A DNA stretch of 64,000 nucleotides from Maricaulis sp. (GTDB taxonomy: Bacteria; Pseudomonadota; Alphaproteobacteria; Caulobacterales; Maricaulaceae). Every line of letters begins with the position of its first letter. The first letter of the stretch is position 1. A program made the translations under genes and the position numbers. The stretch lies in the NCBI RefSeq assembly GCF_030149515.1, contig NZ_JASBRI010000028.1:1-64000 (forward strand), read 5' to 3'. Shown here one piece after another: positions 1 to 64,000 of this stretch. The notes below the pieces were generated by a model. It did no database searches and was not told where the DNA came from. It saw nothing but the letters and a program-made list of their open reading frames with translations.

Positions 1-30
1 AGCCCGTCCGTACCTGCCCGGTCTTGACCG

Positions 31-189
31 CCCGGCGCGAGCCGGGACCAAATCTCCGTGTGCGGGACGCCGGACGGCGTCACACACAGCTACCAGCGAC
101 GACGCCCTAGGCGTCCCGCACCCCTCCCATACCGCCAGCGCGAAAGCGCGTGGCGCCGTCCGGGCTGCCCGCTCCGGAAAACCGGGGAG
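31..189 (+). other. Structured untranslated stretch with four stem-loops
   Basis: Four hairpins can be drawn in this stretch. The first has a 6-bp stem (31-36 with 41-46) closed by a GCGA tetraloop. The second has a 12-bp perfect outer stem (60-71 with 110-121) and a 6-bp inner stem (76-81 with 101-106). The third (134-141 with 146-154) has a GAAA tetraloop and one bulge. The fourth (172-177 with 182-189) has an AAAA loop and a small bulge. Two GNRA loops on the plus strand favour a plus-strand RNA. It may be a small RNA, the leader of the gene at 255, or a repeat cluster. I recognise no known RNA family, and I see no protein-coding gene in bases 1-254. Confidence 0.4.
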
Positions 190-254
190 GTCAAAACGGG
201 GTTCCGGCCGCCGGGCATTCACAGCTTGGGGCAATTCGGCTAGGTCTTGCGGCC

Positions 255-869
255 ATGCATCTGACACATCTCATCGTTGACGATTTTTTCTCCGAGCCGC
301 ACCGGGTGCGCGAGGCGGCGCTGTCGCTGGACTATCCGCCGCGGGCGGAGGGCGCGGCCTATCCGGGCCGCAATGCCCGCCATCCGCTGGTGCTGGAGGG
401 GATCGAGCGCCTGATCGGCGATCTCGTGCACGAGCGTCTGGTTCCCGCCCGGAATTCCTCCCACAGCATTCCCCGGCTGGCGCTGGACGGGGCGGACCGC
501 AAGGCCAGCGTCCATATCGACCGCAATCACTGGTCGGTGATGATCTATCTGACCCTGGACGAGCATTGCCGGGGCGGCACCCATTTCTTCCGGCACAGGA
601 AGACGGGGCTGGACCGTGCCCCGCTGTTTCCCGGCGAGGCCGAGGCGGCCGGCTATCCCAATGCCGATGCGGCGGTCACCGACATCCTCGAGACCGGTGC
701 GAACGACCGTTCGCAATGGGAAGAGACCATGATGATCCCGATGAAGTTCAACCGCATGGTGCTGTTCCGCGGCTATATCTGGCACGATGCCGGCGTGTCC
801 TTCGGCACCGGGCCGGCAAACGGGCGGCTCATCCTGCCGCTCTTCTTCGAGAATGCCGCCGTTCGCTAG
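255..869 (+). CDS. DUF6445 family protein, probable 2-oxoglutarate/Fe(II) oxygenase fold
   Basis: The 204-residue protein opens with a short beta strand and the motif VDDFFSEPHRVREAAL, typical of DUF6445 proteins. An H-x-D pair (VHIDRNHW), a later WHDAG histidine and a GRLILPLFF arginine have the order and spacing of the H-x-D...H...R site of Fe(II)/2-oxoglutarate oxygenases, so such a fold is plausible. Substrate and reaction are unknown. The ATG at 255 was chosen because the family begins there; the frame stays open upstream to 150 but that part is low-complexity. The gene converges on the TadG-like gene, with a hairpin terminator between them. Confidence 0.75.
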   Translation: MHLTHLIVDDFFSEPHRVREAALSLDYPPRAEGAAYPGRNARHPLVLEGIERLIGDLVHERLVPARNSSHSIPRLALDGADRKASVHIDRNHWSVMIYLTLDEHCRGGTHFFRHRKTGLDRAPLFPGEAEAAGYPNADAAVTDILETGANDRSQWEETMMIPMKFNRMVLFRGYIWHDAGVSFGTGPANGRLILPLFFENAAVR

Positions 870-902
870 CCGGCCGGCGGCGCGGGTGCGACAAGAGAAA
901 AT

Positions 903-935
903 GAGCCCGCCCCGGGCAAGTCGGGGCGGGCTCTT
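903..935. terminator. Bidirectional hairpin terminator
   Basis: An 11-bp perfect stem (903-913 with 923-933, GAGCCCGCCCC paired to GGGGCGGGCTC) closes a nine-base loop. It lies in the 91-base gap between two converging genes and has only a short T-containing tail on the plus side. It probably serves both genes. Confidence 0.7.
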
Positions 936-960
936 CCTGATCGCCGGCCTTGGGGGGAGG

Positions 961-2397
961 TTATTCGATCAGGAAGGCATGACCGCAGCTCGCGCCGCGG
1001 AGAAACAGGTCGGCTTCCGCCAGGTGCAGGCCCAGATCCCCGGCCAGGTTGTCGACTTCCCGGAGGATCGAACCGGTCAGCGGGCCCAGCGGCAGGGAGG
1101 TCCCCGCAAGTCCCGCATTGACACCGGCGCCGGACCGCAGCGTTTCCGGTTGGCCGCTGGCGATGTGCCGTTCGGTCATGGTGACCCGCCGGCGGTCGCC
1201 GGTGCCCAGATCGACCGAAAGGGCCTGCCCCAACGCTCCGCCGGTCTCCACCACCAGCCGCGCGGGACTGGTCGTGACGTCGAAATCGGCGCTGACACGT
1301 CCGCCGGGACCGCAGCTGACCCGTGTCAGTTCGGCTTCGGCCATGGCCGCTTCCAGCCGGATATTGATACGCGAAAGGCCGACGCCCAGCTGGGTGAGAA
1401 GGTCGAGCTGCCGCGTTTCCGCCCGGGCGCCGGGCCGGCTTGCGGCTTCGACGGGGGGCGATTGCGGGCGCTCGCCGATGGCCAGGCTGACCGCGGCGAA
1501 GTGTGCGTCCAGGTCGATGGCGACCTGGTGCTCGGAATTGGCGGCATAGGCCGTCGCTTCGATGATGTCGAGCGCGGAAACGTGCGCACCCAGCATGCCG
1601 TCCATAAGCGGTGCCGGGGCAATGGCCGAGGCTTCCAGAATGTCGCCGACGCGCACCGGCTTGCCGCGGCGCAGGGCCCGTTCGGCGATGCGGCCAAGAA
1701 TGCCGGGTGCATCCCTGCCCGCCGCTGCGTGAACGGCCCGCAGGATGGATCGGGGCGGCACGTTTGCATCGAGAATCTCCTCATATGTGCCGGTGTGGAT
1801 TCCGGTTTCTCCAGCCACCGCGTTAAGAAAGGCCAGGCTGTCGATGCGAATATCGGCAAGCGACCGGTAGTCCATGGCCGTAATGCGGCCGTCATGGCCG
1901 ATGAGAGCGCCGAGTATCTCGCCGCTCGCGCCGCCTTCCAGGCGCGCCAGACGTGAACCGACCGCGAAGCTGGCGGTGTCGCGCCGGGCGGCCGCGGCCT
2001 CGGCCAGCAGGCCGGCGATGCGGAGTTGGCCCCAGTCGTCGGTGATCTGGGCATGCAGGTCGACGCGGACGGCATTGAAGGGCCGCGCGCCTGCCTCGAA
2101 ACGCTGGTAGGGCGGCAGACCGGGATCCGGTATGTAGTGCCCGGGTGTCAGAATGGGCGCATAATGTTCTCGAACCAGGCCCTGATCCTCGATGATCTGC
2201 AGGGCGTAGGCGCTGGAATAATCCTGGTCGCGTACCGAGACGAGGGCAATCAGGTCGGCCAGGGCCTGCATGCGGCGGTCCTCCAGATACTGCAGGCCGT
2301 GGGTCAGGATGGCGGAGACCAGAACGGCAATGATGCCGATACTCATGGCGTATAGCGGCAGCACCGAGCCGCGCTCGTTTCGCAGGAAATCGCGCAT
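961..2397 (-). CDS. TadG-like pilus-assembly/secreted protein
   Basis: The 478-residue protein starts RDFLRNERGSVLPLYA and continues into one hydrophobic segment (about residues 14-36). This is the N-terminal layout of TadG/TadE-type Flp-pilus-associated proteins, in which a basic patch and G-S/A-x-x-x-x motif precede a single membrane helix. The long remainder would be periplasmic and shows no catalytic motif that I recognise. The ATG at 2397 follows a GGGGGGTGAG stretch and the stop of the upstream frame by one base; an ATG at 2412 is also possible. No tadA, tadB, tadC or cpaF genes lie nearby, so the link to a pilus rests only on this resemblance. Confidence 0.6.
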   Translation of the reverse strand: MRDFLRNERGSVLPLYAMSIGIIAVLVSAILTHGLQYLEDRRMQALADLIALVSVRDQDYSSAYALQIIEDQGLVREHYAPILTPGHYIPDPGLPPYQRFEAGARPFNAVRVDLHAQITDDWGQLRIAGLLAEAAAARRDTASFAVGSRLARLEGGASGEILGALIGHDGRITAMDYRSLADIRIDSLAFLNAVAGETGIHTGTYEEILDANVPPRSILRAVHAAAGRDAPGILGRIAERALRRGKPVRVGDILEASAIAPAPLMDGMLGAHVSALDIIEATAYAANSEHQVAIDLDAHFAAVSLAIGERPQSPPVEAASRPGARAETRQLDLLTQLGVGLSRINIRLEAAMAEAELTRVSCGPGGRVSADFDVTTSPARLVVETGGALGQALSVDLGTGDRRRVTMTERHIASGQPETLRSGAGVNAGLAGTSLPLGPLTGSILREVDNLAGDLGLHLAEADLFLRGASCGHAFLIE

Positions 2398-2398
2398 C

Positions 2399-2713
2399 TC
2401 ACCCCCCGCCATTGCGGATGATCTGGCGGTAGGTGTAGGGGCTTTCCGGCAGCGGAAGCAGACCCGCGAAGATGTAGGCCGGATGACCCTCTACCGAGTA
2501 GGTGATCACGACTTCGGTGAAGTATCCGTCGTCATTGATGTCCAACCGGGCCGCCGACGGGTCCAGGAGCGGGTAGGCCTCTATCTTGGCATTGAAGTGA
2601 TCCCGCGCGAGGCGGGTCCGTTCGGCGTTGCCCAGCCCCGCGATCGTCGCCCTGCCGGTTTCCGCGGAGGCGGAGATCGTCCCGGCCGTCAATCGAAGCG
2701 TGTATGTGCGCAA
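2399..2713 (-). pseudogene. TadE-like fragment lacking its N-terminal membrane segment
   Basis: The frame gives about 104 residues ending FAGLLPLPESPYTYRQIIRN, which resembles the C-terminal part of TadE-like pilus proteins. TadE proteins are usually 150-200 residues and begin with a hydrophobic helix; that part is absent. No ATG or GTG is available: the first codon used here is TTG at 2713 without a clear ribosome-binding site. The frame stays open upstream into the end of thrC. It abuts the TadG-like gene by one base, so the two are probably co-transcribed behind thrC. It may be a decayed gene or a small protein with an unusual start. Confidence 0.45.
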
Positions 2714-2768
2714 AAGTCGCTGGAAGGCCTGATGAAATTCTGGCGCGATTTTCTCCGCCGGGCGGACT

Positions 2769-4064
2769 TCAATCCAGCGCTTCGGCCAGCGCGCCGGGCG
2801 TGCCGGCGATGTCGCGGACCCGGACAGGGCGGTTCAGAACATCGCCGAGTGCGGGCGGGAGTTCGACGCGGTGATCGAGCGCCGGTTCGACGATATCGGC
2901 GAACTTGCCGGGATGCGCGGTCGCCGCAGCGATCCAGCGACGTCCGGTCCGCATCCCGGTATCCAGTCGCGCATGGGCCTCCAGGGCCGTCGCGGTATGC
3001 GGGCAGGCCATATAGCCTGTGCGGTCGAACGTCCGGCGCAGGCGGGCGCGGATCGTCGCGTCGTCGACGCATTCGACTGCCGCGATTTCGGCATCGGGAA
3101 AGGCTGCCAGGCGTTCGAAATTGCTCGGCGCGCCGACATCCATCGCATTGGCGATCGTGGCAATCGAGGCGCGCGGCTCGTAGCGATGCGAGACGAACCA
3201 GCTGGAAAGCGTCGTATTGGCGTTGGTCGCCAGCACGATCGGACCGATGGGCAGGCCGCAGGCCCGGGCCAGAACGGCCGCAAAGGCATTGCCCAGATTG
3301 CCGGTGGGCACGACAAGGCCGGGTTTCTCGCCGGTTTCGGCATAGGCGTCGAGCGCAGCGCGGGACCAGTAGACCATTTGCGGCAGGAGCCGGCCGATGC
3401 TGATCGAATTGGCCGATGTCAGCGTGTGCCGGGCACTCAGTTGCCGATCGGAAAAGGCCGCCTTGACCATGGCCTGGCATGCATCGAAATCGCCGTCGAC
3501 ACGAAGGGCCTCGACCGGGGGGGCCCAGCAGCACAGCTGGTGTTCCTGGAAGGCGGAAATGCGGCCTTTGGGAAAGAGGATCACCGCGCGGGTGCCGGGA
3601 ACCCCTTCGGCGGCACACCCGGCCGCGCCGCCCGTATCGCCCGAGGTGGCCACCAGAACCGTGACGGGATTGCCGGCGCTCTGGCCCAGGGCCGAAAAAG
3701 AGCGGAACAGGAAGCGGGCGCCGAAATCCTTGAAGGCGCCCGTGGGGCCATGAAACAGTTCGAGTATCTCAAGTCCCGGATCGCCGGGATCGGGACGTAT
3801 CCGCGGGGCCGGGAAATTGAAGGCGTCGCGGCAAATCGGACCGATCTGGCCGGCCAGGGGCGAGCCGGCGAAGAAGGGCGCCAGAAGTCGTTCACCCAGA
3901 TCGGCCAGTCCGCCTGTTCCATCGAAAGCGTCCGGGGCGAAGGCGGGCAGCGTGCCCGGCAGGTAGAGCCCGCCATCCGGCGCGGCGCCGGCGCGCAATG
4001 CGGTATCGGCCGTCACGCCGGGCGCCTGGCTGCGGGTCGAGATGTACAGCATGGGGTCGCTCAT
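2769..4064 (-). CDS. thrC: Threonine synthase
   Basis: This PLP enzyme converts O-phosphohomoserine to threonine, the last step of threonine synthesis, in the cytoplasm. The 431-residue length fits the long (class II) threonine synthases. Visible signatures are the PLP-lysine motif GPTGAFKDFGARF, the phosphate-binding ATSGDTGGAA, and VPTGNLGNAFA. The start codon overlaps the thrB stop in an ATGA arrangement, so thrB and thrC are translationally coupled. It is the third structural gene of the thr operon whose leader lies at 6850-7131. Confidence 0.95.
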   Translation of the reverse strand: MSDPMLYISTRSQAPGVTADTALRAGAAPDGGLYLPGTLPAFAPDAFDGTGGLADLGERLLAPFFAGSPLAGQIGPICRDAFNFPAPRIRPDPGDPGLEILELFHGPTGAFKDFGARFLFRSFSALGQSAGNPVTVLVATSGDTGGAAGCAAEGVPGTRAVILFPKGRISAFQEHQLCCWAPPVEALRVDGDFDACQAMVKAAFSDRQLSARHTLTSANSISIGRLLPQMVYWSRAALDAYAETGEKPGLVVPTGNLGNAFAAVLARACGLPIGPIVLATNANTTLSSWFVSHRYEPRASIATIANAMDVGAPSNFERLAAFPDAEIAAVECVDDATIRARLRRTFDRTGYMACPHTATALEAHARLDTGMRTGRRWIAAATAHPGKFADIVEPALDHRVELPPALGDVLNRPVRVRDIAGTPGALAEALD

Positions 4065-5005
4065 TCCAGGGGCTCCAGGCGCAGGCCGGCAGAGTCCAGG
4101 GGCGCATCGTAGACGGTGGCCGGACAGCCGGCCGCCTTGAAGGCGCCCGACATGGCCGATTCCACTGCCGGCAGGTCGCGTTCGCGGGCCCAGGCGAAAA
4201 CCGAGGGGCCGGAGCCGGAAAAGGAACAGCCCAGGGCACCGGCGTTCAGCGCGGCAGTTTTGACCGCAGCCAGTTCGGGCAGAAGCGTGGCGCGCTGGGG
4301 TTCGATGAAGACGTCGTTCAGACCGCTGGCCACGAGGTCGACATCATTGGTCGCACAGCCGGCGACGAAGGCGGCCATGTTGCGGGAATGTTCGACTGCT
4401 ATGTCCTTGGCGATCACCGGCGCGAGCAATTGGCGCGCGGACTGTGTCTCGATGGTGCGCCGGGGATGGAAAAGCAGGCAGGCGATGTCTGCGGGCAGGG
4501 GGAGTCGGCGGATCAGTGGCGGGTCGAGCCGGGCCGCCAGCACAAGACCGCCCATCAGGGCCGCCATTACATTGTCCCACGGCGGCGGGTCGGCGGAGAC
4601 CCTTTCACCTTCCATGGCCAGAGGCAGCAGATCGGACAGCGAAAACGGGCTTTCCAGCACGGCATTGGCGGCACCGGCCGCGGCGACGGCCGACGCAGCT
4701 GACCCGCCCATGCCGGCGCTCATGGGGACGCCCTTGTGTACATCCACGCGCAGTCCGAACCGGGCGCCGGCGGCCTCGAGCACGGCCGACGCCGCGGCGA
4801 GGGCGCAATTCTGCCCGACGGTGCCGGGCAAGGTCTCGACCAGGCCGGACACGGTGCCCAGGCGCACACCCCGGGTCTCTTCAACCGTGACGCTGACCGT
4901 ATCGCGCACGGCATCGAAGGCGAGGCCGAGCACGTCGAAGCCGACGCCCACATTCCCGATGCTGGCGGGTGCGCTGGCGCGGGCCGCCGTTCTTTTTGAC
5001 TTCAT
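4061..5005 (-). CDS. thrB: Homoserine kinase (GHMP family)
   Basis: The protein phosphorylates homoserine with ATP to give O-phosphohomoserine, the substrate of ThrC. The 314-residue protein has the GHMP-kinase ATP-binding motif GVPMSAGMGGSAAS near residue 92, an N-terminal ASIGNVGVGFDVLGLA and a C-terminal GCSFSGSGPSVFA loop. This is the GHMP type, as in E. coli ThrB, rather than the APH-like homoserine kinase (ThrB2) of many alphaproteobacteria. ATGA overlaps join it to the fused aspartokinase-homoserine dehydrogenase upstream and to thrC downstream. Confidence 0.95.
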   Translation of the reverse strand: MKSKRTAARASAPASIGNVGVGFDVLGLAFDAVRDTVSVTVEETRGVRLGTVSGLVETLPGTVGQNCALAAASAVLEAAGARFGLRVDVHKGVPMSAGMGGSAASAVAAAGAANAVLESPFSLSDLLPLAMEGERVSADPPPWDNVMAALMGGLVLAARLDPPLIRRLPLPADIACLLFHPRRTIETQSARQLLAPVIAKDIAVEHSRNMAAFVAGCATNDVDLVASGLNDVFIEPQRATLLPELAAVKTAALNAGALGCSFSGSGPSVFAWARERDLPAVESAMSGAFKAAGCPATVYDAPLDSAGLRLEPLE

Positions 5006-6792
5006 GCCACCGATCCCGTCGATATTCGGCGGATATGGCTAAGCGGATTCTCCGGAACGGGCGATGTTTCAGCGTTTCCCGCCAGATAGGCGCGCTGAAT
5101 GTCCATGATATCGGCGAAGACGGCCTCTGCGGTGGGCCAGCGGCCCGCGCCCTTGCCGTGCACGGCAATCGTCCGGTGCGGCAGACGCACAAGGAAGCCA
5201 TTGCCCTCGTTCACCAGTCCCGCCAGGGGGTGAGCCGGGTCCAGCGCCTCGATATCGACACGTGCCTCGACCTGCCCCTCCGGGGACACGGTGCAGCGCG
5301 CGACCTGTTTGAAGACGAGGCCCTCCTCGTTGACGGCACGAATCCGATGGTGGTCGAGATCGTTCAGGCTCTCGCACGGGATCCTGTCGGGAGCCAGGGT
5401 CACGCCGAAGGCATGGCGGACGATGATGGCCAGCTTGTCGGCCGCATCCAGCCCGTCCACATCGGTGCTCGGGTCGGCCTCCGCGAATCCTAGGCGCTGG
5501 GCTTCGGCGATCGCGTCGGCCAGGCGCGCGCCGGCCCGCAATTGACCGAAGATGAAATTGCAGGTGCCGTTCATGACGCCTTCGACGGACAGGACGGTGT
5601 CATTGGCGGCCAGCAGGTCGATCAGTTCGAGTATCGGTACTCCGCCCCCGACCGCTGCCGAGTAGCGCAATTGCCGGCCCTGCTGGCGGGCGAGCTCCTG
5701 AAGGCGGTCGATATCCAGTGCCACCACGGCCTTGTTGGCAGAGACGAGGTGGCTTCCATCCCTGAGGACGCTTTGGCTCAGCGAGCGGGCAAATCCGGTA
5801 CCGCCCATGGTTTCCACAACGATGTCGGGCGTGTTTGCCAGCGCATCGGCCGGGTCGTCGGTGAAGCTGAGCACGGTGTCGCCAACCGCCCTGGCGTGCT
5901 TGTCCGGGTCGCGGACCAGCACGGGGGCGAGTTCGAACCGGCCCGGATGCGCCAGAAGGTGCGAGCATACTCCGGCTCCCACGGCGCCATGCCCAAGGAC
6001 GGCCACGCGCAGCCTGCCGGTATTGGGAACGGGCCCCGCGCGGCGTTTCACCGCGCCGATGCGCGTGGCGAATGGGCGGCCCAGGGCGGCCACTTCGATC
6101 ACCACGCGATTGTCCCGGGCGCGGAAGATAGCCTTCTCCTGGACCAGGCCGCGGCTGACCTTGGCGGCCTCGTCATAGTCGAGCTGGTCAAGCCGTACGG
6201 CTTCGGGATTTCTGGCCGGGTCGTCGGTATACACACCGTCGACATCCTTGATCAGGCGTACCCGGTCGGCGCCGAGCCAATGGGCGAATTCCACTGCGGT
6301 TAGATCCGTGCCGCCCCGCCCGAGCGTGACGGGACCCTCGACCCCTTCACCGAAGAAACCCGGTGCCACGATCACATCGGCGGACTCGAAATGCGACAGG
6401 ACACGGTCCGCATCGAGGCCGGTGAGATTGGCATCCAGGGGCTCGCCATCGGCCTTGAGACCCATTTCGTGGGGATCGAGAACGGCGGAGGGGATTCCGG
6501 AACGCTGCAGCGCCAGACCCATGAGCGCCGCCGACTTGATTTCCCCGCATCGCACCAGCCGCGCCATCAACCGGTCCGAGCAATTCTGGCCGACCGTATG
6601 ACCGACACCGAACAGGGCGTCCGTCTCGCCCTGCAGTGCGGACACGACGGCAACGACTTTCTCGCCGCCGCGAGTATGGCGATAGATCTCGTGCGCGGCG
6701 CGGGCATAGTCGTCGGGCTTTTGCAGGACAGAACTGCCGAATTTGAGAACGCACAGCTTGAGCGGTTTTCGGGCTTCTAGGTCGAGGGGCAT
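5002..6792 (-). CDS. thrA: Bifunctional aspartokinase-homoserine dehydrogenase without ACT domains
   Basis: It carries out the first and third steps of the aspartate pathway, aspartate to aspartyl phosphate and aspartate semialdehyde to homoserine. Counting from ATG 6792 (596 aa), an aspartokinase core spans about residues 12-246 (LKFGSS, GRGGTDLTA, KDVDGVYTDDP). A homoserine dehydrogenase follows directly at about 260-571 (GHGAVGAGV, SANKAVVA, GVMNGTCNFI, DPSTDVDGLDAADK). Only about 14 residues join the two. The ACT pair that lies between them in E. coli ThrA (820 aa) is missing, and there is no C-terminal ACT. I chose 6792 because AAAGGA lies ten bases upstream; the longest frame starts at 6849, immediately after a terminator U-run. 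Confidence 0.92.
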   Translation of the reverse strand: MPLDLEARKPLKLCVLKFGSSVLQKPDDYARAAHEIYRHTRGGEKVVAVVSALQGETDALFGVGHTVGQNCSDRLMARLVRCGEIKSAALMGLALQRSGIPSAVLDPHEMGLKADGEPLDANLTGLDADRVLSHFESADVIVAPGFFGEGVEGPVTLGRGGTDLTAVEFAHWLGADRVRLIKDVDGVYTDDPARNPEAVRLDQLDYDEAAKVSRGLVQEKAIFRARDNRVVIEVAALGRPFATRIGAVKRRAGPVPNTGRLRVAVLGHGAVGAGVCSHLLAHPGRFELAPVLVRDPDKHARAVGDTVLSFTDDPADALANTPDIVVETMGGTGFARSLSQSVLRDGSHLVSANKAVVALDIDRLQELARQQGRQLRYSAAVGGGVPILELIDLLAANDTVLSVEGVMNGTCNFIFGQLRAGARLADAIAEAQRLGFAEADPSTDVDGLDAADKLAIIVRHAFGVTLAPDRIPCESLNDLDHHRIRAVNEEGLVFKQVARCTVSPEGQVEARVDIEALDPAHPLAGLVNEGNGFLVRLPHRTIAVHGKGAGRWPTAEAVFADIMDIQRAYLAGNAETSPVPENPLSHIRRISTGSVA

Positions 6793-6850
6793 GGGTCCGG
6801 TGTCCTTTGGGTCTTTGCTGCGTGGTGAGGAAGTCTTGGTTTCGGGCATG

Positions 6851-6883
6851 AAAAAACCCGCTCGCCGGGCCGGGGAGCGGGTT
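6851..6883 (-). terminator. Intrinsic terminator/attenuator in the thr operon leader
   Basis: On the minus strand a 9-bp perfect stem (AACCCGCTC with GAGCGGGTT, bases 6883-6875 and 6863-6855) with an 11-base GC-rich loop is followed at once by a run of T residues reaching 6851. This is a canonical intrinsic terminator, placed between the Thr-rich leader frame and the fused thrA gene. Its position before the first structural gene identifies it as a probable attenuator rather than an end-of-operon terminator. Confidence 0.8.
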
Positions 6884-6909
6884 CGGTGTGTTGCGGTCGT
6901 TTCGATCCG

Positions 6910-7062
6910 CTAGCGCACGCCGGCCGCCCCCCAGGTCCAGGAGGTGGTCGTAATCATGGTGGTGGTGGTACCGAGGCCGCCGTCAGTCGTGCAGCCAAGA
7001 CCGGACAGACCGGTCGCGGTCTGGGTCTGAAGGCCTGCAATCATTGTCGCGTCGAGCGGCAT
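6910..7062 (-). CDS. thrL: Threonine-rich leader peptide of the thr operon
   Basis: The short frame ends with four consecutive Thr codons, Met, Ile, then three more Thr codons, Ser-Trp-Thr-Trp and a short tail before TAG at 6910. Seven of the eight Thr codons in the core are ACC. A terminator hairpin starts 27 bases after the stop, and thrA-thrB-thrC follow. This is the architecture of the enterobacterial thrL attenuator (Thr/Ile codons, terminator, thrABC). The sequence is not related to E. coli thrL. The start is uncertain: in-frame starts exist at 7131 (GTG), 7125, 7077, 7062 and 7044, none with a strong ribosome-binding site. I use the 50-codon version. Confidence 0.65.
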   Translation of the reverse strand: MPLDATMIAGLQTQTATGLSGLGCTTDGGLGTTTTMITTTSWTWGAAGVR

Positions 7063-7306
7063 GACGGATCCATCCATGAGGCAGCGGCGTGCTGCGTTTG
7101 CGAAGTCGTACAAAGAAAGGCGCATCTTCACGCCAACGTCAAACAGTTTTTTGCTCGCGAAGCCATTTCCGGTCCGCGGTGTGCACGATTTTGTCTCAAG
7201 GATTTCCCGGCAATTGTACCGGACGAAAGCGATCCTTGCGATTTGCCGTGTTGTGACGGACGATCTTCACCAGGATGGCGCAAAAGCGGGACAGGGGAGA
7301 TTCTAC

Positions 7307-7711
7307 ATGCTCCGCAATATTCTGGCAGTGATCGCAGGCATCGTGGCCGGCGGCATCGGCGTCGGCGTATTCGAATGGCTGGGACATATGGCCTTCCCGC
7401 TGCAGCCGGCGCTGATGGCGCAGCTTTCCGACCCGGAAACCTTCCGGGAGGCCGCCGCGCAGGTGCCTGACATCAATCGCCTGGCGGTCGTGGCCGCATG
7501 GGCCCTGGGTGCCCTTGTTGCCGGTGCCGTGACCGCCTTCGTCGCGCGCCGGCGCCATACCGGCCTCGCCCTGATCGCCGGCGGCGGGCTCCTGTTCGCG
7601 GGATTGAGCAATCTGATCATGATCCCCAGCCCATTGTGGATGTGGGCGCTGGGGCTGGCCGTATTCATGCCCATGGCCTGGCTGGGCGCGCGCCTGGTTC
7701 CGCACCGCTAG
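7307..7711 (+). CDS. Small integral membrane protein, function unknown
   Basis: The 134-residue protein is strongly hydrophobic, with about four membrane segments (roughly residues 4-25, 60-80, 84-103 and 108-128), and ends in a short basic tail. I recognise no catalytic motif. The ATG at 7307 has AGGGGAGA about eight bases upstream, which makes it preferable to earlier in-frame starts back to 7061. It is divergent from the thr operon leader and converges on pckA; a hairpin separates it from pckA. Confidence 0.75.
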   Translation: MLRNILAVIAGIVAGGIGVGVFEWLGHMAFPLQPALMAQLSDPETFREAAAQVPDINRLAVVAAWALGALVAGAVTAFVARRRHTGLALIAGGGLLFAGLSNLIMIPSPLWMWALGLAVFMPMAWLGARLVPHR

Positions 7712-7715
7712 ACAG

Positions 7716-7744
7716 GAAAAAGCCCCGGCCGTTTCGGCCGGGGC
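7716..7744 (-). terminator. Intrinsic terminator of pckA
   Basis: A perfect 10-bp stem (7722-7731 with 7735-7744, GCCCCGGCCG and its complement) with a three-base loop is followed on the minus strand by TTTTT. It lies 27 bases beyond the pckA stop. The hairpin may also end the converging membrane-protein transcript, but the plus side has no T-run. Confidence 0.85.
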
Positions 7745-7770
7745 CCGATCTTTGCCGCACGGGAGTGTGA

Positions 7771-9396
7771 CTATTCCGCTGCGGTTTCCAGTGTCTTTTC
7801 ACGCCGGGCGGCCTTGGGGGCGGCAGCGCGCACATACGTCGCCACGTGATCCTCGAACGTCTTGAAATTATCGAGGAACATGCCGACCAGCTTGGCGGCC
7901 TGCGCGTCGTAGGCGGCCTTGTCGGCCCAGGTCGAGCGCGGGTCGAGAATACCGTCGTCCACGCCGGGCATCGAAACAGGCACCATGAAGCCGAAATTCT
8001 CGTCCTCACGGAAACGGGCCGACTTCAGCGAGCCGTCCAGCGCCGCATTGAGCAGGGCGCGCGTGGCCTTGATCGGCATGCGCTGGCCGGTGCCGTAGGC
8101 GCCGCCGGTCCAGCCGGTGTTGACCAGCCAGCAATCGACATCGTGCTCGGCGATCAGTTCGCGCAGCAGCGCGCCGTATTCGGCCGGATGGCGCGGCATG
8201 AAGGGCGCGCCGAAACAGGCCGAGAACGTGGCCGAGGGTTCGGTCACACCCTTCTCCGTCCCCGCCACTTTCGCGGTATAGCCGGACAGGAAGTGATACA
8301 TCGCCTGGGCCGGCGTCAGCTTGGCGATCGGCGGCATGATGCCGAAGGCGTCGCAGGTCAGCATGACCAGATTTTTCGGGTGTCCGCAGCGGCCGGTTTC
8401 CGAGGCGTTCGGGATGGCGTGCATCGGGTAGGCGCCGCGACTGTTCTCGGCCAGCGAGGCATCGTCGAGATCGAGCTGGCGGGTCTGCGGGTCCATGACC
8501 ACGTTTTCCAGCACCGTGCCCCACATTTTCGTGGTGGCGTAGATTTCCGGCTCGGCCTCGGCCGACAGGCGAATCATCTTGGCGTAGCAGCCGCCCTCGA
8601 AATTGAAGAGCCCGTTTTCCGACCAGCCGTGTTCGTCGTCGCCGATCAGTGTACGCGAGGCGTCGGCCGACAGCGTCGTCTTGCCCGTGCCGGACAGGCC
8701 GAAGAAGATTGCTGCATCGTCTTTCTCGCCGACATTCACCGAACAGTGCATCGGCATGATCTTCTTGGCCGGCAGGAGGTAGTTTAGAATGGTGAAAACC
8801 GACTTCTTGGTCTCGCCCGCATAGGATGTGCCGCCGATGAGGACCAGCTTGCGCGAGAAGTCGACCGCGATCACGGTTTCCGACCGGCAGCCGTGGCGCG
8901 CCGGATCGGCCTTGAAACTGGGCAGGTTCACGATCGTGAATTCCGCTTCGAAACCCTCATATTCTTCGGCCGAGGGGATGCGCAGCAGATGCCGGATGAA
9001 CAGGGAATGCCAGGCCAGCTCGTTGATCACGCGCACAGGCAGGCGATGATCGAGATCGGCACCGCCGAAGAGCTGCTGTACAAAGACTTCCTTGCCGGCC
9101 ATGTGGGCCTGGAAATCCTGCCAGAGAGCGTCGAAGCTTTCCGGTGTGATGGACGCGTTGTTGTCCCACCAGACCTGGCTTTCGGTGTCCGCATCGCGAA
9201 CCGTGAACTTGTCCTTGGCTGAACGGCCCGTATGGGCACCGGTCTTCACGACGAGCGGACCGCCCTGGGCAATCTCGCCTTCGCCCCGCCGAACGGCTTC
9301 CTCGTAAAGACGGGCTTCATTCCAGTTGAGATTCACGCGACCGGCACGAATACCCAAACTCGCCAACCCGCCGTCGCGAGTATCGCTATTGGACAT
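7771..9396 (-). CDS. pckA: Phosphoenolpyruvate carboxykinase (ATP)
   Basis: It converts oxaloacetate and ATP to phosphoenolpyruvate, ADP and CO2, the entry step of gluconeogenesis. The 541-residue length is typical of ATP-dependent PckA. Signatures are [14 protein letters not shown], the P-loop [11 protein letters not shown], the metal/nucleotide motif LIGDDEHGW, and NFEGGCYAK. The ATG at 9396 was chosen because the protein then begins like other PckA proteins; the frame is open to 9504. It is transcribed alone, ends at a strong terminator, and is divergent from the DUF2891 gene. Confidence 0.96.
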
Positions 9397-9617
9397 GATT
9401 TTCGCTTCCCCCAGTGTGCTCCGGCACAAGGCCATGTTGAGCGACTCACCTGATTTTGCGCTGCGGGCATTGCGTCCGCCGCTTTTATCGCCCGGCCCCA
9501 GCAAGTGTCTTGCCAGCCGGGCCGAAAGCTTTTCGTATGTCGGCGGTAGCAGATCGGGTAGGGGCAGAAAAGCCCTTACGGCACGGCCGAAACCGAAAGT
9601 GAAGTTGGGGGAAGTTC

Positions 9618-10730
9618 ATGTTATCGCGAACATATTTCGCCGGAATCGCAATTTTTGCTTTTCTTTGCAGCGACATCGCGCACGCCCGGGAAAACGGGCC
9701 GCCCCCCGGCCGGAATGCGCACTTCATGCAGCTCGCCCTCGACTGTGTTCAGCGCGAGTATCCGAACAAGATCGCGCACGTGCTTCAAACCGACTCGGAT
9801 GCCCGGACCCCGCGTCAACTCTATCCGGCCTTCTACGGCTGCTATGACTGGCATTCATCCGTGCACGGCCACTGGTTGCTGGTGCGTCTCCTGCGCACCA
9901 TGCCCGAAAGCGAGATGACGGCCGCCGCAACCGCGGCGCTCGACACCAATCTGACAGCGGACAATATCGCCGGCGAAATCGCCTATTTCGCCGGCGAGGG
10001 ACGGGCGTCTTTCGAACGGCCCTACGGCCTGGCCTGGCTGCTGCAGCTCGGGCTGGAATTGCGCGAGTGGGACGATCCCCGTGCCGATCGCTGGGGCGCG
10101 GCCCTGGCGCCGCTGGAGACGGTCGTGGCGGATCGATACAAGGCCTGGCTGCCCAATCTGCTCTATCCGATCCGTATCGGCACACACAACCAGTCGGCCT
10201 TCGGCTTCGCCCTTGCGCTCGACTGGGCCCGAACGACCGGCGATGAAGAGCTGGAACGCCTGATCGTCGACAAGACGCTGGAATTCCACCATGGCGACCG
10301 CGAATGCCCGATCGGATACGAGCCTTCCGGCGAGGACTTTCTGTCACCCTGCCTGATGGAGGCAGACCTGATGCGCCGTGTGCTGGGACCGGAAGACTTT
10401 CCGGCCTGGCTGGGCGGGTTCCTCCCCGGCATTCCCACCGACGGGTCGGCGGACTGGCTGGAGCCCGGCCGCGTGGTCGATCCGGCAGACGGCAAGCTGG
10501 TTCATCTCGACGGGGTGAATCTCTCGCGGGCCTGGAATCTCGATGCGATCGCCCACGCCCTGCCCGAGGGCGACCCCCGTATTCCCGCCCTCGAGGCAAG
10601 CGCCCGTCTGCATGGCGAGGCGGGAATCGCATCGGTCACCGGTGACGACTATGCCGGCGGTCACTGGCTGGCCAGTTTTGCGACCTATTACACAACGAGC
10701 CGCGCCCTGGAGGCGCCTTCGGGAGATTAG
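9618..10730 (+). CDS. Secreted DUF2891 protein
   Basis: The 370-residue protein has an N-terminal signal peptide (hydrophobic residues 4-20, cleavage probably after AHA). Its mature start LALDCVQREYPNKIAHVLQ matches the DUF2891 family. Repeated aromatic and acidic motifs such as YPAFYGCYDWHSSVHGHW and YPIRIGTHNQSAFG suggest an alpha/alpha-barrel fold of the kind found in glycan-active proteins, but no activity is established to my knowledge. It converges on the pirin gene, with only four bases between the stops. Confidence 0.8.
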   Translation: MLSRTYFAGIAIFAFLCSDIAHARENGPPPGRNAHFMQLALDCVQREYPNKIAHVLQTDSDARTPRQLYPAFYGCYDWHSSVHGHWLLVRLLRTMPESEMTAAATAALDTNLTADNIAGEIAYFAGEGRASFERPYGLAWLLQLGLELREWDDPRADRWGAALAPLETVVADRYKAWLPNLLYPIRIGTHNQSAFGFALALDWARTTGDEELERLIVDKTLEFHHGDRECPIGYEPSGEDFLSPCLMEADLMRRVLGPEDFPAWLGGFLPGIPTDGSADWLEPGRVVDPADGKLVHLDGVNLSRAWNLDAIAHALPEGDPRIPALEASARLHGEAGIASVTGDDYAGGHWLASFATYYTTSRALEAPSGD

Positions 10731-10734
10731 GCCG

Positions 10735-11679
10735 TCAACTGGTGGGACAGTCCGTGGTCGGTTTCACAGGTTTTCCGGACTCGGTCGTGCCGGGCAGGGG
10801 GATGTGCTCGCTTTCGCCCGGCGGCAGAATGAAACGGCCCGCGGCCGGAAAGCCCGAATCGGCGGCACCCGTCCAGTCGCGCTTGGCGGTGTCGATCAGC
10901 GCCTTGTCCGAGGCCACGAAATTCCATTCGATCTCGCGCTCGCCCAGGGGGGCGCCGCCGGCGATCATGACCCGGCTGGGCAGCTGGGCGGCCAGTTCCG
11001 GCACGGTGTCCTCTTTCACAACCGCCATATCGCCCGGTTCCAGCGCCTGCCCGTCGACGGTGATGCCACCTTCCACGAGATAGACGGCGACTTCCTCATG
11101 GTCGAGATTGAGCGTGACCGAGGCGCCCGCGCGCAATTCGCCGTGCAGGTAGACGATGGGCGAAAACACCTCGACCGGCGAGGTATGCCCCCAGGCGTCG
11201 CCCAGGATAACCCGGAAATCGCCGCCGCCGCGCTCGAAACGGGGCAGGGTGTCGGCCGGGTGATGGTAGAAGGCCGGCGCCATGTCCTCGCGTTCGGCGG
11301 GCAGGGCGACCCAGGTCTGGATGCCGTAGATGCGGTGTCCGGCTGCGCGTTCCGGGTCCGGCGTGCGTTCGGAGTGCACCACGCCGTGCCCGGCCGTCAT
11401 CCAGTTGACGTCGCCGGGGCGGATGGTCTGGTCGACACCCAGGCTGTCCTTGTGATGCAGGGCCCCGTCGAAGAGATAGGTCACCGTGGCCAGCCCTATA
11501 TGGGGGTGGGGGCGTACATCGATACCCTTGCCCGGTGCGAACTCGGCCGGACCCATCTGGTCGAAGAAGATGAAGGGACCCACCATGCGCCGCTTGGCGT
11601 AGGGCAGGACGCGCCGCACCTCGAACCCGCCGAGGTCCCGCGTCCGACCGGAAAAGACCGCCTCGATCTTGCTGTCCAT
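10735..11679 (-). CDS. Pirin family protein
   Basis: The 314-residue protein has the bicupin pirin layout. The N-terminal cupin carries the metal-site motif DVRPHPHIGLATVTYLFDG and the HGVVHSE motif, with the usual His/Glu ligands. Pirins are iron-binding cupins; some act as quercetinases or transcription cofactors, and the role here cannot be read from sequence. The ATG at 11679 follows GGGAGCG at a good distance, and MDSKIEAVFSGRTRDLG is a typical pirin start. It is divergent from the M28 peptidase. Confidence 0.9.
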   Translation of the reverse strand: MDSKIEAVFSGRTRDLGGFEVRRVLPYAKRRMVGPFIFFDQMGPAEFAPGKGIDVRPHPHIGLATVTYLFDGALHHKDSLGVDQTIRPGDVNWMTAGHGVVHSERTPDPERAAGHRIYGIQTWVALPAEREDMAPAFYHHPADTLPRFERGGGDFRVILGDAWGHTSPVEVFSPIVYLHGELRAGASVTLNLDHEEVAVYLVEGGITVDGQALEPGDMAVVKEDTVPELAAQLPSRVMIAGGAPLGEREIEWNFVASDKALIDTAKRDWTGAADSGFPAAGRFILPPGESEHIPLPGTTESGKPVKPTTDCPTS

Positions 11680-11786
11680 GGCATCGCTCCCATCTATTGG
11701 CTTCATGCTGCGGATTACACCGGCGTCACTTGTGCCCGGCTTCCAGCACCGCATAGTGATGCTTTGAAATGTGTGGGGAGGTTCCA

Positions 11787-13199
11787 ATGAAAGCAATCGT
11801 CGCGCTGGGAATGACCGTTTTTCTGTCTGCGGAAGCAATCGGCCAGGAGCGGTACGAGATACCGGACGAAGCGGCCGATACGGCGCGCCAGCTGGTGGAC
11901 ACCGCACTGGACAGCGATCTGGCCTACGAGATCGTGGAATCCCTGACGACCGAGGTCGGTCCCCGTCTGGCCGGTTCGGAGGCTGAGGCCCGGGCCCGTG
12001 TCTGGGGCCGCGAACTGGGCGAGGCACTCGGCTTCGACCGGGTTGTGGTGGAAGATTTCACCATGCCGTTCTGGGATCGCGGCGAGATGACGATCACCAT
12101 GACGGCACCTTACGAGCAGGCGCTCTACGGCACCGCGCTGGGCGGATCGGGCACAGGCGAGTTCGAGTCGGAGATCGTCTATTTCCGCACCGTCGAAGAC
12201 CTGATGGAAGCGGCGGACGGTTCCCTGGAAGGCCGGATCGCCTTCATCGACGGCGAGATCATGGTGGCCAGCCAGACCGGTGCGGGCTATGGCCCCGCCA
12301 ATCAGCGCCGCCGGATCGGCTGGCAGCATGCCGAACGGGCCGGCGCCGAAGCGCTGGTCGTCCGCTCGGTCGGTTCCGACAGCCACCGCTTCCCGCACAC
12401 CGGCATGATGAGTTCGCTGGACGGCGAATGGGCCGATATCCCCGTCATTGCCGTCTCCAATCCCGACGCCGACCATCTGCGCCGGCTCCACAATGGTGGC
12501 GAGACGATCGCCATGCGCATCAATTCGACCGCCGGCTGGCACGGCGACGTGACCAGCGGCAATGTCGTGCTGGACCTGGTGGGCCGGGAAAACCCCGAGG
12601 AGATCGTCCTGATCGGCGGCCATCTGGACAGCTGGGATCTGGGAACCGGCGCTGTCGATGACGGAGCCGGTGTTGCGATCACCGTCGCTGCGGCACAGCT
12701 GATCGCCCAGCTCCCCGAACGTCCGCGCCGTACGATCCGCGTGGTGATGTTCGGAGCCGAGGAAGTCGGCCTGCTCGGCGCGCGCGCCTATGCGCAGCAG
12801 CATGCCGCCGAGATTGCCGACCATGTTCTGGCCACCGAGTCCGATTTCGGGGCCCGCTCGATCTGGCAACTCGTGTCGAATGTATCCGAGGCGGGCACGC
12901 CGGCGATTGACGAGATCGGCCGCATTATCGCTCCGCTGGGGATTATCCGTGGCGGATCCGATGTGCCTGGCGGAGGTCCGGACATTATTCCCCTGGCCAT
13001 GCAGGGGGTGCCGACCGTTCGCCTGAACCAGAACGGGTCGGACTATTTCGACCTGCACCACACGCCGGACGACACGCTCGACAAGATCGATCCGGACGAG
13101 CTGGCCCAGAATGTGGCGGCCTATGCCGCGCTGGTCTACCTCGCTGCCGAGCTCGATGTGGATTTCCGGGAGTCCACGGGCGATACGGCCAGCCAATAG
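11787..13199 (+). CDS. Secreted M28 family metallopeptidase
   Basis: The 470-residue protein has a signal peptide (residues 1-20, ending AIGQ) and resembles plasma glutamate carboxypeptidase/carboxypeptidase Q-like M28 peptidases. Two-zinc ligands are visible as GGHLDSWDLGTGAVDDGAG (His, Asp), MFGAEEVGL (catalytic Glu pair), ATESDFGA and LHHTPDDTLDKID (His). It probably trims peptides in the periplasm or outside the cell. The ATG at 11787 follows GGGGAGG at six bases. A hairpin terminator lies 30 bases beyond the stop. Confidence 0.9.
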   Translation: MKAIVALGMTVFLSAEAIGQERYEIPDEAADTARQLVDTALDSDLAYEIVESLTTEVGPRLAGSEAEARARVWGRELGEALGFDRVVVEDFTMPFWDRGEMTITMTAPYEQALYGTALGGSGTGEFESEIVYFRTVEDLMEAADGSLEGRIAFIDGEIMVASQTGAGYGPANQRRRIGWQHAERAGAEALVVRSVGSDSHRFPHTGMMSSLDGEWADIPVIAVSNPDADHLRRLHNGGETIAMRINSTAGWHGDVTSGNVVLDLVGRENPEEIVLIGGHLDSWDLGTGAVDDGAGVAITVAAAQLIAQLPERPRRTIRVVMFGAEEVGLLGARAYAQQHAAEIADHVLATESDFGARSIWQLVSNVSEAGTPAIDEIGRIIAPLGIIRGGSDVPGGGPDIIPLAMQGVPTVRLNQNGSDYFDLHHTPDDTLDKIDPDELAQNVAAYAALVYLAAELDVDFRESTGDTASQ

Positions 13200-13228
13200 G
13201 TGCCAGCGGTTCCGGATTTCTGAAACTC

Positions 13229-13262
13229 GAGGCGGGTCACCTTTGGTGGCCCGCCTCTTCTG
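13229..13262 (+). terminator. Terminator of the M28 peptidase gene
   Basis: A 12-13-bp nearly perfect stem (GAGGCGGGTCACC with GTGGCCCGCCTC, 13229-13257) has a short TTTG loop and is followed by TTCTG. It lies directly downstream of the peptidase stop. Confidence 0.75.
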
Positions 13263-13540
13263 ATTGTGCGGAATTTGCCCGGTTTTCGGCGGGAGCCGGA
13301 TACAGTCCGTCCCGGTCTGGCCGGATTCAATGACGACGAACTAACCGTTCTCGCGCCTGCGTGAGGGGGCTCCACGTCCTTGGTCGGGTGATTGAGCCGC
13401 CGCGATAGCCACTCCAGAACACCGCCATCCACAGCGCATGTCTCCCGGGCGGGCAGCGCGCTGTCCGGGACCTCCTGACCGAAGACCGGTGCGAAGCGCT
13501 CGCGCAGGCGATCCCGGCCCGGCCGGGCCGGCGCCGGACG
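13263..13540. other. Intergenic stretch, possible coding remnant
   Basis: No intact gene is supported in this stretch. On the minus strand one frame (about 13530-13370) reads with alphaproteobacterial codon usage (for example ERFAPVFGQEVPDSALP, then GGVLEWLSRRLNHPTKDVE) but has no convincing start, no ribosome-binding site and a low-complexity tail. It could be the remains of a gene downstream of the GST, or simply a GC-rich shadow. Confidence 0.25.
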
Positions 13541-14212
13541 CTAGCTGCCCACGATGCCGTATTCCCCGCCGCGCTCCAGCGCGCGCGCATAGGCGGGCCG
13601 GGCGTGGATGCGATCGAGCCAGGCGCGGATATTGGGGAATTCCCGTCCGATTCCGGCCCGGGCTGCCGCCGCTTCCAACGGAAAGCTCATCTGGATGTCC
13701 GCAGCCGTGAAGGCGTCGCCGGCAAACCAGTCGCGCTGGCCCAGTTCACGCTCGATATAACCGTAGACATTGGCGATCTCCGGATCGGTGAAGCCGTCGC
13801 GCAGGCGTTTGGCGATCGACCGGGCAACAGGTTTGACGAAGAAGGGCATCTTGGCCTGCTCGATCCGGCCGACCACCAGGCGAACCAGGAGCGGCGGCAT
13901 CGCGGAGCCTTCTGCAAAATGCAGCCAGTAGACATAACGGCGGTGAGCCTCGCTGCCCGGCTCAGGCTTCATCGACGGATCGTGCGTGTCGACAAGATAC
14001 TCCACGATGGCGCCGGATTCCGCGACAGTGACATCACCCTCGGTAATCACCGGCGATTTGCCAAGCGGATGTACGGCCTTCAGCGAGGCGGGGGCCCGCA
14101 TGGTTGCCGGATCGCGCATGTATTTCTCGATCTCGTATTCCAGACCGATTTCCTCGAGCAGCCAGAGGACGCGCTGGGAACGGGAATTATTGAGGTGGTG
14201 CAGAGTGATCAT
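13541..14212 (-). CDS. Glutathione S-transferase family protein
   Basis: The 223-residue protein has an N-terminal thioredoxin-like domain (HHLNNSRSQRVLWLLEEIGLEYE, then GKSPVI and ESGAIVEYL, which form the glutathione-binding site) and a C-terminal all-helical domain with the FTAADIQMSFPLE N-capping motif. It probably conjugates or reduces small electrophiles with glutathione in the cytoplasm; the substrate is unknown. It is followed by sequence with no supported gene and is preceded at 70 bases by a small unknown gene on the same strand. Confidence 0.9.
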   Translation of the reverse strand: MITLHHLNNSRSQRVLWLLEEIGLEYEIEKYMRDPATMRAPASLKAVHPLGKSPVITEGDVTVAESGAIVEYLVDTHDPSMKPEPGSEAHRRYVYWLHFAEGSAMPPLLVRLVVGRIEQAKMPFFVKPVARSIAKRLRDGFTDPEIANVYGYIERELGQRDWFAGDAFTAADIQMSFPLEAAAARAGIGREFPNIRAWLDRIHARPAYARALERGGEYGIVGS

Positions 14213-14282
14213 GAAGGTTTTCCGGCTGGAGCGTGAATTTTGCCGGAAAGATAGAGCAGATCGCCGTCAGGGCAATGCGTGC

Positions 14283-14612
14283 CTATTCCATCATGGCATC
14301 GACATCATCACCTGCGGGGGCGGCCCATCCCCGCAATTCCAGCCCCAGGCCGAGACCCGCGTGATGCAGGCGATGTTGGAGTTCCTCGGCGAGGGCGCGG
14401 TCGCCGCCGGCAAGGTCGACAACCGTGAACAGGCTCAACCGGGCGACGTGGCCGACATGCGTGTGGCCGTGATCGGCCAGGGCAAAGGCCAGCTCCTCCA
14501 GATGGGGCTGGCGGACGCAGAAGGTGAGAATGTCCTTGTCGGCGATCCGCCAGGCCTCGCGGTTCGGGCCGAAGACCTTGTCGGCATCCTGATAAAGGGC
14601 CGGTGCCGGCAT
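14283..14612 (-). CDS. Small protein of unknown function
   Basis: This 109-residue protein is rich in His, Leu and Ala in its second half (ALADHGHTHVGHVARLSLF) and has no signal peptide or membrane segment. I do not recognise a family. ATG 14612 was chosen because GGGGAG precedes it at four bases; ATG 14624 is in frame upstream. A perfect 16-bp palindrome lies 37 bases upstream of the start and could be its operator. Confidence 0.5.
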   Translation of the reverse strand: MPAPALYQDADKVFGPNREAWRIADKDILTFCVRQPHLEELAFALADHGHTHVGHVARLSLFTVVDLAGGDRALAEELQHRLHHAGLGLGLELRGWAAPAGDDVDAMME

Positions 14613-14648
14613 TGCGCTCCCCATCTATTGCGTTCCGAAGAAAGTCGA

Positions 14649-14664
14649 ACACAATATATTGTGT
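14649..14664. promoter_or_regulatory. Perfect 16-bp palindrome, candidate operator
   Basis: ACACAATATATTGTGT is a perfect inverted repeat in an AT-rich patch that contrasts with the surrounding GC-rich DNA. It lies between the small gene starting at 14612 and the end of the gene at 14743. This is the size and shape of a dimeric repressor site. Confidence 0.45.
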
Positions 14665-14742
14665 AAGGCGTCGCTCTGGCCGCAAATGTATATCGTATGC
14701 GCCAATGCCTGAAATTGTGGAAAACCGGATTCGGTCTCCGGA

Positions 14743-15531
14743 TCAGATATCCATCCAGTAGGCGCGGACGCCCAGCCGGTCGAAAACTGCGTTCCAGTAG
14801 TCCTGCAACACACCGCGCTGATCGCTTTCCCAGCTTTGACGGGGTATCAGCCGGATCTCCAGTTCGACGCCGCGCAGGCTGTCGCCATAGGTTTCCCGGA
14901 TCGCGGCGGCGACCGATTGAACCGGTGGTACACGGTCCTCGAATGAGCCACGGCCGCGGCCATAGACGGTGAAGACGTCCGAATTCTGGAGCATGTCGGA
15001 GACCAGCACGATGCGGCGGCCGGGAACCGTCCGGTCGAAAGTCGGGTCGAGGCCGAGCCGGGCCAGCGCTTCGATGATCGGGCTGGAAGGTGCATCCTTG
15101 GGCGTCACCAGATCTGCCAGGGCCCTGTCGAGCGGTTCGGCGAAGAGGGCTTCGTAGCGGGCCTGGACGCGCTCGGGATTGCGATAAAGCGGATTGACCT
15201 GTTCGCCTGCGCCCGGATTGCACAGCGAGAAGCGGTTGGTGTTGCGCAGTTCACCGCTTTCATTGAGCTCATAGAGCGAAAACCGTTCGCCCACGGCCAG
15301 CGCATCGCGCTCGTCCAGGATCAGATCGGCGATGGCCTCTGCCTGGGTTGTGGCATAGAGATCGGTCTTGTCGATGACCACCACCCGGTGCGGCGGGGTT
15401 GCGTCGGCAAGACACAAGGTCTGGCTGTCATACTCGGCCGGTTTGAGAACAAAGGCCGCATAGCTGATGGCGCCCAGCACGGCAGCGATGATCAATAGAT
15501 TGAAAAGCCCGATGGCGTCGCGTCCGGACAT
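14743..15531 (-). CDS. Membrane-anchored VWA-like protein, uncharacterised
   Basis: The 262-residue protein has one N-terminal membrane helix (about residues 9-29) and a soluble domain that resembles a von Willebrand A fold. A beta strand leads into VVVIDKTD (D-x-T-like metal site), and IVLVSDMLQNSD forms a second acidic strand end. Conserved-looking signatures are SLCNPG and SSPIIEAL. No enzymatic motif is visible. It follows the membrane protein at 15592 by 60 bases on the same strand, so the two probably form an operon. I do not know a function for the family. Confidence 0.6.
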   Translation of the reverse strand: MSGRDAIGLFNLLIIAAVLGAISYAAFVLKPAEYDSQTLCLADATPPHRVVVIDKTDLYATTQAEAIADLILDERDALAVGERFSLYELNESGELRNTNRFSLCNPGAGEQVNPLYRNPERVQARYEALFAEPLDRALADLVTPKDAPSSPIIEALARLGLDPTFDRTVPGRRIVLVSDMLQNSDVFTVYGRGRGSFEDRVPPVQSVAAAIRETYGDSLRGVELEIRLIPRQSWESDQRGVLQDYWNAVFDRLGVRAYWMDI

Positions 15532-15591
15532 GCCCCCTCCGTCGCTGGCGTCCCCCGCCGATGCCCCTTGCGGACACCGGACGGGGCGACC

Positions 15592-16515
15592 TTAGCGCTG
15601 GCTGCCCGGACCGGCCAGATCCTGACAGATCTCATCGAGCAGATTCTTGGCCTCGACCAATTCTTCAAGCTCCGGCTGGGAGAGTTTCTTGGCGTCTTTC
15701 CAGCCGGCTTCCAGAGCCTTTTCGAGCTCGCGGGAGGCATCCTCCAGGCGGCGGGTCACTCCGCCATAGCCCGGGATGGCGTCGTCGAAGGTCCGGCCCT
15801 TGTAGGCTGCAATGACCGCGAAGGTCGAGCCGAGTACGAAGAGCAGCAGGGCCTCCAGCGTCTGGATGCCGAAAGGATTGGTGCGCGCCTCGCTGACCGG
15901 AGTCAGCACGGTTCCGGTTGTCTCGGCGCCGCCGAGAGCCAGCGTGGCGGCATTCAGCTCCAGCAGGTCGCGGAAGTGCGACGCCGTCAGGTTGAGCATC
16001 AGCAGGGCTGCGACCGCCAGCCCGACGCCGGCAGCAGCAATGCCCGAGATGATCGGCTTGTTGCGGTTCGACATGTGGCGCAGACCGATGAAGCCAACCA
16101 GGAAGAAGGCCGCAATGACATTGGTGAAGGAGACCGTGATCGCCTGCAGCCAGCCGCCCAGCAGACCCAGATCGGATCCTTTGGAAAAGAAGTAGGCGTT
16201 GGCCAGGCCTTCGAAGAGCACCAGGGTCGCCAGGACGGAGAAATGCAGGATGTGGGATCTGGGATAGATGGCCGCGCGGTCGATCGGCTTGACCGCCGGC
16301 TTGTCGGTGCCCGCCACATCTTCGACCGCACCACCCCAGGTGCGGCGGAATTTCAACAGGTCGGCCTGGCGCGCCTTCGCGATGGCACGGGCTCGCGACA
16401 ACGCGATCATGGCACCGGGCGCGCGCGTGTCGCGGAATTCGGCGATGTCCGGGCGCAGTTCAACGACGTCGTCGGCGAATTCGCGCCGGTCCAGAACAGT
16501 TTGATCCAAGGGCAT
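15592..16515 (-). CDS. Multi-span membrane protein partnered with the VWA-like protein
   Basis: The 307-residue protein has a charged cytoplasmic N-terminus of about 85 residues and four hydrophobic segments (about 90-111, 121-145, 153-176 and 214-233). A coiled-coil-like acidic C-terminus follows, rich in Glu and Leu. No transporter or enzyme signature is recognisable. It is the first gene of a probable two-gene operon with the VWA-like gene at 14743 and is divergent from the amidase. Together they look like a membrane complex of unknown role. Confidence 0.6.
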   Translation of the reverse strand: MPLDQTVLDRREFADDVVELRPDIAEFRDTRAPGAMIALSRARAIAKARQADLLKFRRTWGGAVEDVAGTDKPAVKPIDRAAIYPRSHILHFSVLATLVLFEGLANAYFFSKGSDLGLLGGWLQAITVSFTNVIAAFFLVGFIGLRHMSNRNKPIISGIAAAGVGLAVAALLMLNLTASHFRDLLELNAATLALGGAETTGTVLTPVSEARTNPFGIQTLEALLLFVLGSTFAVIAAYKGRTFDDAIPGYGGVTRRLEDASRELEKALEAGWKDAKKLSQPELEELVEAKNLLDEICQDLAGPGSQR

Positions 16516-16703
16516 GGCCTCTCCCCCCGCATTGACTTGCCCGCAAGGGCACTGACAACAGGGTTAACGGGGAATTGTGAACCGAAATGGGGCGGAATGG
16601 GGCAATTTGTGGGTGAAACCCGATGTTGGGGTTCGCCTCTCTATTGAACTTCCCGCGCGACCGCCGCAGTTTCTTCCCCGCAAGACACGAGGAGGGGAGA
16701 GGG

Positions 16704-18461
16704 ATGACAAGACACATCAAGTCGCGCCGGGATCTGCTCAAGGGCGGCGCGGTTGTTGCCGTGGCGGCCGGAACCGGCGGAACAGCACTTGCGCAACCGG
16801 ACGAAACGGCGGCGAGGACGGCGGAGACCGGCACGCAACCGGTCACAACCGAAACGCTGCGCTGCGCCGAGGCGTTGTTCGACGTCCGCTATACCGATGC
16901 CGAGCGTGAACAGGCCGTCGCTGAAATCGACGACTGGATTGCCCGGATGACGCGCCAGCGGATGCTGGACAAGCCGAACACGCTGGCCCCGGCCAGCGTG
17001 TTCGATCCGCGCCTGCCTGGCGTGACCTATCGCGAACAGGGCGGCGGGGTCACCGTGTCCGGCCAGAGTGCCGGCCCGTTGCCGGGCGATGATAGCGTCA
17101 TCGCATTCGCGCCTGTCTGGAGGCAGTCCGTCTGGATCGCCACCGGTGCCATCACGTCGCGGCGACTGACCGATATCTATCTCGATCGTATCGCTCGCCA
17201 TGCCAGTCGTCTGGAGTGCTTCGTCACGGTCACGCCCGAAATCGCCCGGGCGGAGGCCGATGCCTGCGACCGCGATCTGGCCGCCGGCCGCTATCGCGGG
17301 CCGCTGCACGGCATTCCCTACGGCATGAAGGATATCATCGACGTGGCCGGTGTCGCCGCGACCTGGGGGGCTACGCCCTATCGCGACCGTGTGGCCGAGA
17401 CCGATGCACGCGTCACCGAAATGCTGCGCGAGGCAGGTGCGGTCCTGCTGGGCAAGACCACGAATGGCGCCATCGCCTATGGCGACCGCTGGTTCGACGG
17501 GATTACACGAAATCCCTGGAATCCGGAGGAAGGCTCCTCGGGATCCAGTGCCGGATCGGCCTCGGCCACGGCCGCGGGCCTGGTCGGTTTCGGGATCGGG
17601 ACCGAGACGCTGGGGTCGATCGTGTCGCCGTCGAACCGTTGCGGCACGACCGGATTGCGGCCGACCTTCGGCCGCGTGCCGCGGACCGGGGCGATGGCGT
17701 TGTGCTGGACACTCGACAAGATCGGTCCGATCACCCGGGCGGTCGAGGATACGGCCTTCGTGCTGGATGCGATCAATGGCCACGACCCCGCCGATCCCAG
17801 CTCGCTCGATATGGGGTTTGAAGCCAATGCCGGTGCCGATGTGCGCGGCATGCGCGTGGGCTATGACCCTGCCTGGTTCAACAATGGTACGGATGCCGAC
17901 CGGGCCGCGCTGGATGCAGCGCGGGCGGCTGGTGTGGAACTGGTCGAGATATCGTTGCCGGATCGCCCCTACGACGCCCTGTTTGCAGCCGTGGAGGCCG
18001 AGTCGGCTGCGGCTTTCGAACACCTCACCCTCACCGATGCTGATGACACACTGGTCTGGCAGGACAACGCGGCCTGGCCGAATACCTGGCGCCGCGCCCG
18101 CTTCATTTCAGCGGTGGACCTGATCAATATCGACCGGTTCCGCCGGCAGGTGATGCAGGAAATGGCCGGCCTGTTTGACGGGCTCGATGCGATCATCGGG
18201 CCGAATTTCGCGGGAGCCATGCTGGTGATTACCAATTTCACCGGACATCCGCAGCTGGCGTTCCGCTCCGGTTTCTCCGAACAGCCGTCGCGAACCATCT
18301 TCGGGCAGGCCCGCGAGAATGGCGAGGCGCCCCGCTTCCGGGTCCCGCAGACGACCAGCTTGTGGGCGCCGCTCTTTGAGGAGGGCAAGCTCGTTGCTCT
18401 CGGACGGGAGATCGAACGCCGCCTGGGCATCGCCGACGAACGGCCGTCCGGTTTCGCATAG
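16704..18461 (+). CDS. Tat-exported amidase signature family hydrolase
   Basis: The 585-residue protein starts with a twin-arginine signal (SRRDLLKGG, then a hydrophobic stretch to ALAQ), so it is exported folded. The Ser-cisSer-Lys triad of amidase signature enzymes is present: Lys in PYGMKDIID, the cis-Ser in GSSGSSAGSAS, and the nucleophile in the GIGTETLGSIVSPS segment. It probably hydrolyses an amide in the periplasm. The ATG at 16704 follows GGAGGGGAGAGG. The tatABC genes at 60.5-61.9 kb supply its export route. A GST gene follows after ten bases, so they are likely co-transcribed. Confidence 0.9.
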   Translation: MTRHIKSRRDLLKGGAVVAVAAGTGGTALAQPDETAARTAETGTQPVTTETLRCAEALFDVRYTDAEREQAVAEIDDWIARMTRQRMLDKPNTLAPASVFDPRLPGVTYREQGGGVTVSGQSAGPLPGDDSVIAFAPVWRQSVWIATGAITSRRLTDIYLDRIARHASRLECFVTVTPEIARAEADACDRDLAAGRYRGPLHGIPYGMKDIIDVAGVAATWGATPYRDRVAETDARVTEMLREAGAVLLGKTTNGAIAYGDRWFDGITRNPWNPEEGSSGSSAGSASATAAGLVGFGIGTETLGSIVSPSNRCGTTGLRPTFGRVPRTGAMALCWTLDKIGPITRAVEDTAFVLDAINGHDPADPSSLDMGFEANAGADVRGMRVGYDPAWFNNGTDADRAALDAARAAGVELVEISLPDRPYDALFAAVEAESAAAFEHLTLTDADDTLVWQDNAAWPNTWRRARFISAVDLINIDRFRRQVMQEMAGLFDGLDAIIGPNFAGAMLVITNFTGHPQLAFRSGFSEQPSRTIFGQARENGEAPRFRVPQTTSLWAPLFEEGKLVALGREIERRLGIADERPSGFA

Positions 18462-18471
18462 GGGCAGAGCG

Positions 18472-19101
18472 ATGAAGTTCTATGACTACACGCCGGCGCC
18501 CAGTCCGCGCCGGGCCCGCATCTTCATGGCGGAAAAAGGCCTTGAGGTGGAAACCATACAGGTCGACCTGGCGGCAAAGGCGCAGTTCGATCCGGAGTTC
18601 CGGGCCGTCAATCCGCGCTGCACGGTACCGGCTTTGGTGCTCGATGATGGCACCGTGCTTTGCGACAATGCCTCGATCGCCCGCTATATCGAGGAGGAAT
18701 TCCCGGATCCGCCGCTTTTGGGGACCACTCCCCTGGAAAAGGCCCTGGTGGCCGAATGGTGGGCCCGGGTCGAGGGCGAAGGGTTGATGGGCGTCGCGGA
18801 AGCCCTGCGCAACCGCTCGGAATTCTTCAAGGACTCGGCCATCACCGGTCCGGACCGCTATGCTCAGATCCCTGAACTGGCCGAACGCGGACGGGCTCGG
18901 GCGGAAGCCTTCATGGTGGTTCTGGACGAGCAGCTGGCGGACACGCCCTACCTGGCCGGTGACCGGTTCAGCGCGGCAGACATCGCCGCCTTCGTGTTTG
19001 TCGACTTTGCGGCCTGGATAAAGCTGAAGCCGGCGGACAATCAGTCGTCGCTGGCGCGGTGGCGCGAAGCGGTCGGCGCAAGGCCCAGCAGCCAAGCCTA
19101 G
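18472..19101 (+). CDS. Glutathione S-transferase family protein
   Basis: The 209-residue protein has an N-terminal thioredoxin-like domain (KFYDYTPAPSPRRARIFMAEKGL, CTVPALVLDDG, CDNASIARYIEEEFP) and a helical C-terminal domain with FSAADIAAFVFVDF. It differs clearly from the GST at 13541, so the two are not recent duplicates. It lies ten bases after the amidase stop. A terminator follows. Confidence 0.9.
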   Translation: MKFYDYTPAPSPRRARIFMAEKGLEVETIQVDLAAKAQFDPEFRAVNPRCTVPALVLDDGTVLCDNASIARYIEEEFPDPPLLGTTPLEKALVAEWWARVEGEGLMGVAEALRNRSEFFKDSAITGPDRYAQIPELAERGRARAEAFMVVLDEQLADTPYLAGDRFSAADIAAFVFVDFAAWIKLKPADNQSSLARWREAVGARPSSQA

Positions 19102-19112
19102 GCGCAAAACGA

Positions 19113-19148
19113 AAATGCCCGGGGGACTACTGGGTCCGCCGGGCATTT
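19113..19148. terminator. Terminator hairpin between converging genes
   Basis: A 10-bp stem, AAATGCCCGG (19113-19122) with CCGGGCATTT (19139-19148), lies between the GST gene and the converging lipoprotein gene. The flanking A and T bases give a short U-run in both directions. Confidence 0.75.
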
Positions 19149-19169
19149 GCGTACGGGAGTGTCACTGAA

Positions 19170-19442
19170 TCAGTAAGGTGATCGCTGCGGCGCGCGCTGG
19201 AAGTCGCGTACGAGTTCCTGGCTTTGAGCTTCGACCTGTGCCCACTCGTCTTCGGTGCGGCATTCGCGCTGCTGCGGCAGGCGCGAGCCGGTTCGCCGGA
19301 CGCGACAGATCAGGACTTCCCCGTCCGGACTCATCTGGCGCACCTCGGCCGCATTGCGGGCGGTCGCTTCGGATGGTTCTCCGGTGGTGGCACAGCCTGT
19401 CGCCAGAAGTCCGGAAGCGAGAGCTAATATATAGAGTTTCAT
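19170..19442 (-). CDS. Small lipoprotein, paralogue of the gene at 19657
   Basis: The 90-residue protein has a lipoprotein signal with lipobox LATGC (Cys at about residue 17). The mature part contains ICRVRRTGSRLPQQRECRTEDEW with two cysteines and ends QRAPQRSPY. The family (VICxxxxxxGSRLPxRxCRTxxEW) is common in alphaproteobacteria, but its role is not known to me. It is a tandem paralogue of the next lipoprotein; the two are separated by a terminator and so may be transcribed independently. Confidence 0.8.
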   Translation of the reverse strand: MKLYILALASGLLATGCATTGEPSEATARNAAEVRQMSPDGEVLICRVRRTGSRLPQQRECRTEDEWAQVEAQSQELVRDFQRAPQRSPY

Positions 19443-19583
19443 GCCTGTCTCCCCAATTTCATTCAGCCGGAGCGGGCAGGCCTGATCCGGACTGACTGAT
19501 GCGTTGTGGGCGACTAGTATGCACGCGGGGCGGCATAATCGAAAGACAATTCAGGCAAGGGTGCCGGCGAGGGTGGCCCGGTG

Positions 19584-19615
19584 AAAAAAATGCGCACCGT
19601 TTCCGGCGCGCATTT
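19584..19615 (-). terminator. Terminator of the upstream lipoprotein gene
   Basis: On the minus strand AAATGCGCGCC pairs with GGTGCGCATTT, followed by a run of T residues (the A-run at 19584-19590). It lies 41 bases after the stop of the lipoprotein gene at 19657. Confidence 0.8.
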
Positions 19616-19656
19616 CTCAAGGCTTGTCCAGGGTGACCCGGAGCGTTCGGCTGTGC

Positions 19657-19926
19657 CTAGTTCTCGCCTTCGAACGGGCTTTGCTGCGGCGAACGTTGCA
19701 TGTCGCGCGCGTACTCCTGGCTCTGCTCGCGAACGCGGGCCCACTCCTCGGCGGTGCGGCAAACACGGCGAGACGGAAGCCGGGTGCCGAGCGGCGTTTC
19801 GCGTTGGCAGATAACATCCTCATCGCCAGCGGCGGCGGTTTCGACGGCGTTTGCCGACGTATCGGTCGTCGTGGTCGCGCAGGCTGTAAGAAAAACACCG
19901 GCCGCCAATGCTGCGTACAACTTCAT
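19657..19926 (-). CDS. Small lipoprotein, paralogue of the gene at 19170
   Basis: The 89-residue protein has a lipoprotein signal with lipobox FLTAC followed by a Thr-rich spacer. The core VICQRETPLGTRLPSRRVC and the AEEWARVREQSQEYARDMQ helix align closely with its neighbour at 19170. The pair probably arose by tandem duplication and then diverged in the spacer region. It lies in the cell envelope; function unknown. Confidence 0.8.
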   Translation of the reverse strand: MKLYAALAAGVFLTACATTTTDTSANAVETAAAGDEDVICQRETPLGTRLPSRRVCRTAEEWARVREQSQEYARDMQRSPQQSPFEGEN

Positions 19927-20040
19927 TACGGAACTCCCCAGAAAATCTCTTCGCAGAACGTATCAATGCTGTTGCGACGCACAAGACGAAATTGCGCTCC
20001 AGCAGTGGTTGCAATGTGGCGGTAACCTCTCGGTAACATA

Positions 20041-22116
20041 TCAGCGACCGGTTTCGGATGCGTGCGAGCCGGTCGTGACGTGTTGGCCGGGATCGTGCGT
20101 TTCGAACCAGCGCAGGATTTCCGCTACTTTGCCCAGGAGCCGGCTGGGGCGGGAATTGGAAATACCGTGAAAGGCATCGGGAATGACGATCAGCCGCGTC
20201 GGGACCTGCCGCAGATGCAGGGCCGAATAGTATTGTTCGGTTTCGGCTCGTGGCGTGCGCAGATCTGCGCCGCCGACCATCATGAGCGTCGGCGTGGTGA
20301 CGTTACCGACCAGGGAGAGCGGCGAGCGCCGCCAGTATTCGTCCGGGTCCTCCCACGGTGAACTGGCAAACCAGTACCGGTAGAAGAATTGCGGCAGATC
20401 GGAATAAAGCACGAAGCTGGTCCAGTTTATCACCGGTTTGACAACGGCCGCCGCGGCGAAACGGTCTGTGTTGCCGATGATCCATGCTGTCAGCACGCCG
20501 CCACCCGACCCGCCGGTCACGAATAGCCGATTGTCGTCGATGAAATCGCGCCCGAGCATATAGTCGATAGCGCCCATAAGGTCGTCGTAGTCATGCCCCG
20601 GATAGTCGTGATGGATGAGATTGGCGAATTCATAGCCATAGCTCGTTGATCCGCGCGGATTTGTATAGACGACCACATAGCCCGCCGCCGCCATCAGCTG
20701 CAATTCGGCCGAAAAGGCCGGTCCGTAGGCCGAAAAGGGACCGCCGTGGATTTCGAGGATCAACGGCCACTCCCGGTTGGCGTCGAAGTCCGGCGGATAA
20801 AGCACCCAGCCCTGGATTTCGCGGCCGTCATGCGGTGAGGCCCAGCGAATCTCCTCCGCTTCCGACAGGGCGATGTCCGCCAGGACATCCTCATTCAAGG
20901 CGGTGAGCGGTGAAAACGTGGCGCCGGCGCGGCCGAGGGCGATATCGGCCGGCCGGGTCGACGATCCGATGGTAGCGGCAATGTCGCCGCTGGCCGCCAG
21001 TGAATAGCTGCCGCCCGTGTAGGGCCGGCCAAACGTTGCACCGATCAGCCCATCGGCGACGATCTCGATTTCGCCCTCCAGCGAGACCCGGGCGAGGCGG
21101 GTCCGGCCATGATCGTCATACTGCACATAGATCCAGTTCCCGTCGGCGCTCCATTGCGGATCGGAGACCGATCGGTCGAGCGTGGCGGTCAGGGAGCGCG
21201 CGCCATTCCCGTCGGCATCGGCCAGATAGAGTTCGACATTGTGATAGCCCATGCGCCGGTCGTCATAACCCAGATAGGCAAGATGGCGGCCGTCGGGCGA
21301 AGGCCGGGGAGCGGTGTCGGGCCCCTCGCGATCCGTGATGGTGGTAAAGGCGCTGTCGTCCAGCGCAATCCGGTGCAGTTCGGTGTCGGGAGGGAGGTGT
21401 TCGGCATCCAGCCGGCGGTCCGCCGAAACCAGCAGGCTCTGCCCGTCGGCCGACCAGGCAAAGTCGCCGGAAACGCCGGGTGCACCGCGGGTCAGTTGGC
21501 GCGGCTCACCGCCATCGGCGGCGATGACAAAGAGCTGCTGATGCCCCGTCGGGATCGTGCCGGCACCGTCGAAGCGGAAATTCAACCGGTCCTCGACTTG
21601 CGCGCCCGTGGCCCATTCCATGCCCGCGCCGCGTTCCGGCAGGTCCGCAGGATCGACACCGGGTGCCGGGACGAAGGCAGCCCAGGCAAGCTGTGTGCTG
21701 TCGGGCGACCAGGCAAGGCCGGATTGCCCGGTCTCCAGCGTCGCGAGCTTTTGGTGTGAACCGCTATCGACGTCGAACACGTAGAGTGTGGTCGTGTCGT
21801 CGACGCTTCGCACATAGGCCAGGCTGCGCCCGTCCGGAGACCAGCGCGGTGCGCTGGTCTGTCCCTCGTCTCCGACAAGCGCGCGATGGCCAGAACCATC
21901 TGCACCAATCACCCACACAGCCGACAGGGTCTGATCCGTGGCGATGTCGTTGCTGCGGCGAACATAGGCTACGACCGAACCGTCCGGAGCGATCTGCGGA
22001 TCGGTTGCGGCTTCCAGATCGAACACGTCCGCTGGCTGCAGGGGTGTTGCGGCCTGGCCAAGAACGGCGCCTGTCAGAAATCCCGACGCAAGCGCCGCCA
22101 CAACCGTCTTGAACAT
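20041..22116 (-). CDS. Secreted S9 family prolyl oligopeptidase/acylaminoacyl peptidase
   Basis: The 691-residue protein has a signal peptide (residues 1-21). A seven-bladed WD40-like propeller follows, with repeated WSPDG/WSADG motifs, and then a C-terminal alpha/beta hydrolase domain. The catalytic Ser is in TGGSGGG (about residue 537), the Asp in GGADLRTP (about 618) and the His in DAFHGIS (about 650). It should cleave short oligopeptides in the periplasm. The ATG at 22116 follows GGAGG. It is divergent from a TonB-dependent receptor, which suggests joint use of imported peptides. Confidence 0.92.
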   Translation of the reverse strand: MFKTVVAALASGFLTGAVLGQAATPLQPADVFDLEAATDPQIAPDGSVVAYVRRSNDIATDQTLSAVWVIGADGSGHRALVGDEGQTSAPRWSPDGRSLAYVRSVDDTTTLYVFDVDSGSHQKLATLETGQSGLAWSPDSTQLAWAAFVPAPGVDPADLPERGAGMEWATGAQVEDRLNFRFDGAGTIPTGHQQLFVIAADGGEPRQLTRGAPGVSGDFAWSADGQSLLVSADRRLDAEHLPPDTELHRIALDDSAFTTITDREGPDTAPRPSPDGRHLAYLGYDDRRMGYHNVELYLADADGNGARSLTATLDRSVSDPQWSADGNWIYVQYDDHGRTRLARVSLEGEIEIVADGLIGATFGRPYTGGSYSLAASGDIAATIGSSTRPADIALGRAGATFSPLTALNEDVLADIALSEAEEIRWASPHDGREIQGWVLYPPDFDANREWPLILEIHGGPFSAYGPAFSAELQLMAAAGYVVVYTNPRGSTSYGYEFANLIHHDYPGHDYDDLMGAIDYMLGRDFIDDNRLFVTGGSGGGVLTAWIIGNTDRFAAAAVVKPVINWTSFVLYSDLPQFFYRYWFASSPWEDPDEYWRRSPLSLVGNVTTPTLMMVGGADLRTPRAETEQYYSALHLRQVPTRLIVIPDAFHGISNSRPSRLLGKVAEILRWFETHDPGQHVTTGSHASETGR

Positions 22117-22307
22117 GTTCGTCCTCCATCCCTTTGGCGGCCATCTAAGACGGGCGGGACGGCAACGGCAATCTCTGCGCTGTTCGTGGTAATGTGACAG
22201 ACATGCAACAGCCCCGGCGAAAACGCTCTCAGGAGGCCGCACAACTGCCTAATGGTAGCGTCACCGCCGATTTTCGGCTTCACCCACGGTAAGATATCCC
22301 TCAATGT

Positions 22308-22328
22308 CCCGACGGAATCCGTCTCGGG
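22308..22328. promoter_or_regulatory. Inverted repeat upstream of the TonB receptor, candidate operator
   Basis: GACGGA-A-TCCGTC (22311-22323) is a perfect 6-bp inverted repeat, flanked by CCC on one side and GGG on the other. It lies in the 276-base divergent gap between the S9 peptidase and TonB-receptor genes, about 70 bases before the receptor start. Confidence 0.3.
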
Positions 22329-22392
22329 CATCGCAGTTGGATTCGTCACAATAAGGCGGCAACGCCCGCCAAAAACGGGAGGAAGTTAAAGC

Positions 22393-24927
22393 ATGTCAGC
22401 GTCTCATCGCACAATTTTGCTCGCCGCTGCGTCGGCCGTAGCGCTCACCACCGGACAGGCGGTTGCGCAGCAGACCGAAAGCCGCACCGTAGACGTCATC
22501 ACCGTGACCGCGCAAAAGCGCGAGCAGGGTATACAGGACGTGCCGGTTGCCGTGACGTCCTACAATGAGGAGTTGCTCCAGAATGCGGGCGTTCGCGATC
22601 TGAAGGATCTCGCGGTCATCGCTCCGGGTATCAACGTCACTTCAACCTCGAACGAATTCGTGACCACCGCGCGTATCCGCGGCATTGGAACGGTGGGGGA
22701 CAATCCCGGTCTGGAGTCTTCGGTCGGCATTGTGATCAACGGCGTGCCGCGCGCCCGTAATGGTGTCGGCTTCAACGACCTGGGCGAACTCGAGCGTATT
22801 GAGGTGCTGCGTGGCCCGCAGGGCACTCTGTTCGGCGCCAATACGTCTGCCGGTATCATCAACATTGTCACCAAACGCCCCGAATTCGAGTTCGGTGCGC
22901 ATGCCGAGGCTGAAATCTCCTCGGGTGAGGCTGACGGTTGGGGGATCTCGGGCGGTATTACCGGGCCCATTGCGGAAGGCGTTGCAGCCCGGGTCTATGG
23001 CGCGCGGCGTCAGCGCGATGGCTGGCTCGATGTCGACACGTTCGGTGGTCCGCGCACTGCGACCGAGGACGGAAACCAGGACTTCTACACGCTGTCGGGT
23101 CAGGTCCTGTTCGAGTTCAACGAGAACGTGAACCTGCTTGTCGGTGCTGACTATACCGAGCGTGACGAGGATTGCTGTGGCGCGCCGAGCATCGTTTCCG
23201 GCCCGTCCGCTCCGATCATCAATGCGCTGGTTCCCGGTGCGCGTCCGATGCCCGGCTCCGAGGATCCGTTCAGCCGTCAGATCCAGGCCAACCGTTCCAC
23301 GCTCCAGGAAATCGAGGACCACGGTATCCAGGCCGAATTGAACTGGGCTTTCGACGGATTCGACGTCACGGCGATCGTGTCCGACCGGTCCTATTCGCTG
23401 GTCTCTGGCCAGGATACGGATTTCACGGGTGCGGATATTGTCTTCCGCGACCCGTCGATGAATTCCTTCGATTTCGACAACACGACATTCGAAGCCCGGA
23501 TTTCCGGTTCGACCGAGAATTTCGACTGGATGTTCGGCACCTATTACGCCCAGGAAGATCTGATGCGGCGTGACGCCATCCAGTATGGCGCGCATTTCGA
23601 GACCTATCTGTCGCTGCTGGGTTCGAGCGGTGCGTCGCCGACCCTGGTGACCGACCTGGCCAACGGTCTCGGCCTGACCTTCATCCCGGGGTTCACGCCG
23701 ATGGCGCCGGGGGCGGGGATTCCGCTCAACAGCGGCAATCCGAACGGCGACACCTACACGCAGGACGGGGAAAGCCTGTCCTTCTTCACGCACAACACAT
23801 GGCGTCTGGGCGAGAATACCGACTTGACCTTCGGTCTGCGTCACACCTCGACCGAAAAGACGGCGACGTTCGATTTCGCGGACTCCAACACCCCGGCATG
23901 TGACGTCTGGGAAGCCGTGTTCGGCGATGCGCTTGACTGGTCGACGCCGACCAATCAGGCGATCCTCGCCGGCTTCTCTGCCGGTTCCGGGGTTCCCGTG
24001 CCCGGCCTGATCCAGTTCGGTACCTTCACCTGCCTGCCGTCGGCACGCGATGTCTACAGCCGGATCGACAACACCCAGTCGTTGGAAGAAAACGAAACCT
24101 CGGGCCTGTTGTCGCTGTCGCACCGGTTCAACGATGACCTTCTGGTCTACGGAACCTATTCGCGCGGCTACAAGGCTGGCGGGTACAATCTCGACCGCTT
24201 CATCAGTTCGGGTTCGGCCGATGTGAACTTCACGGCTGTTCTGGCCGATCCGTCTTCCTATCCGGCACGGTTCGATCCGGAACTGGTGGACAGCTATGAA
24301 CTGGGGATCAAGACCGAGTGGGCCAACGACACCGTCCTGGCCAACTTCTACATCTTCCAGTCGATCTTCGAGACCTATCAGTTGAACACGTTCAACGGGA
24401 TTTCCTTCTTCGTCACCTCGATCGACGGTGCGTCGACCCAGGGCGCGGAAGCCGAGATCCTGTGGCTGCCCGACGCGATCCCGGGGCTGACCCTGCAGGG
24501 TGGCGTCACCTATGCCGACGCCACCTATGACGAGTTCGCGCCGACCGGTGTGGCCGATGTGGACCGCCTGTCAGGCCAGAACTTCTCGCTGGCACCGGAA
24601 TGGTATGCATCGACTTCCGTCAGCTATCGCGGCGATCTCAACGAGAACCTCGACTGGCTGTGGCATATCGATGCGCGCTGGATGTCCGAGCAGAACACCG
24701 GTTCCGATCTTGATCCGGAGAAGGTTCAGGACGCTTATGCCATCTTCAATGGCCGCGTTGGCCTGCAGGCGGACGACGAGTCCTGGGGCGTAGAGCTCTG
24801 GGGCCGGAACCTGTTTGACGAGGACTATATCCAGGTCGGTTTCGACGGTCCCTTCCAGCCGGGTTCGTTCAATGCCTTCCTCGGCCAGCCGCGCACCTAC
24901 GGCGTTACTCTCCGCGTGCGCCGCTAG
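22393..24927 (+). CDS. TonB-dependent receptor
   Basis: This outer-membrane beta-barrel transporter has 844 residues, with a signal peptide (1-25), a TonB box (DVITVTAQ) and a plug domain with VVINGVPR-like and IEVLRGPQGTLFGANTSAG motifs. A barrel with many aromatic-rich strands follows. The resemblance is to the large group of Caulobacterales/Sphingomonadales receptors; the ligand is unknown, though the divergent S9 peptidase suggests peptides. The last residues are VTLRVRR, without the usual terminal aromatic. A GGGAGGAAG ribosome-binding site precedes the ATG. Confidence 0.95.
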   Translation: MSASHRTILLAAASAVALTTGQAVAQQTESRTVDVITVTAQKREQGIQDVPVAVTSYNEELLQNAGVRDLKDLAVIAPGINVTSTSNEFVTTARIRGIGTVGDNPGLESSVGIVINGVPRARNGVGFNDLGELERIEVLRGPQGTLFGANTSAGIINIVTKRPEFEFGAHAEAEISSGEADGWGISGGITGPIAEGVAARVYGARRQRDGWLDVDTFGGPRTATEDGNQDFYTLSGQVLFEFNENVNLLVGADYTERDEDCCGAPSIVSGPSAPIINALVPGARPMPGSEDPFSRQIQANRSTLQEIEDHGIQAELNWAFDGFDVTAIVSDRSYSLVSGQDTDFTGADIVFRDPSMNSFDFDNTTFEARISGSTENFDWMFGTYYAQEDLMRRDAIQYGAHFETYLSLLGSSGASPTLVTDLANGLGLTFIPGFTPMAPGAGIPLNSGNPNGDTYTQDGESLSFFTHNTWRLGENTDLTFGLRHTSTEKTATFDFADSNTPACDVWEAVFGDALDWSTPTNQAILAGFSAGSGVPVPGLIQFGTFTCLPSARDVYSRIDNTQSLEENETSGLLSLSHRFNDDLLVYGTYSRGYKAGGYNLDRFISSGSADVNFTAVLADPSSYPARFDPELVDSYELGIKTEWANDTVLANFYIFQSIFETYQLNTFNGISFFVTSIDGASTQGAEAEILWLPDAIPGLTLQGGVTYADATYDEFAPTGVADVDRLSGQNFSLAPEWYASTSVSYRGDLNENLDWLWHIDARWMSEQNTGSDLDPEKVQDAYAIFNGRVGLQADDESWGVELWGRNLFDEDYIQVGFDGPFQPGSFNAFLGQPRTYGVTLRVRR

Positions 24928-24950
24928 ATCTGGACCGCAAGGTCGACGGG

Positions 24951-24979
24951 AAGGGCCAGGGCACATGCTCTGGCCCTTT
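24951..24979 (+). terminator. Terminator of the TonB receptor gene
   Basis: A 9-bp stem, AAGGGCCAG (24951-24959) with CTGGCCCTT (24970-24978), is followed by a short T-run. It lies 24 bases after the receptor stop. Confidence 0.75.
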
Positions 24980-25116
24980 CGCGTACACGGTTATGCGGGC
25001 TGGGGTTTGCGCTCTGGAGATACCCCTTTTTTAATGCTACTTCCCGGATTCGGGATTCTGCCCTGAATCCGCCGATTTGTGCTGATTGAACCCTGTACGG
25101 GACGGTATTTCACGCG

Positions 25117-26166
25117 ATGACGAAATTCACGATGACATCCCGGGTTCGCAATTTTCTGCTGATCTCGGCGGCGGCCGTGGTTGCTGTAGCGGCTCTGCTG
25201 TTTTCAGTCGGTCCCTTCTCCGTCGGCGCCCTTGAGGCGCGTTTGCAGGCCGGGGCGGCGGAGGCACTGACATTGCGCGGTCACGATTGGGCGACCGTGC
25301 GTCTCGACGGCCAGCGCGCCATCGTCTCCGGCGCTGCCCCCAGTGACACGGCGCGGGCCGATGCCTTGTCCACCGTTGCGGCGTCGACCTGGTCGGGAGG
25401 ACGGATTGCCGGCGGTGTGACACGGGTTGTTGACCAAACCATCGACGCCCGGCTCGAACGAGGCTTCGTCTTCCGCGCCGACGTTGCCCTGAACGGTCGT
25501 GTACTGATCCGCGGCGACGCGACCGACGCCGCCGCGCGCGATGCGATTACCCGCTATGCAGATGCAAATTTCTCCAACGGTGCCGATACAGACCTCACCC
25601 TGGTGCCGGGCGGATCGCCGTCCCCGGACTGGGAGGAGGCGGCCAAGCGTCTGCTTGGCCAGCTGGCGCGTCTGGATCGCGGTGCCATCGTGCTGCAGTC
25701 GGATACCGGTGCGCTGATCGGCGAGGCTGCCAATCCGCAGATCGCCCAGTCTGTTGCCGCGGCGCTTTCCAACATGCCGCTGCCTTACCGGGCGGCCTGG
25801 ATCGTGACGCCGGCCGGCGCGCCGGCCGTCAGCCGGGTCCCGGATGTCGATGCCTGCGCGGCCATCGTGCGCGCAGCCCAAGGGGCCGAAACGCTGCGCT
25901 TCGACAGGCAGGGCGCCGCGCCCAGTCCTTTGACCGCCGTCGCGCTGCGGCGCGTCGGACGGGCCTTTGCGGCGTGCCCGGATGATGCCGTGCTGACGGT
26001 CAATGTCCTGCGTGAAGCGCTGGAGGCCGGGCTGGATCAGGCGCGACTCGACGAGGTCGGCCTTCTGGTAAGCCAAGGTGTGGCTGAAAATCCGCGCATC
26101 ATCGTGCAGCTGGTCCAGGACCAGGATGCTGCAATCCGTTTTTCCATCTCGACGCTTGAGGGGTAA
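25117..26166 (+). CDS. Periplasmic BON-like/ArfA-type protein with N-terminal anchor
   Basis: The 349-residue protein has an N-terminal membrane segment (about 12-35). Tandem beta-alpha-beta modules follow, including VRLDGQRAIVSGAAPSDTARADAL and ALNGRVLIRGDATDAAARDAI, which resemble BON domains such as those of ArfA. The C-terminus has further alpha/beta elements. It probably resides in the envelope; the ligand is unknown. ATG 25117 and 25132 are both possible starts. The next gene begins three bases after its stop, so the pair is co-transcribed. Confidence 0.6.
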   Translation: MTKFTMTSRVRNFLLISAAAVVAVAALLFSVGPFSVGALEARLQAGAAEALTLRGHDWATVRLDGQRAIVSGAAPSDTARADALSTVAASTWSGGRIAGGVTRVVDQTIDARLERGFVFRADVALNGRVLIRGDATDAAARDAITRYADANFSNGADTDLTLVPGGSPSPDWEEAAKRLLGQLARLDRGAIVLQSDTGALIGEAANPQIAQSVAAALSNMPLPYRAAWIVTPAGAPAVSRVPDVDACAAIVRAAQGAETLRFDRQGAAPSPLTAVALRRVGRAFAACPDDAVLTVNVLREALEAGLDQARLDEVGLLVSQGVAENPRIIVQLVQDQDAAIRFSISTLEG

Positions 26167-26169
26167 GGC

Positions 26170-26679
26170 ATGTTCTGGCTGATCTGGCAAATGGGTGTTC
26201 TGCTGTTGATCGCGATCGGGTTCGGCGTGTTCATCGGCTACCAGATCTGGAGTGGCGATGCGCGCAGTGCTGAGGCCGACAAGGCGCTCGCCGAGAATGC
26301 GCGGCTGCGGCGGGAGAACGAGACCCTGGCCCGGCGCCTGGGTGAGGCATCGACCAGATCCGCCGTCGCTGACACGCGTGGGCCGGAGGCTCCGGCGGCG
26401 GCTGAAACCACGCCTGGGCCGGTCGAGCCGGCGAAATCCGGAGCGGCCGGCGAACCGGCCGGAGCCACCGCGGAACCGGCCGGCGAGGACGATCTGACCC
26501 GCATCAAGGGGTTGGGCCCCAAGGCCGAAGCTGCCCTCAAGGCAGGCGGGATTACCAGACTGAATCAGATCGCCGAATGGACCGAGACGGATATCGAGGT
26601 CTGGGATGAGCGGATCAATGGCCGCGGGCGCATCGTGCGCGACAATTGGGTCGCCCAAGCGAAGGATCTGGCCGGGTGA
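26170..26679 (+). CDS. Membrane protein with helix-hairpin-helix-like C-terminal domain
   Basis: The 169-residue protein has one membrane helix (about 6-27), a short coiled coil (30-60) and an Ala/Pro/Glu-rich linker. The C-terminal domain DDLTRIKGLGPKAEAALKAGG matches the helix-hairpin-helix module annotated in many alphaproteobacteria as a predicted 5'-flap-nuclease-like domain. No nuclease active site is visible. It starts three bases after the BON-protein stop. The pairing of an envelope BON protein with a HhH-like membrane protein suggests a membrane complex, possibly DNA- or nucleotide-associated; this is inference. Confidence 0.65.
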   Translation: MFWLIWQMGVLLLIAIGFGVFIGYQIWSGDARSAEADKALAENARLRRENETLARRLGEASTRSAVADTRGPEAPAAAETTPGPVEPAKSGAAGEPAGATAEPAGEDDLTRIKGLGPKAEAALKAGGITRLNQIAEWTETDIEVWDERINGRGRIVRDNWVAQAKDLAG

Positions 26680-26695
26680 TGCGGCGGCCCGCGCG

Positions 26696-27058
26696 ATGAC
26701 TCAGGCTGAATTCAACACCTATTGTGCGTCCCTGCCGGCGACGACGCACGTCGTGCAATGGGGTGGGGCGGATGTCTGGAAAGTGGGCGGGAAGGTCTTT
26801 GCCGTCGGCGGCTGGGCCGAGCACGGCCATCCCGGCATCACCTTCAAGGTCACGCCGCTCTCCTTCGAAATCCTCAAGGAACAGCCTGGCCTGCGCCCGG
26901 CCCCCTATCTGGCCTCCCGCGGCATGAGCTGGATCCAGGACTATGAAAAGCCCGGTCTCCCCGACGATGATCTCAAGGCCTATATCGCGCACTCCCACAA
27001 ACTGGTGAGCGAGGGATTGTCGAAGAAACTGCAGCGCGAGCTGGGACTGATCGATTAG
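26696..27058 (+). CDS. MmcQ/YjbR family protein
   Basis: The 120-residue protein belongs to the small CyaY-like MmcQ/YjbR family. Family features are the N-terminal ATTHVVQWGGADVWKVGGKVFAVGG, the SFEILKEQPGLRPAPYLA core, and a C-terminal SHKLVSEGLSKKLQREL helix. Members are often annotated as DNA-binding because of a double-wing fold, but the role is unproven. ATG 26696 was chosen as the family start; no strong ribosome-binding site precedes it, consistent with coupling to the upstream gene 17 bases away. It overlaps the converging lipoprotein gene at the stop codons. Confidence 0.85.
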   Translation: MTQAEFNTYCASLPATTHVVQWGGADVWKVGGKVFAVGGWAEHGHPGITFKVTPLSFEILKEQPGLRPAPYLASRGMSWIQDYEKPGLPDDDLKAYIAHSHKLVSEGLSKKLQRELGLID

Positions 27059-27528
27059 CGTTCTGCCGTGTAGTCCAGCACTGCCCGCGCATCATAGGCC
27101 TGGGGCAAGTCGGGGCGATCTCCGGAACGCACGAGCATTTCCAGCACAACTTCCTTTTCGCCCGCCCTGCCGTCGATGCGAATCCCCACACCGACGCCGG
27201 AGCCCCTGAAACGACCCGATCCCCAAGTGTGGCCGACCGATCCGCCCACGCCTACCGGGTTGCGGTCATTGCCCTCGCGGTGACGCGAAACAACCTCGAA
27301 CCAGTCGCCACCCTCGCGCAGCGTGATCTCTGCCGCACGGCGCAGGGCGTAGTCTTCGGCCTGTTCGAACGTGATATCGCTTCCGCCCGAAAAACGCACA
27401 CGGTAGCGATCCTGCTCGATCCGCATCTCTGAATACCCGCGACCCGAATCCGCCGCCGGGGCGTAAGTGGTCGGGGCGCTGGCGCAGGCGGCCAATGTCA
27501 GGGCGATGAGGGGGAAAAGTGTGCGCAT
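27055..27528 (-). CDS. Lipoprotein of the CC0125/CC1285-like family
   Basis: The 157-residue protein has a lipoprotein signal with lipobox LAACA (Cys at about residue 15). The YRVRFSGGSDITFEQAEDYALRRAAEITLREGGDWFEVVSR core resembles the Caulobacter CC0125/CC1285-type lipoproteins. A Gly-rich loop follows. ATG 27528 was chosen because it places the lipobox at normal distance. Function unknown; probably inner leaflet of the outer membrane. Confidence 0.75.
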   Translation of the reverse strand: MRTLFPLIALTLAACASAPTTYAPAADSGRGYSEMRIEQDRYRVRFSGGSDITFEQAEDYALRRAAEITLREGGDWFEVVSRHREGNDRNPVGVGGSVGHTWGSGRFRGSGVGVGIRIDGRAGEKEVVLEMLVRSGDRPDLPQAYDARAVLDYTAER

Positions 27529-27591
27529 GCCATATCCTCGCAAGACCGTCGGCGACATCGTGCCACAGACTGCCTGACCCCGCGATGAATG

Positions 27592-29736
27592 TCAGGCCGC
27601 GCTGTCCTCCATCCCCATCCGTTCCAGCATGACAAGTGCGCTGTCCGCGATGACAGTGCCCGGCGGGAATACTGCGGCTGCACCCATCTGTCTGAGGACC
27701 GGCTCGTCGTCGGGGGGGATAACGCCGCCGACAATGACCAGAATGTCCTCGCGGCCCTTGTCGCGCAGGGCGTCGCGCAGTTCGGGCACCAGGGTAAGAT
27801 GCCCGGCCGCAAGAGAGGAGGCTGCTGCGGCGTGCACGTTTTCGGCGGCGGCAAGCTCGGCGGCTTCTTCCGGCGTCTGGAAGAGCGGGCCGATCACCAC
27901 GTCCCAGCCCAGATCGGTATAGGCCGAGGCGACGACTTTCTGGCCCCGGTCATGGCCGTCCTGTCCGAGCTTGGCGATGAGGATTTTCGGCTTGACGCCG
28001 TGGCGCTTCTCGAACGCTTTCGCCAGGGCCTTGGCACGTTTGACACGGTCATCGCCGCCTGCGGCCTCGCCATAGATACCGGTCACCGCCCTGATCTCGG
28101 CGACATGACGTTTAAAGGCCCGCTCCATGGCGCCGGAAATCTCGCCGACAGTCGCCTTGGCGCGGGCCGCATCGACCGACAGGGCGAGGAGATTGCCTTC
28201 GCCGGTCTCCGCACCGCGGGCCAGGGCGTCCAGCGCGGCCTCCACGGCGGCCGGATCGCGCTCGGCGCGCAGGCGTTCCAGCTTCTCGATCTGCTGTTTG
28301 CGGACCATGTAATTGTCCACCTTCAGGACCGGCACATCCTCTTCCTCATCGAGACGGAATTTGTTGACCCCCGTGATGGTCTGGCGGCCGCTATCGATGA
28401 GTGCCTGGGTGCGCGCGGCGGCTTCCTCTATGCGCAGTTTGGGGATGCCGGCCTCGATGGCCTTGGCCATGCCGCCGAGCTCGTCGACTTCGGCGATGTG
28501 ATCGAGCGCCTTCGCGGCGAGATCATGGGTCAGGCGCTCGTTGTAGTGACTGCCGCCCCAAGGATCGATGGCATCGCAAAGATGCGCTTCTCCAGCCAGC
28601 AATAGCTGGGTATTGCGGGCGATACGGGCCGAGAAATCGGTCGGCAGTGCCAGGGCCTCGTCCAGGGAGTTCGTGTGCAGGGATTGCGTATGTCCGTCGA
28701 CGGCGGCGATGGCCTCAAGCGCGGTCCGGCCCACATTGTTGAACACGTCCTGGGCGGCCAGCGACCAGCCCGAGGTCTGACAGTGCGTGCGCAGGCAGAT
28801 CGACTTGTCGGATTTCGGCGAGAAGCGCTCCTTCACCAGCTTGGCCCACAAGAGGCGCGCTGCGCGCAGCTTGGCAACCTCCATGAAGGTATTCATGCCG
28901 ATCCCGAAGAAGAAGGAGAGGCGCGGTGCGAAGGCGTCGACGTCCAGGCCCGCCTCGGTGCCTGTCCGGATGTATTCCAGCCCGTCCGCGATCGTATAGG
29001 CCAGTTCCAGATCCGCCGGCGCACCCGCTTCCTGCATGTGATAGCCGGAGATCGAGATCGAGTTGAAGCGCGGCATGTGCTGCGAGGTGTACTCGAAAAT
29101 GTCCGATATGATCCGCATCGAGGGCTGGGGCGGATAGATATAGGTGTTGCGGACCATGAACTCCTTGAGGATGTCGTTCTGGATCGTTCCCGACAGCTGT
29201 TCCGGCCTCACTCCCTGTTCTTCGGCGGCAACGATGTAGAGCGCCATCACGGGCAGGACGGCACCGTTCATGGTCATAGACACCGACATCTCGTCCAGCG
29301 GAATGCCGTCAAACAGGGTGCGGGTGTCGTAGATCGAGTCGATCGCCACGCCGGCCATGCCGACATCGCCGGACACGCGCGGATGATCCGAGTCGTAGCC
29401 CCGGTGCGTTGCGAGGTCGAAAGCAACCGAAAGCCCCTTCTGTCCTGCCGCCAGATTGCGGCGATAGAAGGCGTTGGAATCCTCGGCGGTGGAGAACCCG
29501 GCATATTGCCGGATTGTCCAGGGGCGCTGGAGATACATCGTGGGGTAGGGACCGCGCACGAAGGGGGTGGCGCCCGGGACCGACCGCGCAAAGTCGATCC
29601 CGAGCGTATCGTCCGAACGATACTGGGATTGCACCGCAATGCCTTCGGCGGTTTCCCAGGGCTCGCGCGAACCCGTGCCGGGACTTTGCGCATCTCCCAG
29701 ATCGATGGCCGTGAAATCGGGGCCGTGATGGGTCAT
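27592..29736 (-). CDS. mutB: Methylmalonyl-CoA mutase, large (B12-binding) subunit
   Basis: This adenosylcobalamin enzyme interconverts (R)-methylmalonyl-CoA and succinyl-CoA, the last step of propionyl-CoA catabolism. The 714-residue length matches the catalytic subunit. An N-terminal TIM-barrel domain carries [21 protein letters not shown], and the C-terminal cobalamin domain carries the D-x-H-x-x-G motif (LGQDGHDRG, the His is the lower ligand) and IVGGVIPP. It overlaps the small subunit gene in an ATGA arrangement. No cobalamin riboswitch is visible upstream. Confidence 0.97.
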
Positions 29737-31166
29737 TGGGCGGCCTCCTCGAACCGGGCGGCAAAACGAATGGGCGCAAGGGCGCGCACGGGACGCTGGT
29801 ATACCGGCCAGGTGTCGGCCGTCTCGACCGTGCGCGGATCCGGGTCGGCATACTGGGTGACACCGAGGATCTGGTCGGTGCCGGCCTCGTAGCGGTTGAG
29901 ATGGGCGCGCCGCGCCTTTGCGATTTCCGACTGGAACCAGTCCGAGGACAATGCCGAGGCGAGCCCGCCCTTGCCTTCGATCTGCTGAAACAGCGTCCAG
30001 GCCTGTCGGGCGAGGGCATCGGACAGGGTTTCGTGAAGGTAGCTGCCGGCGGCCGGATCGGTGACCTTGCCCAGGTGGCTCTCCTCGGCCAGCAGGATAT
30101 GGAGGTTGCGGGCCACGCGGCGGGCAAAGTGGGTGGGCCGTCCGATCGCGTCGGTCAGGGGGCGCACGGTGATCGCGTCGGCGCCGCCTGCGGCTGCCGC
30201 AAACCCGGCACAGGCATTGCGAATGAGATTGGTCCAGGGATCCTTCGCAGACAGCATGCGATGCGATGTGACGACGTGCAGGCTGAGCCGTCGCTTTTCC
30301 TCGGTGGCGCCGAAGCTTTCGGCGATGCGCGCGAAGATGCGCCGGGCCGCGCGCAGCTTGGCGATGGTCAGGTGGATGTCGGTGTCGGCCGCGAGGCGTG
30401 CCTCGATGGACTGGGCGGCTTCATCGGCGTCCAGGCCGGCCCTGAGTGCGAGGCGCATATAGGTCGCTGCGGACGCTGCCATCATGGCCAATTCCTGCAC
30501 TTCGCTTCCGCCGGCCTCGAAGGCCAGCGATGCGTCGGCCCGGAAGATTTTCAGGAGGGGGAAGGCGGCGTGGGCCAGTTCGGCGATTTCCACGGCCTTG
30601 GGGAAGCATTGCTCGTCCAGCACCTCGCCTTCGCGCGCAGCGCGTTCGACGGGGGCAATGCCGAGCCCGCCGCGCACCTGTTCACCGTCGACCCGGCGGC
30701 GTGCCATCAGTGTCAGGAAGACATGGGCGTGATGGCCCTGGCTTCCCAGGCTGTCGAGATGGATGGGCGCCAGGGTGAGATCGACACCCTTCAGCGTCGC
30801 ATCCATCTGGTCGACATCGTTTGCCTTGAGGCCGAACTGGCCCGTCGGGTCCAGGCGCAATTCCAGCTCCGACACGCCGCCGACCAGATCGGCCAGGGCC
30901 GCAGCATTGGCGGTGTCCGGGGCGGGTTCGACGAGGGTCTGGCGCATGCCCCAGGGAAGGTGAAGGTCGCGTGGGGCCGCATCGACCGCATGCGATCCCT
31001 CGGGGCGATCGAAAAAGACCGGGCCGCGAGCGATACCGTCGACCGTGGTGCGGCCCAGCGTCTCGTCGAAGTCCGAACCGCGCAGCGCCTTCTCGGCCAG
31101 GGCGCGCCAATTCTCTGGAGAGGCCGGGGGAAATCCTGCAGCCAGTTCGCGGATAGTCTCGGTCAT
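29733..31166 (-). CDS. mutA: Methylmalonyl-CoA mutase small subunit, short form
   Basis: This is the non-catalytic partner of the large subunit, which overlaps its stop in an ATGA junction. The 477-residue protein aligns with the TIM-barrel part of mutases ([33 protein letters not shown]). It ends with [10 protein letters not shown], without the C-terminal cobalamin-like domain that two-subunit MutA proteins of about 620 residues retain in degenerate form. No D-x-H-x-x-G motif is present. The frame has no internal break, so this looks like a genuine short subunit. Confidence 0.9.
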
Positions 31167-31323
31167 GCGTGGATTCCCTCGATTTCCTGGTTCTTGTTCT
31201 GGCGCGGAGAAAAAGCGCGCACGGCCCGTGCGTCAAGTGCTCCGTTCGGGCGTGGACAGTGCGCGCGAGTATCCCCGCCCCGGCGCGATCGCCCACACTT
31301 GCCGCCAGCCCAAGGAGACACGA

Positions 31324-32055
31324 ATGAGCGAAACCAGCCCCAATCTCGGCCTTCCCCTGGTCATGCCGGCCCAGGCGCAGAAACATGTGACGGTGAATGA
31401 AGCTCTGTTGCGGCTCGATGTCCTCGCGCAGGCCTGCGCCGAGAGCCGCAGCGTCTCGGCACAGCCGGCCGATCCGCCCGAAGGAGGCTGCTGGATCCTG
31501 CCGGCCGGTGCGTCGGGCGCCGACTGGTCGGGCATGATGGACCAATCCCTGGCCCTGTTCCGCGACGGGTATTGGAGTGAGATACGCCCCGCCGCCGGCT
31601 GGCGCGTCCACGTTCGTGACGAGGGGCGTTGCCTCACTTTCGATGCCGGGCGGGCGGCCTGGCTCAGCGCTGCGACCTCGACCGTCCTGGCTGCGGGCGC
31701 GGGTGGTGCGGCGACAGAGGCGGTGCTGATCGAGGAAGAACTCGCTGGCCTGGCTGGAGCCTCCGTATCGTCGTCTGTGACGATACCGGCGCGCAGCGTG
31801 GTGTTCTGCGTTTCCGTCACAACGACCGAAACGATCACGGGCGCAGTGTCATTCGATTGCGGCCTGAGCGGCGAGGCCTCGAAGTTCGGCGGTTCGCTGG
31901 GCATTTCGGCCGGGGCCAGCAATCTTGGTGTTGTCGGGCCGACGGCTTTCTACTCGGACACGCCGATTGTGCTTACGGCCAATGGGGGCGACTTTGCCGG
32001 TGGATCCGTCGCTCTTGCGATCCATGCCTGGAGACCACAGGCCCCCGCGGCCTAG
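31324..32055 (+). CDS. DUF2793 protein, phage-tail/gene-transfer-agent type
   Basis: The 243-residue protein opens with SPNLGLPLVMPAQAQKHVTVNEALLRLD, the hallmark of the DUF2793 domain found in alphaproteobacterial prophage tails and gene-transfer-agent clusters. The second half is a Ser/Gly/Ala-rich beta region ending in LAIHAWRP. It stands alone here: neighbours are metabolic and no capsid, portal or terminase gene is in the window. AAGGAGACACGA precedes the ATG. It converges on the pip gene, with overlapping stops. Confidence 0.8.
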   Translation: MSETSPNLGLPLVMPAQAQKHVTVNEALLRLDVLAQACAESRSVSAQPADPPEGGCWILPAGASGADWSGMMDQSLALFRDGYWSEIRPAAGWRVHVRDEGRCLTFDAGRAAWLSAATSTVLAAGAGGAATEAVLIEEELAGLAGASVSSSVTIPARSVVFCVSVTTTETITGAVSFDCGLSGEASKFGGSLGISAGASNLGVVGPTAFYSDTPIVLTANGGDFAGGSVALAIHAWRPQAPAA

Positions 32056-33071
32056 AAGGCTTCGGTGGCGATGCGGTCCATGATGCGGTTGAGGACCGGC
32101 TGGGTGGTGTCGGTCATGCCGTGTCCGTTGACCGGGACCAGGTCGAACCCGGCATGCGGACAGGCTTCGGCCAGCTGGAAGGCGGCGCTGGCGGGACAGA
32201 CCATGTCGTAGCGCGATTGCAGGATGTGCATTGGCAGGCCTTCGAGCCGGTACGCGTCACGCAGCAGCTGGTCTGGCTCCAGAAAGCACCCATTCCGGAA
32301 ATAGTGCACTTCGATCAGGGAGTGCGCGGCGACGAATTCCGGTCCGCGGGCCTTCAGCCCGCCCAGGACGGCATCCGCCGGATTGTCGAGATAGGACAGC
32401 CGGTCTTCGTATTCGGTCCACCGGTACAAGGTCGACCGGCGCATCGCTTCCGGTGTGATGCCGGGCTCGTTCAGGCGTCTCAGGTCGGGCAGGCCTGCGG
32501 CCACTTCTGCCTGCATCTCGTCGAAACACCATTCCATGACGTCGGCGGGTAGAGACCACAAACGTTCGGGAACCGGGTCGATGAAGTTGGCCCAGGCGTC
32601 CGGGAATACGTTCCGAGCGCCGTCGGGACCATGCATCCAGGCCAGGTCGGATGGCCGGGCCAGGAAAATGCCCTCGACAACGAGGCCGCGGACACGTTCA
32701 GGATGGGCCTGTGAATAGGCCAGAGCCAGTGTCGAGCCCCAAGACGGGCCGAACACGATCCAGCGGTCGATCTGAAGATGCGAACGCAGGGTCTCGATGT
32801 CCTCGATCAGGTGCTCTGTCGTGTTTGCTTCCAGCGAAAGGTGCGGCGTCGATCGTCCGCAACCGCGCTGGTCGAACAGGATCAGGTTGAAGCGCTCCGG
32901 ATCGAACATGCGGCGGTATTTCGGTGCGGCACCCGAGCCGGGCCCGCCATGCAGGAAGAGCAGGGGCAGGCCGCCGGCATTGCCGCACTCCTCGTAGGAC
33001 AGGATGTGGCCGTCGCCGACGGGCAAGGTGCCTGTGCGACGCGGTTCGACTTCAGGGAAAAGATGGGTCAT
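32052..33071 (-). CDS. pip: Prolyl iminopeptidase
   Basis: This cytosolic alpha/beta hydrolase removes N-terminal proline from peptides. The 339-residue length and the motifs LFLHGGPGSG, FDQRGCGRSTPH and the nucleophile elbow GPSWGS (Ser about 110) are those of family S33 Pip. The Asp (SRYDMVCP) and His (NGHGMTD) follow in order. The elbow has Pro where GGSWG is usual, which should be tolerated. It may work with the secreted peptidases at 11.8 and 20 kb in peptide use. Confidence 0.93.
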   Translation of the reverse strand: MTHLFPEVEPRRTGTLPVGDGHILSYEECGNAGGLPLLFLHGGPGSGAAPKYRRMFDPERFNLILFDQRGCGRSTPHLSLEANTTEHLIEDIETLRSHLQIDRWIVFGPSWGSTLALAYSQAHPERVRGLVVEGIFLARPSDLAWMHGPDGARNVFPDAWANFIDPVPERLWSLPADVMEWCFDEMQAEVAAGLPDLRRLNEPGITPEAMRRSTLYRWTEYEDRLSYLDNPADAVLGGLKARGPEFVAAHSLIEVHYFRNGCFLEPDQLLRDAYRLEGLPMHILQSRYDMVCPASAAFQLAEACPHAGFDLVPVNGHGMTDTTQPVLNRIMDRIATEAF

Positions 33072-33112
33072 GGGACGAATCTAGTTTGCGTCCCGGAGCG
33101 CGCCAAGACGGG

Positions 33113-33565
33113 TTAGCGGCCTGTGGTCTCGACCAGGGGGCGCGCGCGCCGGCTGGCACGCTCCAGGCTCGACAGGCTCGCCGCCGGATCGTCGGCGTGG
33201 GGCCCGCTCTGCCTACCGCCAAGATGGACGACCGCCGTCCACCGGCAGATGTCATTCTCGTGGCGTGCCGTCATCTCGTGGACCAGGATGTCCGGACCGT
33301 CCGCGATCGGGCTGTAAACCGGTCGAACGCCGGGTCCCAGCCCGGTTTCAACCCGGACCTTGGCGGCTTCGAGATCGAGTGGGCAGGCTCGCCGTGCTGC
33401 GAGTTCTTCGGTCACATTGATCAGGGTGTAGACAAGTTCGGGGCGGTCAGCCGGGGCGGGGAGAAGACCCGCGGAGCGCAGCTCGGGTGCGAAGGCGGTT
33501 AGCGCCACCGCACCGGTCAGTGTACCGGCCAGCGCGGCCAAAGCCCGAAACACGTCGAGACGCAT
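33113..33565 (-). CDS. Secreted/periplasmic protein of unknown function
   Basis: The 150-residue protein has an N-terminal hydrophobic segment (about 5-24), probably a signal peptide, and a mature part with two cysteines (RRACPLDL and NDICRWTAVVHLGG) that could form a disulfide. I recognise no domain. Two adjacent ATG codons (33568, 33565) are possible starts; the second has better spacing to the GGGGGA upstream. It lies between pip and tRNA-Thr. Confidence 0.55.
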   Translation of the reverse strand: MRLDVFRALAALAGTLTGAVALTAFAPELRSAGLLPAPADRPELVYTLINVTEELAARRACPLDLEAAKVRVETGLGPGVRPVYSPIADGPDILVHEMTARHENDICRWTAVVHLGGRQSGPHADDPAASLSSLERASRRARPLVETTGR

Positions 33566-33653
33566 CATATCCCCCGAAAACCCCTGCCTGTATGGTCGAC
33601 GGAAACTAGTTGTGTCGGGAAGTTGCGTCCAGCCGCGAAATCGGTGTGGATAA

Positions 33654-33728
33654 TGGTGCCGCTAGAGTGATTTGAACACTCGACCTCTCCCTTACCAAGG
33701 GAACGCTCTACCCCTGAGCTATAGCGGC
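33654..33728 (-). tRNA. tRNA-Thr (anticodon GGU)
   Basis: The minus-strand sequence folds into a cloverleaf. The 7-bp acceptor is GCCGCTA with TAGCGGC. The D arm contains AGCTCAGGGGTAGAGC, and the anticodon stem CCC/GGG carries loop TTGGTAA, giving anticodon GGT. The T arm contains GTTCAAATC. The discriminator is A and the CCA end is encoded. It reads ACC and ACU codons; ACC is the codon that dominates the thr leader peptide. Confidence 0.97.
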
Positions 33729-33834
33729 GCACCGTGTGCCTGTCGGCGACCAGAGAGCCGGGCGTATAACGCAAGGGGGCCTCCGCGCCAAGAGAGTCTT
33801 GACGCGATGTGCAGCGTTCGGCAGGACCAATTGC

Positions 33835-34044
33835 ATGAGCGACACAGATAGCACGTCCGATCCCGCGCCGCGCAAACGCGCGCAAAAGCCCGAACCCGGA
33901 TCCCGCGAAGACCGGCTGGCCGACGCCCTGCGCGCCAATCTTCGCCGCCGCAAGAGTGCGTCGAAGAAACCGGCGCCCGCCGCCGGCGCGGATGACAGTG
34001 CGGCTGCACAAACGGGCTCAGAAAAACCCGCAAAGCCGTCATAA
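33835..34044 (+). CDS. Small charged protein upstream of murA
   Basis: The 69-residue protein has a central basic segment [20 protein letters not shown] flanked by disordered acidic and Ala-rich ends. Similar short proteins with an L-R-x-N-L-R-R-R-K motif precede murA in many alphaproteobacteria; their function is unknown. The ATG at 33835 was chosen since the frame upstream is tRNA-proximal DNA. The gene lies 67 bases before murA on the same strand. Confidence 0.65.
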
Positions 34045-34111
34045 TGCCGCCCGCTTCACACGGCTCGATGCGCTGCATCGCAGCCACGTCATCCGAGTTC
34101 GGGGAGTAAGC

Positions 34112-35377
34112 ATGGACCGTATCGTCATCCAGGGCGGCGCGCGCCTTGAAGGCCGCATCGCGATCAGCGGTGCAAAGAATTCGGCGCTCAAACTCATGGC
34201 GGCGGCGCTGCTGACGGACGAGCCTCTGACCCTGACCAACATGCCGCGCCTCGCCGATTCGCGTTTCATGGGGCATTTGCTGGCCCGTCTCGGCGTGCGC
34301 GTGGAGGAGGGCCCCGGCGCGCAGATGCAATTGCATGCGGCCGAGATCGGCGACACGTTCGCGCCCTACGATCTGGTGCGGAAGATGCGGGCGACTTTCA
34401 ACGTCCTCGGCCCGCTGGTCGCGCGGGAAGGCCAGGCCCGTGTCTCTCTGCCGGGCGGGTGTGCCATAGGCGCGCGGCCGGTCGATCTGCATCTCAGGGC
34501 GCTTGAAGCGCTGGGGGCCGAGATCGAGCTGTCCGAGGGCTATGTCGACGCGCGCGCGCCGAAGGGTGGTCTGGTCGGTGCAGAGATCGACCTGCCGTTT
34601 GCCTCCGTCGGCGCGACCGAACACACGATGCTGACGGCCTCCCTGGCGCGCGGCGAGACTGTTATCGAGAATGCCGCACGCGAACCTGAAATCGCCGACC
34701 TGGGGGCCTGCCTTACCGCCATGGGGGCGGTCGTGGAAGGTGCCGGTACGAGCACGATCCGCATTCAGGGGCGCGAGCGTCTCAAGGGTATCACCCACCG
34801 TGTCGTGGGCGACCGGATCGAGACGACGACCTATGCTCTGGCTGTTGCGGCCGCGGGCGGGGACGCTGTTCTGGACGGTGCGGTTTGGGCCCATAACAAG
34901 GCGCTCTGGGCGGCAATGCATGAGGCGGGCGTGACCGCCGAACCGGCTGATGAGGGCGTGCGCGTGGCGCGCAATGGCGACCGGCTGGACAGTGTCGATA
35001 TCGAGACCCAGCCCTTCCCGGGTTTTCCCACAGATGCCCAGGCGCAGTTCATGGCCCTGATGACCCTGGCGGCCGGCACATCGGTCATTCGCGAGACGAT
35101 TTTCGAGAACCGTTTCATGCACGCACCGGAACTGGCCCGTCTGGGGGCGGATATCACCGTGCATGGCAATGAAGCCATAGTGCGCGGGGTCGCGCGGTTG
35201 AAGGGCGCGCCCGTCATGGCCACCGACCTGCGCGCCTCGGTCTCACTGGTTATCGCCGGACTTGCCGCGGAAGGGGAAACCGTGGTCAACCGGGTCTACC
35301 ACCTCGATCGCGGCTTCGAGCGCCTGGAGGCGAAACTGTCGGGTTGCGGCGCGAGGATCGAACGTCAGTCCGAATAG
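34112..35377 (+). CDS. murA: UDP-N-acetylglucosamine 1-carboxyvinyltransferase
   Basis: It transfers enolpyruvate from PEP to UDP-GlcNAc, the first committed step of peptidoglycan synthesis. The 421-residue protein has the family's [16 protein letters not shown] start, the catalytic cysteine in [15 protein letters not shown] (the residue alkylated by fosfomycin in MurA) and RADLRAS-type loop [19 protein letters not shown]. The ATG at 34112 follows GGGGAG. It heads the housekeeping block that continues to yacG. Confidence 0.97.
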
Positions 35378-35393
35378 CGGGAGCTGAAACAGC

Positions 35394-35852
35394 TTGAGCC
35401 GAACCGATACGCCCCTGCGCCTGGTCGCTCTGGATGCCGACGATCTCGAACCGGTCTCGGCCGCGCTCCAGGATGCCGTCGCCCTGTTGGGCGATTTCGA
35501 GTTTTCGCAGCGCCAGCAGGCGTTCACCATCGCTTTCAACCGTTTCCGTTGGGAGTCGGGCCGCCGTAACCGGCGTATACGCTGCGGCCTGCAGATCGGA
35601 CGGGTCACGGCGGCGCGCACCCTGAATATCCGTCAGGGCGCGGCCAATGCTGTGGTCAATCTGCTCGCCATTCGCTTCGAACCGGGCGAGGAGCCCGCCG
35701 GCACGGTGGTGCTGGTATTTTCGGGTGGCGGCGAGCTGCGCCTTGATGTGGAATGCCTGGACGTCGTGATGGCTGACCTGACCGCGCCCTGGCGCGCGGC
35801 CGGACGGCCGGCCCACGACAATGACGTTGACGAAGGGGCCAAGAGCGAATGA
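35394..35852 (+). CDS. DUF2948 family protein
   Basis: The 152-residue protein matches DUF2948, a family found next to murA in alphaproteobacteria. Visible family segments are LRLVALDADDLEPVSAALQDA, FNRFRWE and ILR-type LNIRQGAANAVVNLLAI. The role is unknown. The start is a TTG at 35394 with GGAGCTGAAAC upstream. Its stop overlaps the next start as ATGA. Confidence 0.85.
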   Translation: MSRTDTPLRLVALDADDLEPVSAALQDAVALLGDFEFSQRQQAFTIAFNRFRWESGRRNRRIRCGLQIGRVTAARTLNIRQGAANAVVNLLAIRFEPGEEPAGTVVLVFSGGGELRLDVECLDVVMADLTAPWRAAGRPAHDNDVDEGAKSE

Positions 35853-36331
35853 GCGACGCGCCGGACCGGATCGTGCGGATCGATCTCGATGCCGCCAGCA
35901 TGGGCCCCGGCGATGTCAATGCCGATCACGAGCGGCGGGTCGCAATCGCCGACCTTCTCGAGGCGAACCGCTTCCGTCCGGCGGCCGAGGCCGACGGCCC
36001 CTTCGCCCTGCGCCTGGCAATCGAGGATGACCGGCTGGTCTTCGATGTGCGCCAGGAAGATGACACGCCTGTGCATGCCTTCGTCTTCGCGCTGGGGCCG
36101 CTGCGGCGCATCATCAAGGACTATTTCCTGATTTGCGAAAGCTATTACGAGGCGGTGCGGGATGCGCCGCTGGCCCAGATCGAGGCGATCGATATGGGCC
36201 GGCGCGGGGTCCACAATGAAGGTTCGACCCTTTTGCGCGAGCGCCTGTCCGGCAAGATCGAGGTCGATTTCGACACCTCGCGGCGCCTGTTCACGCTGAT
36301 CTGCGCCCTGCACCGTCGGGCCGCATCGTGA
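35849..36331 (+). CDS. UPF0262 family protein
   Basis: The 160-residue protein belongs to the UPF0262 family, conserved in alphaproteobacteria: RRVAIADLLEANRFRP, FALGPLRRIIKDYFLICESYYEA, and AIDMGRRGVHNEGSTLL. No catalytic role has been shown to my knowledge. It is coupled at both ends by overlapping start/stop codons. In many relatives hisD separates DUF2948 and UPF0262; here the two genes overlap directly. Confidence 0.9.
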   Translation: MSDAPDRIVRIDLDAASMGPGDVNADHERRVAIADLLEANRFRPAAEADGPFALRLAIEDDRLVFDVRQEDDTPVHAFVFALGPLRRIIKDYFLICESYYEAVRDAPLAQIEAIDMGRRGVHNEGSTLLRERLSGKIEVDFDTSRRLFTLICALHRRAAS

Positions 36332-36762
36332 GCGTGCCGTCCGTCCTCTTCGTGTGCGGGCGCAATGCGATCCGCTCGCCCATGGGGGCGGCGCTTTGGC
36401 AGAAGCGTTACGGGAAATCGGCGTCGGCGCGCTCCTGCGGGGTCATTCCGGCCGCCTTCGTCGATCCGTTCATGGTGTGCGTGATGCTGGAAGAAGGCAT
36501 TGACCTGGAAGGCTTTTCCCCGATCGCCCTCAATGGCGTGGGAGATCCCGCCGCGCAGCTCGTGGTCTCCCTGTCCACCGCGGCGGACCGTACGGCACGG
36601 GATTATGCGGCCCGCACAGGCGCCGAGTTCCAGGCCTGGCCGATCCCCGACCCGTCGGAAACGGGTGGCAATCGCGATATGAGACTGGCGGCCTATCGCG
36701 AGACCCGCGACGCCATCGCGGCGCGGATCGCGCAGTGGGATGCCAGCGTAAAAAGCGTCTGA
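36328..36762 (+). CDS. Low-molecular-weight protein-tyrosine-phosphatase-like protein
   Basis: The 144-residue protein begins with the C-x5-R-S loop FVCGRNAIRSPMG, the active-site signature of low-molecular-weight phosphotyrosine phosphatases and related arsenate reductases. The late IPDPSE segment supplies a DP motif equivalent to the general-acid loop. It starts at a GTG overlapping the UPF0262 stop. Its place in this block is conserved in alphaproteobacteria; the substrate is unknown. Confidence 0.85.
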   Translation: MSVPSVLFVCGRNAIRSPMGAALWQKRYGKSASARSCGVIPAAFVDPFMVCVMLEEGIDLEGFSPIALNGVGDPAAQLVVSLSTAADRTARDYAARTGAEFQAWPIPDPSETGGNRDMRLAAYRETRDAIAARIAQWDASVKSV

Positions 36763-36772
36763 CGTCTCGACT

Positions 36773-36797
36773 TTGACCCATGAGAGGGACTATATAG
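36773..36797 (+). promoter_or_regulatory. Candidate promoter for infA
   Basis: TTGACC (36773-36778) and TATATAG (36791-36797) are separated by 12 bases, in the range of the alphaproteobacterial housekeeping promoter (TTGACG-like, then GCTATA-like, with a short spacer). It lies in the only sizeable gap of the block, about 90 bases upstream of infA. Confidence 0.55.
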
Positions 36798-36882
36798 CGC
36801 GCTCCGGGGCGCCGGCCGCACGGCGAGTCGGTGTTTCCCGTGCTTATGAAGGCCCGAGGCGGGCAAGGAATTGAGGAGCCGC

Positions 36883-37101
36883 ATGGCGAAAGAAGAGTTG
36901 TTGGAATTCCCCGGCGAGGTGACGGAACTGCTTCCGAACGCGACCTTCCGGGTGAAGCTGGAAAACGATCACGAGATCATTGCCCATACTGCGGGCAAGA
37001 TGCGCAAGAACCGGATCCGGGTTCTCGCCGGCGACAAGGTGCTCGTCGAGATGACGCCCTACGATCTGACCAAGGGCCGGATCACCTATCGTTTCAAGTA
37101 A
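36883..37101 (+). CDS. infA: Translation initiation factor IF-1
   Basis: The 72-residue protein is the S1/OB-fold factor that binds the 30S A site during initiation. The sequence [19 protein letters not shown], the [17 protein letters not shown] core and [12 protein letters not shown] end are typical. ATG 36883 was preferred over one 12 bases upstream because MAKEE is the universal start. It probably has its own promoter at 36773. Confidence 0.98.
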
Positions 37102-37125
37102 GCCGCATTCCGGCGTGGTGACGCG

Positions 37126-37743
37126 ATGACGGCTGCCAGCCCGGCCTCCATACACCCGCGCCTGATCCTGGCCAGCGCCTCGCCCCGCCGTCTCGACCTG
37201 TTGCGCGGAGCCGGCCTGACGCCCGACGCGGTCGAACCCACCCATATCGACGAGCACGAGATACCCGGCGAACTGCCCGGACCGTTGGCCCTGCGCCTGG
37301 CGCAGGAGAAGTGTGCGGCGCATCCGGGGGGGAATGCCTTTGTGCTGGCGGCGGACACAGTGGTGGGCCTGGGCCGGCGCATTCTGCCCAAGACGCTCGG
37401 GGCGGCCGAGGCCCGGCACTGTCTGGCCCTTCTGTCCGGCCGCAATCACCGGGTTTTCACCGGAATTGCCGTGCGCTCGCCCGATGGTGAAATGGCCTCC
37501 CGCGTGGTCGAAACGCGGGTGAAGTTCAAACGCCTCTCGGAAGGCGAAGTCGATGCCTACATCGCGTCCGGTGAATGGCACGGCAAGGCTGGCGGATATG
37601 GTATCCAGGGCCGGGCGGGTGTGTTCGTGGTCAATCTGATCGGCTCCTTTACGGGCGTGGTGGGGCTGCCGCTCAACGAGACGGCCAATCTCCTGGCCGG
37701 TCTGGGATATCCCGTCACGGCACGTATCGGAGAGAAGGACTAG
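37126..37743 (+). CDS. maf: Maf-family nucleotide pyrophosphatase
   Basis: Maf proteins hydrolyse non-canonical or excess nucleoside triphosphates to monophosphates. The 205-residue length and motifs LILASASPRRLDLLR, LAADTVVGLGRRILPKT and EWHGKAGGYGIQGRAGVFV are diagnostic. The gene lies 24 bases after infA and three bases before the RNase gene, which suggests a common transcript. Confidence 0.95.
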   Translation: MTAASPASIHPRLILASASPRRLDLLRGAGLTPDAVEPTHIDEHEIPGELPGPLALRLAQEKCAAHPGGNAFVLAADTVVGLGRRILPKTLGAAEARHCLALLSGRNHRVFTGIAVRSPDGEMASRVVETRVKFKRLSEGEVDAYIASGEWHGKAGGYGIQGRAGVFVVNLIGSFTGVVGLPLNETANLLAGLGYPVTARIGEKD

Positions 37744-37746
37744 GCG

Positions 37747-38820
37747 ATGAACCGGCAGATCCTGGTCGAGGACAATATCGGCGAGACCCGTGCGGCGGTG
37801 GTCGAGAATGGCCGGATCGTGGAACTGCACCTGGATCGCTGGAGCGAGGCCGGAAAACGCGCCGTCGAGGGCGAGGTCTATCGCGGCCGGGTGCGCCGGG
37901 TGGAGCCGGCGCTGAATGCCGCCTTTGTCGATCTCGGCGTGGGCGAGGAGGGTTTTCTGCCCTTCGGCAAGGCCGGCCGGCCGAAAGGCCTGCACGAGGG
38001 GGCGGCGATCGGGGTGCGCGTCGCGCGCGAAGCCTATGCCGACAAGGGCCCCAATCTCGCACTTGTCGAAGTCGAGCCGGGCGATGCGCCGGAATGTCTC
38101 GAACAGGCCTCCATCCTGGCCCAGCGCCTGGTGAAGGCCTATGGCGAGGCCGATGCCGTCTGGGCCGACGAGACCGATTTCGATCTGGAGGCTGAATTTG
38201 ACGCAGTGCTCGATCCCCAAACCCCGGTCCCGGGCGGGGGGGCGCTCTATATAGAGACGACCCGTGCAATGACGACCGTCGACGTCGATGCCGACGGACG
38301 CAAAGGGCAGGGAAATGCCGCCCAGCTGGCGGTTGCGCTCAATGTTTCTGCCGCCAAGGAGGCCGCCCGTCAGGCGCGTCTTCGCGGCCTAGGCGGGATC
38401 ATTGCCATCGATTTTGTCCATATGCGCGGCCAACCCGATCGCAAAGCCGTGGAACAGGCCCTGCGGGGCGCGTTCAAACGCGACCGGGCCAAGGTGGATA
38501 TCGCGCCGCTGTCGCAATTCTGTGTCGGCGAACTGGCCCGCCAGCGCCGCGGCCGCGCCATCGCGGAGATACTCACCGACCGGACCGGCGCCCTTTCGGT
38601 GGAAAGCTGTGCCCTGATAGCCTTGCGCCGGCTGATGGCCGAAGCCATCTCGGACCGCAGCCGCAAACAGCGGCTGGAGGTTTCGCCCGAAGTGCATGCC
38701 TGGCTCGACGCCGATCGCATCGCGTGGCGAGCCGCGCTGACCGAGCGCATCGGCCCGCGCTTCGATCTTGCCGAAAACACCGGTCTGGCGCGCGATGCCG
38801 CCCGCGTGAGCCGCGCCTGA
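37747..38820 (+). CDS. Ribonuclease E/G family protein, short form
   Basis: The 357-residue protein has an N-terminal S1-like domain (EGEVYRGRVRRVEPALNAAFVDLG) and a catalytic core with the metal-binding aspartate in GGIIAIDFVHM and a second Asp in DRAKVDIAPLSQF. It lacks the C-P-x-C zinc-link cysteines of E. coli RNase E and RNase G, and it is well below RNase G length (about 490). Such short forms occur in this conserved maf-yacG position in alphaproteobacteria. It likely processes rRNA or mRNA. Confidence 0.88.
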   Translation: MNRQILVEDNIGETRAAVVENGRIVELHLDRWSEAGKRAVEGEVYRGRVRRVEPALNAAFVDLGVGEEGFLPFGKAGRPKGLHEGAAIGVRVAREAYADKGPNLALVEVEPGDAPECLEQASILAQRLVKAYGEADAVWADETDFDLEAEFDAVLDPQTPVPGGGALYIETTRAMTTVDVDADGRKGQGNAAQLAVALNVSAAKEAARQARLRGLGGIIAIDFVHMRGQPDRKAVEQALRGAFKRDRAKVDIAPLSQFCVGELARQRRGRAIAEILTDRTGALSVESCALIALRRLMAEAISDRSRKQRLEVSPEVHAWLDADRIAWRAALTERIGPRFDLAENTGLARDAARVSRA

Positions 38821-38844
38821 CCGGAACATGCAAGGAGGACATCC

Positions 38845-39012
38845 ATGAAATGTCCCATCTGCCGCCAGCCGGCCCATCCCGATTTCAAACCCTTCTGCTC
38901 CAAGCGCTGCGCCGACGTGGATCTGGGCAAGTGGATGACCGACAGCTACGCCATTCCGGGTGAACCTGCGGACGTGGCCGAAGAGAATCCGCCGGGCGAC
39001 GAGGACCGGTAG
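38845..39012 (+). CDS. yacG: Zinc-binding DNA gyrase inhibitor-type protein YacG
   Basis: The 55-residue protein has the four-cysteine zinc motif KCPICRQ...FCSKRCADVDLGKW, followed by YAIPGEP, all characteristic of YacG. In E. coli YacG binds GyrB and inhibits supercoiling. The ATG follows AAGGAGGACATCC, an excellent ribosome-binding site. It ends the murA-infA-maf block. Confidence 0.93.
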   Translation: MKCPICRQPAHPDFKPFCSKRCADVDLGKWMTDSYAIPGEPADVAEENPPGDEDR

Positions 39013-39205
39013 GGGCAGGATCGCTCTACTGCTTCCCGCGATCTCGTGCCCGGGGCCCGGCTAAACCAGGCCGGCTTATTTCCCGATCACGGGGCCTTCC
39101 GTGGCTTGACGGACCAGGCCAGCGAAATACTCGCAGGCGGTAAGGCTTGCGATCAGCCGATAGGGCCGGTGCCGATGCTATTGGTGTGGCTGCGAAACAC
39201 GATGT

Positions 39206-39991
39206 CTACCCAGTCGATGCTCCGTAGTTCTTGACGGCGCCGTTGGCCCAGCGTTCGATCTTCTCGGCGCGCTCTGCATCGCTCATCATGAAGCGCGCAT
39301 AGCGGCTCGAATACATGTTCTCCAGGTATTCTCGCGGCAGCCTGATGGAATTCACGACCTGATTGTAGGTTTCGCTATACTTTTTGGAAACTGACGCATT
39401 CTCGGTGCGCAGCTTGACAGGTAGTTGCAGAAAGGCCTCCAGGGCTGGCACGGTGGGGCGTGCCGGATGATCGATACGGAGTACGAGGGCTTCGACATTG
39501 TTCTTGTTATAGATCGACCAACCTGACTCATGATCGAAGTGTTGGCGTAGGAGATCGATGCCCAAGTGGTGGCGAATTTCCCTGTCGAAGAAGCGATTCG
39601 GCACATGGTGCGGGTATTCGTGCATAAAGGTCGCGATCAACTCGGGCGTTGGCGTGGACGTCAGATATTTCAGTGGTTGCGTCTGGAAGAAGGCGGAAAT
39701 GTTTCGTGCAACCGGGTCGCGCACGGCGGTGATCAGGCGGATCCGCCCCGGATTTGTGGCAAGGTAAGCTGCCGCAGCCTCGGAGCGGAGAAGGTGCTCC
39801 ATGGTGTCTGTCATGCCCCGCTCGCGGTATTGGCGTTGAACGCCGGCGATTACGCGCTTGTCCAGCGTGTGTATGTCGAGACAGTCAAGGCCGTGTAGAA
39901 ACAGGGAATACGCAATACTCGACGATCCCACCTTGCCCATCGTCCACAATAGGATGGGAGATCGCCCCTGAATCAAGTCGGACACAGCCAT
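39206..39991 (-). CDS. Putative sulfotransferase/capsular polysaccharide synthesis-like protein
   Basis: The 261-residue protein starts with LLWTMGKVGSSSIAYSLFLHG, a P-loop-like PAPS-binding segment, and has LITAVRDPVARNISAFFQ, the second PAPS-contact motif of sulfotransferases. It resembles the putative capsular polysaccharide synthesis family with the M-G-K-V-G-S-S-S signature. A role in sulfating a surface glycan is inference. Its base composition is visibly more AT-rich than its neighbours. It sits antisense between yacG and tRNA-Phe, which are adjacent in many relatives, suggesting acquisition. Confidence 0.7.
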   Translation of the reverse strand: MAVSDLIQGRSPILLWTMGKVGSSSIAYSLFLHGLDCLDIHTLDKRVIAGVQRQYRERGMTDTMEHLLRSEAAAAYLATNPGRIRLITAVRDPVARNISAFFQTQPLKYLTSTPTPELIATFMHEYPHHVPNRFFDREIRHHLGIDLLRQHFDHESGWSIYNKNNVEALVLRIDHPARPTVPALEAFLQLPVKLRTENASVSKKYSETYNQVVNSIRLPREYLENMYSSRYARFMMSDAERAEKIERWANGAVKNYGASTG

Positions 39992-40021
39992 AAACGCACC
40001 TTGTCTGGGCGGACTGTGTGT

Positions 40022-40056
40022 GCGCCTTCCTGCTTCAAGCAGAAACCAGAAGGCGC
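40022..40056. repeat. Nested inverted repeat upstream of the sulfotransferase-like gene
   Basis: An 8-bp outer stem (GCGCCTTC, 40022-40029, with GAAGGCGC, 40049-40056) encloses a second inverted repeat (CTGCTT-C-AAGCAG, 40030-40042) and six unpaired bases. It lies in the gap between the sulfotransferase-like gene and tRNA-Phe. There is no T-run on either side, so it is not a classic terminator. It could be a 5'-leader structure or an operator. Confidence 0.45.
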
Positions 40057-40194
40057 TCGACCCTCCGCATTTTTATCTGAAACTAGTGCGAGATAGCATA
40101 CGCGGCCTTTCCAGGCCAAGGCGGCACGCGCGCGACTTGCAGATGCATGAACAAGGCTTGCGCTTTTATCGTGTCGGCATTGCGGGAAGAAAAA

Positions 40195-40270
40195 TGGTGC
40201 CCGGGGGCGGATTCGAACCACCGACACGCGGATTTTCAATCCGCTGCTCTACCAACTGAGCTACCCGGGC
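40195..40270 (-). tRNA. tRNA-Phe (anticodon GAA)
   Basis: The minus strand folds as a full cloverleaf. The acceptor is GCCCGGG with CCCGGGC. The D arm is GCTCAGTTGGTAGAGC, and the anticodon stem GCGGA/TCCGC has loop TTGAAAA (anticodon GAA). The T arm is GGTTCGAATCC, with discriminator A and encoded CCA. Its 3' end faces the inserted sulfotransferase-like gene. Confidence 0.98.
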
Positions 40271-40433
40271 CGATCAACGGCGCGCGGGCCGTCGTCGAGG
40301 ACGCGGTTTATAGGGGCAGGCGGGGGACGTGTCCATGGGGGTTTTCAGCGGAATCTGCGCGGGGCGTGCGCACTACCGCTTGCCCCCGAATTCGTGGCAA
40401 CCTGATGCGGGCACAGAGACACGAGGCCGCGCG

Positions 40434-42095
40434 ATGACCGCCCCTTACAGACCCCATACCGAACTCGCCACGCATTCCGTCACCAATCAGCCGCCCCCGT
40501 TCGAAGATATCGATCTTTTCAAGAGCGACCGGGCGCTGCAGTCGGCGCTGGTCGCGGCGGGCGGGGACATGCATGCCGGCCGGCTGTCGGCGATGGGCGC
40601 GCGCTGCGGGTCGGGACAGACGGCGGACTGGAGCCGGCGGGCCCATGAGACACCGCCCAGGCTCAGGGCCTTCGACCGGTACGGCCACCGGCTCGACGAA
40701 GTGGAATTCCATCCGGCCTATCACGAACTGATGCGGCTGGGGCTCGATGCCGGCCTGTCATCCTGCGCCTGGAGCGAGGGGAAGGCGGGACATGTTCTGC
40801 ATTCGGCCATGCTGTTCCTCATGACCCAGGCCGATGCCGGCGTGGTCTGTCCGATGTCGATGACCTATGCCGCCGTGGCCGCCTTGCGGGCCGAACCGGC
40901 CGTGGCCGGGGAATGGGAGCCGCGCATTGCGGTGGGCCGCTACGATCCGCGCTTCATCCCGGCCGATGAAAAGGCCGGCGTGACCGTGGGCATGGCGATG
41001 ACGGAAAAGCAGGGTGGATCGGATGTGCGTGCCAATACGACGCGGGCCGTGCCGCTGGGCGAAGATGGTGCCTATGAGCTGACCGGGCACAAATGGTTCT
41101 GCTCGGCGCCGATGAGCGATGCCTTCCTGACCCTGGCGCAGGCCGAAGGCGGGCTGACCTGTTTTCTGGTGCCGCGCTGGCGCCCCGACCGCACGCGCAA
41201 TCAGATGCATATCATGCGGCTGAAGGACAAGATGGGCGACAAGTCCAATGCCTCCTCCGAGATCGAATATCATGGCGCGTGGGCGCGGCGGGTCGGTGAG
41301 GAAGGGCGGGGTATCCGCACCATTATCGGCATGGTCCAGCACACACGGCTTGACTGCATTCTTGGATCGGCCGGCGGCATGAGGGCGGCCCTGGCCCAGG
41401 CGATGTGGCACACATCCCATCGCACGGCCTTCCAGAGGACGCTGATCGACCAGCCGGCGATGCGGTCCGTCCTGGCGGACCTGGCGCTGGAAAGCGAGGC
41501 GGCGACAGCGCTGGGGCTGCGCCTGGCGCGGGCCTTCGATCATGCCGTCACGAGCGAAGGCGAGGCGGCGTTCTCGCGCCTGGCTACGCCGATTGCGAAA
41601 TACTGGGTGTGCAAGCGCCAGCCCGGCCTCGTCCATGAGGCGCTGGAATGCCATGGCGGGGCGGGGTTTGTGGAAGAGGGGCCGATGCCGCGCCTGTTCC
41701 GCCAGTCGCCGCTCAACGCGATCTGGGAAGGCTCGGGGAATGTCATCGCCCTGGATGTGCTGCGCGCGCTTTCGCGCGAGCCGGAGACATTGGAGGCCGT
41801 GCGGGCCGAACTGATGAGGGCGCACGGGGTCAACCGGTTTTACGATGCGCATCTTGCCCGGCTGGAGGACTGGTTCAAGCCCAGCACGCTGAACGAGGCG
41901 ACGGCCCGGGCCTTTGCCGAGGATATGGCGCTGGCGCTCGAAGCGGCGGCCTTGCACCACGCGTCGCCGGATTATGTCTTTGACGGGTTCTGCGCGGTGC
42001 GGATGGATCCCGATCATCGCTCGCTGGCCTATGGCGCGCTGACCGCCGCGATCGATGTGGCTGCGATCATCGAACGGGCGAGCCCGGTCCAGTAG
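40434..42095 (+). CDS. AidB-like acyl-CoA dehydrogenase family protein
   Basis: The 553-residue flavoprotein has the N-terminal extension and core of AidB-type acyl-CoA dehydrogenases: VTNQPPPFEDIDLF near the start, MAMTEKQGGSDVRANTTRA as the flavin/substrate loop, and ECHGGAGFVEEGPMPRLFR. E. coli AidB binds DNA and is induced by alkylation, but its in vivo substrate is unclear. ATG 40434 was taken because the protein then begins like its family. It converges on the OYE gene, with a hairpin between them. Confidence 0.9.
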   Translation: MTAPYRPHTELATHSVTNQPPPFEDIDLFKSDRALQSALVAAGGDMHAGRLSAMGARCGSGQTADWSRRAHETPPRLRAFDRYGHRLDEVEFHPAYHELMRLGLDAGLSSCAWSEGKAGHVLHSAMLFLMTQADAGVVCPMSMTYAAVAALRAEPAVAGEWEPRIAVGRYDPRFIPADEKAGVTVGMAMTEKQGGSDVRANTTRAVPLGEDGAYELTGHKWFCSAPMSDAFLTLAQAEGGLTCFLVPRWRPDRTRNQMHIMRLKDKMGDKSNASSEIEYHGAWARRVGEEGRGIRTIIGMVQHTRLDCILGSAGGMRAALAQAMWHTSHRTAFQRTLIDQPAMRSVLADLALESEAATALGLRLARAFDHAVTSEGEAAFSRLATPIAKYWVCKRQPGLVHEALECHGGAGFVEEGPMPRLFRQSPLNAIWEGSGNVIALDVLRALSREPETLEAVRAELMRAHGVNRFYDAHLARLEDWFKPSTLNEATARAFAEDMALALEAAALHHASPDYVFDGFCAVRMDPDHRSLAYGALTAAIDVAAIIERASPVQ

Positions 42096-42100
42096 CGGAA

Positions 42101-42125
42101 GCGGGGAGGGCCGCGGCCCTCCCGC
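42101..42125. terminator. GC-rich hairpin between converging genes
   Basis: GGGAGGGCC (42104-42112) pairs with GGCCCTCCC (42115-42123), and the outer GCG/CGC bases extend the stem with one bulge. It lies in the 37-base gap between two convergent genes. It has no T-run on the plus side, so efficiency is uncertain. Confidence 0.55.
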
Positions 42126-42132
42126 GGTTGCG

Positions 42133-43233
42133 CTAGACCAATTCCTTCAGCTTTTCCGCATTGAAATCGCTGAGTTCGTCGAACCGCCCGTCGCGCACCT
42201 TGGCGGCCCATTCCGGGTCGTTGATCAGGGCCCGGCCGACGGCAACCAGGTCGAACTCGTCGGCTTCCAGGCGTTCAATCAGGCCGTCGAGCGAGGATTT
42301 TTCCGAACCTTCGCCCATGAAGGAGCCCAGGAAGTCGGAATTGAGGCCCACCGAGCCGACAGTGATGGCGGGTTTGCCAGAGAGCTTTTTCGTCCAGCCG
42401 GCCAGGTTGAGGTCCGATCCTTCGAATTCGGGAATCCAGAAGCGGCGGGTGGATGCATGGAAGATATCGACGCCGGCATCCGAGAGCGGGGCCAGGAAAC
42501 GCTCCAGCTCGTCCGGCGTCCCGGCGAGCCGGGCGCTGTAATCCTGTTGTTTCCATTGCGAAAAACGCAGGATGAGCGGCAGGCCGGCAGGAATTTCGGC
42601 TCGCACCGCCTTGACGATTTCCTGGACGATCGTGGTGCGGGCTTCAAGGCCGCCGCCGAACCGGTCGTCGCGCCGGTTCATGCCGTCCCAGAAGAACTGG
42701 TCCAGGAGATAGCCGTGGGCGCCGTGCAGTTCGATGGCGTCGAAACCGATCGCGGCCGCCGCTTTCGCCGACCTGGCGAAGGCGGCGATCGTGTCGGCGA
42801 TGTCTTCCGCGCTCATCGGTTCGCCGACCTGTTTGCCGTTGGGCAGAATGCCGGAGGGGCTGTCGGAGGGGGCCTCCGGGTTCGGGCCGGTGCCGGGGCG
42901 CCGGGCCAGGCCGACATGCCAGAGCTGGGGCGCGATCTTGCCGCCGGCGGCGTGGACGGCCCCGACGACCTTGCGCCAGCCATCGAGCGATTCCGGGTTA
43001 TGAAAATTGGGTATGGCCGGGTCGAAGCTGGCTCCGGGGCGGTCGACCGTCGTGCCCTCGGTGATGATCAGGCCCACCGCATTGGCCGCGCGGCGGCGAT
43101 AATACTCCACTACGGGTTCGCCCGGAATGCCGCCGGGGCTCTTCGAGCGCGTCATGGGGGCCATGACGATGCGGTTGTTCAATTCCAGAGAGCCCAGGGA
43201 GAAGGGTGCAAACAGGGCTTTCATATCGGTCAT
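42133..43233 (-). CDS. Old yellow enzyme-type NADH:flavin oxidoreductase
   Basis: The 366-residue FMN TIM-barrel enzyme has typical OYE motifs: LNNRIVMAPMTRSK, LIITEGTTVDRPG, PQLWHVG and the substrate-binding pair in ELHGAHGYLLDQFF (His-x-x-His). FMN-phosphate contacts lie near GSVG and VAVGRALINDPEW. It probably reduces activated C=C bonds of enones. ATG 43233 follows GAGGAG. It is divergent from the monooxygenase operon, which could act on the same class of carbonyl compounds. Confidence 0.92.
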   Translation of the reverse strand: MTDMKALFAPFSLGSLELNNRIVMAPMTRSKSPGGIPGEPVVEYYRRRAANAVGLIITEGTTVDRPGASFDPAIPNFHNPESLDGWRKVVGAVHAAGGKIAPQLWHVGLARRPGTGPNPEAPSDSPSGILPNGKQVGEPMSAEDIADTIAAFARSAKAAAAIGFDAIELHGAHGYLLDQFFWDGMNRRDDRFGGGLEARTTIVQEIVKAVRAEIPAGLPLILRFSQWKQQDYSARLAGTPDELERFLAPLSDAGVDIFHASTRRFWIPEFEGSDLNLAGWTKKLSGKPAITVGSVGLNSDFLGSFMGEGSEKSSLDGLIERLEADEFDLVAVGRALINDPEWAAKVRDGRFDELSDFNAEKLKELV

Positions 43234-43420
43234 TCTTTTCTCCTCGACCAAACCGTCGGCGCGATCAGTTAAGGATTTTGCCGCGCTTTTCCAGTGCCGC
43301 TTCTGAATTTCGAATATTCGGAATCGTCGCGCGCGGTTCGAAATGGCGGCATGGCGCGCTTGCCAGACGACAAGAACAGTGTTCACTTTTGTGTGCAGAA
43401 GACCGGGTTCGGGAGTGATG

Positions 43421-44923
43421 ATGAGCGAGCGCGAATTTGACGTGGTGATCGTCGGCGCGGGCCTGTCCGGAATTGGTGCGGGCTATCACCTGCAAAAGCG
43501 TTGTCCCGCCCGGAGTTACACCATCCTGGAAGCGCGCGCGGCCATGGGCGGCACCTGGGACTTGTTCCGCTATCCCGGAATCCGCTCGGACAGCGACATG
43601 TACACGTTCGGCTATAATTTCCGGCCGTGGACAGGCGGAAAGGTGTTCGCCGACGGGCCTGCGATCCGGAACTATGTCGAGACCACGGCCCGGGACAACG
43701 GTATCGACAAGCATATCCGCTACGGGCATAGCGTCGTCGACGCCAATTGGGACAGTGCTGCCGCGCGCTGGCGCGTCATTGTCGAACATGAGGGCGAGCG
43801 GGTGGAATTCACCTGCCGCTTCCTGCTCCTTTGCTCGGGATATTATCGCTACGACCACGGCTATCTGCCCGACTTTGCGGGCATGGACGATTTCGAGGGT
43901 GCAATCCTGCACCCCCAGCTCTGGCCCGAGGATGCCGCCTATGCCGGCAAGAAGGTCGTTATCATCGGTTCGGGCGCAACGGCGGTAACCCTGGTGCCGG
44001 CGATGGCAGAGACCGCGGCGCATGTGACGATGCTGCAGCGCTCGCCCACCTATATCGCGGCACGGCCCTCGCGCGATGCGATCGCGGATACCCTGCGCAA
44101 ACTTCTGCCGGAGAAGATGGCCTACGCCCTGGCGCGGGCGAAGAACGTCGCGCTTGCGATCTATTTCTTCCAGCTCTCGCGGCGCTGGCCGGCATTCGTG
44201 AAACGCCAGGTGATCAAGCTGGTCAGGGATGAACTGGGGGACGAGTTCGACGTCGAGAAACACTTCACGCCGAGCTATAATCCCTGGGACCAGCGCTTCT
44301 GCCTGGCCCCTGACGGGGATTTTTTCCGGGCGCTGAAATCCGGCAAGGCGTCCATCACCACCGACCATATCGACCGTTTCACCGCGACCGGTATCCGGCT
44401 GACGTCCGGCGAGGAGATCGACGCGGACATCATCATTCCGGCAACCGGGCTGGAGATGCAGCTGGCGGGGGGCGCGCAGCTTCGCCTCGACGGCACTCCC
44501 GTCGCTGCACACGACCTCTTCACCTATCGGGGTATGATGCTGGGCAACATGCCTAATCTGGCCCTGGCCTTCGGCTATACGAATGCGTCCTGGACGCTGA
44601 AGGTCGATCTCACCTTCGAACGCGTCTGTCGCATGCTGAATCACATGGGCAGAACCGGTACGGATATCGCCGTGCCCATCCCGCCGGACGATCTGGAACC
44701 GGCGCCGCTGCTGGATTTTTCCTCCGGCTATGTCCGGCGGGCCCTCGCTTACCTGCCGCAGCAGGGCGCCAAGGCACCGTGGCGCACCTATCAGAATTAT
44801 GTCCAGGACATGCTGTCGATCCGTTATGGACGCCTGGAGGACGGGCATATGCGCTTCGCCCGGGCCGGCGAGTATGCTCCGCGCCTTACGCATACAGCGC
44901 TTGACCGGGACGCGGCGGAATGA
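43421..44923 (+). CDS. Flavin-containing/Baeyer-Villiger-type monooxygenase
   Basis: The 500-residue protein has an N-terminal FAD motif GAGLSGIGAGYHL, a NADPH motif GSGATAVTL (about residue 188), and between them FEGAILHPQLWP. The last fits the F-x-G-x-x-x-H-x-x-x-W-P fingerprint of Baeyer-Villiger monooxygenases and related FMOs. It would insert oxygen into a ketone to form an ester, or oxidise S/N centres. It overlaps the SDR gene by ATGA, and a hydrolase follows, suggesting a short ketone-degradation operon. Confidence 0.9.
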   Translation: MSEREFDVVIVGAGLSGIGAGYHLQKRCPARSYTILEARAAMGGTWDLFRYPGIRSDSDMYTFGYNFRPWTGGKVFADGPAIRNYVETTARDNGIDKHIRYGHSVVDANWDSAAARWRVIVEHEGERVEFTCRFLLLCSGYYRYDHGYLPDFAGMDDFEGAILHPQLWPEDAAYAGKKVVIIGSGATAVTLVPAMAETAAHVTMLQRSPTYIAARPSRDAIADTLRKLLPEKMAYALARAKNVALAIYFFQLSRRWPAFVKRQVIKLVRDELGDEFDVEKHFTPSYNPWDQRFCLAPDGDFFRALKSGKASITTDHIDRFTATGIRLTSGEEIDADIIIPATGLEMQLAGGAQLRLDGTPVAAHDLFTYRGMMLGNMPNLALAFGYTNASWTLKVDLTFERVCRMLNHMGRTGTDIAVPIPPDDLEPAPLLDFSSGYVRRALAYLPQQGAKAPWRTYQNYVQDMLSIRYGRLEDGHMRFARAGEYAPRLTHTALDRDAAE

Positions 44924-45750
44924 GCGATCGTTTTGAGTTCGAAGGCCGCACGGCGATCGTCACCGGTGCAGCCAGCGGGATCGGCGCGGCACTGGCCGAG
45001 GGCCTGGCCGGACGCGGCTGCAACCTCATTCTGACCGATATCGAAGCGAACGGGCTGGCACTGGTGGCCGAACGCGTGCGCCGGCCGGGCATGACAGCGG
45101 AAACCCATGCTTTCGATGTGGGTGATGCACAGGCGGTCAAGGCTTTCGCCCGGACGGTCGCGGCAAAGCATGACGAAGTCCATCTCCTGTTCAACAATGC
45201 CGGCGTGGCCGTTGGCGGCACGTTCGAACGAACCAGCGAGGCCGATTTCGACTGGCTGATGGGGATCAATTTCCAGGGCGTGGTGCGTATGACGCGTGCC
45301 TTCCTGCCCGTGATGAAACGCTCGGGCGAGGCGCAGATCGTCAATATTTCCAGCATTTTCGGCATCATCGCCCCGGCAGGGCAGACGGCCTATTCCAGTG
45401 CCAAATTCGCCGTGCGCGGCTTTTCCAGCGCCCTGCGGCACGAGCTTCACGGCACGCCCATCGGCGTGACGACCGTGCATCCCGGCGGCATTGCCACCAA
45501 CATAGCGGACCGTGCCCGCATGCCCGCCGACGCCAGCGAGGCGGAGATAGCGGACGGGAAAGACCGGGCCCGGCGGTCGCTGGTCATGCCGCCGCCTGAG
45601 GCGGCGGAGATCATCCTGCGAGGCGTGGAAAGGCGCAGGGCGCGCATCCTGGTCGGGCGCGACGCCCACACGCTGGCCATTCTCGAACGGCTTTTTCCGG
45701 TGACCTATTGGGGCGCGGTCCAGCGCTTTCTGGCACCCAAGACCGACTGA
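44920..45750 (+). CDS. Short-chain dehydrogenase/reductase
   Basis: The 276-residue Rossmann enzyme has the classical SDR motifs: TGAASGIG (NAD(P) binding), LLFNNAG, a catalytic Ser in NISSIFG and the Y-x-x-x-K in YSSAKFA. An Asp after the second strand (LTDIEANG) favours NAD over NADP. The probable role is oxidation of an alcohol to the ketone used by the upstream monooxygenase; this is inferred from the coupled arrangement. Confidence 0.93.
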   Translation: MSDRFEFEGRTAIVTGAASGIGAALAEGLAGRGCNLILTDIEANGLALVAERVRRPGMTAETHAFDVGDAQAVKAFARTVAAKHDEVHLLFNNAGVAVGGTFERTSEADFDWLMGINFQGVVRMTRAFLPVMKRSGEAQIVNISSIFGIIAPAGQTAYSSAKFAVRGFSSALRHELHGTPIGVTTVHPGGIATNIADRARMPADASEAEIADGKDRARRSLVMPPPEAAEIILRGVERRRARILVGRDAHTLAILERLFPVTYWGAVQRFLAPKTD

Positions 45751-45763
45751 CGGGGGCGTTGTG

Positions 45764-46726
45764 ATGTTGTCCATACTTGTCTGGATTGTGGCGATCGTGA
45801 CTGTGGTGGCGGCCGTCACGGTTCTGGCCGCCTGGCGCTTTTCGGCCGTGGTGGCCGGCAAGGCGGCTGCGGCGATCCCGCCGGCAGGGCGGTTCACCGA
45901 GGTGCCTGGCGGGCGCCTGCACTGGACAGAGAAGGGTGAGGGGCCGGCGGTGGTGATGATCCACGGGCTGGCGGGCAATCTTCACAATTTCACCTATGGC
46001 ATGCTCGACAGGCTCGCAGCTGCGGGCTATCGCGCCATCGCCATCGACCGGCCGGGTTGCGGCTGGTCCGAGCGCGACGGTGACGAGCAGGCGCGCATTC
46101 CGAACCAGGCGGCGATGATCGCGGCGCTGCTGGAAAAGGAGGGGATCGAGAAGCCGCTCCTGGTGGGCCATTCGCTGGGCGGGGCCGTGTCGCTGGCTCT
46201 GGCGCTCAACCATCCCGAACGTGTTGGCGGACTGGCCCTGGTTTCGGCGCTGGTCAAACCGCCCAAGGCCGCGTCGGACGCGTTTGCCGGCATCGATATC
46301 GCCAACCCGGCCATCCGGCGGGTCATTGCCCACACGCTGGCCATCCCGATGTCGATCCGCAATGGCGAGAAAACCCTGGCGATTATCTTCGGTCCGGATG
46401 CCGCGCCGGAGGATTTTCGCACCCGCGGCGGCGGGCTTCTCTCCCTGCGGCCGCGTGCCTTTTATGCGGCGGCCACCGATCTTAATGCGGTGGAAAAGGA
46501 CATGGCGTCGATCTCGGCGCGCCTCGCCGAGATCAGTGTGCCCGTGGGTCTCTTGTACGGCATGAAGGATCGCATCCTGTCCGCGCCCGAGCAGATCGAG
46601 GCTCTGCGTGCCGCCCTGCCGGACGCGGATGTCGAAACGGTGGAGGCTCGCGGGCACATGCCGATTGTCGTCGAGCCGGAACGGGTCTGCGCCTTTGTCG
46701 AACGCATGGCGGCGAGGGTCGGCTAG
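45764..46726 (+). CDS. Membrane-anchored alpha/beta hydrolase
   Basis: The 320-residue protein has an N-terminal membrane helix (about 3-25) and an alpha/beta-hydrolase domain: the oxyanion motif MIHGLAGNLHNFT, the nucleophile elbow VGHSLGG, the Asp in YGMKDRIL and the His in RGHMPIV. As the last gene of the monooxygenase-SDR operon it may hydrolyse the ester product. A GTG at 45761 directly precedes the ATG used. Its stop overlaps that of converging mnmH. Confidence 0.9.
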   Translation: MLSILVWIVAIVTVVAAVTVLAAWRFSAVVAGKAAAAIPPAGRFTEVPGGRLHWTEKGEGPAVVMIHGLAGNLHNFTYGMLDRLAAAGYRAIAIDRPGCGWSERDGDEQARIPNQAAMIAALLEKEGIEKPLLVGHSLGGAVSLALALNHPERVGGLALVSALVKPPKAASDAFAGIDIANPAIRRVIAHTLAIPMSIRNGEKTLAIIFGPDAAPEDFRTRGGGLLSLRPRAFYAAATDLNAVEKDMASISARLAEISVPVGLLYGMKDRILSAPEQIEALRAALPDADVETVEARGHMPIVVEPERVCAFVERMAARVG

Positions 46727-47781
46727 CGAAGGCCGAGAGAGCGGATCTGCCGGGCGGCAGTCTCGATACCGGCCGCATCCAGCCGCCCCACCGCGACCTT
46801 GGCATCGCGCCGGCCGTGGCGATGGCGTTTGCGGGCCCGGTTGTAGGCCGGGTCGTAGTGTGCCGTAATCAGCGCCTGTGCGAGGCCGTGCCAGTCGCCC
46901 TGTGCCGCCAGGTCATGCCAGGCCGCGATATCGGCTTTCGCATGGAACGGTTTTAGCCCGTCCAGTGCAGCGTCCAGCTTTTCCGTGTCGCCCATGAGGT
47001 CGGGATAGGCCGTGACCAGATAGCGGGCGCGTTCGGACACCGGCACGTTCACCACGATACGCGGTGCGGCCTGCATGGCCTGCCAGAGGCGCGGCGGCAC
47101 GCGCCGTTGGCCAACCTGTTTCGATTCCGCCTCGACGAAGACAGGCCTTTTCGGATCAAGATCGCGCAGAGCGGTGTGCAGGGCTGTGTCGAACGCCTTC
47201 TGGCTGGGCTGGGGCGTATGCGCAAAATCTCCGAAGATCGAACCGCGATGACGGGCCAGCCCTTCCAGATCGATCACCTGCTCGCCCTGCGCCGCGAGGG
47301 CCTTGAGAATGGCGGTCTTGGCCGTGCCCGTCTGCCCGTCGATCAACACGACGGGCAGGGGCGCGTCGTCCTCCAGCGCGGCGACTACCTGCTGCCGCCA
47401 GGTGCGGTATCCGCCCGCGACAAGGCTCACCTTCCAGCCCACCGAGGTCAGAACCAGCCCCATGGATTCCGAGCGCATACCGCCGCGCCAGCAATAGATC
47501 AGCGGCTTGAACACCTTGGGCCGGTCCGCCAGCGCCGTCTCGAGGTGGCGGGCAATATTGCGCGAAACCAGAGCGGCCCCCATGCGCCGCGCCTCGAAAA
47601 CGGAGACCTGCGTGTAATGGGTGCCGATGCGGGCGCGTTCCTCATCGTCGAGAACCGGCAGGTTGATGGCGCCGGGCAGATGGTCTTCCGCAAATTCCGA
47701 CGGCGAACGCACATCGATGACGGCATCGAAACGTTCCAATCCGGCCGCGGATAGGTCATCTGTGTAGACAAGGTGTGGCAT
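46723..47781 (-). CDS. mnmH: tRNA 2-selenouridine synthase
   Basis: MnmH replaces sulfur by selenium at the wobble 2-thiouridine of certain tRNAs, through a geranylated intermediate, using selenophosphate. The 352-residue protein has an N-terminal rhodanese domain (VIDVRSPSEFAEDHLPGAIN) with the catalytic cysteine in YCWRGGMRS, and a P-loop domain (GQTGTAKT). It is back to back with selD, the supplier of selenophosphate; the starts are 56 bases apart. Confidence 0.95.
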   Translation of the reverse strand: MPHLVYTDDLSAAGLERFDAVIDVRSPSEFAEDHLPGAINLPVLDDEERARIGTHYTQVSVFEARRMGAALVSRNIARHLETALADRPKVFKPLIYCWRGGMRSESMGLVLTSVGWKVSLVAGGYRTWRQQVVAALEDDAPLPVVLIDGQTGTAKTAILKALAAQGEQVIDLEGLARHRGSIFGDFAHTPQPSQKAFDTALHTALRDLDPKRPVFVEAESKQVGQRRVPPRLWQAMQAAPRIVVNVPVSERARYLVTAYPDLMGDTEKLDAALDGLKPFHAKADIAAWHDLAAQGDWHGLAQALITAHYDPAYNRARKRHRHGRRDAKVAVGRLDAAGIETAARQIRSLGLR

Positions 47782-47837
47782 GGGGGCCGGTCTCCTGATC
47801 CGCCGGCAGCTTAGCGAAAACGGAGTGTGAGAGGACG

Positions 47838-48881
47838 ATGGATGACACACGGGACATACGCCTGACATCGCTGGCCCATGGCGGGGGATGCGGCTGCAAG
47901 CTGGACCCGGGCGTGCTAACCGAAATTCTGGGAGCACCCTCGGGTTATCCCATGCCGGCAGAGCTTCTGGTCGATGCCGCCACGCGTGACGATGCCGCGG
48001 TCTGGCAGGTGAATGCCGAAACGGCGCTGGTGGCGACGACCGACTTCTTTACCCCCATCGTCGACGACCCCCGCGATTTTGGCCGTATCGCCGCAACCAA
48101 TGCGCTGTCGGACATCTATGCCATGGGGGCGGGCCCGATCTTCTGCCTCGCCATTGTCGGCATGCCGGTCAACAAACTGCCGCACGAGACGGTGCGGGCC
48201 ATACTCGAGGGTGGCCGGTCCGTGGCCGAGATCGCCGGTGCGCCGATCGCAGGCGGACATTCCATTGATGCGGCCGAACCGATCTATGGCCTGGTCGCAT
48301 TGGGCGTGATGCATCCTGAGCGGTTGCTCACCAATGCAGGCGCCAGGGCCGGGGACGTGCTGATCCTGGGCAAGCCGCTGGGCATCGGTATCTACTCCGC
48401 AGCCCTGAAGAAGGGAGAGCTGCCGGCGGAGGCCTATTCGGAGATGATTGCCTCGACGACCAGGCTGAATACGCCCGGCGCCGCACTGGCCGGAATGGCG
48501 GGCGTTCACGCAGTGACGGATGTGACCGGATTCGGCCTGTTGGGGCACGCCTCCGAGATGGCGCAGGGCAGCGGGGTTCGCGCAGTGATTGAGCGCGACA
48601 AGGTACCGGTTTTCGAGACGGCACGGCGATTGGCCGGTGCAGGCTTCAAGACCGGGGCCTCGGGACGCAACTGGAATGCTGTCGAACACCGGGTGACGGC
48701 GCCCGGCCTGGATGAAACAGAAAGGGCGCTGCTGTGCGACCCGCAGACCTCGGGCGGGCTCCTGGTCTCATGTGCGCCAGACGCGGCCGAGGCCGTATTG
48801 GCGGTGTTTCGCGAGCATGGCCATGATGCGGCTGCGACGATCGGGCATGTCGAGACGGGGCGTGGCGTTTCGGTGGCGTAG
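47838..48881 (+). CDS. selD: Selenide, water dikinase (selenophosphate synthetase)
   Basis: SelD makes selenophosphate from selenide and ATP. The 347-residue protein has the Gly-rich loop HGGGCGCKLDPGVL with the active-site Cys-Lys pair, DDAAVW, and ALSDIYAMGA. The catalytic position is Cys, not selenocysteine. With mnmH next to it and no selA or selB in view, the visible use of selenium is tRNA modification. Confidence 0.96.
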   Translation: MDDTRDIRLTSLAHGGGCGCKLDPGVLTEILGAPSGYPMPAELLVDAATRDDAAVWQVNAETALVATTDFFTPIVDDPRDFGRIAATNALSDIYAMGAGPIFCLAIVGMPVNKLPHETVRAILEGGRSVAEIAGAPIAGGHSIDAAEPIYGLVALGVMHPERLLTNAGARAGDVLILGKPLGIGIYSAALKKGELPAEAYSEMIASTTRLNTPGAALAGMAGVHAVTDVTGFGLLGHASEMAQGSGVRAVIERDKVPVFETARRLAGAGFKTGASGRNWNAVEHRVTAPGLDETERALLCDPQTSGGLLVSCAPDAAEAVLAVFREHGHDAAATIGHVETGRGVSVA

Positions 48882-48886
48882 GTCTT

Positions 48887-48908
48887 GGGCGGCGCCGGCA
48901 CGCCGCCC
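48887..48908. terminator. Hairpin between converging selD and DUF2145 genes
   Basis: GGGCGGCG (48887-48894) pairs with CGCCGCCC (48901-48908) around a six-base loop. It lies a few bases after the selD stop. It lacks a T-run, so Rho may assist. Confidence 0.5.
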
Positions 48909-48938
48909 CTCACGCGCTTGGCGGCCGCTCGAACTTTA

Positions 48939-49745
48939 TCAAGGAGACGGGGGTTCATCGCCGGGAAACCGCGCTTCGACTTCGAAGATCTCGTCGGCGA
49001 GGCTGAAGGCCTCCATGAAATCGGCGATCGAGGTGAAGGTGGCGATGTGAACCGGGCCCTCATGATCGTCGAAACGGATGCGCCGGTCGAACCATCGGGC
49101 CGTCAGGCGCTGCCACCAGCCGATACGCAACTCGGTAGGCGAGAAATAGGCGGCCAGATTGACCTTGATCTGCATCCGGTCCGTGCGCAGCCACGCAGCA
49201 GATGCGACAACATCGAGCAGGAACTCGGTGCAGTTCTGGAAACGCAGGTCTGTCGGGTTTGACAGAAGCGAATAGGCTGGCTGGTGCAGCGCGTCGTAGG
49301 TGTCCGAGGCAATGACGTCGAGAACGCGCACCTGCATTTGCGGGGTCGGCACGATAACACCGGCCTGCCCAACGGCATCGCCACGGGTGAAATCGAGCGG
49401 CCAGTCCTGAACCAGGCGGGACCGCCCGGTATCCTCTTCGTCATGATAGAGATTGTAGACGGCGTAACCGTATACCGTTTCGCCGTCGACGGTCTCGATC
49501 GGGCCGTAGACCCAGAAGGCCCCATGAGTATAGCGGATTCCGTCGGGCAGGTCCGCGCGCGGCCGGCCGGAGCGGAAGACCAGGGCAACATAGGCTCCGC
49601 GCTGTGCCAGTTCGCGCTCGATCTGTTTGGAGAAATCCGCCGCCTCGGCCAGTGTGAACCGGTCGACCGGCCGGCGGTCGCTCTCCGCTCCCGCCGGTTG
49701 GGCCAGACACGCAACGAGGATCAAACACGCAATGAGGCGGAGCAT
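48939..49745 (-). CDS. Secreted DUF2145 protein
   Basis: The 268-residue protein has a signal peptide (residues 1-20) and the DUF2145 signature: LAQRGAYVALVFRSGRPRADLP, DGIRYTHGAFWVYG and LLSNPTDLRFQNCTEFLLDV. A Cys-His pair in these motifs hints at a papain-like or NlpC-like fold, but this is not established. Its ATG overlaps the stop of the small upstream gene (TGATG). Confidence 0.85.
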   Translation of the reverse strand: MLRLIACLILVACLAQPAGAESDRRPVDRFTLAEAADFSKQIERELAQRGAYVALVFRSGRPRADLPDGIRYTHGAFWVYGPIETVDGETVYGYAVYNLYHDEEDTGRSRLVQDWPLDFTRGDAVGQAGVIVPTPQMQVRVLDVIASDTYDALHQPAYSLLSNPTDLRFQNCTEFLLDVVASAAWLRTDRMQIKVNLAAYFSPTELRIGWWQRLTARWFDRRIRFDDHEGPVHIATFTSIADFMEAFSLADEIFEVEARFPGDEPPSP

Positions 49746-50047
49746 CAGTCCTCGTCCGGTTGTGCCGCCCTGTCGACAATGACCGCTTCGTCCAGATTGA
49801 GCGGGGCGTGGCGCCTGCTCGGGCCGGCATCCCCATCGTGACGTGTATGGTAGGCGCGTGCCATTTGCTGGGCCTGATGGGCGTGATGCCGCTGGCGCGC
49901 CAATCGGGCCGGTTCCGCTGCCGGCGCCGTGGTGTCGCGGCGTTCTTCGGCTTCGGTCCCGTCGGCCTGTGCCGTCCGGAAGGTCTGGGCGTCGGCCGTG
50001 CCGGTAAAAAACGCCAGCGTTAGGGAGGAGAGAAGAAGAATGCGCAT
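49745..50047 (-). CDS. Small secreted His-rich protein
   Basis: The 100-residue protein has a signal peptide (1-20, TADA cleavage) and a polar mature part with a His/Gln cluster RQRHHAHQAQQMARAYHTRHD. No domain is recognised; metal binding is possible but only inferred from the histidines. It is coupled to the DUF2145 gene by an overlapping stop/start. Confidence 0.6.
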   Translation of the reverse strand: MRILLLSSLTLAFFTGTADAQTFRTAQADGTEAEERRDTTAPAAEPARLARQRHHAHQAQQMARAYHTRHDGDAGPSRRHAPLNLDEAVIVDRAAQPDED

Positions 50048-50136
50048 GCTCGCCCTGTGGTTAACGGGTCGTTAGCAGCAGGCTAGCACGCGATGGTGCG
50101 AAACCGGGAGGGAAAAATCGCCTCGTGGGGGAAGTG

Positions 50137-50502
50137 TCAGCCGGCGGGTTTGAAATCCATGAAGCTTTCCGGCGCGACCCACGTGCCGGGATAGTGTGTG
50201 TTGGCCCATTCGCACATTGCCACCAGTAGCGGGTGCAATCCGGCGCCCTTGCGTGTCAGCACATAGTCGAAACGGCGCGGGCGGGTCTGATAGAGCCGCC
50301 GTTCGACAAGCCCCGCCTGCTCCATCTTGCCCAAGCGGTCGGCCAGAATATTCGTCGTGATCCGCTCCGGAGAACTCAGAAACTCGGAATAGCGGCGCTT
50401 GCCGTTCACGAGGTCGCGCAGGATCACCAGGGTCCACTTGTCGCCGACAATCTCCAGCGTCGTGGCGATAGGACAACCCGATCTGTGTTCACCCATGGTC
50501 AT
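50137..50502 (-). CDS. HxlR family transcriptional regulator
   Basis: The 121-residue winged-helix protein has the HxlR signature CPIATTLEIVGDKWTLVILRDL, with an N-terminal Cys that is a redox sensor in some members, and the recognition region RITTNILADRLGKMEQAGLV. It is divergent from a GFA-family gene; the 78-base gap contains an inverted repeat that is a likely operator. It probably controls itself and the GFA gene. Confidence 0.92.
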   Translation of the reverse strand: MTMGEHRSGCPIATTLEIVGDKWTLVILRDLVNGKRRYSEFLSSPERITTNILADRLGKMEQAGLVERRLYQTRPRRFDYVLTRKGAGLHPLLVAMCEWANTHYPGTWVAPESFMDFKPAG

Positions 50503-50521
50503 ACGAACTCCATGTAACTTG

Positions 50522-50542
50522 TGACTTGCAATTTACAAGTCA
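50522..50542. promoter_or_regulatory. Inverted repeat, candidate HxlR operator
   Basis: TGACTTG (50522-50528) and CAAGTCA (50536-50542) form a 7-bp inverted repeat with a seven-base AT-rich spacer. A further AACTTG half-site lies just upstream at 50516-50521. It is centred in the divergent gap between the HxlR and GFA genes and is much more AT-rich than its surroundings. Confidence 0.6.
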
Positions 50543-50580
50543 TAGGTTAACGTCCTCTCTACCGATGCGAGGAGGATACC

Positions 50581-50997
50581 ATGGCCGGGATTTCGGGACG
50601 CTGTCTGTGCGGCGAGGTGAGTTATACAAGTGAGGCTGCGCCGCAGATGGCTGCGCACTGTTATTGCGTGGATTGCCGCAAATCGAGCGGGACCGGACAC
50701 TGTACCCATGTCGTGCTGGACGAGGCGAGCTTTTCACTCAAAGGAGAACCCCGGTTCTACGACCGGCCGACCGACAGTGGAAACAATGTCAGCCGCGGCT
50801 TCTGTCCAACCTGCGGCAGCGCAGTCTATTCGACCAATTCGTCCATGCCGGGCATGGTTTTCGTGCGCGCGTCCAGCCTGGACGATCCCGATACCATTCA
50901 GCCCGCCATGTCGGTGTATGCCAGCCGGGCGCCGTCCTGGGATCCGGTGAATCCGGACCTGCCGTCCTTTCCGGAAATGCCGCAGGGCCGCCCCTAA
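50581..50997 (+). CDS. GFA (glutathione-dependent formaldehyde-activating) family protein
   Basis: The 138-residue protein carries the zinc cysteines of the GFA/CENP-V fold: GRCLCGEVSY, HCYCVDCRKSSG and FCPTCGSAVYS. Some family members add glutathione to formaldehyde; the activity is often not confirmed. It is divergent from an HxlR regulator, in line with a response to reactive aldehydes or electrophiles. GAGGAGG precedes the ATG. Confidence 0.9.
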   Translation: MAGISGRCLCGEVSYTSEAAPQMAAHCYCVDCRKSSGTGHCTHVVLDEASFSLKGEPRFYDRPTDSGNNVSRGFCPTCGSAVYSTNSSMPGMVFVRASSLDDPDTIQPAMSVYASRAPSWDPVNPDLPSFPEMPQGRP

Positions 50998-51019
50998 CAA
51001 GCCATGGCCGGTCCGGAGC

Positions 51020-51808
51020 TTAGAGCGCGAACGTTCCGACGATGGGGATGTGATCGGAAGCCTTCGGCTTGCCGCGGGTGGCGCGCTGGATATCCACGCC
51101 TTCCAGACGGTCGGCGGCCTGGGGTGAGCAAAGCAGATGGTCGATGCGGATGCCGTGACCCTTCTGCCAGCGCCCGGCCTGATAGTCGTAGAACGTGTAC
51201 TGGTGGCCGCGCCCGTCCACCTGTTCGAAGGCCTCGGTATAGCCCAGCCACTTCAGCGCCCTGAATGCAGCGCGCGTTTGTGGCAGGGCGAGGGCGTCTT
51301 TCTCCCACTCGGCCATGTCCCAGCAATCGCTGTCGCGGGGAATGCAATTGTAGTCACCGGCGAGAATTGTGGGTTCCTCATAGGCCAGCAGGCGGCCGGC
51401 GTGGGCATACAGCCGCTCCATCCAGGCCAGCTTGTAATCGTATTTCGGCCCCGGTGCGGGATTGCCGTTGGGCAGGTAGATCGACGCAACGCGCACCGGG
51501 CCGGTCTCCGCGGAGATCACGGCCTCGAGATATCGCGCCTGCTCGTCCTCGTCGTCGCCCGGCAGTCGCGCCTGCACATCCTCTATGGGATGGCGCGAGA
51601 GGATGGCGACGCCGTTATAGGTCTTCTGCCCGTGCGCTTCGATATTGTAGCCAAGCCGCTCGATCTCCTCGCGCGGGAAGGCCTCATCCACGGTCTTGAT
51701 CTCCTGCAGGCAGGCCACGTCCGGCTTGGCGTCTTCCAGCCATTCGATCACATTGGGCAGGCGGGCCTTGATCGAATTGACGTTCCAGGAGGCTACGGTC
51801 AGGGTCAT
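51020..51808 (-). CDS. xth: Exodeoxyribonuclease III
   Basis: This DNA-repair nuclease cleaves at abasic sites and removes 3'-blocked ends. The 262-residue protein has the EEP-fold motifs SWNVNSIKAR, LQEIKTVDEAFP, SIYLPNGNP, GDYNCIP and IDHLLCS, with the C-terminal SDHIPI catalytic His-Asp. It is the XthA type. ATG 51808 was chosen because MTLTVASWNVNS is the family start; the frame is open to 51889. Confidence 0.95.
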   Translation of the reverse strand: MTLTVASWNVNSIKARLPNVIEWLEDAKPDVACLQEIKTVDEAFPREEIERLGYNIEAHGQKTYNGVAILSRHPIEDVQARLPGDDEDEQARYLEAVISAETGPVRVASIYLPNGNPAPGPKYDYKLAWMERLYAHAGRLLAYEEPTILAGDYNCIPRDSDCWDMAEWEKDALALPQTRAAFRALKWLGYTEAFEQVDGRGHQYTFYDYQAGRWQKGHGIRIDHLLCSPQAADRLEGVDIQRATRGKPKASDHIPIVGTFAL

Positions 51809-51913
51809 GACGGATATCGGTCTCGCTGCGGCAGGGTGGCAGCTTAAGCCGTTTCGCGGGCGAGAAAAGCGGGGAGGGCGGTCGGTCATGCAAAGGAAAG
51901 GCGCGGGCCGGTG

Positions 51914-52261
51914 ATGTCAGATACTGCGAAACCCGCGCTGATCTGGCTCATCCTGGCGTCGGTCGCTGTAGCGGGATTCGGCGTGGTAACGGCCGGCCTT
52001 TGGATCCCCGCGATCATGATGTTCGATGCGCCCGGGTCGACAGAGCAGCCGGCATTGGTCGCCTTCGCCGTCTATTCGGCTTCCGGTCCCGTCGCCTCGG
52101 CGATCGCGCTGCTGGCCGGATGGTGGCGCGCGGCCTTGGGGCGGCGCTTCTCTGCACTGAAATGGATGGTGGCCATCCCGATCGTGTGGCTGGTCGGCCT
52201 GTTGGGCTGGTTCGCGGCGATATCGGCCTTGTGCGGCGGGCAGTTCGACTGCCGGGTCTAG
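51914..52261 (+). CDS. Small integral membrane protein, function unknown
   Basis: The 115-residue protein has three hydrophobic segments (about 9-34, 46-68 and 82-104) and two cysteines near its C-terminus. I recognise no family. A GTG at 51911 directly precedes the ATG used. Its stop overlaps that of the converging nitroreductase gene. Confidence 0.65.
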   Translation: MSDTAKPALIWLILASVAVAGFGVVTAGLWIPAIMMFDAPGSTEQPALVAFAVYSASGPVASAIALLAGWWRAALGRRFSALKWMVAIPIVWLVGLLGWFAAISALCGGQFDCRV

Positions 52262-52935
52262 AACCCCTCGAACACCGCGAACTCGTTCACCGGAACGCGC
52301 TGCGCGCGCAGCGTGTTCACGGGTGCGTCGGGGTCGGCCTGGCCCAGCGCCATGCCGCACCAGATCCGCTGCTCCTCCGGCAGGCCGAGCGTGGCGGCCA
52401 CGGTCTTGTGGCGTGTCATCCAGGCTTCCTGGGCGCAGGTCGCCAGCCCCTTTTCCTCGGCGGCAAGCATGAACGCCATGATGAACATGCCCAGATGGCC
52501 CCATTGATTGGGATTCATGCGGGCGTCCAGGCTGAAGAAGAGCCCGACGGGCGCCCCGAAGAAATCGAAATTGCGCAGCACCTGGTTGAGGCGGCCGGCC
52601 TTGTCCTCGCGCGGGATGCCGAGGATCTCGTACATCTGCTCGCCCAGTTCGAAGCGGCGCGTGCGATAGGGGTCCCACAGCCTGGGCGGATAGGCGCCGA
52701 ATTCGCTCTCATCCTCGAAGGGCGCCGCCTCCAGCCGTTCGCGCACGGCGTCGATCACGCGCCGGCGCGCCTCGCCGGCAACGACATGCACATGCCAGGG
52801 CTGGAGATTGCCGCCGGACGCGGCCCGGCGTGCGGTATCCAGAAGATCGCGGACCGTGTCTTCACCGACAGGTGTGTCGAGAAAGGCGCGTGTTGAAATG
52901 CGGCGCTGCAGCGCCTCGCTCACCGTAACGGTCAT
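52258..52935 (-). CDS. Nitroreductase family protein
   Basis: The 225-residue FMN enzyme has RRISTRAFLDTPV and ARRAASGGNLQPWHVHVV (FMN contacts) and GLATCAQEAW, all typical of nitroreductases. It would reduce nitro compounds, quinones or enones with NAD(P)H. It is the last of four genes on the minus strand (VOC, DUF1428, DHFR-like, nitroreductase) divergent from an HxlR-SCP2 regulator. Confidence 0.92.
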   Translation of the reverse strand: MTVTVSEALQRRISTRAFLDTPVGEDTVRDLLDTARRAASGGNLQPWHVHVVAGEARRRVIDAVRERLEAAPFEDESEFGAYPPRLWDPYRTRRFELGEQMYEILGIPREDKAGRLNQVLRNFDFFGAPVGLFFSLDARMNPNQWGHLGMFIMAFMLAAEEKGLATCAQEAWMTRHKTVAATLGLPEEQRIWCGMALGQADPDAPVNTLRAQRVPVNEFAVFEGF

Positions 52936-52994
52936 GACTGTCCCCGATTCCCTTGCGGCCAGCATGGAAGCCGGAGACGGCCCGATCAACTCTG

Positions 52995-53564
52995 TTACGC
53001 CGGTGCCGGCCGGGACCGGTAATGCAGGGCCAGGGTGCCATTCTCGAAGGCGTGGTGGCGCTCCAAGGTCAGACCGCACGGCGAATCCATCGTCTCGAAA
53101 AGCCGGCGCCCCCTGCCGAGCAGGACGGGAAAGACGAGGAAACGGAATGCGTCGACCATGCCCGCCGCGGTCAGGCCGCGCACGACCTGACCGCTGCCGA
53201 TCACCATCAGATCGCCGGTCGCGGCGGTTTGCCGCGCTTTCAGCGCCGTGAGCGGATCGCGTCCCAGATGCTCGGAATTGTCCCAGGCGGACGTGTCCGG
53301 ATTGGACGACACGACCAGCTTGGTCCGCCCGTTCATGTCGTCGACGAGAGGCTCGCCGGCTGCCGCCGGAGTGGGCCAGTAGCCGGCCAGCGAGTCGAAC
53401 GTTCGCCGCCCCATGACGAAGGCCTCGACCGTCCTGTACTGGTCGGCGATGTCAGCCTCCATGGTCGGCAGGAACCCCGACTGGACGAAGTCCATCTCGT
53501 GGCCGGGCGGGCCTTCGAAAAAGCCATCCAGGGACAGGAAGGTGTAGACGATCAGGGACGCCAT
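52995..53564 (-). CDS. Dihydrofolate reductase-like (RibD C-terminal family) protein
   Basis: The 189-residue protein begins LIVYTFLSLDGFFEGPPGHEMDF and has the VMGRRTFDSLAGYW and IGSGQVVRGLTAAGMVD segments of the RibD C-terminal/DHFR-like family. It probably uses NADPH, but the substrate is unknown; such stand-alone proteins are not genuine folate enzymes as a rule. It starts five bases after the DUF1428 stop. Confidence 0.88.
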   Translation of the reverse strand: MASLIVYTFLSLDGFFEGPPGHEMDFVQSGFLPTMEADIADQYRTVEAFVMGRRTFDSLAGYWPTPAAAGEPLVDDMNGRTKLVVSSNPDTSAWDNSEHLGRDPLTALKARQTAATGDLMVIGSGQVVRGLTAAGMVDAFRFLVFPVLLGRGRRLFETMDSPCGLTLERHHAFENGTLALHYRSRPAPA

Positions 53565-53569
53565 GATGG

Positions 53570-53923
53570 TCAGACTTCGAACAGCGGATCGAAACCGCCA
53601 TAGATGACGCGCTGGCCGTCGAAGGGCATGGGTGTGTTGGACGGGTCGAACTGGGGATCGGACATCATCGCCTCGAAGGCCCTGTCGCTCTCGGCCTTGG
53701 ACGGCCAGACGATCCAGGAGAAGACGACGGTCTCGTCGTCCTTTTTCTTCACGGCCATGGGCAGGGAGGTGACCTTGCCGTCGGGCACGTCGTGGCCCCA
53801 GGCCTCGACCACGCTCAGCGCGCCGTGGGATTTGAAGAAGTCGGCGGCCTTGCGGGCGAAGGCGGCATAGACGTCGCGGTCCTTGGTCGGCACCGGGGCG
53901 ATGAAACCGTTGATATAGCTCAT
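53570..53923 (-). CDS. DUF1428 family protein
   Basis: The 117-residue protein is a dimeric alpha-beta-barrel-like DUF1428 member: YINGFIAPVPTKDRDVYAAFA, VEAWGHDVPDGKVTSLPMAV, and IVWPSKAESDRAFEAMM. No reaction is known. These proteins are often encoded with HxlR regulators and VOC proteins, as here. It lies between the VOC and DHFR-like genes in an operon. Confidence 0.9.
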   Translation of the reverse strand: MSYINGFIAPVPTKDRDVYAAFARKAADFFKSHGALSVVEAWGHDVPDGKVTSLPMAVKKKDDETVVFSWIVWPSKAESDRAFEAMMSDPQFDPSNTPMPFDGQRVIYGGFDPLFEV

Positions 53924-53968
53924 GTGGGAAATCCTTGTGTTGGAAGGGTGGGAGGCTGAAGGCCGGAG

Positions 53969-54400
53969 TCAGGCGTCGGCCGTGTCGGGCGTGCCCTGCA
54001 GCGCGGCTTCGACATCCATCCAGGCCAGTTCCCAGATATGGCCGTCCGGGTCGGCGCAGCTCCGGCCGTACATGAAGCCGAGATCCTGTTTCGGGCCGGG
54101 ATCGATCCGGCCGCCCGCCTTGCCTGCCCTGTCCACGGTGGCATCGACATCGGCCCGGCTCTCGCGCGACAGGCAGTTGAGTACCTGGGCGTGGGTGGTG
54201 GCGTCGACGATCGTCCGGTCGGTGAAGTCGGCGAACCGGGCATGGGTGAGCAGCATCACATTGATCGCCTCCGAGAAGCGCATCATGGCTGCGGTTCCGT
54301 CGCAGAACCGGGAGTCCTTGACGGCACCGATCGCTTCGTAGAAGGCGATGGACCGGTCGAGATTTCTGACGGGCAGGTTGACGAATATCATCTGGGTCAT
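53969..54400 (-). CDS. VOC (glyoxalase/bleomycin-resistance) family protein
   Basis: The 143-residue protein has two beta-alpha-beta-beta-beta modules: FVNLPVRNLDRSIAFYEAIG and GRSCADPDGHIWELAWMD, the latter with a conserved D-P-D-G-H-x-W-E end. The metal-ligand positions suggest an enzymatic VOC member, but the substrate is unknown. It is the promoter-proximal gene of the four-gene operon divergent from the HxlR-SCP2 regulator. Confidence 0.9.
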   Translation of the reverse strand: MTQMIFVNLPVRNLDRSIAFYEAIGAVKDSRFCDGTAAMMRFSEAINVMLLTHARFADFTDRTIVDATTHAQVLNCLSRESRADVDATVDRAGKAGGRIDPGPKQDLGFMYGRSCADPDGHIWELAWMDVEAALQGTPDTADA

Positions 54401-54450
54401 TGTGCGATCCTCTTCGGGGTCCGGCGTGTCTTGGCGATTCTGTCGAAGCG

Positions 54451-54467
54451 AGTTATAAAAAGCAACT
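54451..54467. promoter_or_regulatory. AT-rich inverted repeat, candidate operator
   Basis: AGTT (54451-54454) and AACT (54464-54467) flank an AT-rich core immediately before the HxlR-SCP2 start, in the 67-base divergent gap. A third AGTT lies at 54472-54475. The arms are only four bases long, so this is a weak candidate. Confidence 0.3.
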
Positions 54468-55178
54468 ATGAAGTTAAAAAAAATAACACAAAATAGGCGG
54501 GACGCCTTCGAGGGACCGCCGCGGCGTTATGACGACGCCTGTGCGGCTGCGCACGCGATGGAGATTCTCGGCGAGCGCTGGGCGCTTCTGGTGGTGCGCG
54601 AACTGCATACCGGTCCGAAACGCTTCACCGACATCAAGGCGGCCCTGCCAGGGATCAGTTCGAACATCCTCACCCAGCGCCTGGAGGGGCTGGAGCTGAC
54701 GGGGATTGTATGCAGGCGGGTCTTGCCGCCACCGGCGGCGTCGACGGTTTACGATCTGACCGAATGGGGCTTGCAGAGCGCACCGGTCCTGATGGAGCTG
54801 GGCCGGTGGGCGGCGCGTTCGCCCTGGCTGCACGGCACGCATTTTTCGCCCGCCTCCTTCATGCTCTCGCTTCGCACCATGTTCGATCCGCACAGCGCGA
54901 AGGGCGTGGCGGGGCAGATCGACTTCCAGCTTGGCGATACCCGGCTGACATCCCGCATCGGCAATGGGCAGATCGAGATCGTGCCGGGGGAGGGGGCAAG
55001 CCCCGATCTGGTGCTGTCAGGCCCGGCCGAGGCGGTGGGCAGCTTCATCTATGGCGGTGTGCCGCTGGCCCAGCTGGAGACGGAGGGCGTAGTCACGGTC
55101 GCCGGCGACCGCGGCCTGGCCGACGTCCTGCCGGGTTGTTTTCCGCTGCCGGAGACGGCGGAAAAGCCGGACGGCTAG
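54468..55178 (+). CDS. HxlR family regulator with C-terminal SCP2-like domain
   Basis: The 236-residue protein has an N-terminal HxlR winged helix (DDACAAAHAMEILGERWALLVVREL, SSNILTQRLEGLELTGIV). The C-terminal domain of about 100 residues (IDFQLGDTRLTSRIGNGQIEIV, LSGPAEAVGSFIYGG) resembles a sterol-carrier-protein-2 fold, which could bind a hydrophobic effector. The start codon lies in an AT-rich patch next to a possible operator. It is divergent from the four-gene redox operon, its probable target. Confidence 0.88.
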   Translation: MKLKKITQNRRDAFEGPPRRYDDACAAAHAMEILGERWALLVVRELHTGPKRFTDIKAALPGISSNILTQRLEGLELTGIVCRRVLPPPAASTVYDLTEWGLQSAPVLMELGRWAARSPWLHGTHFSPASFMLSLRTMFDPHSAKGVAGQIDFQLGDTRLTSRIGNGQIEIVPGEGASPDLVLSGPAEAVGSFIYGGVPLAQLETEGVVTVAGDRGLADVLPGCFPLPETAEKPDG

Positions 55179-55504
55179 ATCGAAAAACTTGTCCCGCAGC
55201 CACAGGCGGCGGTGGCGTTGGGATTGTGGATCTGGAAAGAGGCGCCGATCAGTTCGTCGACATAATCGATCTCCGAGCCTTCCAGGAAGGGCAGGGAGGC
55301 CTCGTCGATAACGACTTTGGCACCGTCGCGCTCGATCACCATATCGTCCGCATTGACGGTGGAATCGAGATCGAACTTGTAGGAAAAGCCGGAGCAACCG
55401 CCGCCTTCGACACCGACGCGGAGCAGCGTGCCCGCGGCCTGGGCGGCGAGGATGGTGTTGATCTGTTTGGCCGCTGAGGCCGAGAGTGTCACATTAACCG
55501 TCAT
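55175..55504 (-). CDS. erpA: A-type iron-sulfur carrier protein
   Basis: The 109-residue protein of the HesB/IscA/ErpA family has the three cluster cysteines in GGGCSGFSYKF and CGCGTSF. It delivers Fe-S clusters to target enzymes. Assignment to ErpA rather than IscA is tentative; no suf or isc genes are nearby. ATG 55504 gives the normal length. Its stop overlaps that of the converging HxlR-SCP2 gene. Confidence 0.9.
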   Translation of the reverse strand: MTVNVTLSASAAKQINTILAAQAAGTLLRVGVEGGGCSGFSYKFDLDSTVNADDMVIERDGAKVVIDEASLPFLEGSEIDYVDELIGASFQIHNPNATAACGCGTSFSI

Positions 55505-55588
55505 GGCAGACCCGTCCGGGGGCGTTTCCGTTTGCGCGCTCTTCCCGTATATGGACCGCCTGACGCGCCGATGAAAGGCCTTGACCAC

Positions 55589-56779
55589 ATGACGATTGCG
55601 GCCATCGACCGTTCCCGTGCTGCCTATGCCTGCCATCCATCCCGGTCGCGGGGGCGGCGTTTTGCCCAGCCCGACAGCGAAATGCGCAACGCTTTCCAGC
55701 GCGATCGCGACCGGATCATCCATTCCGCCGCCTTCCGCCGGCTGAAGGAAAAGACCCAGGTCTTTGTGGCGCATGAGGGCGATCAATACCGCACCCGCCT
55801 GACCCACTCGCTGGAAGTGGCCCAGATCGCGCGCACTCTGGCGCGCACGCTGGATGCGGACGAGGACCTCGCCGAAGCCCTTGCCCTGGCCCATGATCTG
55901 GGGCATCCGCCCTTCGGGCATGAGGGCGAGCGCGTGCTGGCCCAGCGCATGAAGGATTTCGGCGGTTTCGACCACAATGCCCAGACCCTGCGCGTGGTGA
56001 CCAAGCTGGAAGTGCGCTATCCGGAGTTCGAAGGACTGAACCTGACCTGGGAAACGCTCGAAGGCGTGGTCAAGCACAATGGTCCGCTGCTGGCGAACGG
56101 TGCGCGGGAAGAGGATCTCGCCTGGGCTTTCACGGCTTATGATGGCTGGCGCGATCTGGAGCTCGACACGCATGCCGGGCTGGAGGCCCAGATCGCCGCG
56201 ATTTCCGACGATATCGCCTATAACAACCACGATATCGACGACGGGTTGCGTTCGGGGCTTCTGGAACTGGAGCCGTTGCTGGAGCTGCCGCTGGTGGGCG
56301 AGATTTTCCGCCGCGTGGAAGAGCGCTGGCCCGGGCTCAACCGCAACATCCTGATCCACGAAGCGGTGCGCGATCTTATCGGGGTGATGGTGGGGGACGT
56401 TCTGGAAGAGACGCGCCGCCGGCTGGACGAGGCCCGGCCCGACAGCGCCGAAGCGGTTCGCGCGCTCGACAGTCCGGTCGTGGCCTTTTCCGAGGAAATG
56501 ACGCTGCATCTGGCCGCCCTGCGCCGCCACCTGTTCGCCCACATGTACCGGCACTACAAGGTCAACCGGATGATGAGCCAGGCCGGGCGGGTGATGCGCG
56601 ATCTGTTCGACCTCTATCTGAACGACCCCGGCGTGCTGCCCACCGGGGTGCAGGCCGGCATGCGCGGCGCCGGCACGGCGGAATCGGCGCGGCACATCTG
56701 TGACTATATCGCCGGCATGACCGACCGTTTCGCCGTCGAGGAGCATCGCCGTCTGTTTACCGTTCAGGGATATTTCTAG
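55589..56779 (+). CDS. dgt: Deoxyguanosinetriphosphate triphosphohydrolase-like protein
   Basis: The 396-residue HD-domain enzyme should cleave dNTPs to deoxynucleosides and triphosphate. It has FQRDRDRIIHSAAFRRLKEK, the HD residues RLTHSLEVAQIAR and AHDLGHPPFGHEGE, and KVNRMM near the C-terminus. ATG 55589 was chosen because AAAGG precedes it; 55571 is also in frame. It is divergent from the Fe-S carrier gene. Confidence 0.92.
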   Translation: MTIAAIDRSRAAYACHPSRSRGRRFAQPDSEMRNAFQRDRDRIIHSAAFRRLKEKTQVFVAHEGDQYRTRLTHSLEVAQIARTLARTLDADEDLAEALALAHDLGHPPFGHEGERVLAQRMKDFGGFDHNAQTLRVVTKLEVRYPEFEGLNLTWETLEGVVKHNGPLLANGAREEDLAWAFTAYDGWRDLELDTHAGLEAQIAAISDDIAYNNHDIDDGLRSGLLELEPLLELPLVGEIFRRVEERWPGLNRNILIHEAVRDLIGVMVGDVLEETRRRLDEARPDSAEAVRALDSPVVAFSEEMTLHLAALRRHLFAHMYRHYKVNRMMSQAGRVMRDLFDLYLNDPGVLPTGVQAGMRGAGTAESARHICDYIAGMTDRFAVEEHRRLFTVQGYF

Positions 56780-56892
56780 CGGCAGACGGCATTGGGTTGA
56801 CCTGCCGCATGAAACCGGCGGCCGGTCGGTGCTATCGTTATGGTGCGTCAGGCGATTCGCGTGGCGCTAAATGTGTGAGACGCCAGGACACG

Positions 56893-57732
56893 ATGACGGA
56901 TCAGGACGACGACGAGCGGATCGGAGCCTACGCGCCGCCCGCGGATGAATTCTCGACCTTCGATGCGCGCGAGGAAGACGCGCGCCGCGGCCCACTCTTG
57001 CTGACGGCGGCTCTGGCGGTGTTCATCCTGTTCCTCGGCGTGGTCTGGAGTGCCTACAATCAGGGCCTGCGCGAAAGCGGCCGCGATGGCGCGCCGCGCC
57101 TGGTGCCCAATGAGGAGCCCTATCGCGAACGCCCCGCCGATCCGGGCGGCGAAGAAACACCCGACACCGATCTGGATGTCTACAACCGCCTGACCGGCGA
57201 GGATGAGGGCGGGGACGAGACCGTCTCCCTGCGCCCGGCCCCGGAGGAACCGCTGGAGGAAAGCCGTCCCGCCCTGCGCGTGGAAACGGTCGATGCCGAC
57301 GATGCGGGAACGCCGCCGGAAGATACCGCGCGGGAGGCGTCGGATGTGACGCCGCGCCCGGCGCCGGCCCGCCCCGAACCGGAACCGGCGGCTACGGATC
57401 CGGACCCCGCCCCGGCCCGCGAGCCCGATCCGGCTCCGGCCGAGCCGGCCGCGCGCGATGCGGTGCCCGCGGTCGACCTGTCGGGTGACTGGGTGGTCCA
57501 GATTGCCTCCTTCCGCAGTGGAAGTGATGCCGAAGCGGCCTGGGTCGCCTTCCGGACCCGCTTCTCCGACATTGCCTCGGGTCTGGCACCGGATGTGGCA
57601 CAGGTGGAAATCGCCAATCGCGGCACGTATCACCGCCTGCGCATCGCGGCCTTCGCCACGCGCGATGACGCCGTGGCCTTTTGCTCGACCCTGCAGTCGC
57701 GCGGGCAGGATTGCCTGGTGGCCCGGCGATGA
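56893..57732 (+). CDS. SPOR domain membrane protein
   Basis: The 279-residue bitopic protein has an acidic cytoplasmic N-terminus, one membrane helix (about 34-54), and a long disordered Pro/Glu/Ala-rich periplasmic linker. A C-terminal SPOR domain begins WVVQIASFRSGSDAEAAW and ends LQSRGQDCLVARR. SPOR domains bind denuded peptidoglycan at the division site. It overlaps nagZ by ATGA, a gene order conserved in Caulobacter-like bacteria. Confidence 0.9.
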   Translation: MTDQDDDERIGAYAPPADEFSTFDAREEDARRGPLLLTAALAVFILFLGVVWSAYNQGLRESGRDGAPRLVPNEEPYRERPADPGGEETPDTDLDVYNRLTGEDEGGDETVSLRPAPEEPLEESRPALRVETVDADDAGTPPEDTAREASDVTPRPAPARPEPEPAATDPDPAPAREPDPAPAEPAARDAVPAVDLSGDWVVQIASFRSGSDAEAAWVAFRTRFSDIASGLAPDVAQVEIANRGTYHRLRIAAFATRDDAVAFCSTLQSRGQDCLVARR

Positions 57733-58748
57733 GCGGTGTGACGGCGGCGATCTACGGGCTGGAAGGCACGACGCTGAGCCCTGAGGAGAAAGCCTTTTTC
57801 CGCGATGCGGACCCCTGGGGCTTCATCCTGTTTGCGCGCAATGTTGACGGCGTGCGCCAGTTGGCGCGGCTGACCATGGAGCTGCGCGACTGTGTTGGCC
57901 GGGATGCGCCGGTGCTGATCGATCAGGAAGGCGGACGCGTGGCGCGGCTGAGGCCGCCCACCTGGCGCAAGGCGCCGCCGGCCCAGCTGTTTGGCGATCT
58001 CTTCCTCAGGGATGAGGAGGCCGCAATCGAGGCGACCTGGCTTAATCATCGCCTGTTGGCGCACGAACTGCGCACGGTGGGAATCGATGTCGATTGCGCC
58101 CCTGTGGCCGATCTGCGTATTGCCGGAGCCGATGCCATCATCGGCGATCGCGCTCTCGGCGAAACGCCGGAGCCCATTATCCATCTCGGCCGCGCCGCCA
58201 TGGACGGGCTGATGGCGGGCGGTGTGGCGCCGATCGTCAAGCATATACCCGGCCACGGCCGGGCCATGGCCGACAGTCATCTGGAATTGCCGGTCGTACC
58301 GGAAGAGCACGGCCTGCTGTCGGAGACCGATTTTGCCCCGTTCAAGGGTCTGAGCGACGCCCCGATGGCGATGACAGCACACATCGTCTACGCCGATATC
58401 GACGGTGACCATCCCGCGACCCAGTCGGCCGAGGTGATCGGCAGGATCATTCGCGGCGAGATCGGGTTTGACGGCCTGTTGATGACCGATGATCTGTCGA
58501 TGAAAGCGCTGACCGGCTCGTTCCGGGAACGCGGCGAGCGGTCGCTGTCGGCAGGATGTGATATGCTGCTGCACTGCAATGGCGACAGGGCCGAGATGGC
58601 GGCGGTTGCGGAAGGGGCCGCACGGCTGGACGGCCGGCGCCTGGACCGGGCCCTGGCGGCCGAGTCCGCGCGCGCGCGTATCGAAGATTTCGACCCGGCC
58701 GAGGCCGAATCGCGGCTCAATGATCTCTTGGTGCCGGTTGCCGGCTAG
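57729..58748 (+). CDS. nagZ: Beta-N-acetylhexosaminidase NagZ
   Basis: This cytoplasmic family 3 glycosidase releases GlcNAc from peptidoglycan turnover products during recycling. The 339-residue protein has LIDQEGGRVARLRPP, the KHIPGHGRAMADSH loop with the general acid/base His and Asp, and the nucleophile in MTDDLSMKAL. It is translationally coupled to the SPOR protein, and scpA starts 24 bases downstream. Confidence 0.95.
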   Translation: MSGVTAAIYGLEGTTLSPEEKAFFRDADPWGFILFARNVDGVRQLARLTMELRDCVGRDAPVLIDQEGGRVARLRPPTWRKAPPAQLFGDLFLRDEEAAIEATWLNHRLLAHELRTVGIDVDCAPVADLRIAGADAIIGDRALGETPEPIIHLGRAAMDGLMAGGVAPIVKHIPGHGRAMADSHLELPVVPEEHGLLSETDFAPFKGLSDAPMAMTAHIVYADIDGDHPATQSAEVIGRIIRGEIGFDGLLMTDDLSMKALTGSFRERGERSLSAGCDMLLHCNGDRAEMAAVAEGAARLDGRRLDRALAAESARARIEDFDPAEAESRLNDLLVPVAG

Positions 58749-58772
58749 CCGGCGGTCAGATCGGAGCACGGA

Positions 58773-59582
58773 TTGAGCGAAGATTTCGAGGAAGACGTCC
58801 GGTTCGAGGCCGCCGAAGAGGCGGAGGCCGATGCCCTGATCGTCGATCTCGACGGTTTCGAGGGCCCGCTCCACCTGCTGCTGGCGCTCGCGCGCAAGCG
58901 CAAGATCGATCTTGCCCGCATCTCCATTCTCGAGCTTGCCGAACAGTATCTGCAATTCATGGAGGCGGCGCGCCGGCGCCGGCTCGATCTGGCCGCCGAC
59001 TATCTGGTGATGGCGGCCTGGCTGGCCTTCCTGAAGTCCAAACTTCTCCTGCCCAAACCGCCCAGGGACGACGAGGAACAGCCGGCTGAGATCATGGCGG
59101 CCGCACTGGCCTTCCGCCTGCGCCGGCTTGAAGCCATGCGGGCGGCCGGCGAGGCCCTGTTCGCCCGGCCGCTGCTCTATTCGGATGTGCACATGCGGGG
59201 CGAACCGGAGGGTGTGCGCTCGACACGGTCCGTCACCTACGAGGCCGATCTCCACGACCTTCTTTCCGCCTATGCCACACGCCGTGTTCGCCAGGTGCGG
59301 TCGAGCTACCGTCCGCCTGCGCCGCGAGTCTATGGCCTGGAAACTGCACGGGAACGTCTCGAGACGCTGATGCCCGAGGTGAGGGAGTGGTGCGAACTGG
59401 ACAGCCTCTTGCCCGATAACGGGGAATTGGGGGCCGATCCGCCGCCCCTGCGTTCGGTGCGTGCAAGCTCGATGCTGGCCGCGCTTGAAATCACCAGGGA
59501 AGGCCACGCACGATTGCGCCAGCGCGAGGCCTATGCGCCGCTCTATGTTCGCGCAGCCGGGGAAGACGCGAAGCATGACTGA
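58773..59582 (+). CDS. scpA: Segregation and condensation protein A
   Basis: ScpA is the kleisin of the SMC-ScpAB condensin that compacts the chromosome. The 269-residue protein has the kleisin N-terminus FEGPLHLLLALARKRKIDLARISILELAEQY and a C-terminal winged helix. The start is a TTG with GGAGCACGGA upstream. It overlaps scpB by eight bases. Confidence 0.95.
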   Translation: MSEDFEEDVRFEAAEEAEADALIVDLDGFEGPLHLLLALARKRKIDLARISILELAEQYLQFMEAARRRRLDLAADYLVMAAWLAFLKSKLLLPKPPRDDEEQPAEIMAAALAFRLRRLEAMRAAGEALFARPLLYSDVHMRGEPEGVRSTRSVTYEADLHDLLSAYATRRVRQVRSSYRPPAPRVYGLETARERLETLMPEVREWCELDSLLPDNGELGADPPPLRSVRASSMLAALEITREGHARLRQREAYAPLYVRAAGEDAKHD

Positions 59583-60384
59583 CGATACCGACAGCAAGAC
59601 GGACGATGCGATTTCCGATGCGATCGCGGCGCTGCGCGAACGTGCCAGCCACCAGGGCCCCTCGGCCCTGGCCGACGAGGAGGCGTCTCAGGCGCTTGGC
59701 GTCCATCTGGCCGTCAACACGGAGCGCCGCAATCTGCGTATTCTTGAAGCGCTCCTGTTTGCCGCCAGCGAGCCGCTGGACGAAGAGACGCTGATCGGCC
59801 GGCTGCCGCTGGAGGCGAATATCCAGCATCTCCTGGCCACACTGGCCGCCGAGTATGAAGAGCGCGGTGTGCGGCTGGTCGAGGTCGGTGGGCGCTGGCG
59901 GTTCGAAACCGCACCGGATCTGGCCGACGTGCTGACCGAAGTGCGCCAGGAACCGCGCAAGCTGTCCCAGGCGGCCCTGGAAACCCTGTCGATCATCGCC
60001 TACCACCAGCCCGTCACGCGTGCCGAGATCGAGGAAATCCGCGGCGTTGCGGTGTCCAGGGGCACGCTTGATTTACTGTTTGAATTGCGCTGGATCCGCC
60101 CGCGCGGCCGGCGCCGCACGCCGGGCCGGCCCGTGACCTACGGCACCACATCGCAATTCCTTGAATACTTTTCGCTGTCCACCATCGGGGACTTGCCGGG
60201 CATGGCCGACCTCAAGGCCGCCGGACTGCTGGATGCGCGCCTGCCGCCGGATTTCACTGTGCCGGATCCGGGCCGGTCGGAGGGACTGGATGGCGGTGAG
60301 GATCCGCTGGATGACGAAGAGGCCCACGCCTTTCATGTCGATTTCATGGACGGCGAGGACGACGGGCCTGACGGTGCGGCCTGA
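59575..60384 (+). CDS. scpB: Segregation and condensation protein B
   Basis: ScpB forms the winged-helix dimer that binds ScpA in the SMC complex. The 269-residue protein has an acidic N-terminal extension of about 50 residues and then RILEALLFAASEPLDEETL, ALETLSIIAYHQPVTRAEIEEIRGV and GRPVTYGTTSQFLEYF, all typical. The C-terminal acidic tail is unusually long. Start at 59575 within the end of scpA. Confidence 0.95.
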   Translation: MTDDTDSKTDDAISDAIAALRERASHQGPSALADEEASQALGVHLAVNTERRNLRILEALLFAASEPLDEETLIGRLPLEANIQHLLATLAAEYEERGVRLVEVGGRWRFETAPDLADVLTEVRQEPRKLSQAALETLSIIAYHQPVTRAEIEEIRGVAVSRGTLDLLFELRWIRPRGRRRTPGRPVTYGTTSQFLEYFSLSTIGDLPGMADLKAAGLLDARLPPDFTVPDPGRSEGLDGGEDPLDDEEAHAFHVDFMDGEDDGPDGAA

Positions 60385-60487
60385 CCCGCGCGGTGAGATC
60401 AATTGCCGACGGCCCTGATTGACGGGTTGGACGCCGCGCGGCAAACGCAGTAGATCAAGAGATGTTCTAGATAGACGGAGAAGCCAA

Positions 60488-60706
60488 ATGGCTCCGGGTA
60501 TGTGGCAAATCCTGCTGGTAGTACTGCTCGCCGTGCTGTTGTTCGGCGGCCGCGGCAAGATTGCCTCCGTCATGGGCGATTTCGCCAAGGGCATCACGAG
60601 TTTCCGCAAGGGCCTCAAGGACGAGGACGGGAGCGAGGGCGCGTCTTCCGACGATGCGGCCGCGCTCGGTTCCGAGACCCGCGACGACGAAAAGACCGGG
60701 AGCTAG
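60488..60706 (+). CDS. tatA: Sec-independent translocase TatA
   Basis: TatA forms the pore-like oligomer of the twin-arginine translocase. The 72-residue protein has an N-terminal membrane helix ([17 protein letters not shown]) with the glycine hinge, an amphipathic helix ([16 protein letters not shown]) and an acidic tail. It is followed by tatB after three bases and tatC. Confidence 0.95.
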
Positions 60707-60709
60707 GCG

Positions 60710-61069
60710 ATGAGCCCCGGCATCGGCATGCCGGAACTGCTGGTGGTACTGGTCCTGGCGCTTGTGGTCGTCGGACCGCGTCAGCTGCCCGTCATGATGC
60801 GCAAGGTCGGCCAGATCATGAATCAGGCCCGCGCCATGGCGAAGGAATTCCAGCATTCTTTCGACGAGATCGGCCGCGAGACGGAACTGTCTGAATTGCG
60901 CAAGGAAATCGAGGCCCTGAAGAAGGGCAATCCGGTCGAGGAAATCCGCGGCGAGCTCGACAAGGCGGCCTTCGAGGCCGGCCATGGCGGCGGGACGGTG
61001 CAGGAATCCAAACCGGTGGGGTCTGAAACCGGCAAGGCGGCCAGCCTGCCGCACCGGGGTGGCGAGTAG
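60710..61069 (+). CDS. tatB: Sec-independent translocase TatB
   Basis: TatB joins TatC in the receptor for twin-arginine signal peptides. The 119-residue protein has the N-terminal helix GMPELLVVLVLALVVVGPRQLP and a long amphipathic helix with MRKVGQIMNQARAMAKEFQ. It lies between tatA and tatC with short spacers. Confidence 0.95.
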   Translation: MSPGIGMPELLVVLVLALVVVGPRQLPVMMRKVGQIMNQARAMAKEFQHSFDEIGRETELSELRKEIEALKKGNPVEEIRGELDKAAFEAGHGGGTVQESKPVGSETGKAASLPHRGGE

Positions 61070-61074
61070 GCGGT

Positions 61075-61887
61075 ATGGCCCAGATCACGCATGACGAGGA
61101 CGAGGTCGAGGCCAGCCGTGCCCCGCTGATCGATCACCTGATCGAGCTGCGCCAGCGTCTCATCGTCGTCATTGCCTTCCTTACGGCAGCTTTCGTGATC
61201 TGTTTCGTCTTTTCAGGTCAGCTCTACCAGCTGCTTTTGATTCCCTACCGTGATGCCGCAGCCGCCATTCGGGGCGTGCCGGTGGAGGAGCTGGATCTGA
61301 CGGCGAATTTCTTCGCGCCGCTGGAGTTCTTCTTCGTCAGGCTGAAACTCTCGCTGGTCGGAGCGATCATCGTGATCTTTCCGGTCATCGCCTGGCAGGT
61401 CTACGGCTTTGTGGCGCCGGGGCTCTACAAGAACGAGCGCGGGGCCTTTGCGCCCTTCCTGGCGATGTCCCCCATCCTGTTCGGCGCAGGCGTGGGCTTT
61501 GTCTACTACTTCGTCCTGCCCATGGTGATGCGCTTCTCCCTGGGCCAGGAACAGGTGCCCGAACTGGCGGGGACGCGGATCGAGCTTCTGCTCAATGTCT
61601 CCGACTACATGAATCTCATCACCACCTTGATGCTGGTCTTCGGCGTATCCTTCCAGATGCCGGTATTTCTGATGCTGCTTGCCAAGGCGGGTATCCTGCG
61701 CGGGGAAACCCTCCTGAAGGGCTGGCGTTTCGCCGTGGTCGGTATCGCGCTGTTTGCTGCCTTCGCCACACCGCCCGATCCGGTGAGCCAGATCATGCTC
61801 GGCGGAGCGCTGCTGCTGCTCTACTTCCTCTCCATCGGCGGCATGAGGCTGATGGAGCCGAAGGACGAGCCGGACGAGACCTCCTGA
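61075..61887 (+). CDS. tatC: Sec-independent translocase TatC
   Basis: TatC recognises the twin-arginine motif. The 270-residue protein has six membrane helices and the family motifs APLIDHLIELRQRLIV, PLEFFFVRLKLS, APGLYKNERGAF and FATPPDPVSQI. The Tat-signal amidase at 16.7 kb is one likely cargo in this window. Confidence 0.97.
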   Translation: MAQITHDEDEVEASRAPLIDHLIELRQRLIVVIAFLTAAFVICFVFSGQLYQLLLIPYRDAAAAIRGVPVEELDLTANFFAPLEFFFVRLKLSLVGAIIVIFPVIAWQVYGFVAPGLYKNERGAFAPFLAMSPILFGAGVGFVYYFVLPMVMRFSLGQEQVPELAGTRIELLLNVSDYMNLITTLMLVFGVSFQMPVFLMLLAKAGILRGETLLKGWRFAVVGIALFAAFATPPDPVSQIMLGGALLLLYFLSIGGMRLMEPKDEPDETS

Positions 61888-61961
61888 TCCGGTTTACGCC
61901 GCGCGCGGGCGCGGCTATAGCCGCCTTCTCCCATTCCTCCTGATCCTCCACCGGTTCCGCC

Positions 61962-63239
61962 ATGCACGATATCAAGCTTATCCGCGACAATCCCGAAGCG
62001 TTCGACAAGGGCCTGGCCCTGCGCGGAATGGAAGCGCAGTCCGCCACACTGCTGGACCTGGATGCCCAGCGCCGGGAAGCTGTCACACGCCAGCAGGAGG
62101 CCGAGACCGAGCGCAACGCCCTGTCCAAACAGATCGGCAAGGCCAAGGCCACGGGTGACGAGGCCGAATTCAACCGCCTGCGCGGCGAGGTCGACCGGCT
62201 GAAGACAGTGCTGGAAGAGGCGGGGCAGCAGGCGCGCCATTTCGAGGAAACGCTGAACCAGCACCTGGCCGCGCTGCCCAACCTGCCGGAAGCCGGCATT
62301 CCGCAGGGCCAGGACGAGACGCAGAACGAGGAAGTGCGCCGCTGGGGCGAGGCGCGGGCTTTCGACTTCGAGCCGAGGGACCATGTCGATCTGGGCGAGG
62401 GGCTCGGCCAGATGGATTTCGAGAAGGCGGCGGCCATCTCCGGCGCCCGTTTTGTGGCGCTGAAAGGCGGCCTGGCGCGGCTGGAGCGGGCGCTGGCGCA
62501 GTTCATGCTGGACCTGCACACCGGCGAGCATGACTATACCGAAGTCTCGCCGCCCTACATGGTGCGCGACGAAGCGATGTTCGGGACGGGGCAGTTGCCC
62601 AAATTCGCCGACGACCTGTTCCGTACCACCGACCATCGCTGGCTGATCCCCACCGCGGAAGTGCCGCTGACCAATCTCGCTCGCGACGCCATCCATGCCG
62701 AAGACGCGCTGCCGATGCGCTTTACCGCACACACACCCTGCTTCCGCGCCGAAGCCGGTTCCGCTGGGCGGGATACGCGCGGCATGATCCGCATGCACCA
62801 GTTCCACAAGGTGGAAATGGTCTCCATCGTGGCACCGGATGAAAGCGCGGCCGAACTTGACCGCATGACGGGCTGTGCCGAGAAGGTCCTCCAGCTGCTG
62901 GAACTGCCCTACCGTGTGATGCTGTTGTGCACCGGCGACATGGGCTTTTCCGCCAAGCGGACCTACGACCTGGAAGTCTGGCTGCCCAGCCAGCAGGGAT
63001 ATCGCGAGATTTCCTCCTGCTCGAACTGCGGCGATTTCCAGGCCCGGCGCATGAATGCCCGTTTCCGCAAGGACGGCGAAAAGCGTCCGGCTTTCCTGCA
63101 CACGCTGAACGGTTCCGGTGTTGCCACTGGCCGCGCCCTTCTGGCGGTGATGGAAAACCACCAGAATGAGGATGGTTCGATCACCGTACCCGAGGTGCTG
63201 CGTCCCTATATGGCAGGGATGGAGCGGATCGGGGACTGA
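61962..63239 (+). CDS. serS: Seryl-tRNA synthetase
   Basis: This class II synthetase charges tRNA-Ser. The 425-residue protein has the N-terminal long coiled coil (about 30-100) that contacts the tRNA variable arm. Motif 2 is visible as [20 protein letters not shown] with FHKVEM, and motif 3 as [19 protein letters not shown]. The tatABC-serS order is conserved in related alphaproteobacteria. Confidence 0.97.
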
Positions 63240-63246
63240 TCCGGTC

Positions 63247-63606
63247 GTGGCCGGTCGTCAACGCGATACCATCGCATCGGCCGGCTTTCGCTTTGCGGCG
63301 GAACTGATCGCCTGGATCGCCGGCCCGTGGGCTGTGGCCGTGCATGTTTCACCCGTCGCGGCGGTACCGGTCCTGATCGTGCTGGTGGCGCTGCCGGCCG
63401 TGTTCTCGACGCCGGGCGACAAGCGCCAGGTGCTCGTCCCGGTGCCGGGGCGTGTGCGCATCCCGATCGAACTCCTGCTCTACACCGTGGCGGCAGTCGC
63501 ACCGTGGTTCGCCTGGTCCGATTGGGCGGGGTGGGCGTGTCTTGCCGTGGTCGCCGCGGGTCTTGGCTTCGGCATTCCCCGATTTCGTTGGCTGCGGGAG
63601 CGCTGA
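63247..63606 (+). CDS. Small membrane protein, probable DUF family member
   Basis: The 119-residue protein has three to four hydrophobic segments (about 15-32, 36-52, 73-90 and 94-110) separated by the polar loop STPGDKRQVLVPVPGRVR. The start is a GTG at 63247, seven bases after the serS stop, so it is probably co-transcribed. No function is recognised. Confidence 0.65.
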   Translation: MAGRQRDTIASAGFRFAAELIAWIAGPWAVAVHVSPVAAVPVLIVLVALPAVFSTPGDKRQVLVPVPGRVRIPIELLLYTVAAVAPWFAWSDWAGWACLAVVAAGLGFGIPRFRWLRER

Positions 63607-63615
63607 GCGGACGTC

Positions 63616-63993
63616 CTAGCGCTTGGCCGTGTTGGCCCGCAGCCAGGGTTCGAGCTTTTCGAACCGGAACTCACCGGCTTCGTAGAGCGGCAGGATGAAG
63701 TCGAGAGCCTCGTCCTTTCCGGCCGTCAGCCGGAGGTTGTTCAGGCCAAGAAAGATCACAGTTGCGGCAAGGGCTGTCCGCTTGTTCCCATCGATGAAAG
63801 GGTGGTTCTGGGACAGGCTTTCCCACAGCGCGGCGGCTTCTTCGATGACGTCTCGATAATAGCCCGAGCGGGGACGATGCAATGCGGCATCCAGTTGCCC
63901 CGGATCGCGCAAGCCCGCCGATCCTCCGTAACGGTTGATCTGCAGGGCGTGGATGTCGAGAACGTCTTCGAGTTCGAGATAGGAGCGGCTCAC
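63616..63993 (-). CDS. doc: Fic/Doc family toxin (death-on-curing type)
   Basis: The 125-residue protein has the Fic active-site motif HPFIDGNKRTALAA and the Doc-type layout DVLDIHALQINRYGGSAGLRDPGQLD. Doc toxins phosphorylate elongation factor Tu. The start is a GTG that overlaps a TGA stop (GTGA, 63993-63990), so a coupled upstream gene, normally the Phd-type antitoxin, should lie just beyond the right edge. Confidence 0.9.
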   Translation of the reverse strand: MSRSYLELEDVLDIHALQINRYGGSAGLRDPGQLDAALHRPRSGYYRDVIEEAAALWESLSQNHPFIDGNKRTALAATVIFLGLNNLRLTAGKDEALDFILPLYEAGEFRFEKLEPWLRANTAKR

Positions 63994-64000
63994 TCGGCCA

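Follow-up and report, generated by a model that had tools for sequence, protein, structure and literature searches.

A probable ribosome-mediated transcription attenuator ahead of the threonine operon in Maricaulis and its family

Attenuation control of thr genes is known mainly from Escherichia coli and its relatives. In E. coli, thrL encodes a leader peptide rich in Thr and Ile codons and is followed by a terminator ahead of thrA-B-C, and the ThrA-type fusion of aspartokinase and homoserine dehydrogenase (AK-HSD) carries an ACT regulatory domain between kinase and dehydrogenase; the trp leader of the same species has a protector hairpin and, when untranslated, gives no read-through. For the Pasteurellales, a 2004 study by Vitreschak reportedly predicted that Met codons accompany those for Thr and Ile in the thrA leader. 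Alphaproteobacterial cases in the literature include, from the order to which Maricaulis belongs, the ilvBN attenuator of Caulobacter crescentus with Ile/Val leader codons and a rho-independent terminator (Tarleton 1994, as cited in PMC4117421), and also cysS leader attenuation in Rhodobacterales (PMC8632094), and the Sinorhizobium leader candidate SEP5, a small ORF in a 5'-UTR with a cluster of six Thr codons, for which the accessible text shows no switch (PMC10117765). Amino-acid attenuator motifs have been suggested to originate in gammaproteobacteria (PMC3766115), and the main text of a broad attenuator survey does not mention threonine, thrA or homoserine (PMC2965389). Among the matches listed in our literature search, which covered mostly non-subscription literature, none reported attenuation of thr genes for Maricaulis or other members of its family.

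Here we describe such a leader in a Maricaulis genome, in a stretch of 64,000 nucleotides that was analysed as a whole and that we call the window. Its features, from the presumed promoter to the end of the operon, are as follows.

7137 to 7142, minus strand: TTGACG, the -35-like element of the presumed promoter
6910 to 7062, minus strand: leader ORF of 50 amino acids, MPLDATMIAGLQTQTATGLSGLGCTTDGGLGTTTTMITTTSWTWGAAGVR followed by the stop codon, with a putative start codon
6943 to 6969, minus strand: regulatory codons 32-40 of the leader, Thr4-Met-Ile-Thr3 (TTTTMITTT)
6924 to 6932, minus strand: 5' arm of the antiterminator, GGGGGGCGG, which directly follows the Thr run within the last part of the leader ORF and pairs with the 5' arm of the terminator
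6872 to 6932, minus strand: antiterminator helix region from minimum free energy (MFE) folds, formed by 6932-6924 and 6880-6872 and enclosing a small hairpin past the stop codon
6851 to 6883, minus strand: intrinsic terminator, arms 6883-6875 and 6863-6855 and then a U run, -19.3 kcal/mol, z -2.95
5002 to 6849, minus strand: AK-HSD fusion (thrA function), 615 residues, Pfam AA_kinase, NAD_binding_3 and Homoserine_dh
4061 to 5005, minus strand: thrB, homoserine kinase, TIGR00191 and NF002288 above cut-off
2769 to 4064, minus strand: thrC, threonine synthase, TIGR00260 above cut-off

The Maricaulis leader resembles E. coli thrL in its Thr/Ile-rich peptide, its terminator and its regulatory logic, and differs in a longer peptide (50 amino acids), in its Met codons and in an AK-HSD that has no ACT domain. 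With the Pasteurellales thrA leaders, as those are reported, it shares the presence of Met codons when a single AK-HSD supplies both branches; the Pasteurellales are gammaproteobacteria, however, and the Maricaulis enzyme is a short ACT-less fusion. The Caulobacter ilvBN attenuator has the same order of elements but precedes a branched-chain operon (PMC4117421). SEP5 is likewise an alphaproteobacterial small ORF with a Thr cluster, although it also has three Lys codons and lies before a gene annotated as aspartate dehydrogenase (PMC10117765).

Comparison with Rfam placed the locus outside the described family: Thr_leader (RF00506) did not reach its gathering score of 55 bits and was absent even at E<=10 over 6700-7300, where the highest bit score belonged to Trp_leader (17.6, cut-off 41). 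Thr_leader rose above its cut-off in 0 of 289 alphaproteobacterial genomes versus 1 of 14 control genomes, and its matches at E<=0.1 in 155 of the 289, all below the cut-off, were rejected as leaders. The initial annotation of this DNA, made from the sequence by eye, had called the peptide unrelated to E. coli ThrL and the attenuator possibly independent, which the missing Thr_leader match supports as far as it goes, and we consider the Maricaulis attenuator probably independent of thrL.

The downstream order proposed there, a fused AK-HSD followed by thrB and thrC, was borne out by Pfam and NCBIfam matches, with thrB and thrC passing NCBIfam equivalog cut-offs. The true start of AK-HSD may be ATG 6792, behind AAAGGA. 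Pfam detected no ACT domain in the enzyme at E<=0.001, which sets it apart from the E. coli ThrA type, and ACT domains are present in the separate aspartokinase of the same genome (L216). Since the fusion has no ACT domain, threonine regulation may rest on RNA, and the leader may provide the main part, or most, of the threonine feedback. At E<=1e-60 the fusion was found in 1 of 289 genomes of the class, the window's own, and an uninterrupted match also occurs in G044 and G052, from another family of the same order; in some relatives a stop codon interrupts the stretch, and kinase and dehydrogenase may there be adjacent separate genes. Close relatives of the enzyme lie on contigs of M. maris DSM 4734, M. 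salignorans, M. parjimensis and M. alexandrii and on one Oceanicaulis contig.

The leader ORF ends in GTTTTMITTTSWTWGAAGVR and a TAG stop at 6912-6910 (minus strand), and both the Thr4-Met-Ile-Thr3 run and the frame end described in the initial annotation are present. Its interval needs one amendment, in that the Thr-rich frame stands and its first ATG (7125) does not: 7125 is an unlikely start because it lies just downstream of a TTTGAC block conserved upstream of the leader in 19/19 Maricaulis loci (TTGAC from 7142), and this position is probably inside the presumed promoter. The likely start, judged from aligned relatives, is ATG 7062, which is common to their leaders and gives the 50-residue peptide. 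Transcription presumably starts near 7107. A scan with the sigma-70 consensus did not list the presumed leader promoter, for which conservation is the evidence. Directly after the presumed transcription start is an inverted repeat, GCAGC...GCTGC (7095-7081, minus strand), which is partly kept in relatives and is possibly an operator or a 5' hairpin. The intergenic region is shared with a divergent frame at 7061-7711 (plus strand, 216 amino acids) that looks like a membrane protein by eye, has no Pfam match and probably has its real start near 7307; an ordinary 12-bp terminator-like hairpin lies at 7746-7720 (minus strand), past a PEP carboxykinase gene.

Between the leader ORF and the first operon gene stands the intrinsic terminator, whose hairpin AACCCGCTC/GAGCGGGTT has 9 bp, 6 of them G-C, and is followed by six T at 6856-6851. 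The 9-bp GC hairpin with a U-run had been recognised before, at a supposed 27 bases from the leader's stop codon; the hairpin holds and the distance measures 26 nt. Scanning the whole window for terminators that follow a frame in which the same residue fills at least 6 of 9 positions returned a single site, this leader, and the same scan on 20 shuffled windows (mononucleotides, 200-nt blocks) returned 0.

Folding the leader for alternative structures, which the initial annotation had proposed as a check, revealed in silico a conserved antiterminator arm that excludes the terminator: GGGGGGCGG at 6932-6924 is complementary to CCGCTCCCC at 6880-6872 within the terminator, so that the two structures are mutually exclusive. 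This arm, missing from the initial annotation, is what supplies the switch in the folding model. This model treats the whole transcript as blocked as far as some 10 nt downstream of the ribosomal A site. On that basis, P(terminator) in the window was 0.00 whichever Thr, Met or Ile codon of 32-40 occupied the A site, and 1.00 when codon 43 or the stop codon did so. Over 23 loci (the window, the 18 other Maricaulis genomes and 4 same-family loci) the availability of the antiterminator likewise depended in silico on ribosome position, with L014, L015, L016, L020 and L023 not clean. With the arm free, P(terminator) was at most 0.04 in 19/23 loci; it was 0.28 in L015, a mixed case, and 0.85, 0.80 and 1.00 in L014, L016 and L023, where the terminator is favoured at equilibrium even so. 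With the terminator-adjacent RNA alone free, it was 0.91-1.00 in 22/23 loci and 0.00 in L020, in which the terminator never forms in the model. For the case with the arm free, shuffles of the sequence upstream of the terminator matched or undercut the observed P(terminator) in at most 5% of cases at 18/23 loci. The 141-nt leader end was moderately more stable than shuffles (z -1.80), and the antiterminator piece 6875-6932 folded alone was no better than shuffles (z -1.08).

A clear protector hairpin like that of E. coli trp was not seen in the Maricaulis thr leader. A candidate 1:2 hairpin, CCUCC/GGGGG, was paired in 91.6% of cells, yet in 90.5% when slid by one; its 4-bp form is present in the consensus fold of the 23 loci and absent from the MFE fold of the naked leader, and the untranslated leader of the window folds as antiterminator (MFE). 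If a protector hairpin is indeed missing, an untranslated Maricaulis leader would be predicted to read through, in contrast to that of E. coli trp.

We read the thr operon leader of the alphaproteobacterial Maricaulis family, with high confidence, as a ribosome-mediated transcription attenuator, a reading that draws on sequence, conservation, codon content and in silico pairing and that agrees with the attenuator interpretation of the initial annotation, which the conserved Thr runs and terminators and the antiterminator arm support. The leader very probably lets the ribosome sense threonine shortage. RNA polymerase would start near 7107 from the putative promoter and transcribe the leader ORF while a ribosome translates it. 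When charged tRNA-Thr (perhaps also tRNA-Ile or tRNA-Met) is scarce, the ribosome would stall in codons 32-40, leaving the G-rich arm at 6932-6924 free to pair with 6880-6872, so that the terminator would not form and AK-HSD, thrB and thrC would be transcribed. When amino acids are plentiful, the ribosome would reach the stop codon and cover the arm, the terminator would form, and transcription would end before AK-HSD. Promoter use, translation, stalling, termination and amino-acid response are presumed features of this scheme. The window also holds a tRNA-Thr (GGT) gene at 33654-33728, which presumably reads ACC by standard decoding, and ACC codons dominate the leader.

A covariance model, R1, was built from 19 genus sequences. 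R1 matched 62 of 137 family genomes at E<=1, of which 52 have the match upstream of AK-HSD (by homology or position), and together with G020, found by reading, the thr leader layout thus occurs in 53 genomes from 9 genera of the Maricaulis family; the other ten genomes gave weak matches that stand outside this count, the one in G137 preceding ilvD. The Thr runs and terminators for which the initial annotation had proposed looking in relatives were found in each of the other 18 Maricaulis genomes and, beyond this genus, in 8 more genera of the family, and the order of Thr run, G-rich arm, stop codon and terminator was kept in the 18 genomes and the 4 same-family loci, including L014, whose leader fell below the initial Thr threshold and is nevertheless present. 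Among 17 named loci, a set that overlaps with the counted genomes, 16 have the leader; the exception, L045, lacks it because the N terminus of the kinase is missing there, on a contig that looks chimeric. In the class at large, R1 matched 3 of 385 genomes at E<=0.1, the window's own and two unrelated, in a search whose filters lose weak matches. The matches outside the family, G223 and G172, were rejected, as they have no leader with an amino-acid run and their downstream frames are unlike AK, HSD or ilvD. No comparable leader was found before the distant homologues L024, L025 and L027-L030, with L028 (G052) having merely a short MTRTTACT frame and no terminator, nor in G033, G035 and G044. 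Before the distant AK-HSD of G020 (L026/L114) there is a leader containing MTTMMTIIIAGG, followed by a terminator, and its Thr, Met and Ile are all three of the homoserine-derived amino acids.

Comparing 12 relatives in all pairs, single-base differences over the last 22 codons of the frame were 177 synonymous versus 83 non-synonymous, and over the whole 46 codons 252 versus 375 (213/526 and 221/479 in the wrong frames). As differences at the frame end are mostly synonymous and those of the whole frame are not, constraint as judged from these alignments is strong at the end and weak upstream. At the 23 loci, which are related and thus not independent counts, 143 of the 322 codons in the 14 positions ahead of the antiterminator arm specify Thr, versus 5.2% in 7 window proteins. 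A rival reading is a constitutive terminator behind a small conserved protein gene, in which the ORF would yield a working peptide, the hairpin would do no more than end its transcript and the thr genes would be served by a promoter further down; in its favour, C-terminal residues (SWTRGAAGV and close forms) are conserved in part of Maricaulis. This stretch is, however, also the antiterminator arm, and in other genera the protein is not conserved whereas the pairing is; the ilv leaders described below keep the scaffold and swap the codons. The promoter scan listed no site between terminator and AK-HSD, a result of little weight as the presumed leader promoter was also unlisted. We consider a constitutive terminator very improbable.

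The pairing was followed within the genus and beyond it. In the 19 genus sequences, standard pairs fill 97.1% of helix-1 cells and a few sequences have mismatches; pairing of arm and terminator reaches 91.4% of cells versus 42-53% when slid. Paired columns scarcely vary within the genus, two-sided changes in them were absent and covariation measures were no better than shuffles, so that by sequence comparison the pairing is kept there by plain conservation. The consensus fold of the 23 loci chose the terminator over the antiterminator, with two-sided changes in 4/14 pairs, most of them from one sequence. Across genera, arm and terminator change together, and L193 alters the arm and both terminator strands. 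Alignment of 80 sites (49 thr, 22 ilvD and 9 ilvC) showed that position 8 of the terminator 5' core lies outside the unbroken stem in 75/80 and forms a standard pair with the arm in 69/80, in five kinds (C-G 54, G-C 8, A-T 3, G-T 3, T-G 1); the pairing count is favoured by taking the best-matching arm at each site, and at L124 and L126 the wrong terminator arm was selected. Mononucleotide shuffles gave an equally good arm match with a mean chance of 0.06, below 0.05 in 56/80 sites and at or above it in 24/80.

At E<=1, R1 also picked out a second, weaker site in 16 of the 19 Maricaulis genomes, and all of these sites have a Leu/Val-rich leader. In the window's genome this leader (L148 1501-1624) reads LGLLLLVLVLIITPITG, is rich in Leu, Val and Ile, has a terminator and precedes a row of ilvD, ilvC, ilvB, a leuA-like gene and a class IV aminotransferase (L219, G000:C4:27500-35500). 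In other genera a Leu/Val leader stands before ilvC, divergent from the thr operon. Back-to-back attenuators occur in genera g14, g5 and g15 (L150, L153, L160, L176, L184, L198, L199), where about 460-505 nt separate the thr leader from the divergent one of ilvC. At the aligned loci ilvD was confirmed in 19/22, with three assigned by leader only, and ilvC was read from sequence by eye in 7/9 and assigned by position alone in 2.

Codon content differed between the two kinds of leader: Thr accounts for 311/686 codons in 49 thr leaders versus 50/434 in 31 ilv leaders, in which Leu (141/434) and Val (97/434) are frequent. For nine g7 loci the frame with a stop 5 nt earlier was taken, chosen by Thr content, which raised Thr from 38.9% to 45.3% and Met from 6.3% to 8.3% of the 686 codons, so that enrichment in Thr, Met or Ile draws no independent support from these loci. 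The leaders are thus rich in codons for the product of their operon, a hallmark of ribosome-mediated attenuators. Judged from the aligned leaders, codon content follows the downstream pathway while the switch core stays, and because the sensor codons swap with the pathway around a constant core, the pattern is hard to explain except by attenuation. It also speaks against a metabolite riboswitch or T-box with an incidental ORF; a structured, conserved leader ahead of a biosynthetic operon would suit such an element, and Rfam gave neither a riboswitch nor a T-box, be it across the window at the gathering threshold or over 6700-7300 at E<=10, which makes this explanation extremely improbable.

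Within the attenuator reading, it is possible that the Met (and Ile) codons are true sensors too, homoserine feeding Thr, Ile and Met; we regard such a multi-input attenuator as a serious possibility, somewhat short of probable. Met makes up 57/686 codons in thr leaders versus 2/434 in same-family ilv leaders, and the G020 leader contains MTTMMTIII. Met per leader is 1.86 in genomes with no second HSD match (n=21) versus 0.58 in those with one (n=31; Mann-Whitney p 3.8e-6), as exemplified by M. salignorans, whose leader has 4 Met codons and for which a second HSD was not found, and M. maris (1 Met, second HSD). In the window's genome the second HSD (333 amino acids, no ACT; L217 3467-6553) is followed in its gene row by an alpha/beta hydrolase that reads as MetX-like and by a Cys/Met PLP enzyme, and from its gene content this row, examined in this genome, is probably the Met branch. 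Against these points, correction by the AK-HSD tree (PGLS) gave an effect of 0.93 (p=0.049) with only 4 parsimony changes over 48 of 53 genomes, G008 (69% complete) and four genomes with <250 residues of protein being left out, and the Met hypothesis was formed after the pattern was visible. There are also exceptions, as two g8 genomes have neither a second HSD match nor Met, G010 has a second HSD match and yet 2 Met, 5/10 g7 genomes have a single Met, and absence of a second HSD is less sure in three g7 genomes that are 81-87% complete. Moreover, ATG is one base away from ACG and ATC codons, and the window leader has only one Met in this stretch.

The class of mechanism is known, whereas the lineage, the shared thr/ilv scaffold and the Met trend look new. 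As a tentative scheme, on the doubtful side for now, a home-grown family scaffold with a CCGCTCCC core might have been placed before thr, ilvD and ilvC and re-specified by its sensor codons, with Met gained where the fusion is the sole HSD. Genomes that hold both a thr and an ilv version offer an unusually clean natural control, or natural experiment, on the way in which sensor codons set the specificity of an attenuator. The Met trend, in turn, relates leader codons to the layout of the pathway in a form that can be tested. If the scheme is true, the Met codons in the leader would record which branches AK-HSD must feed.
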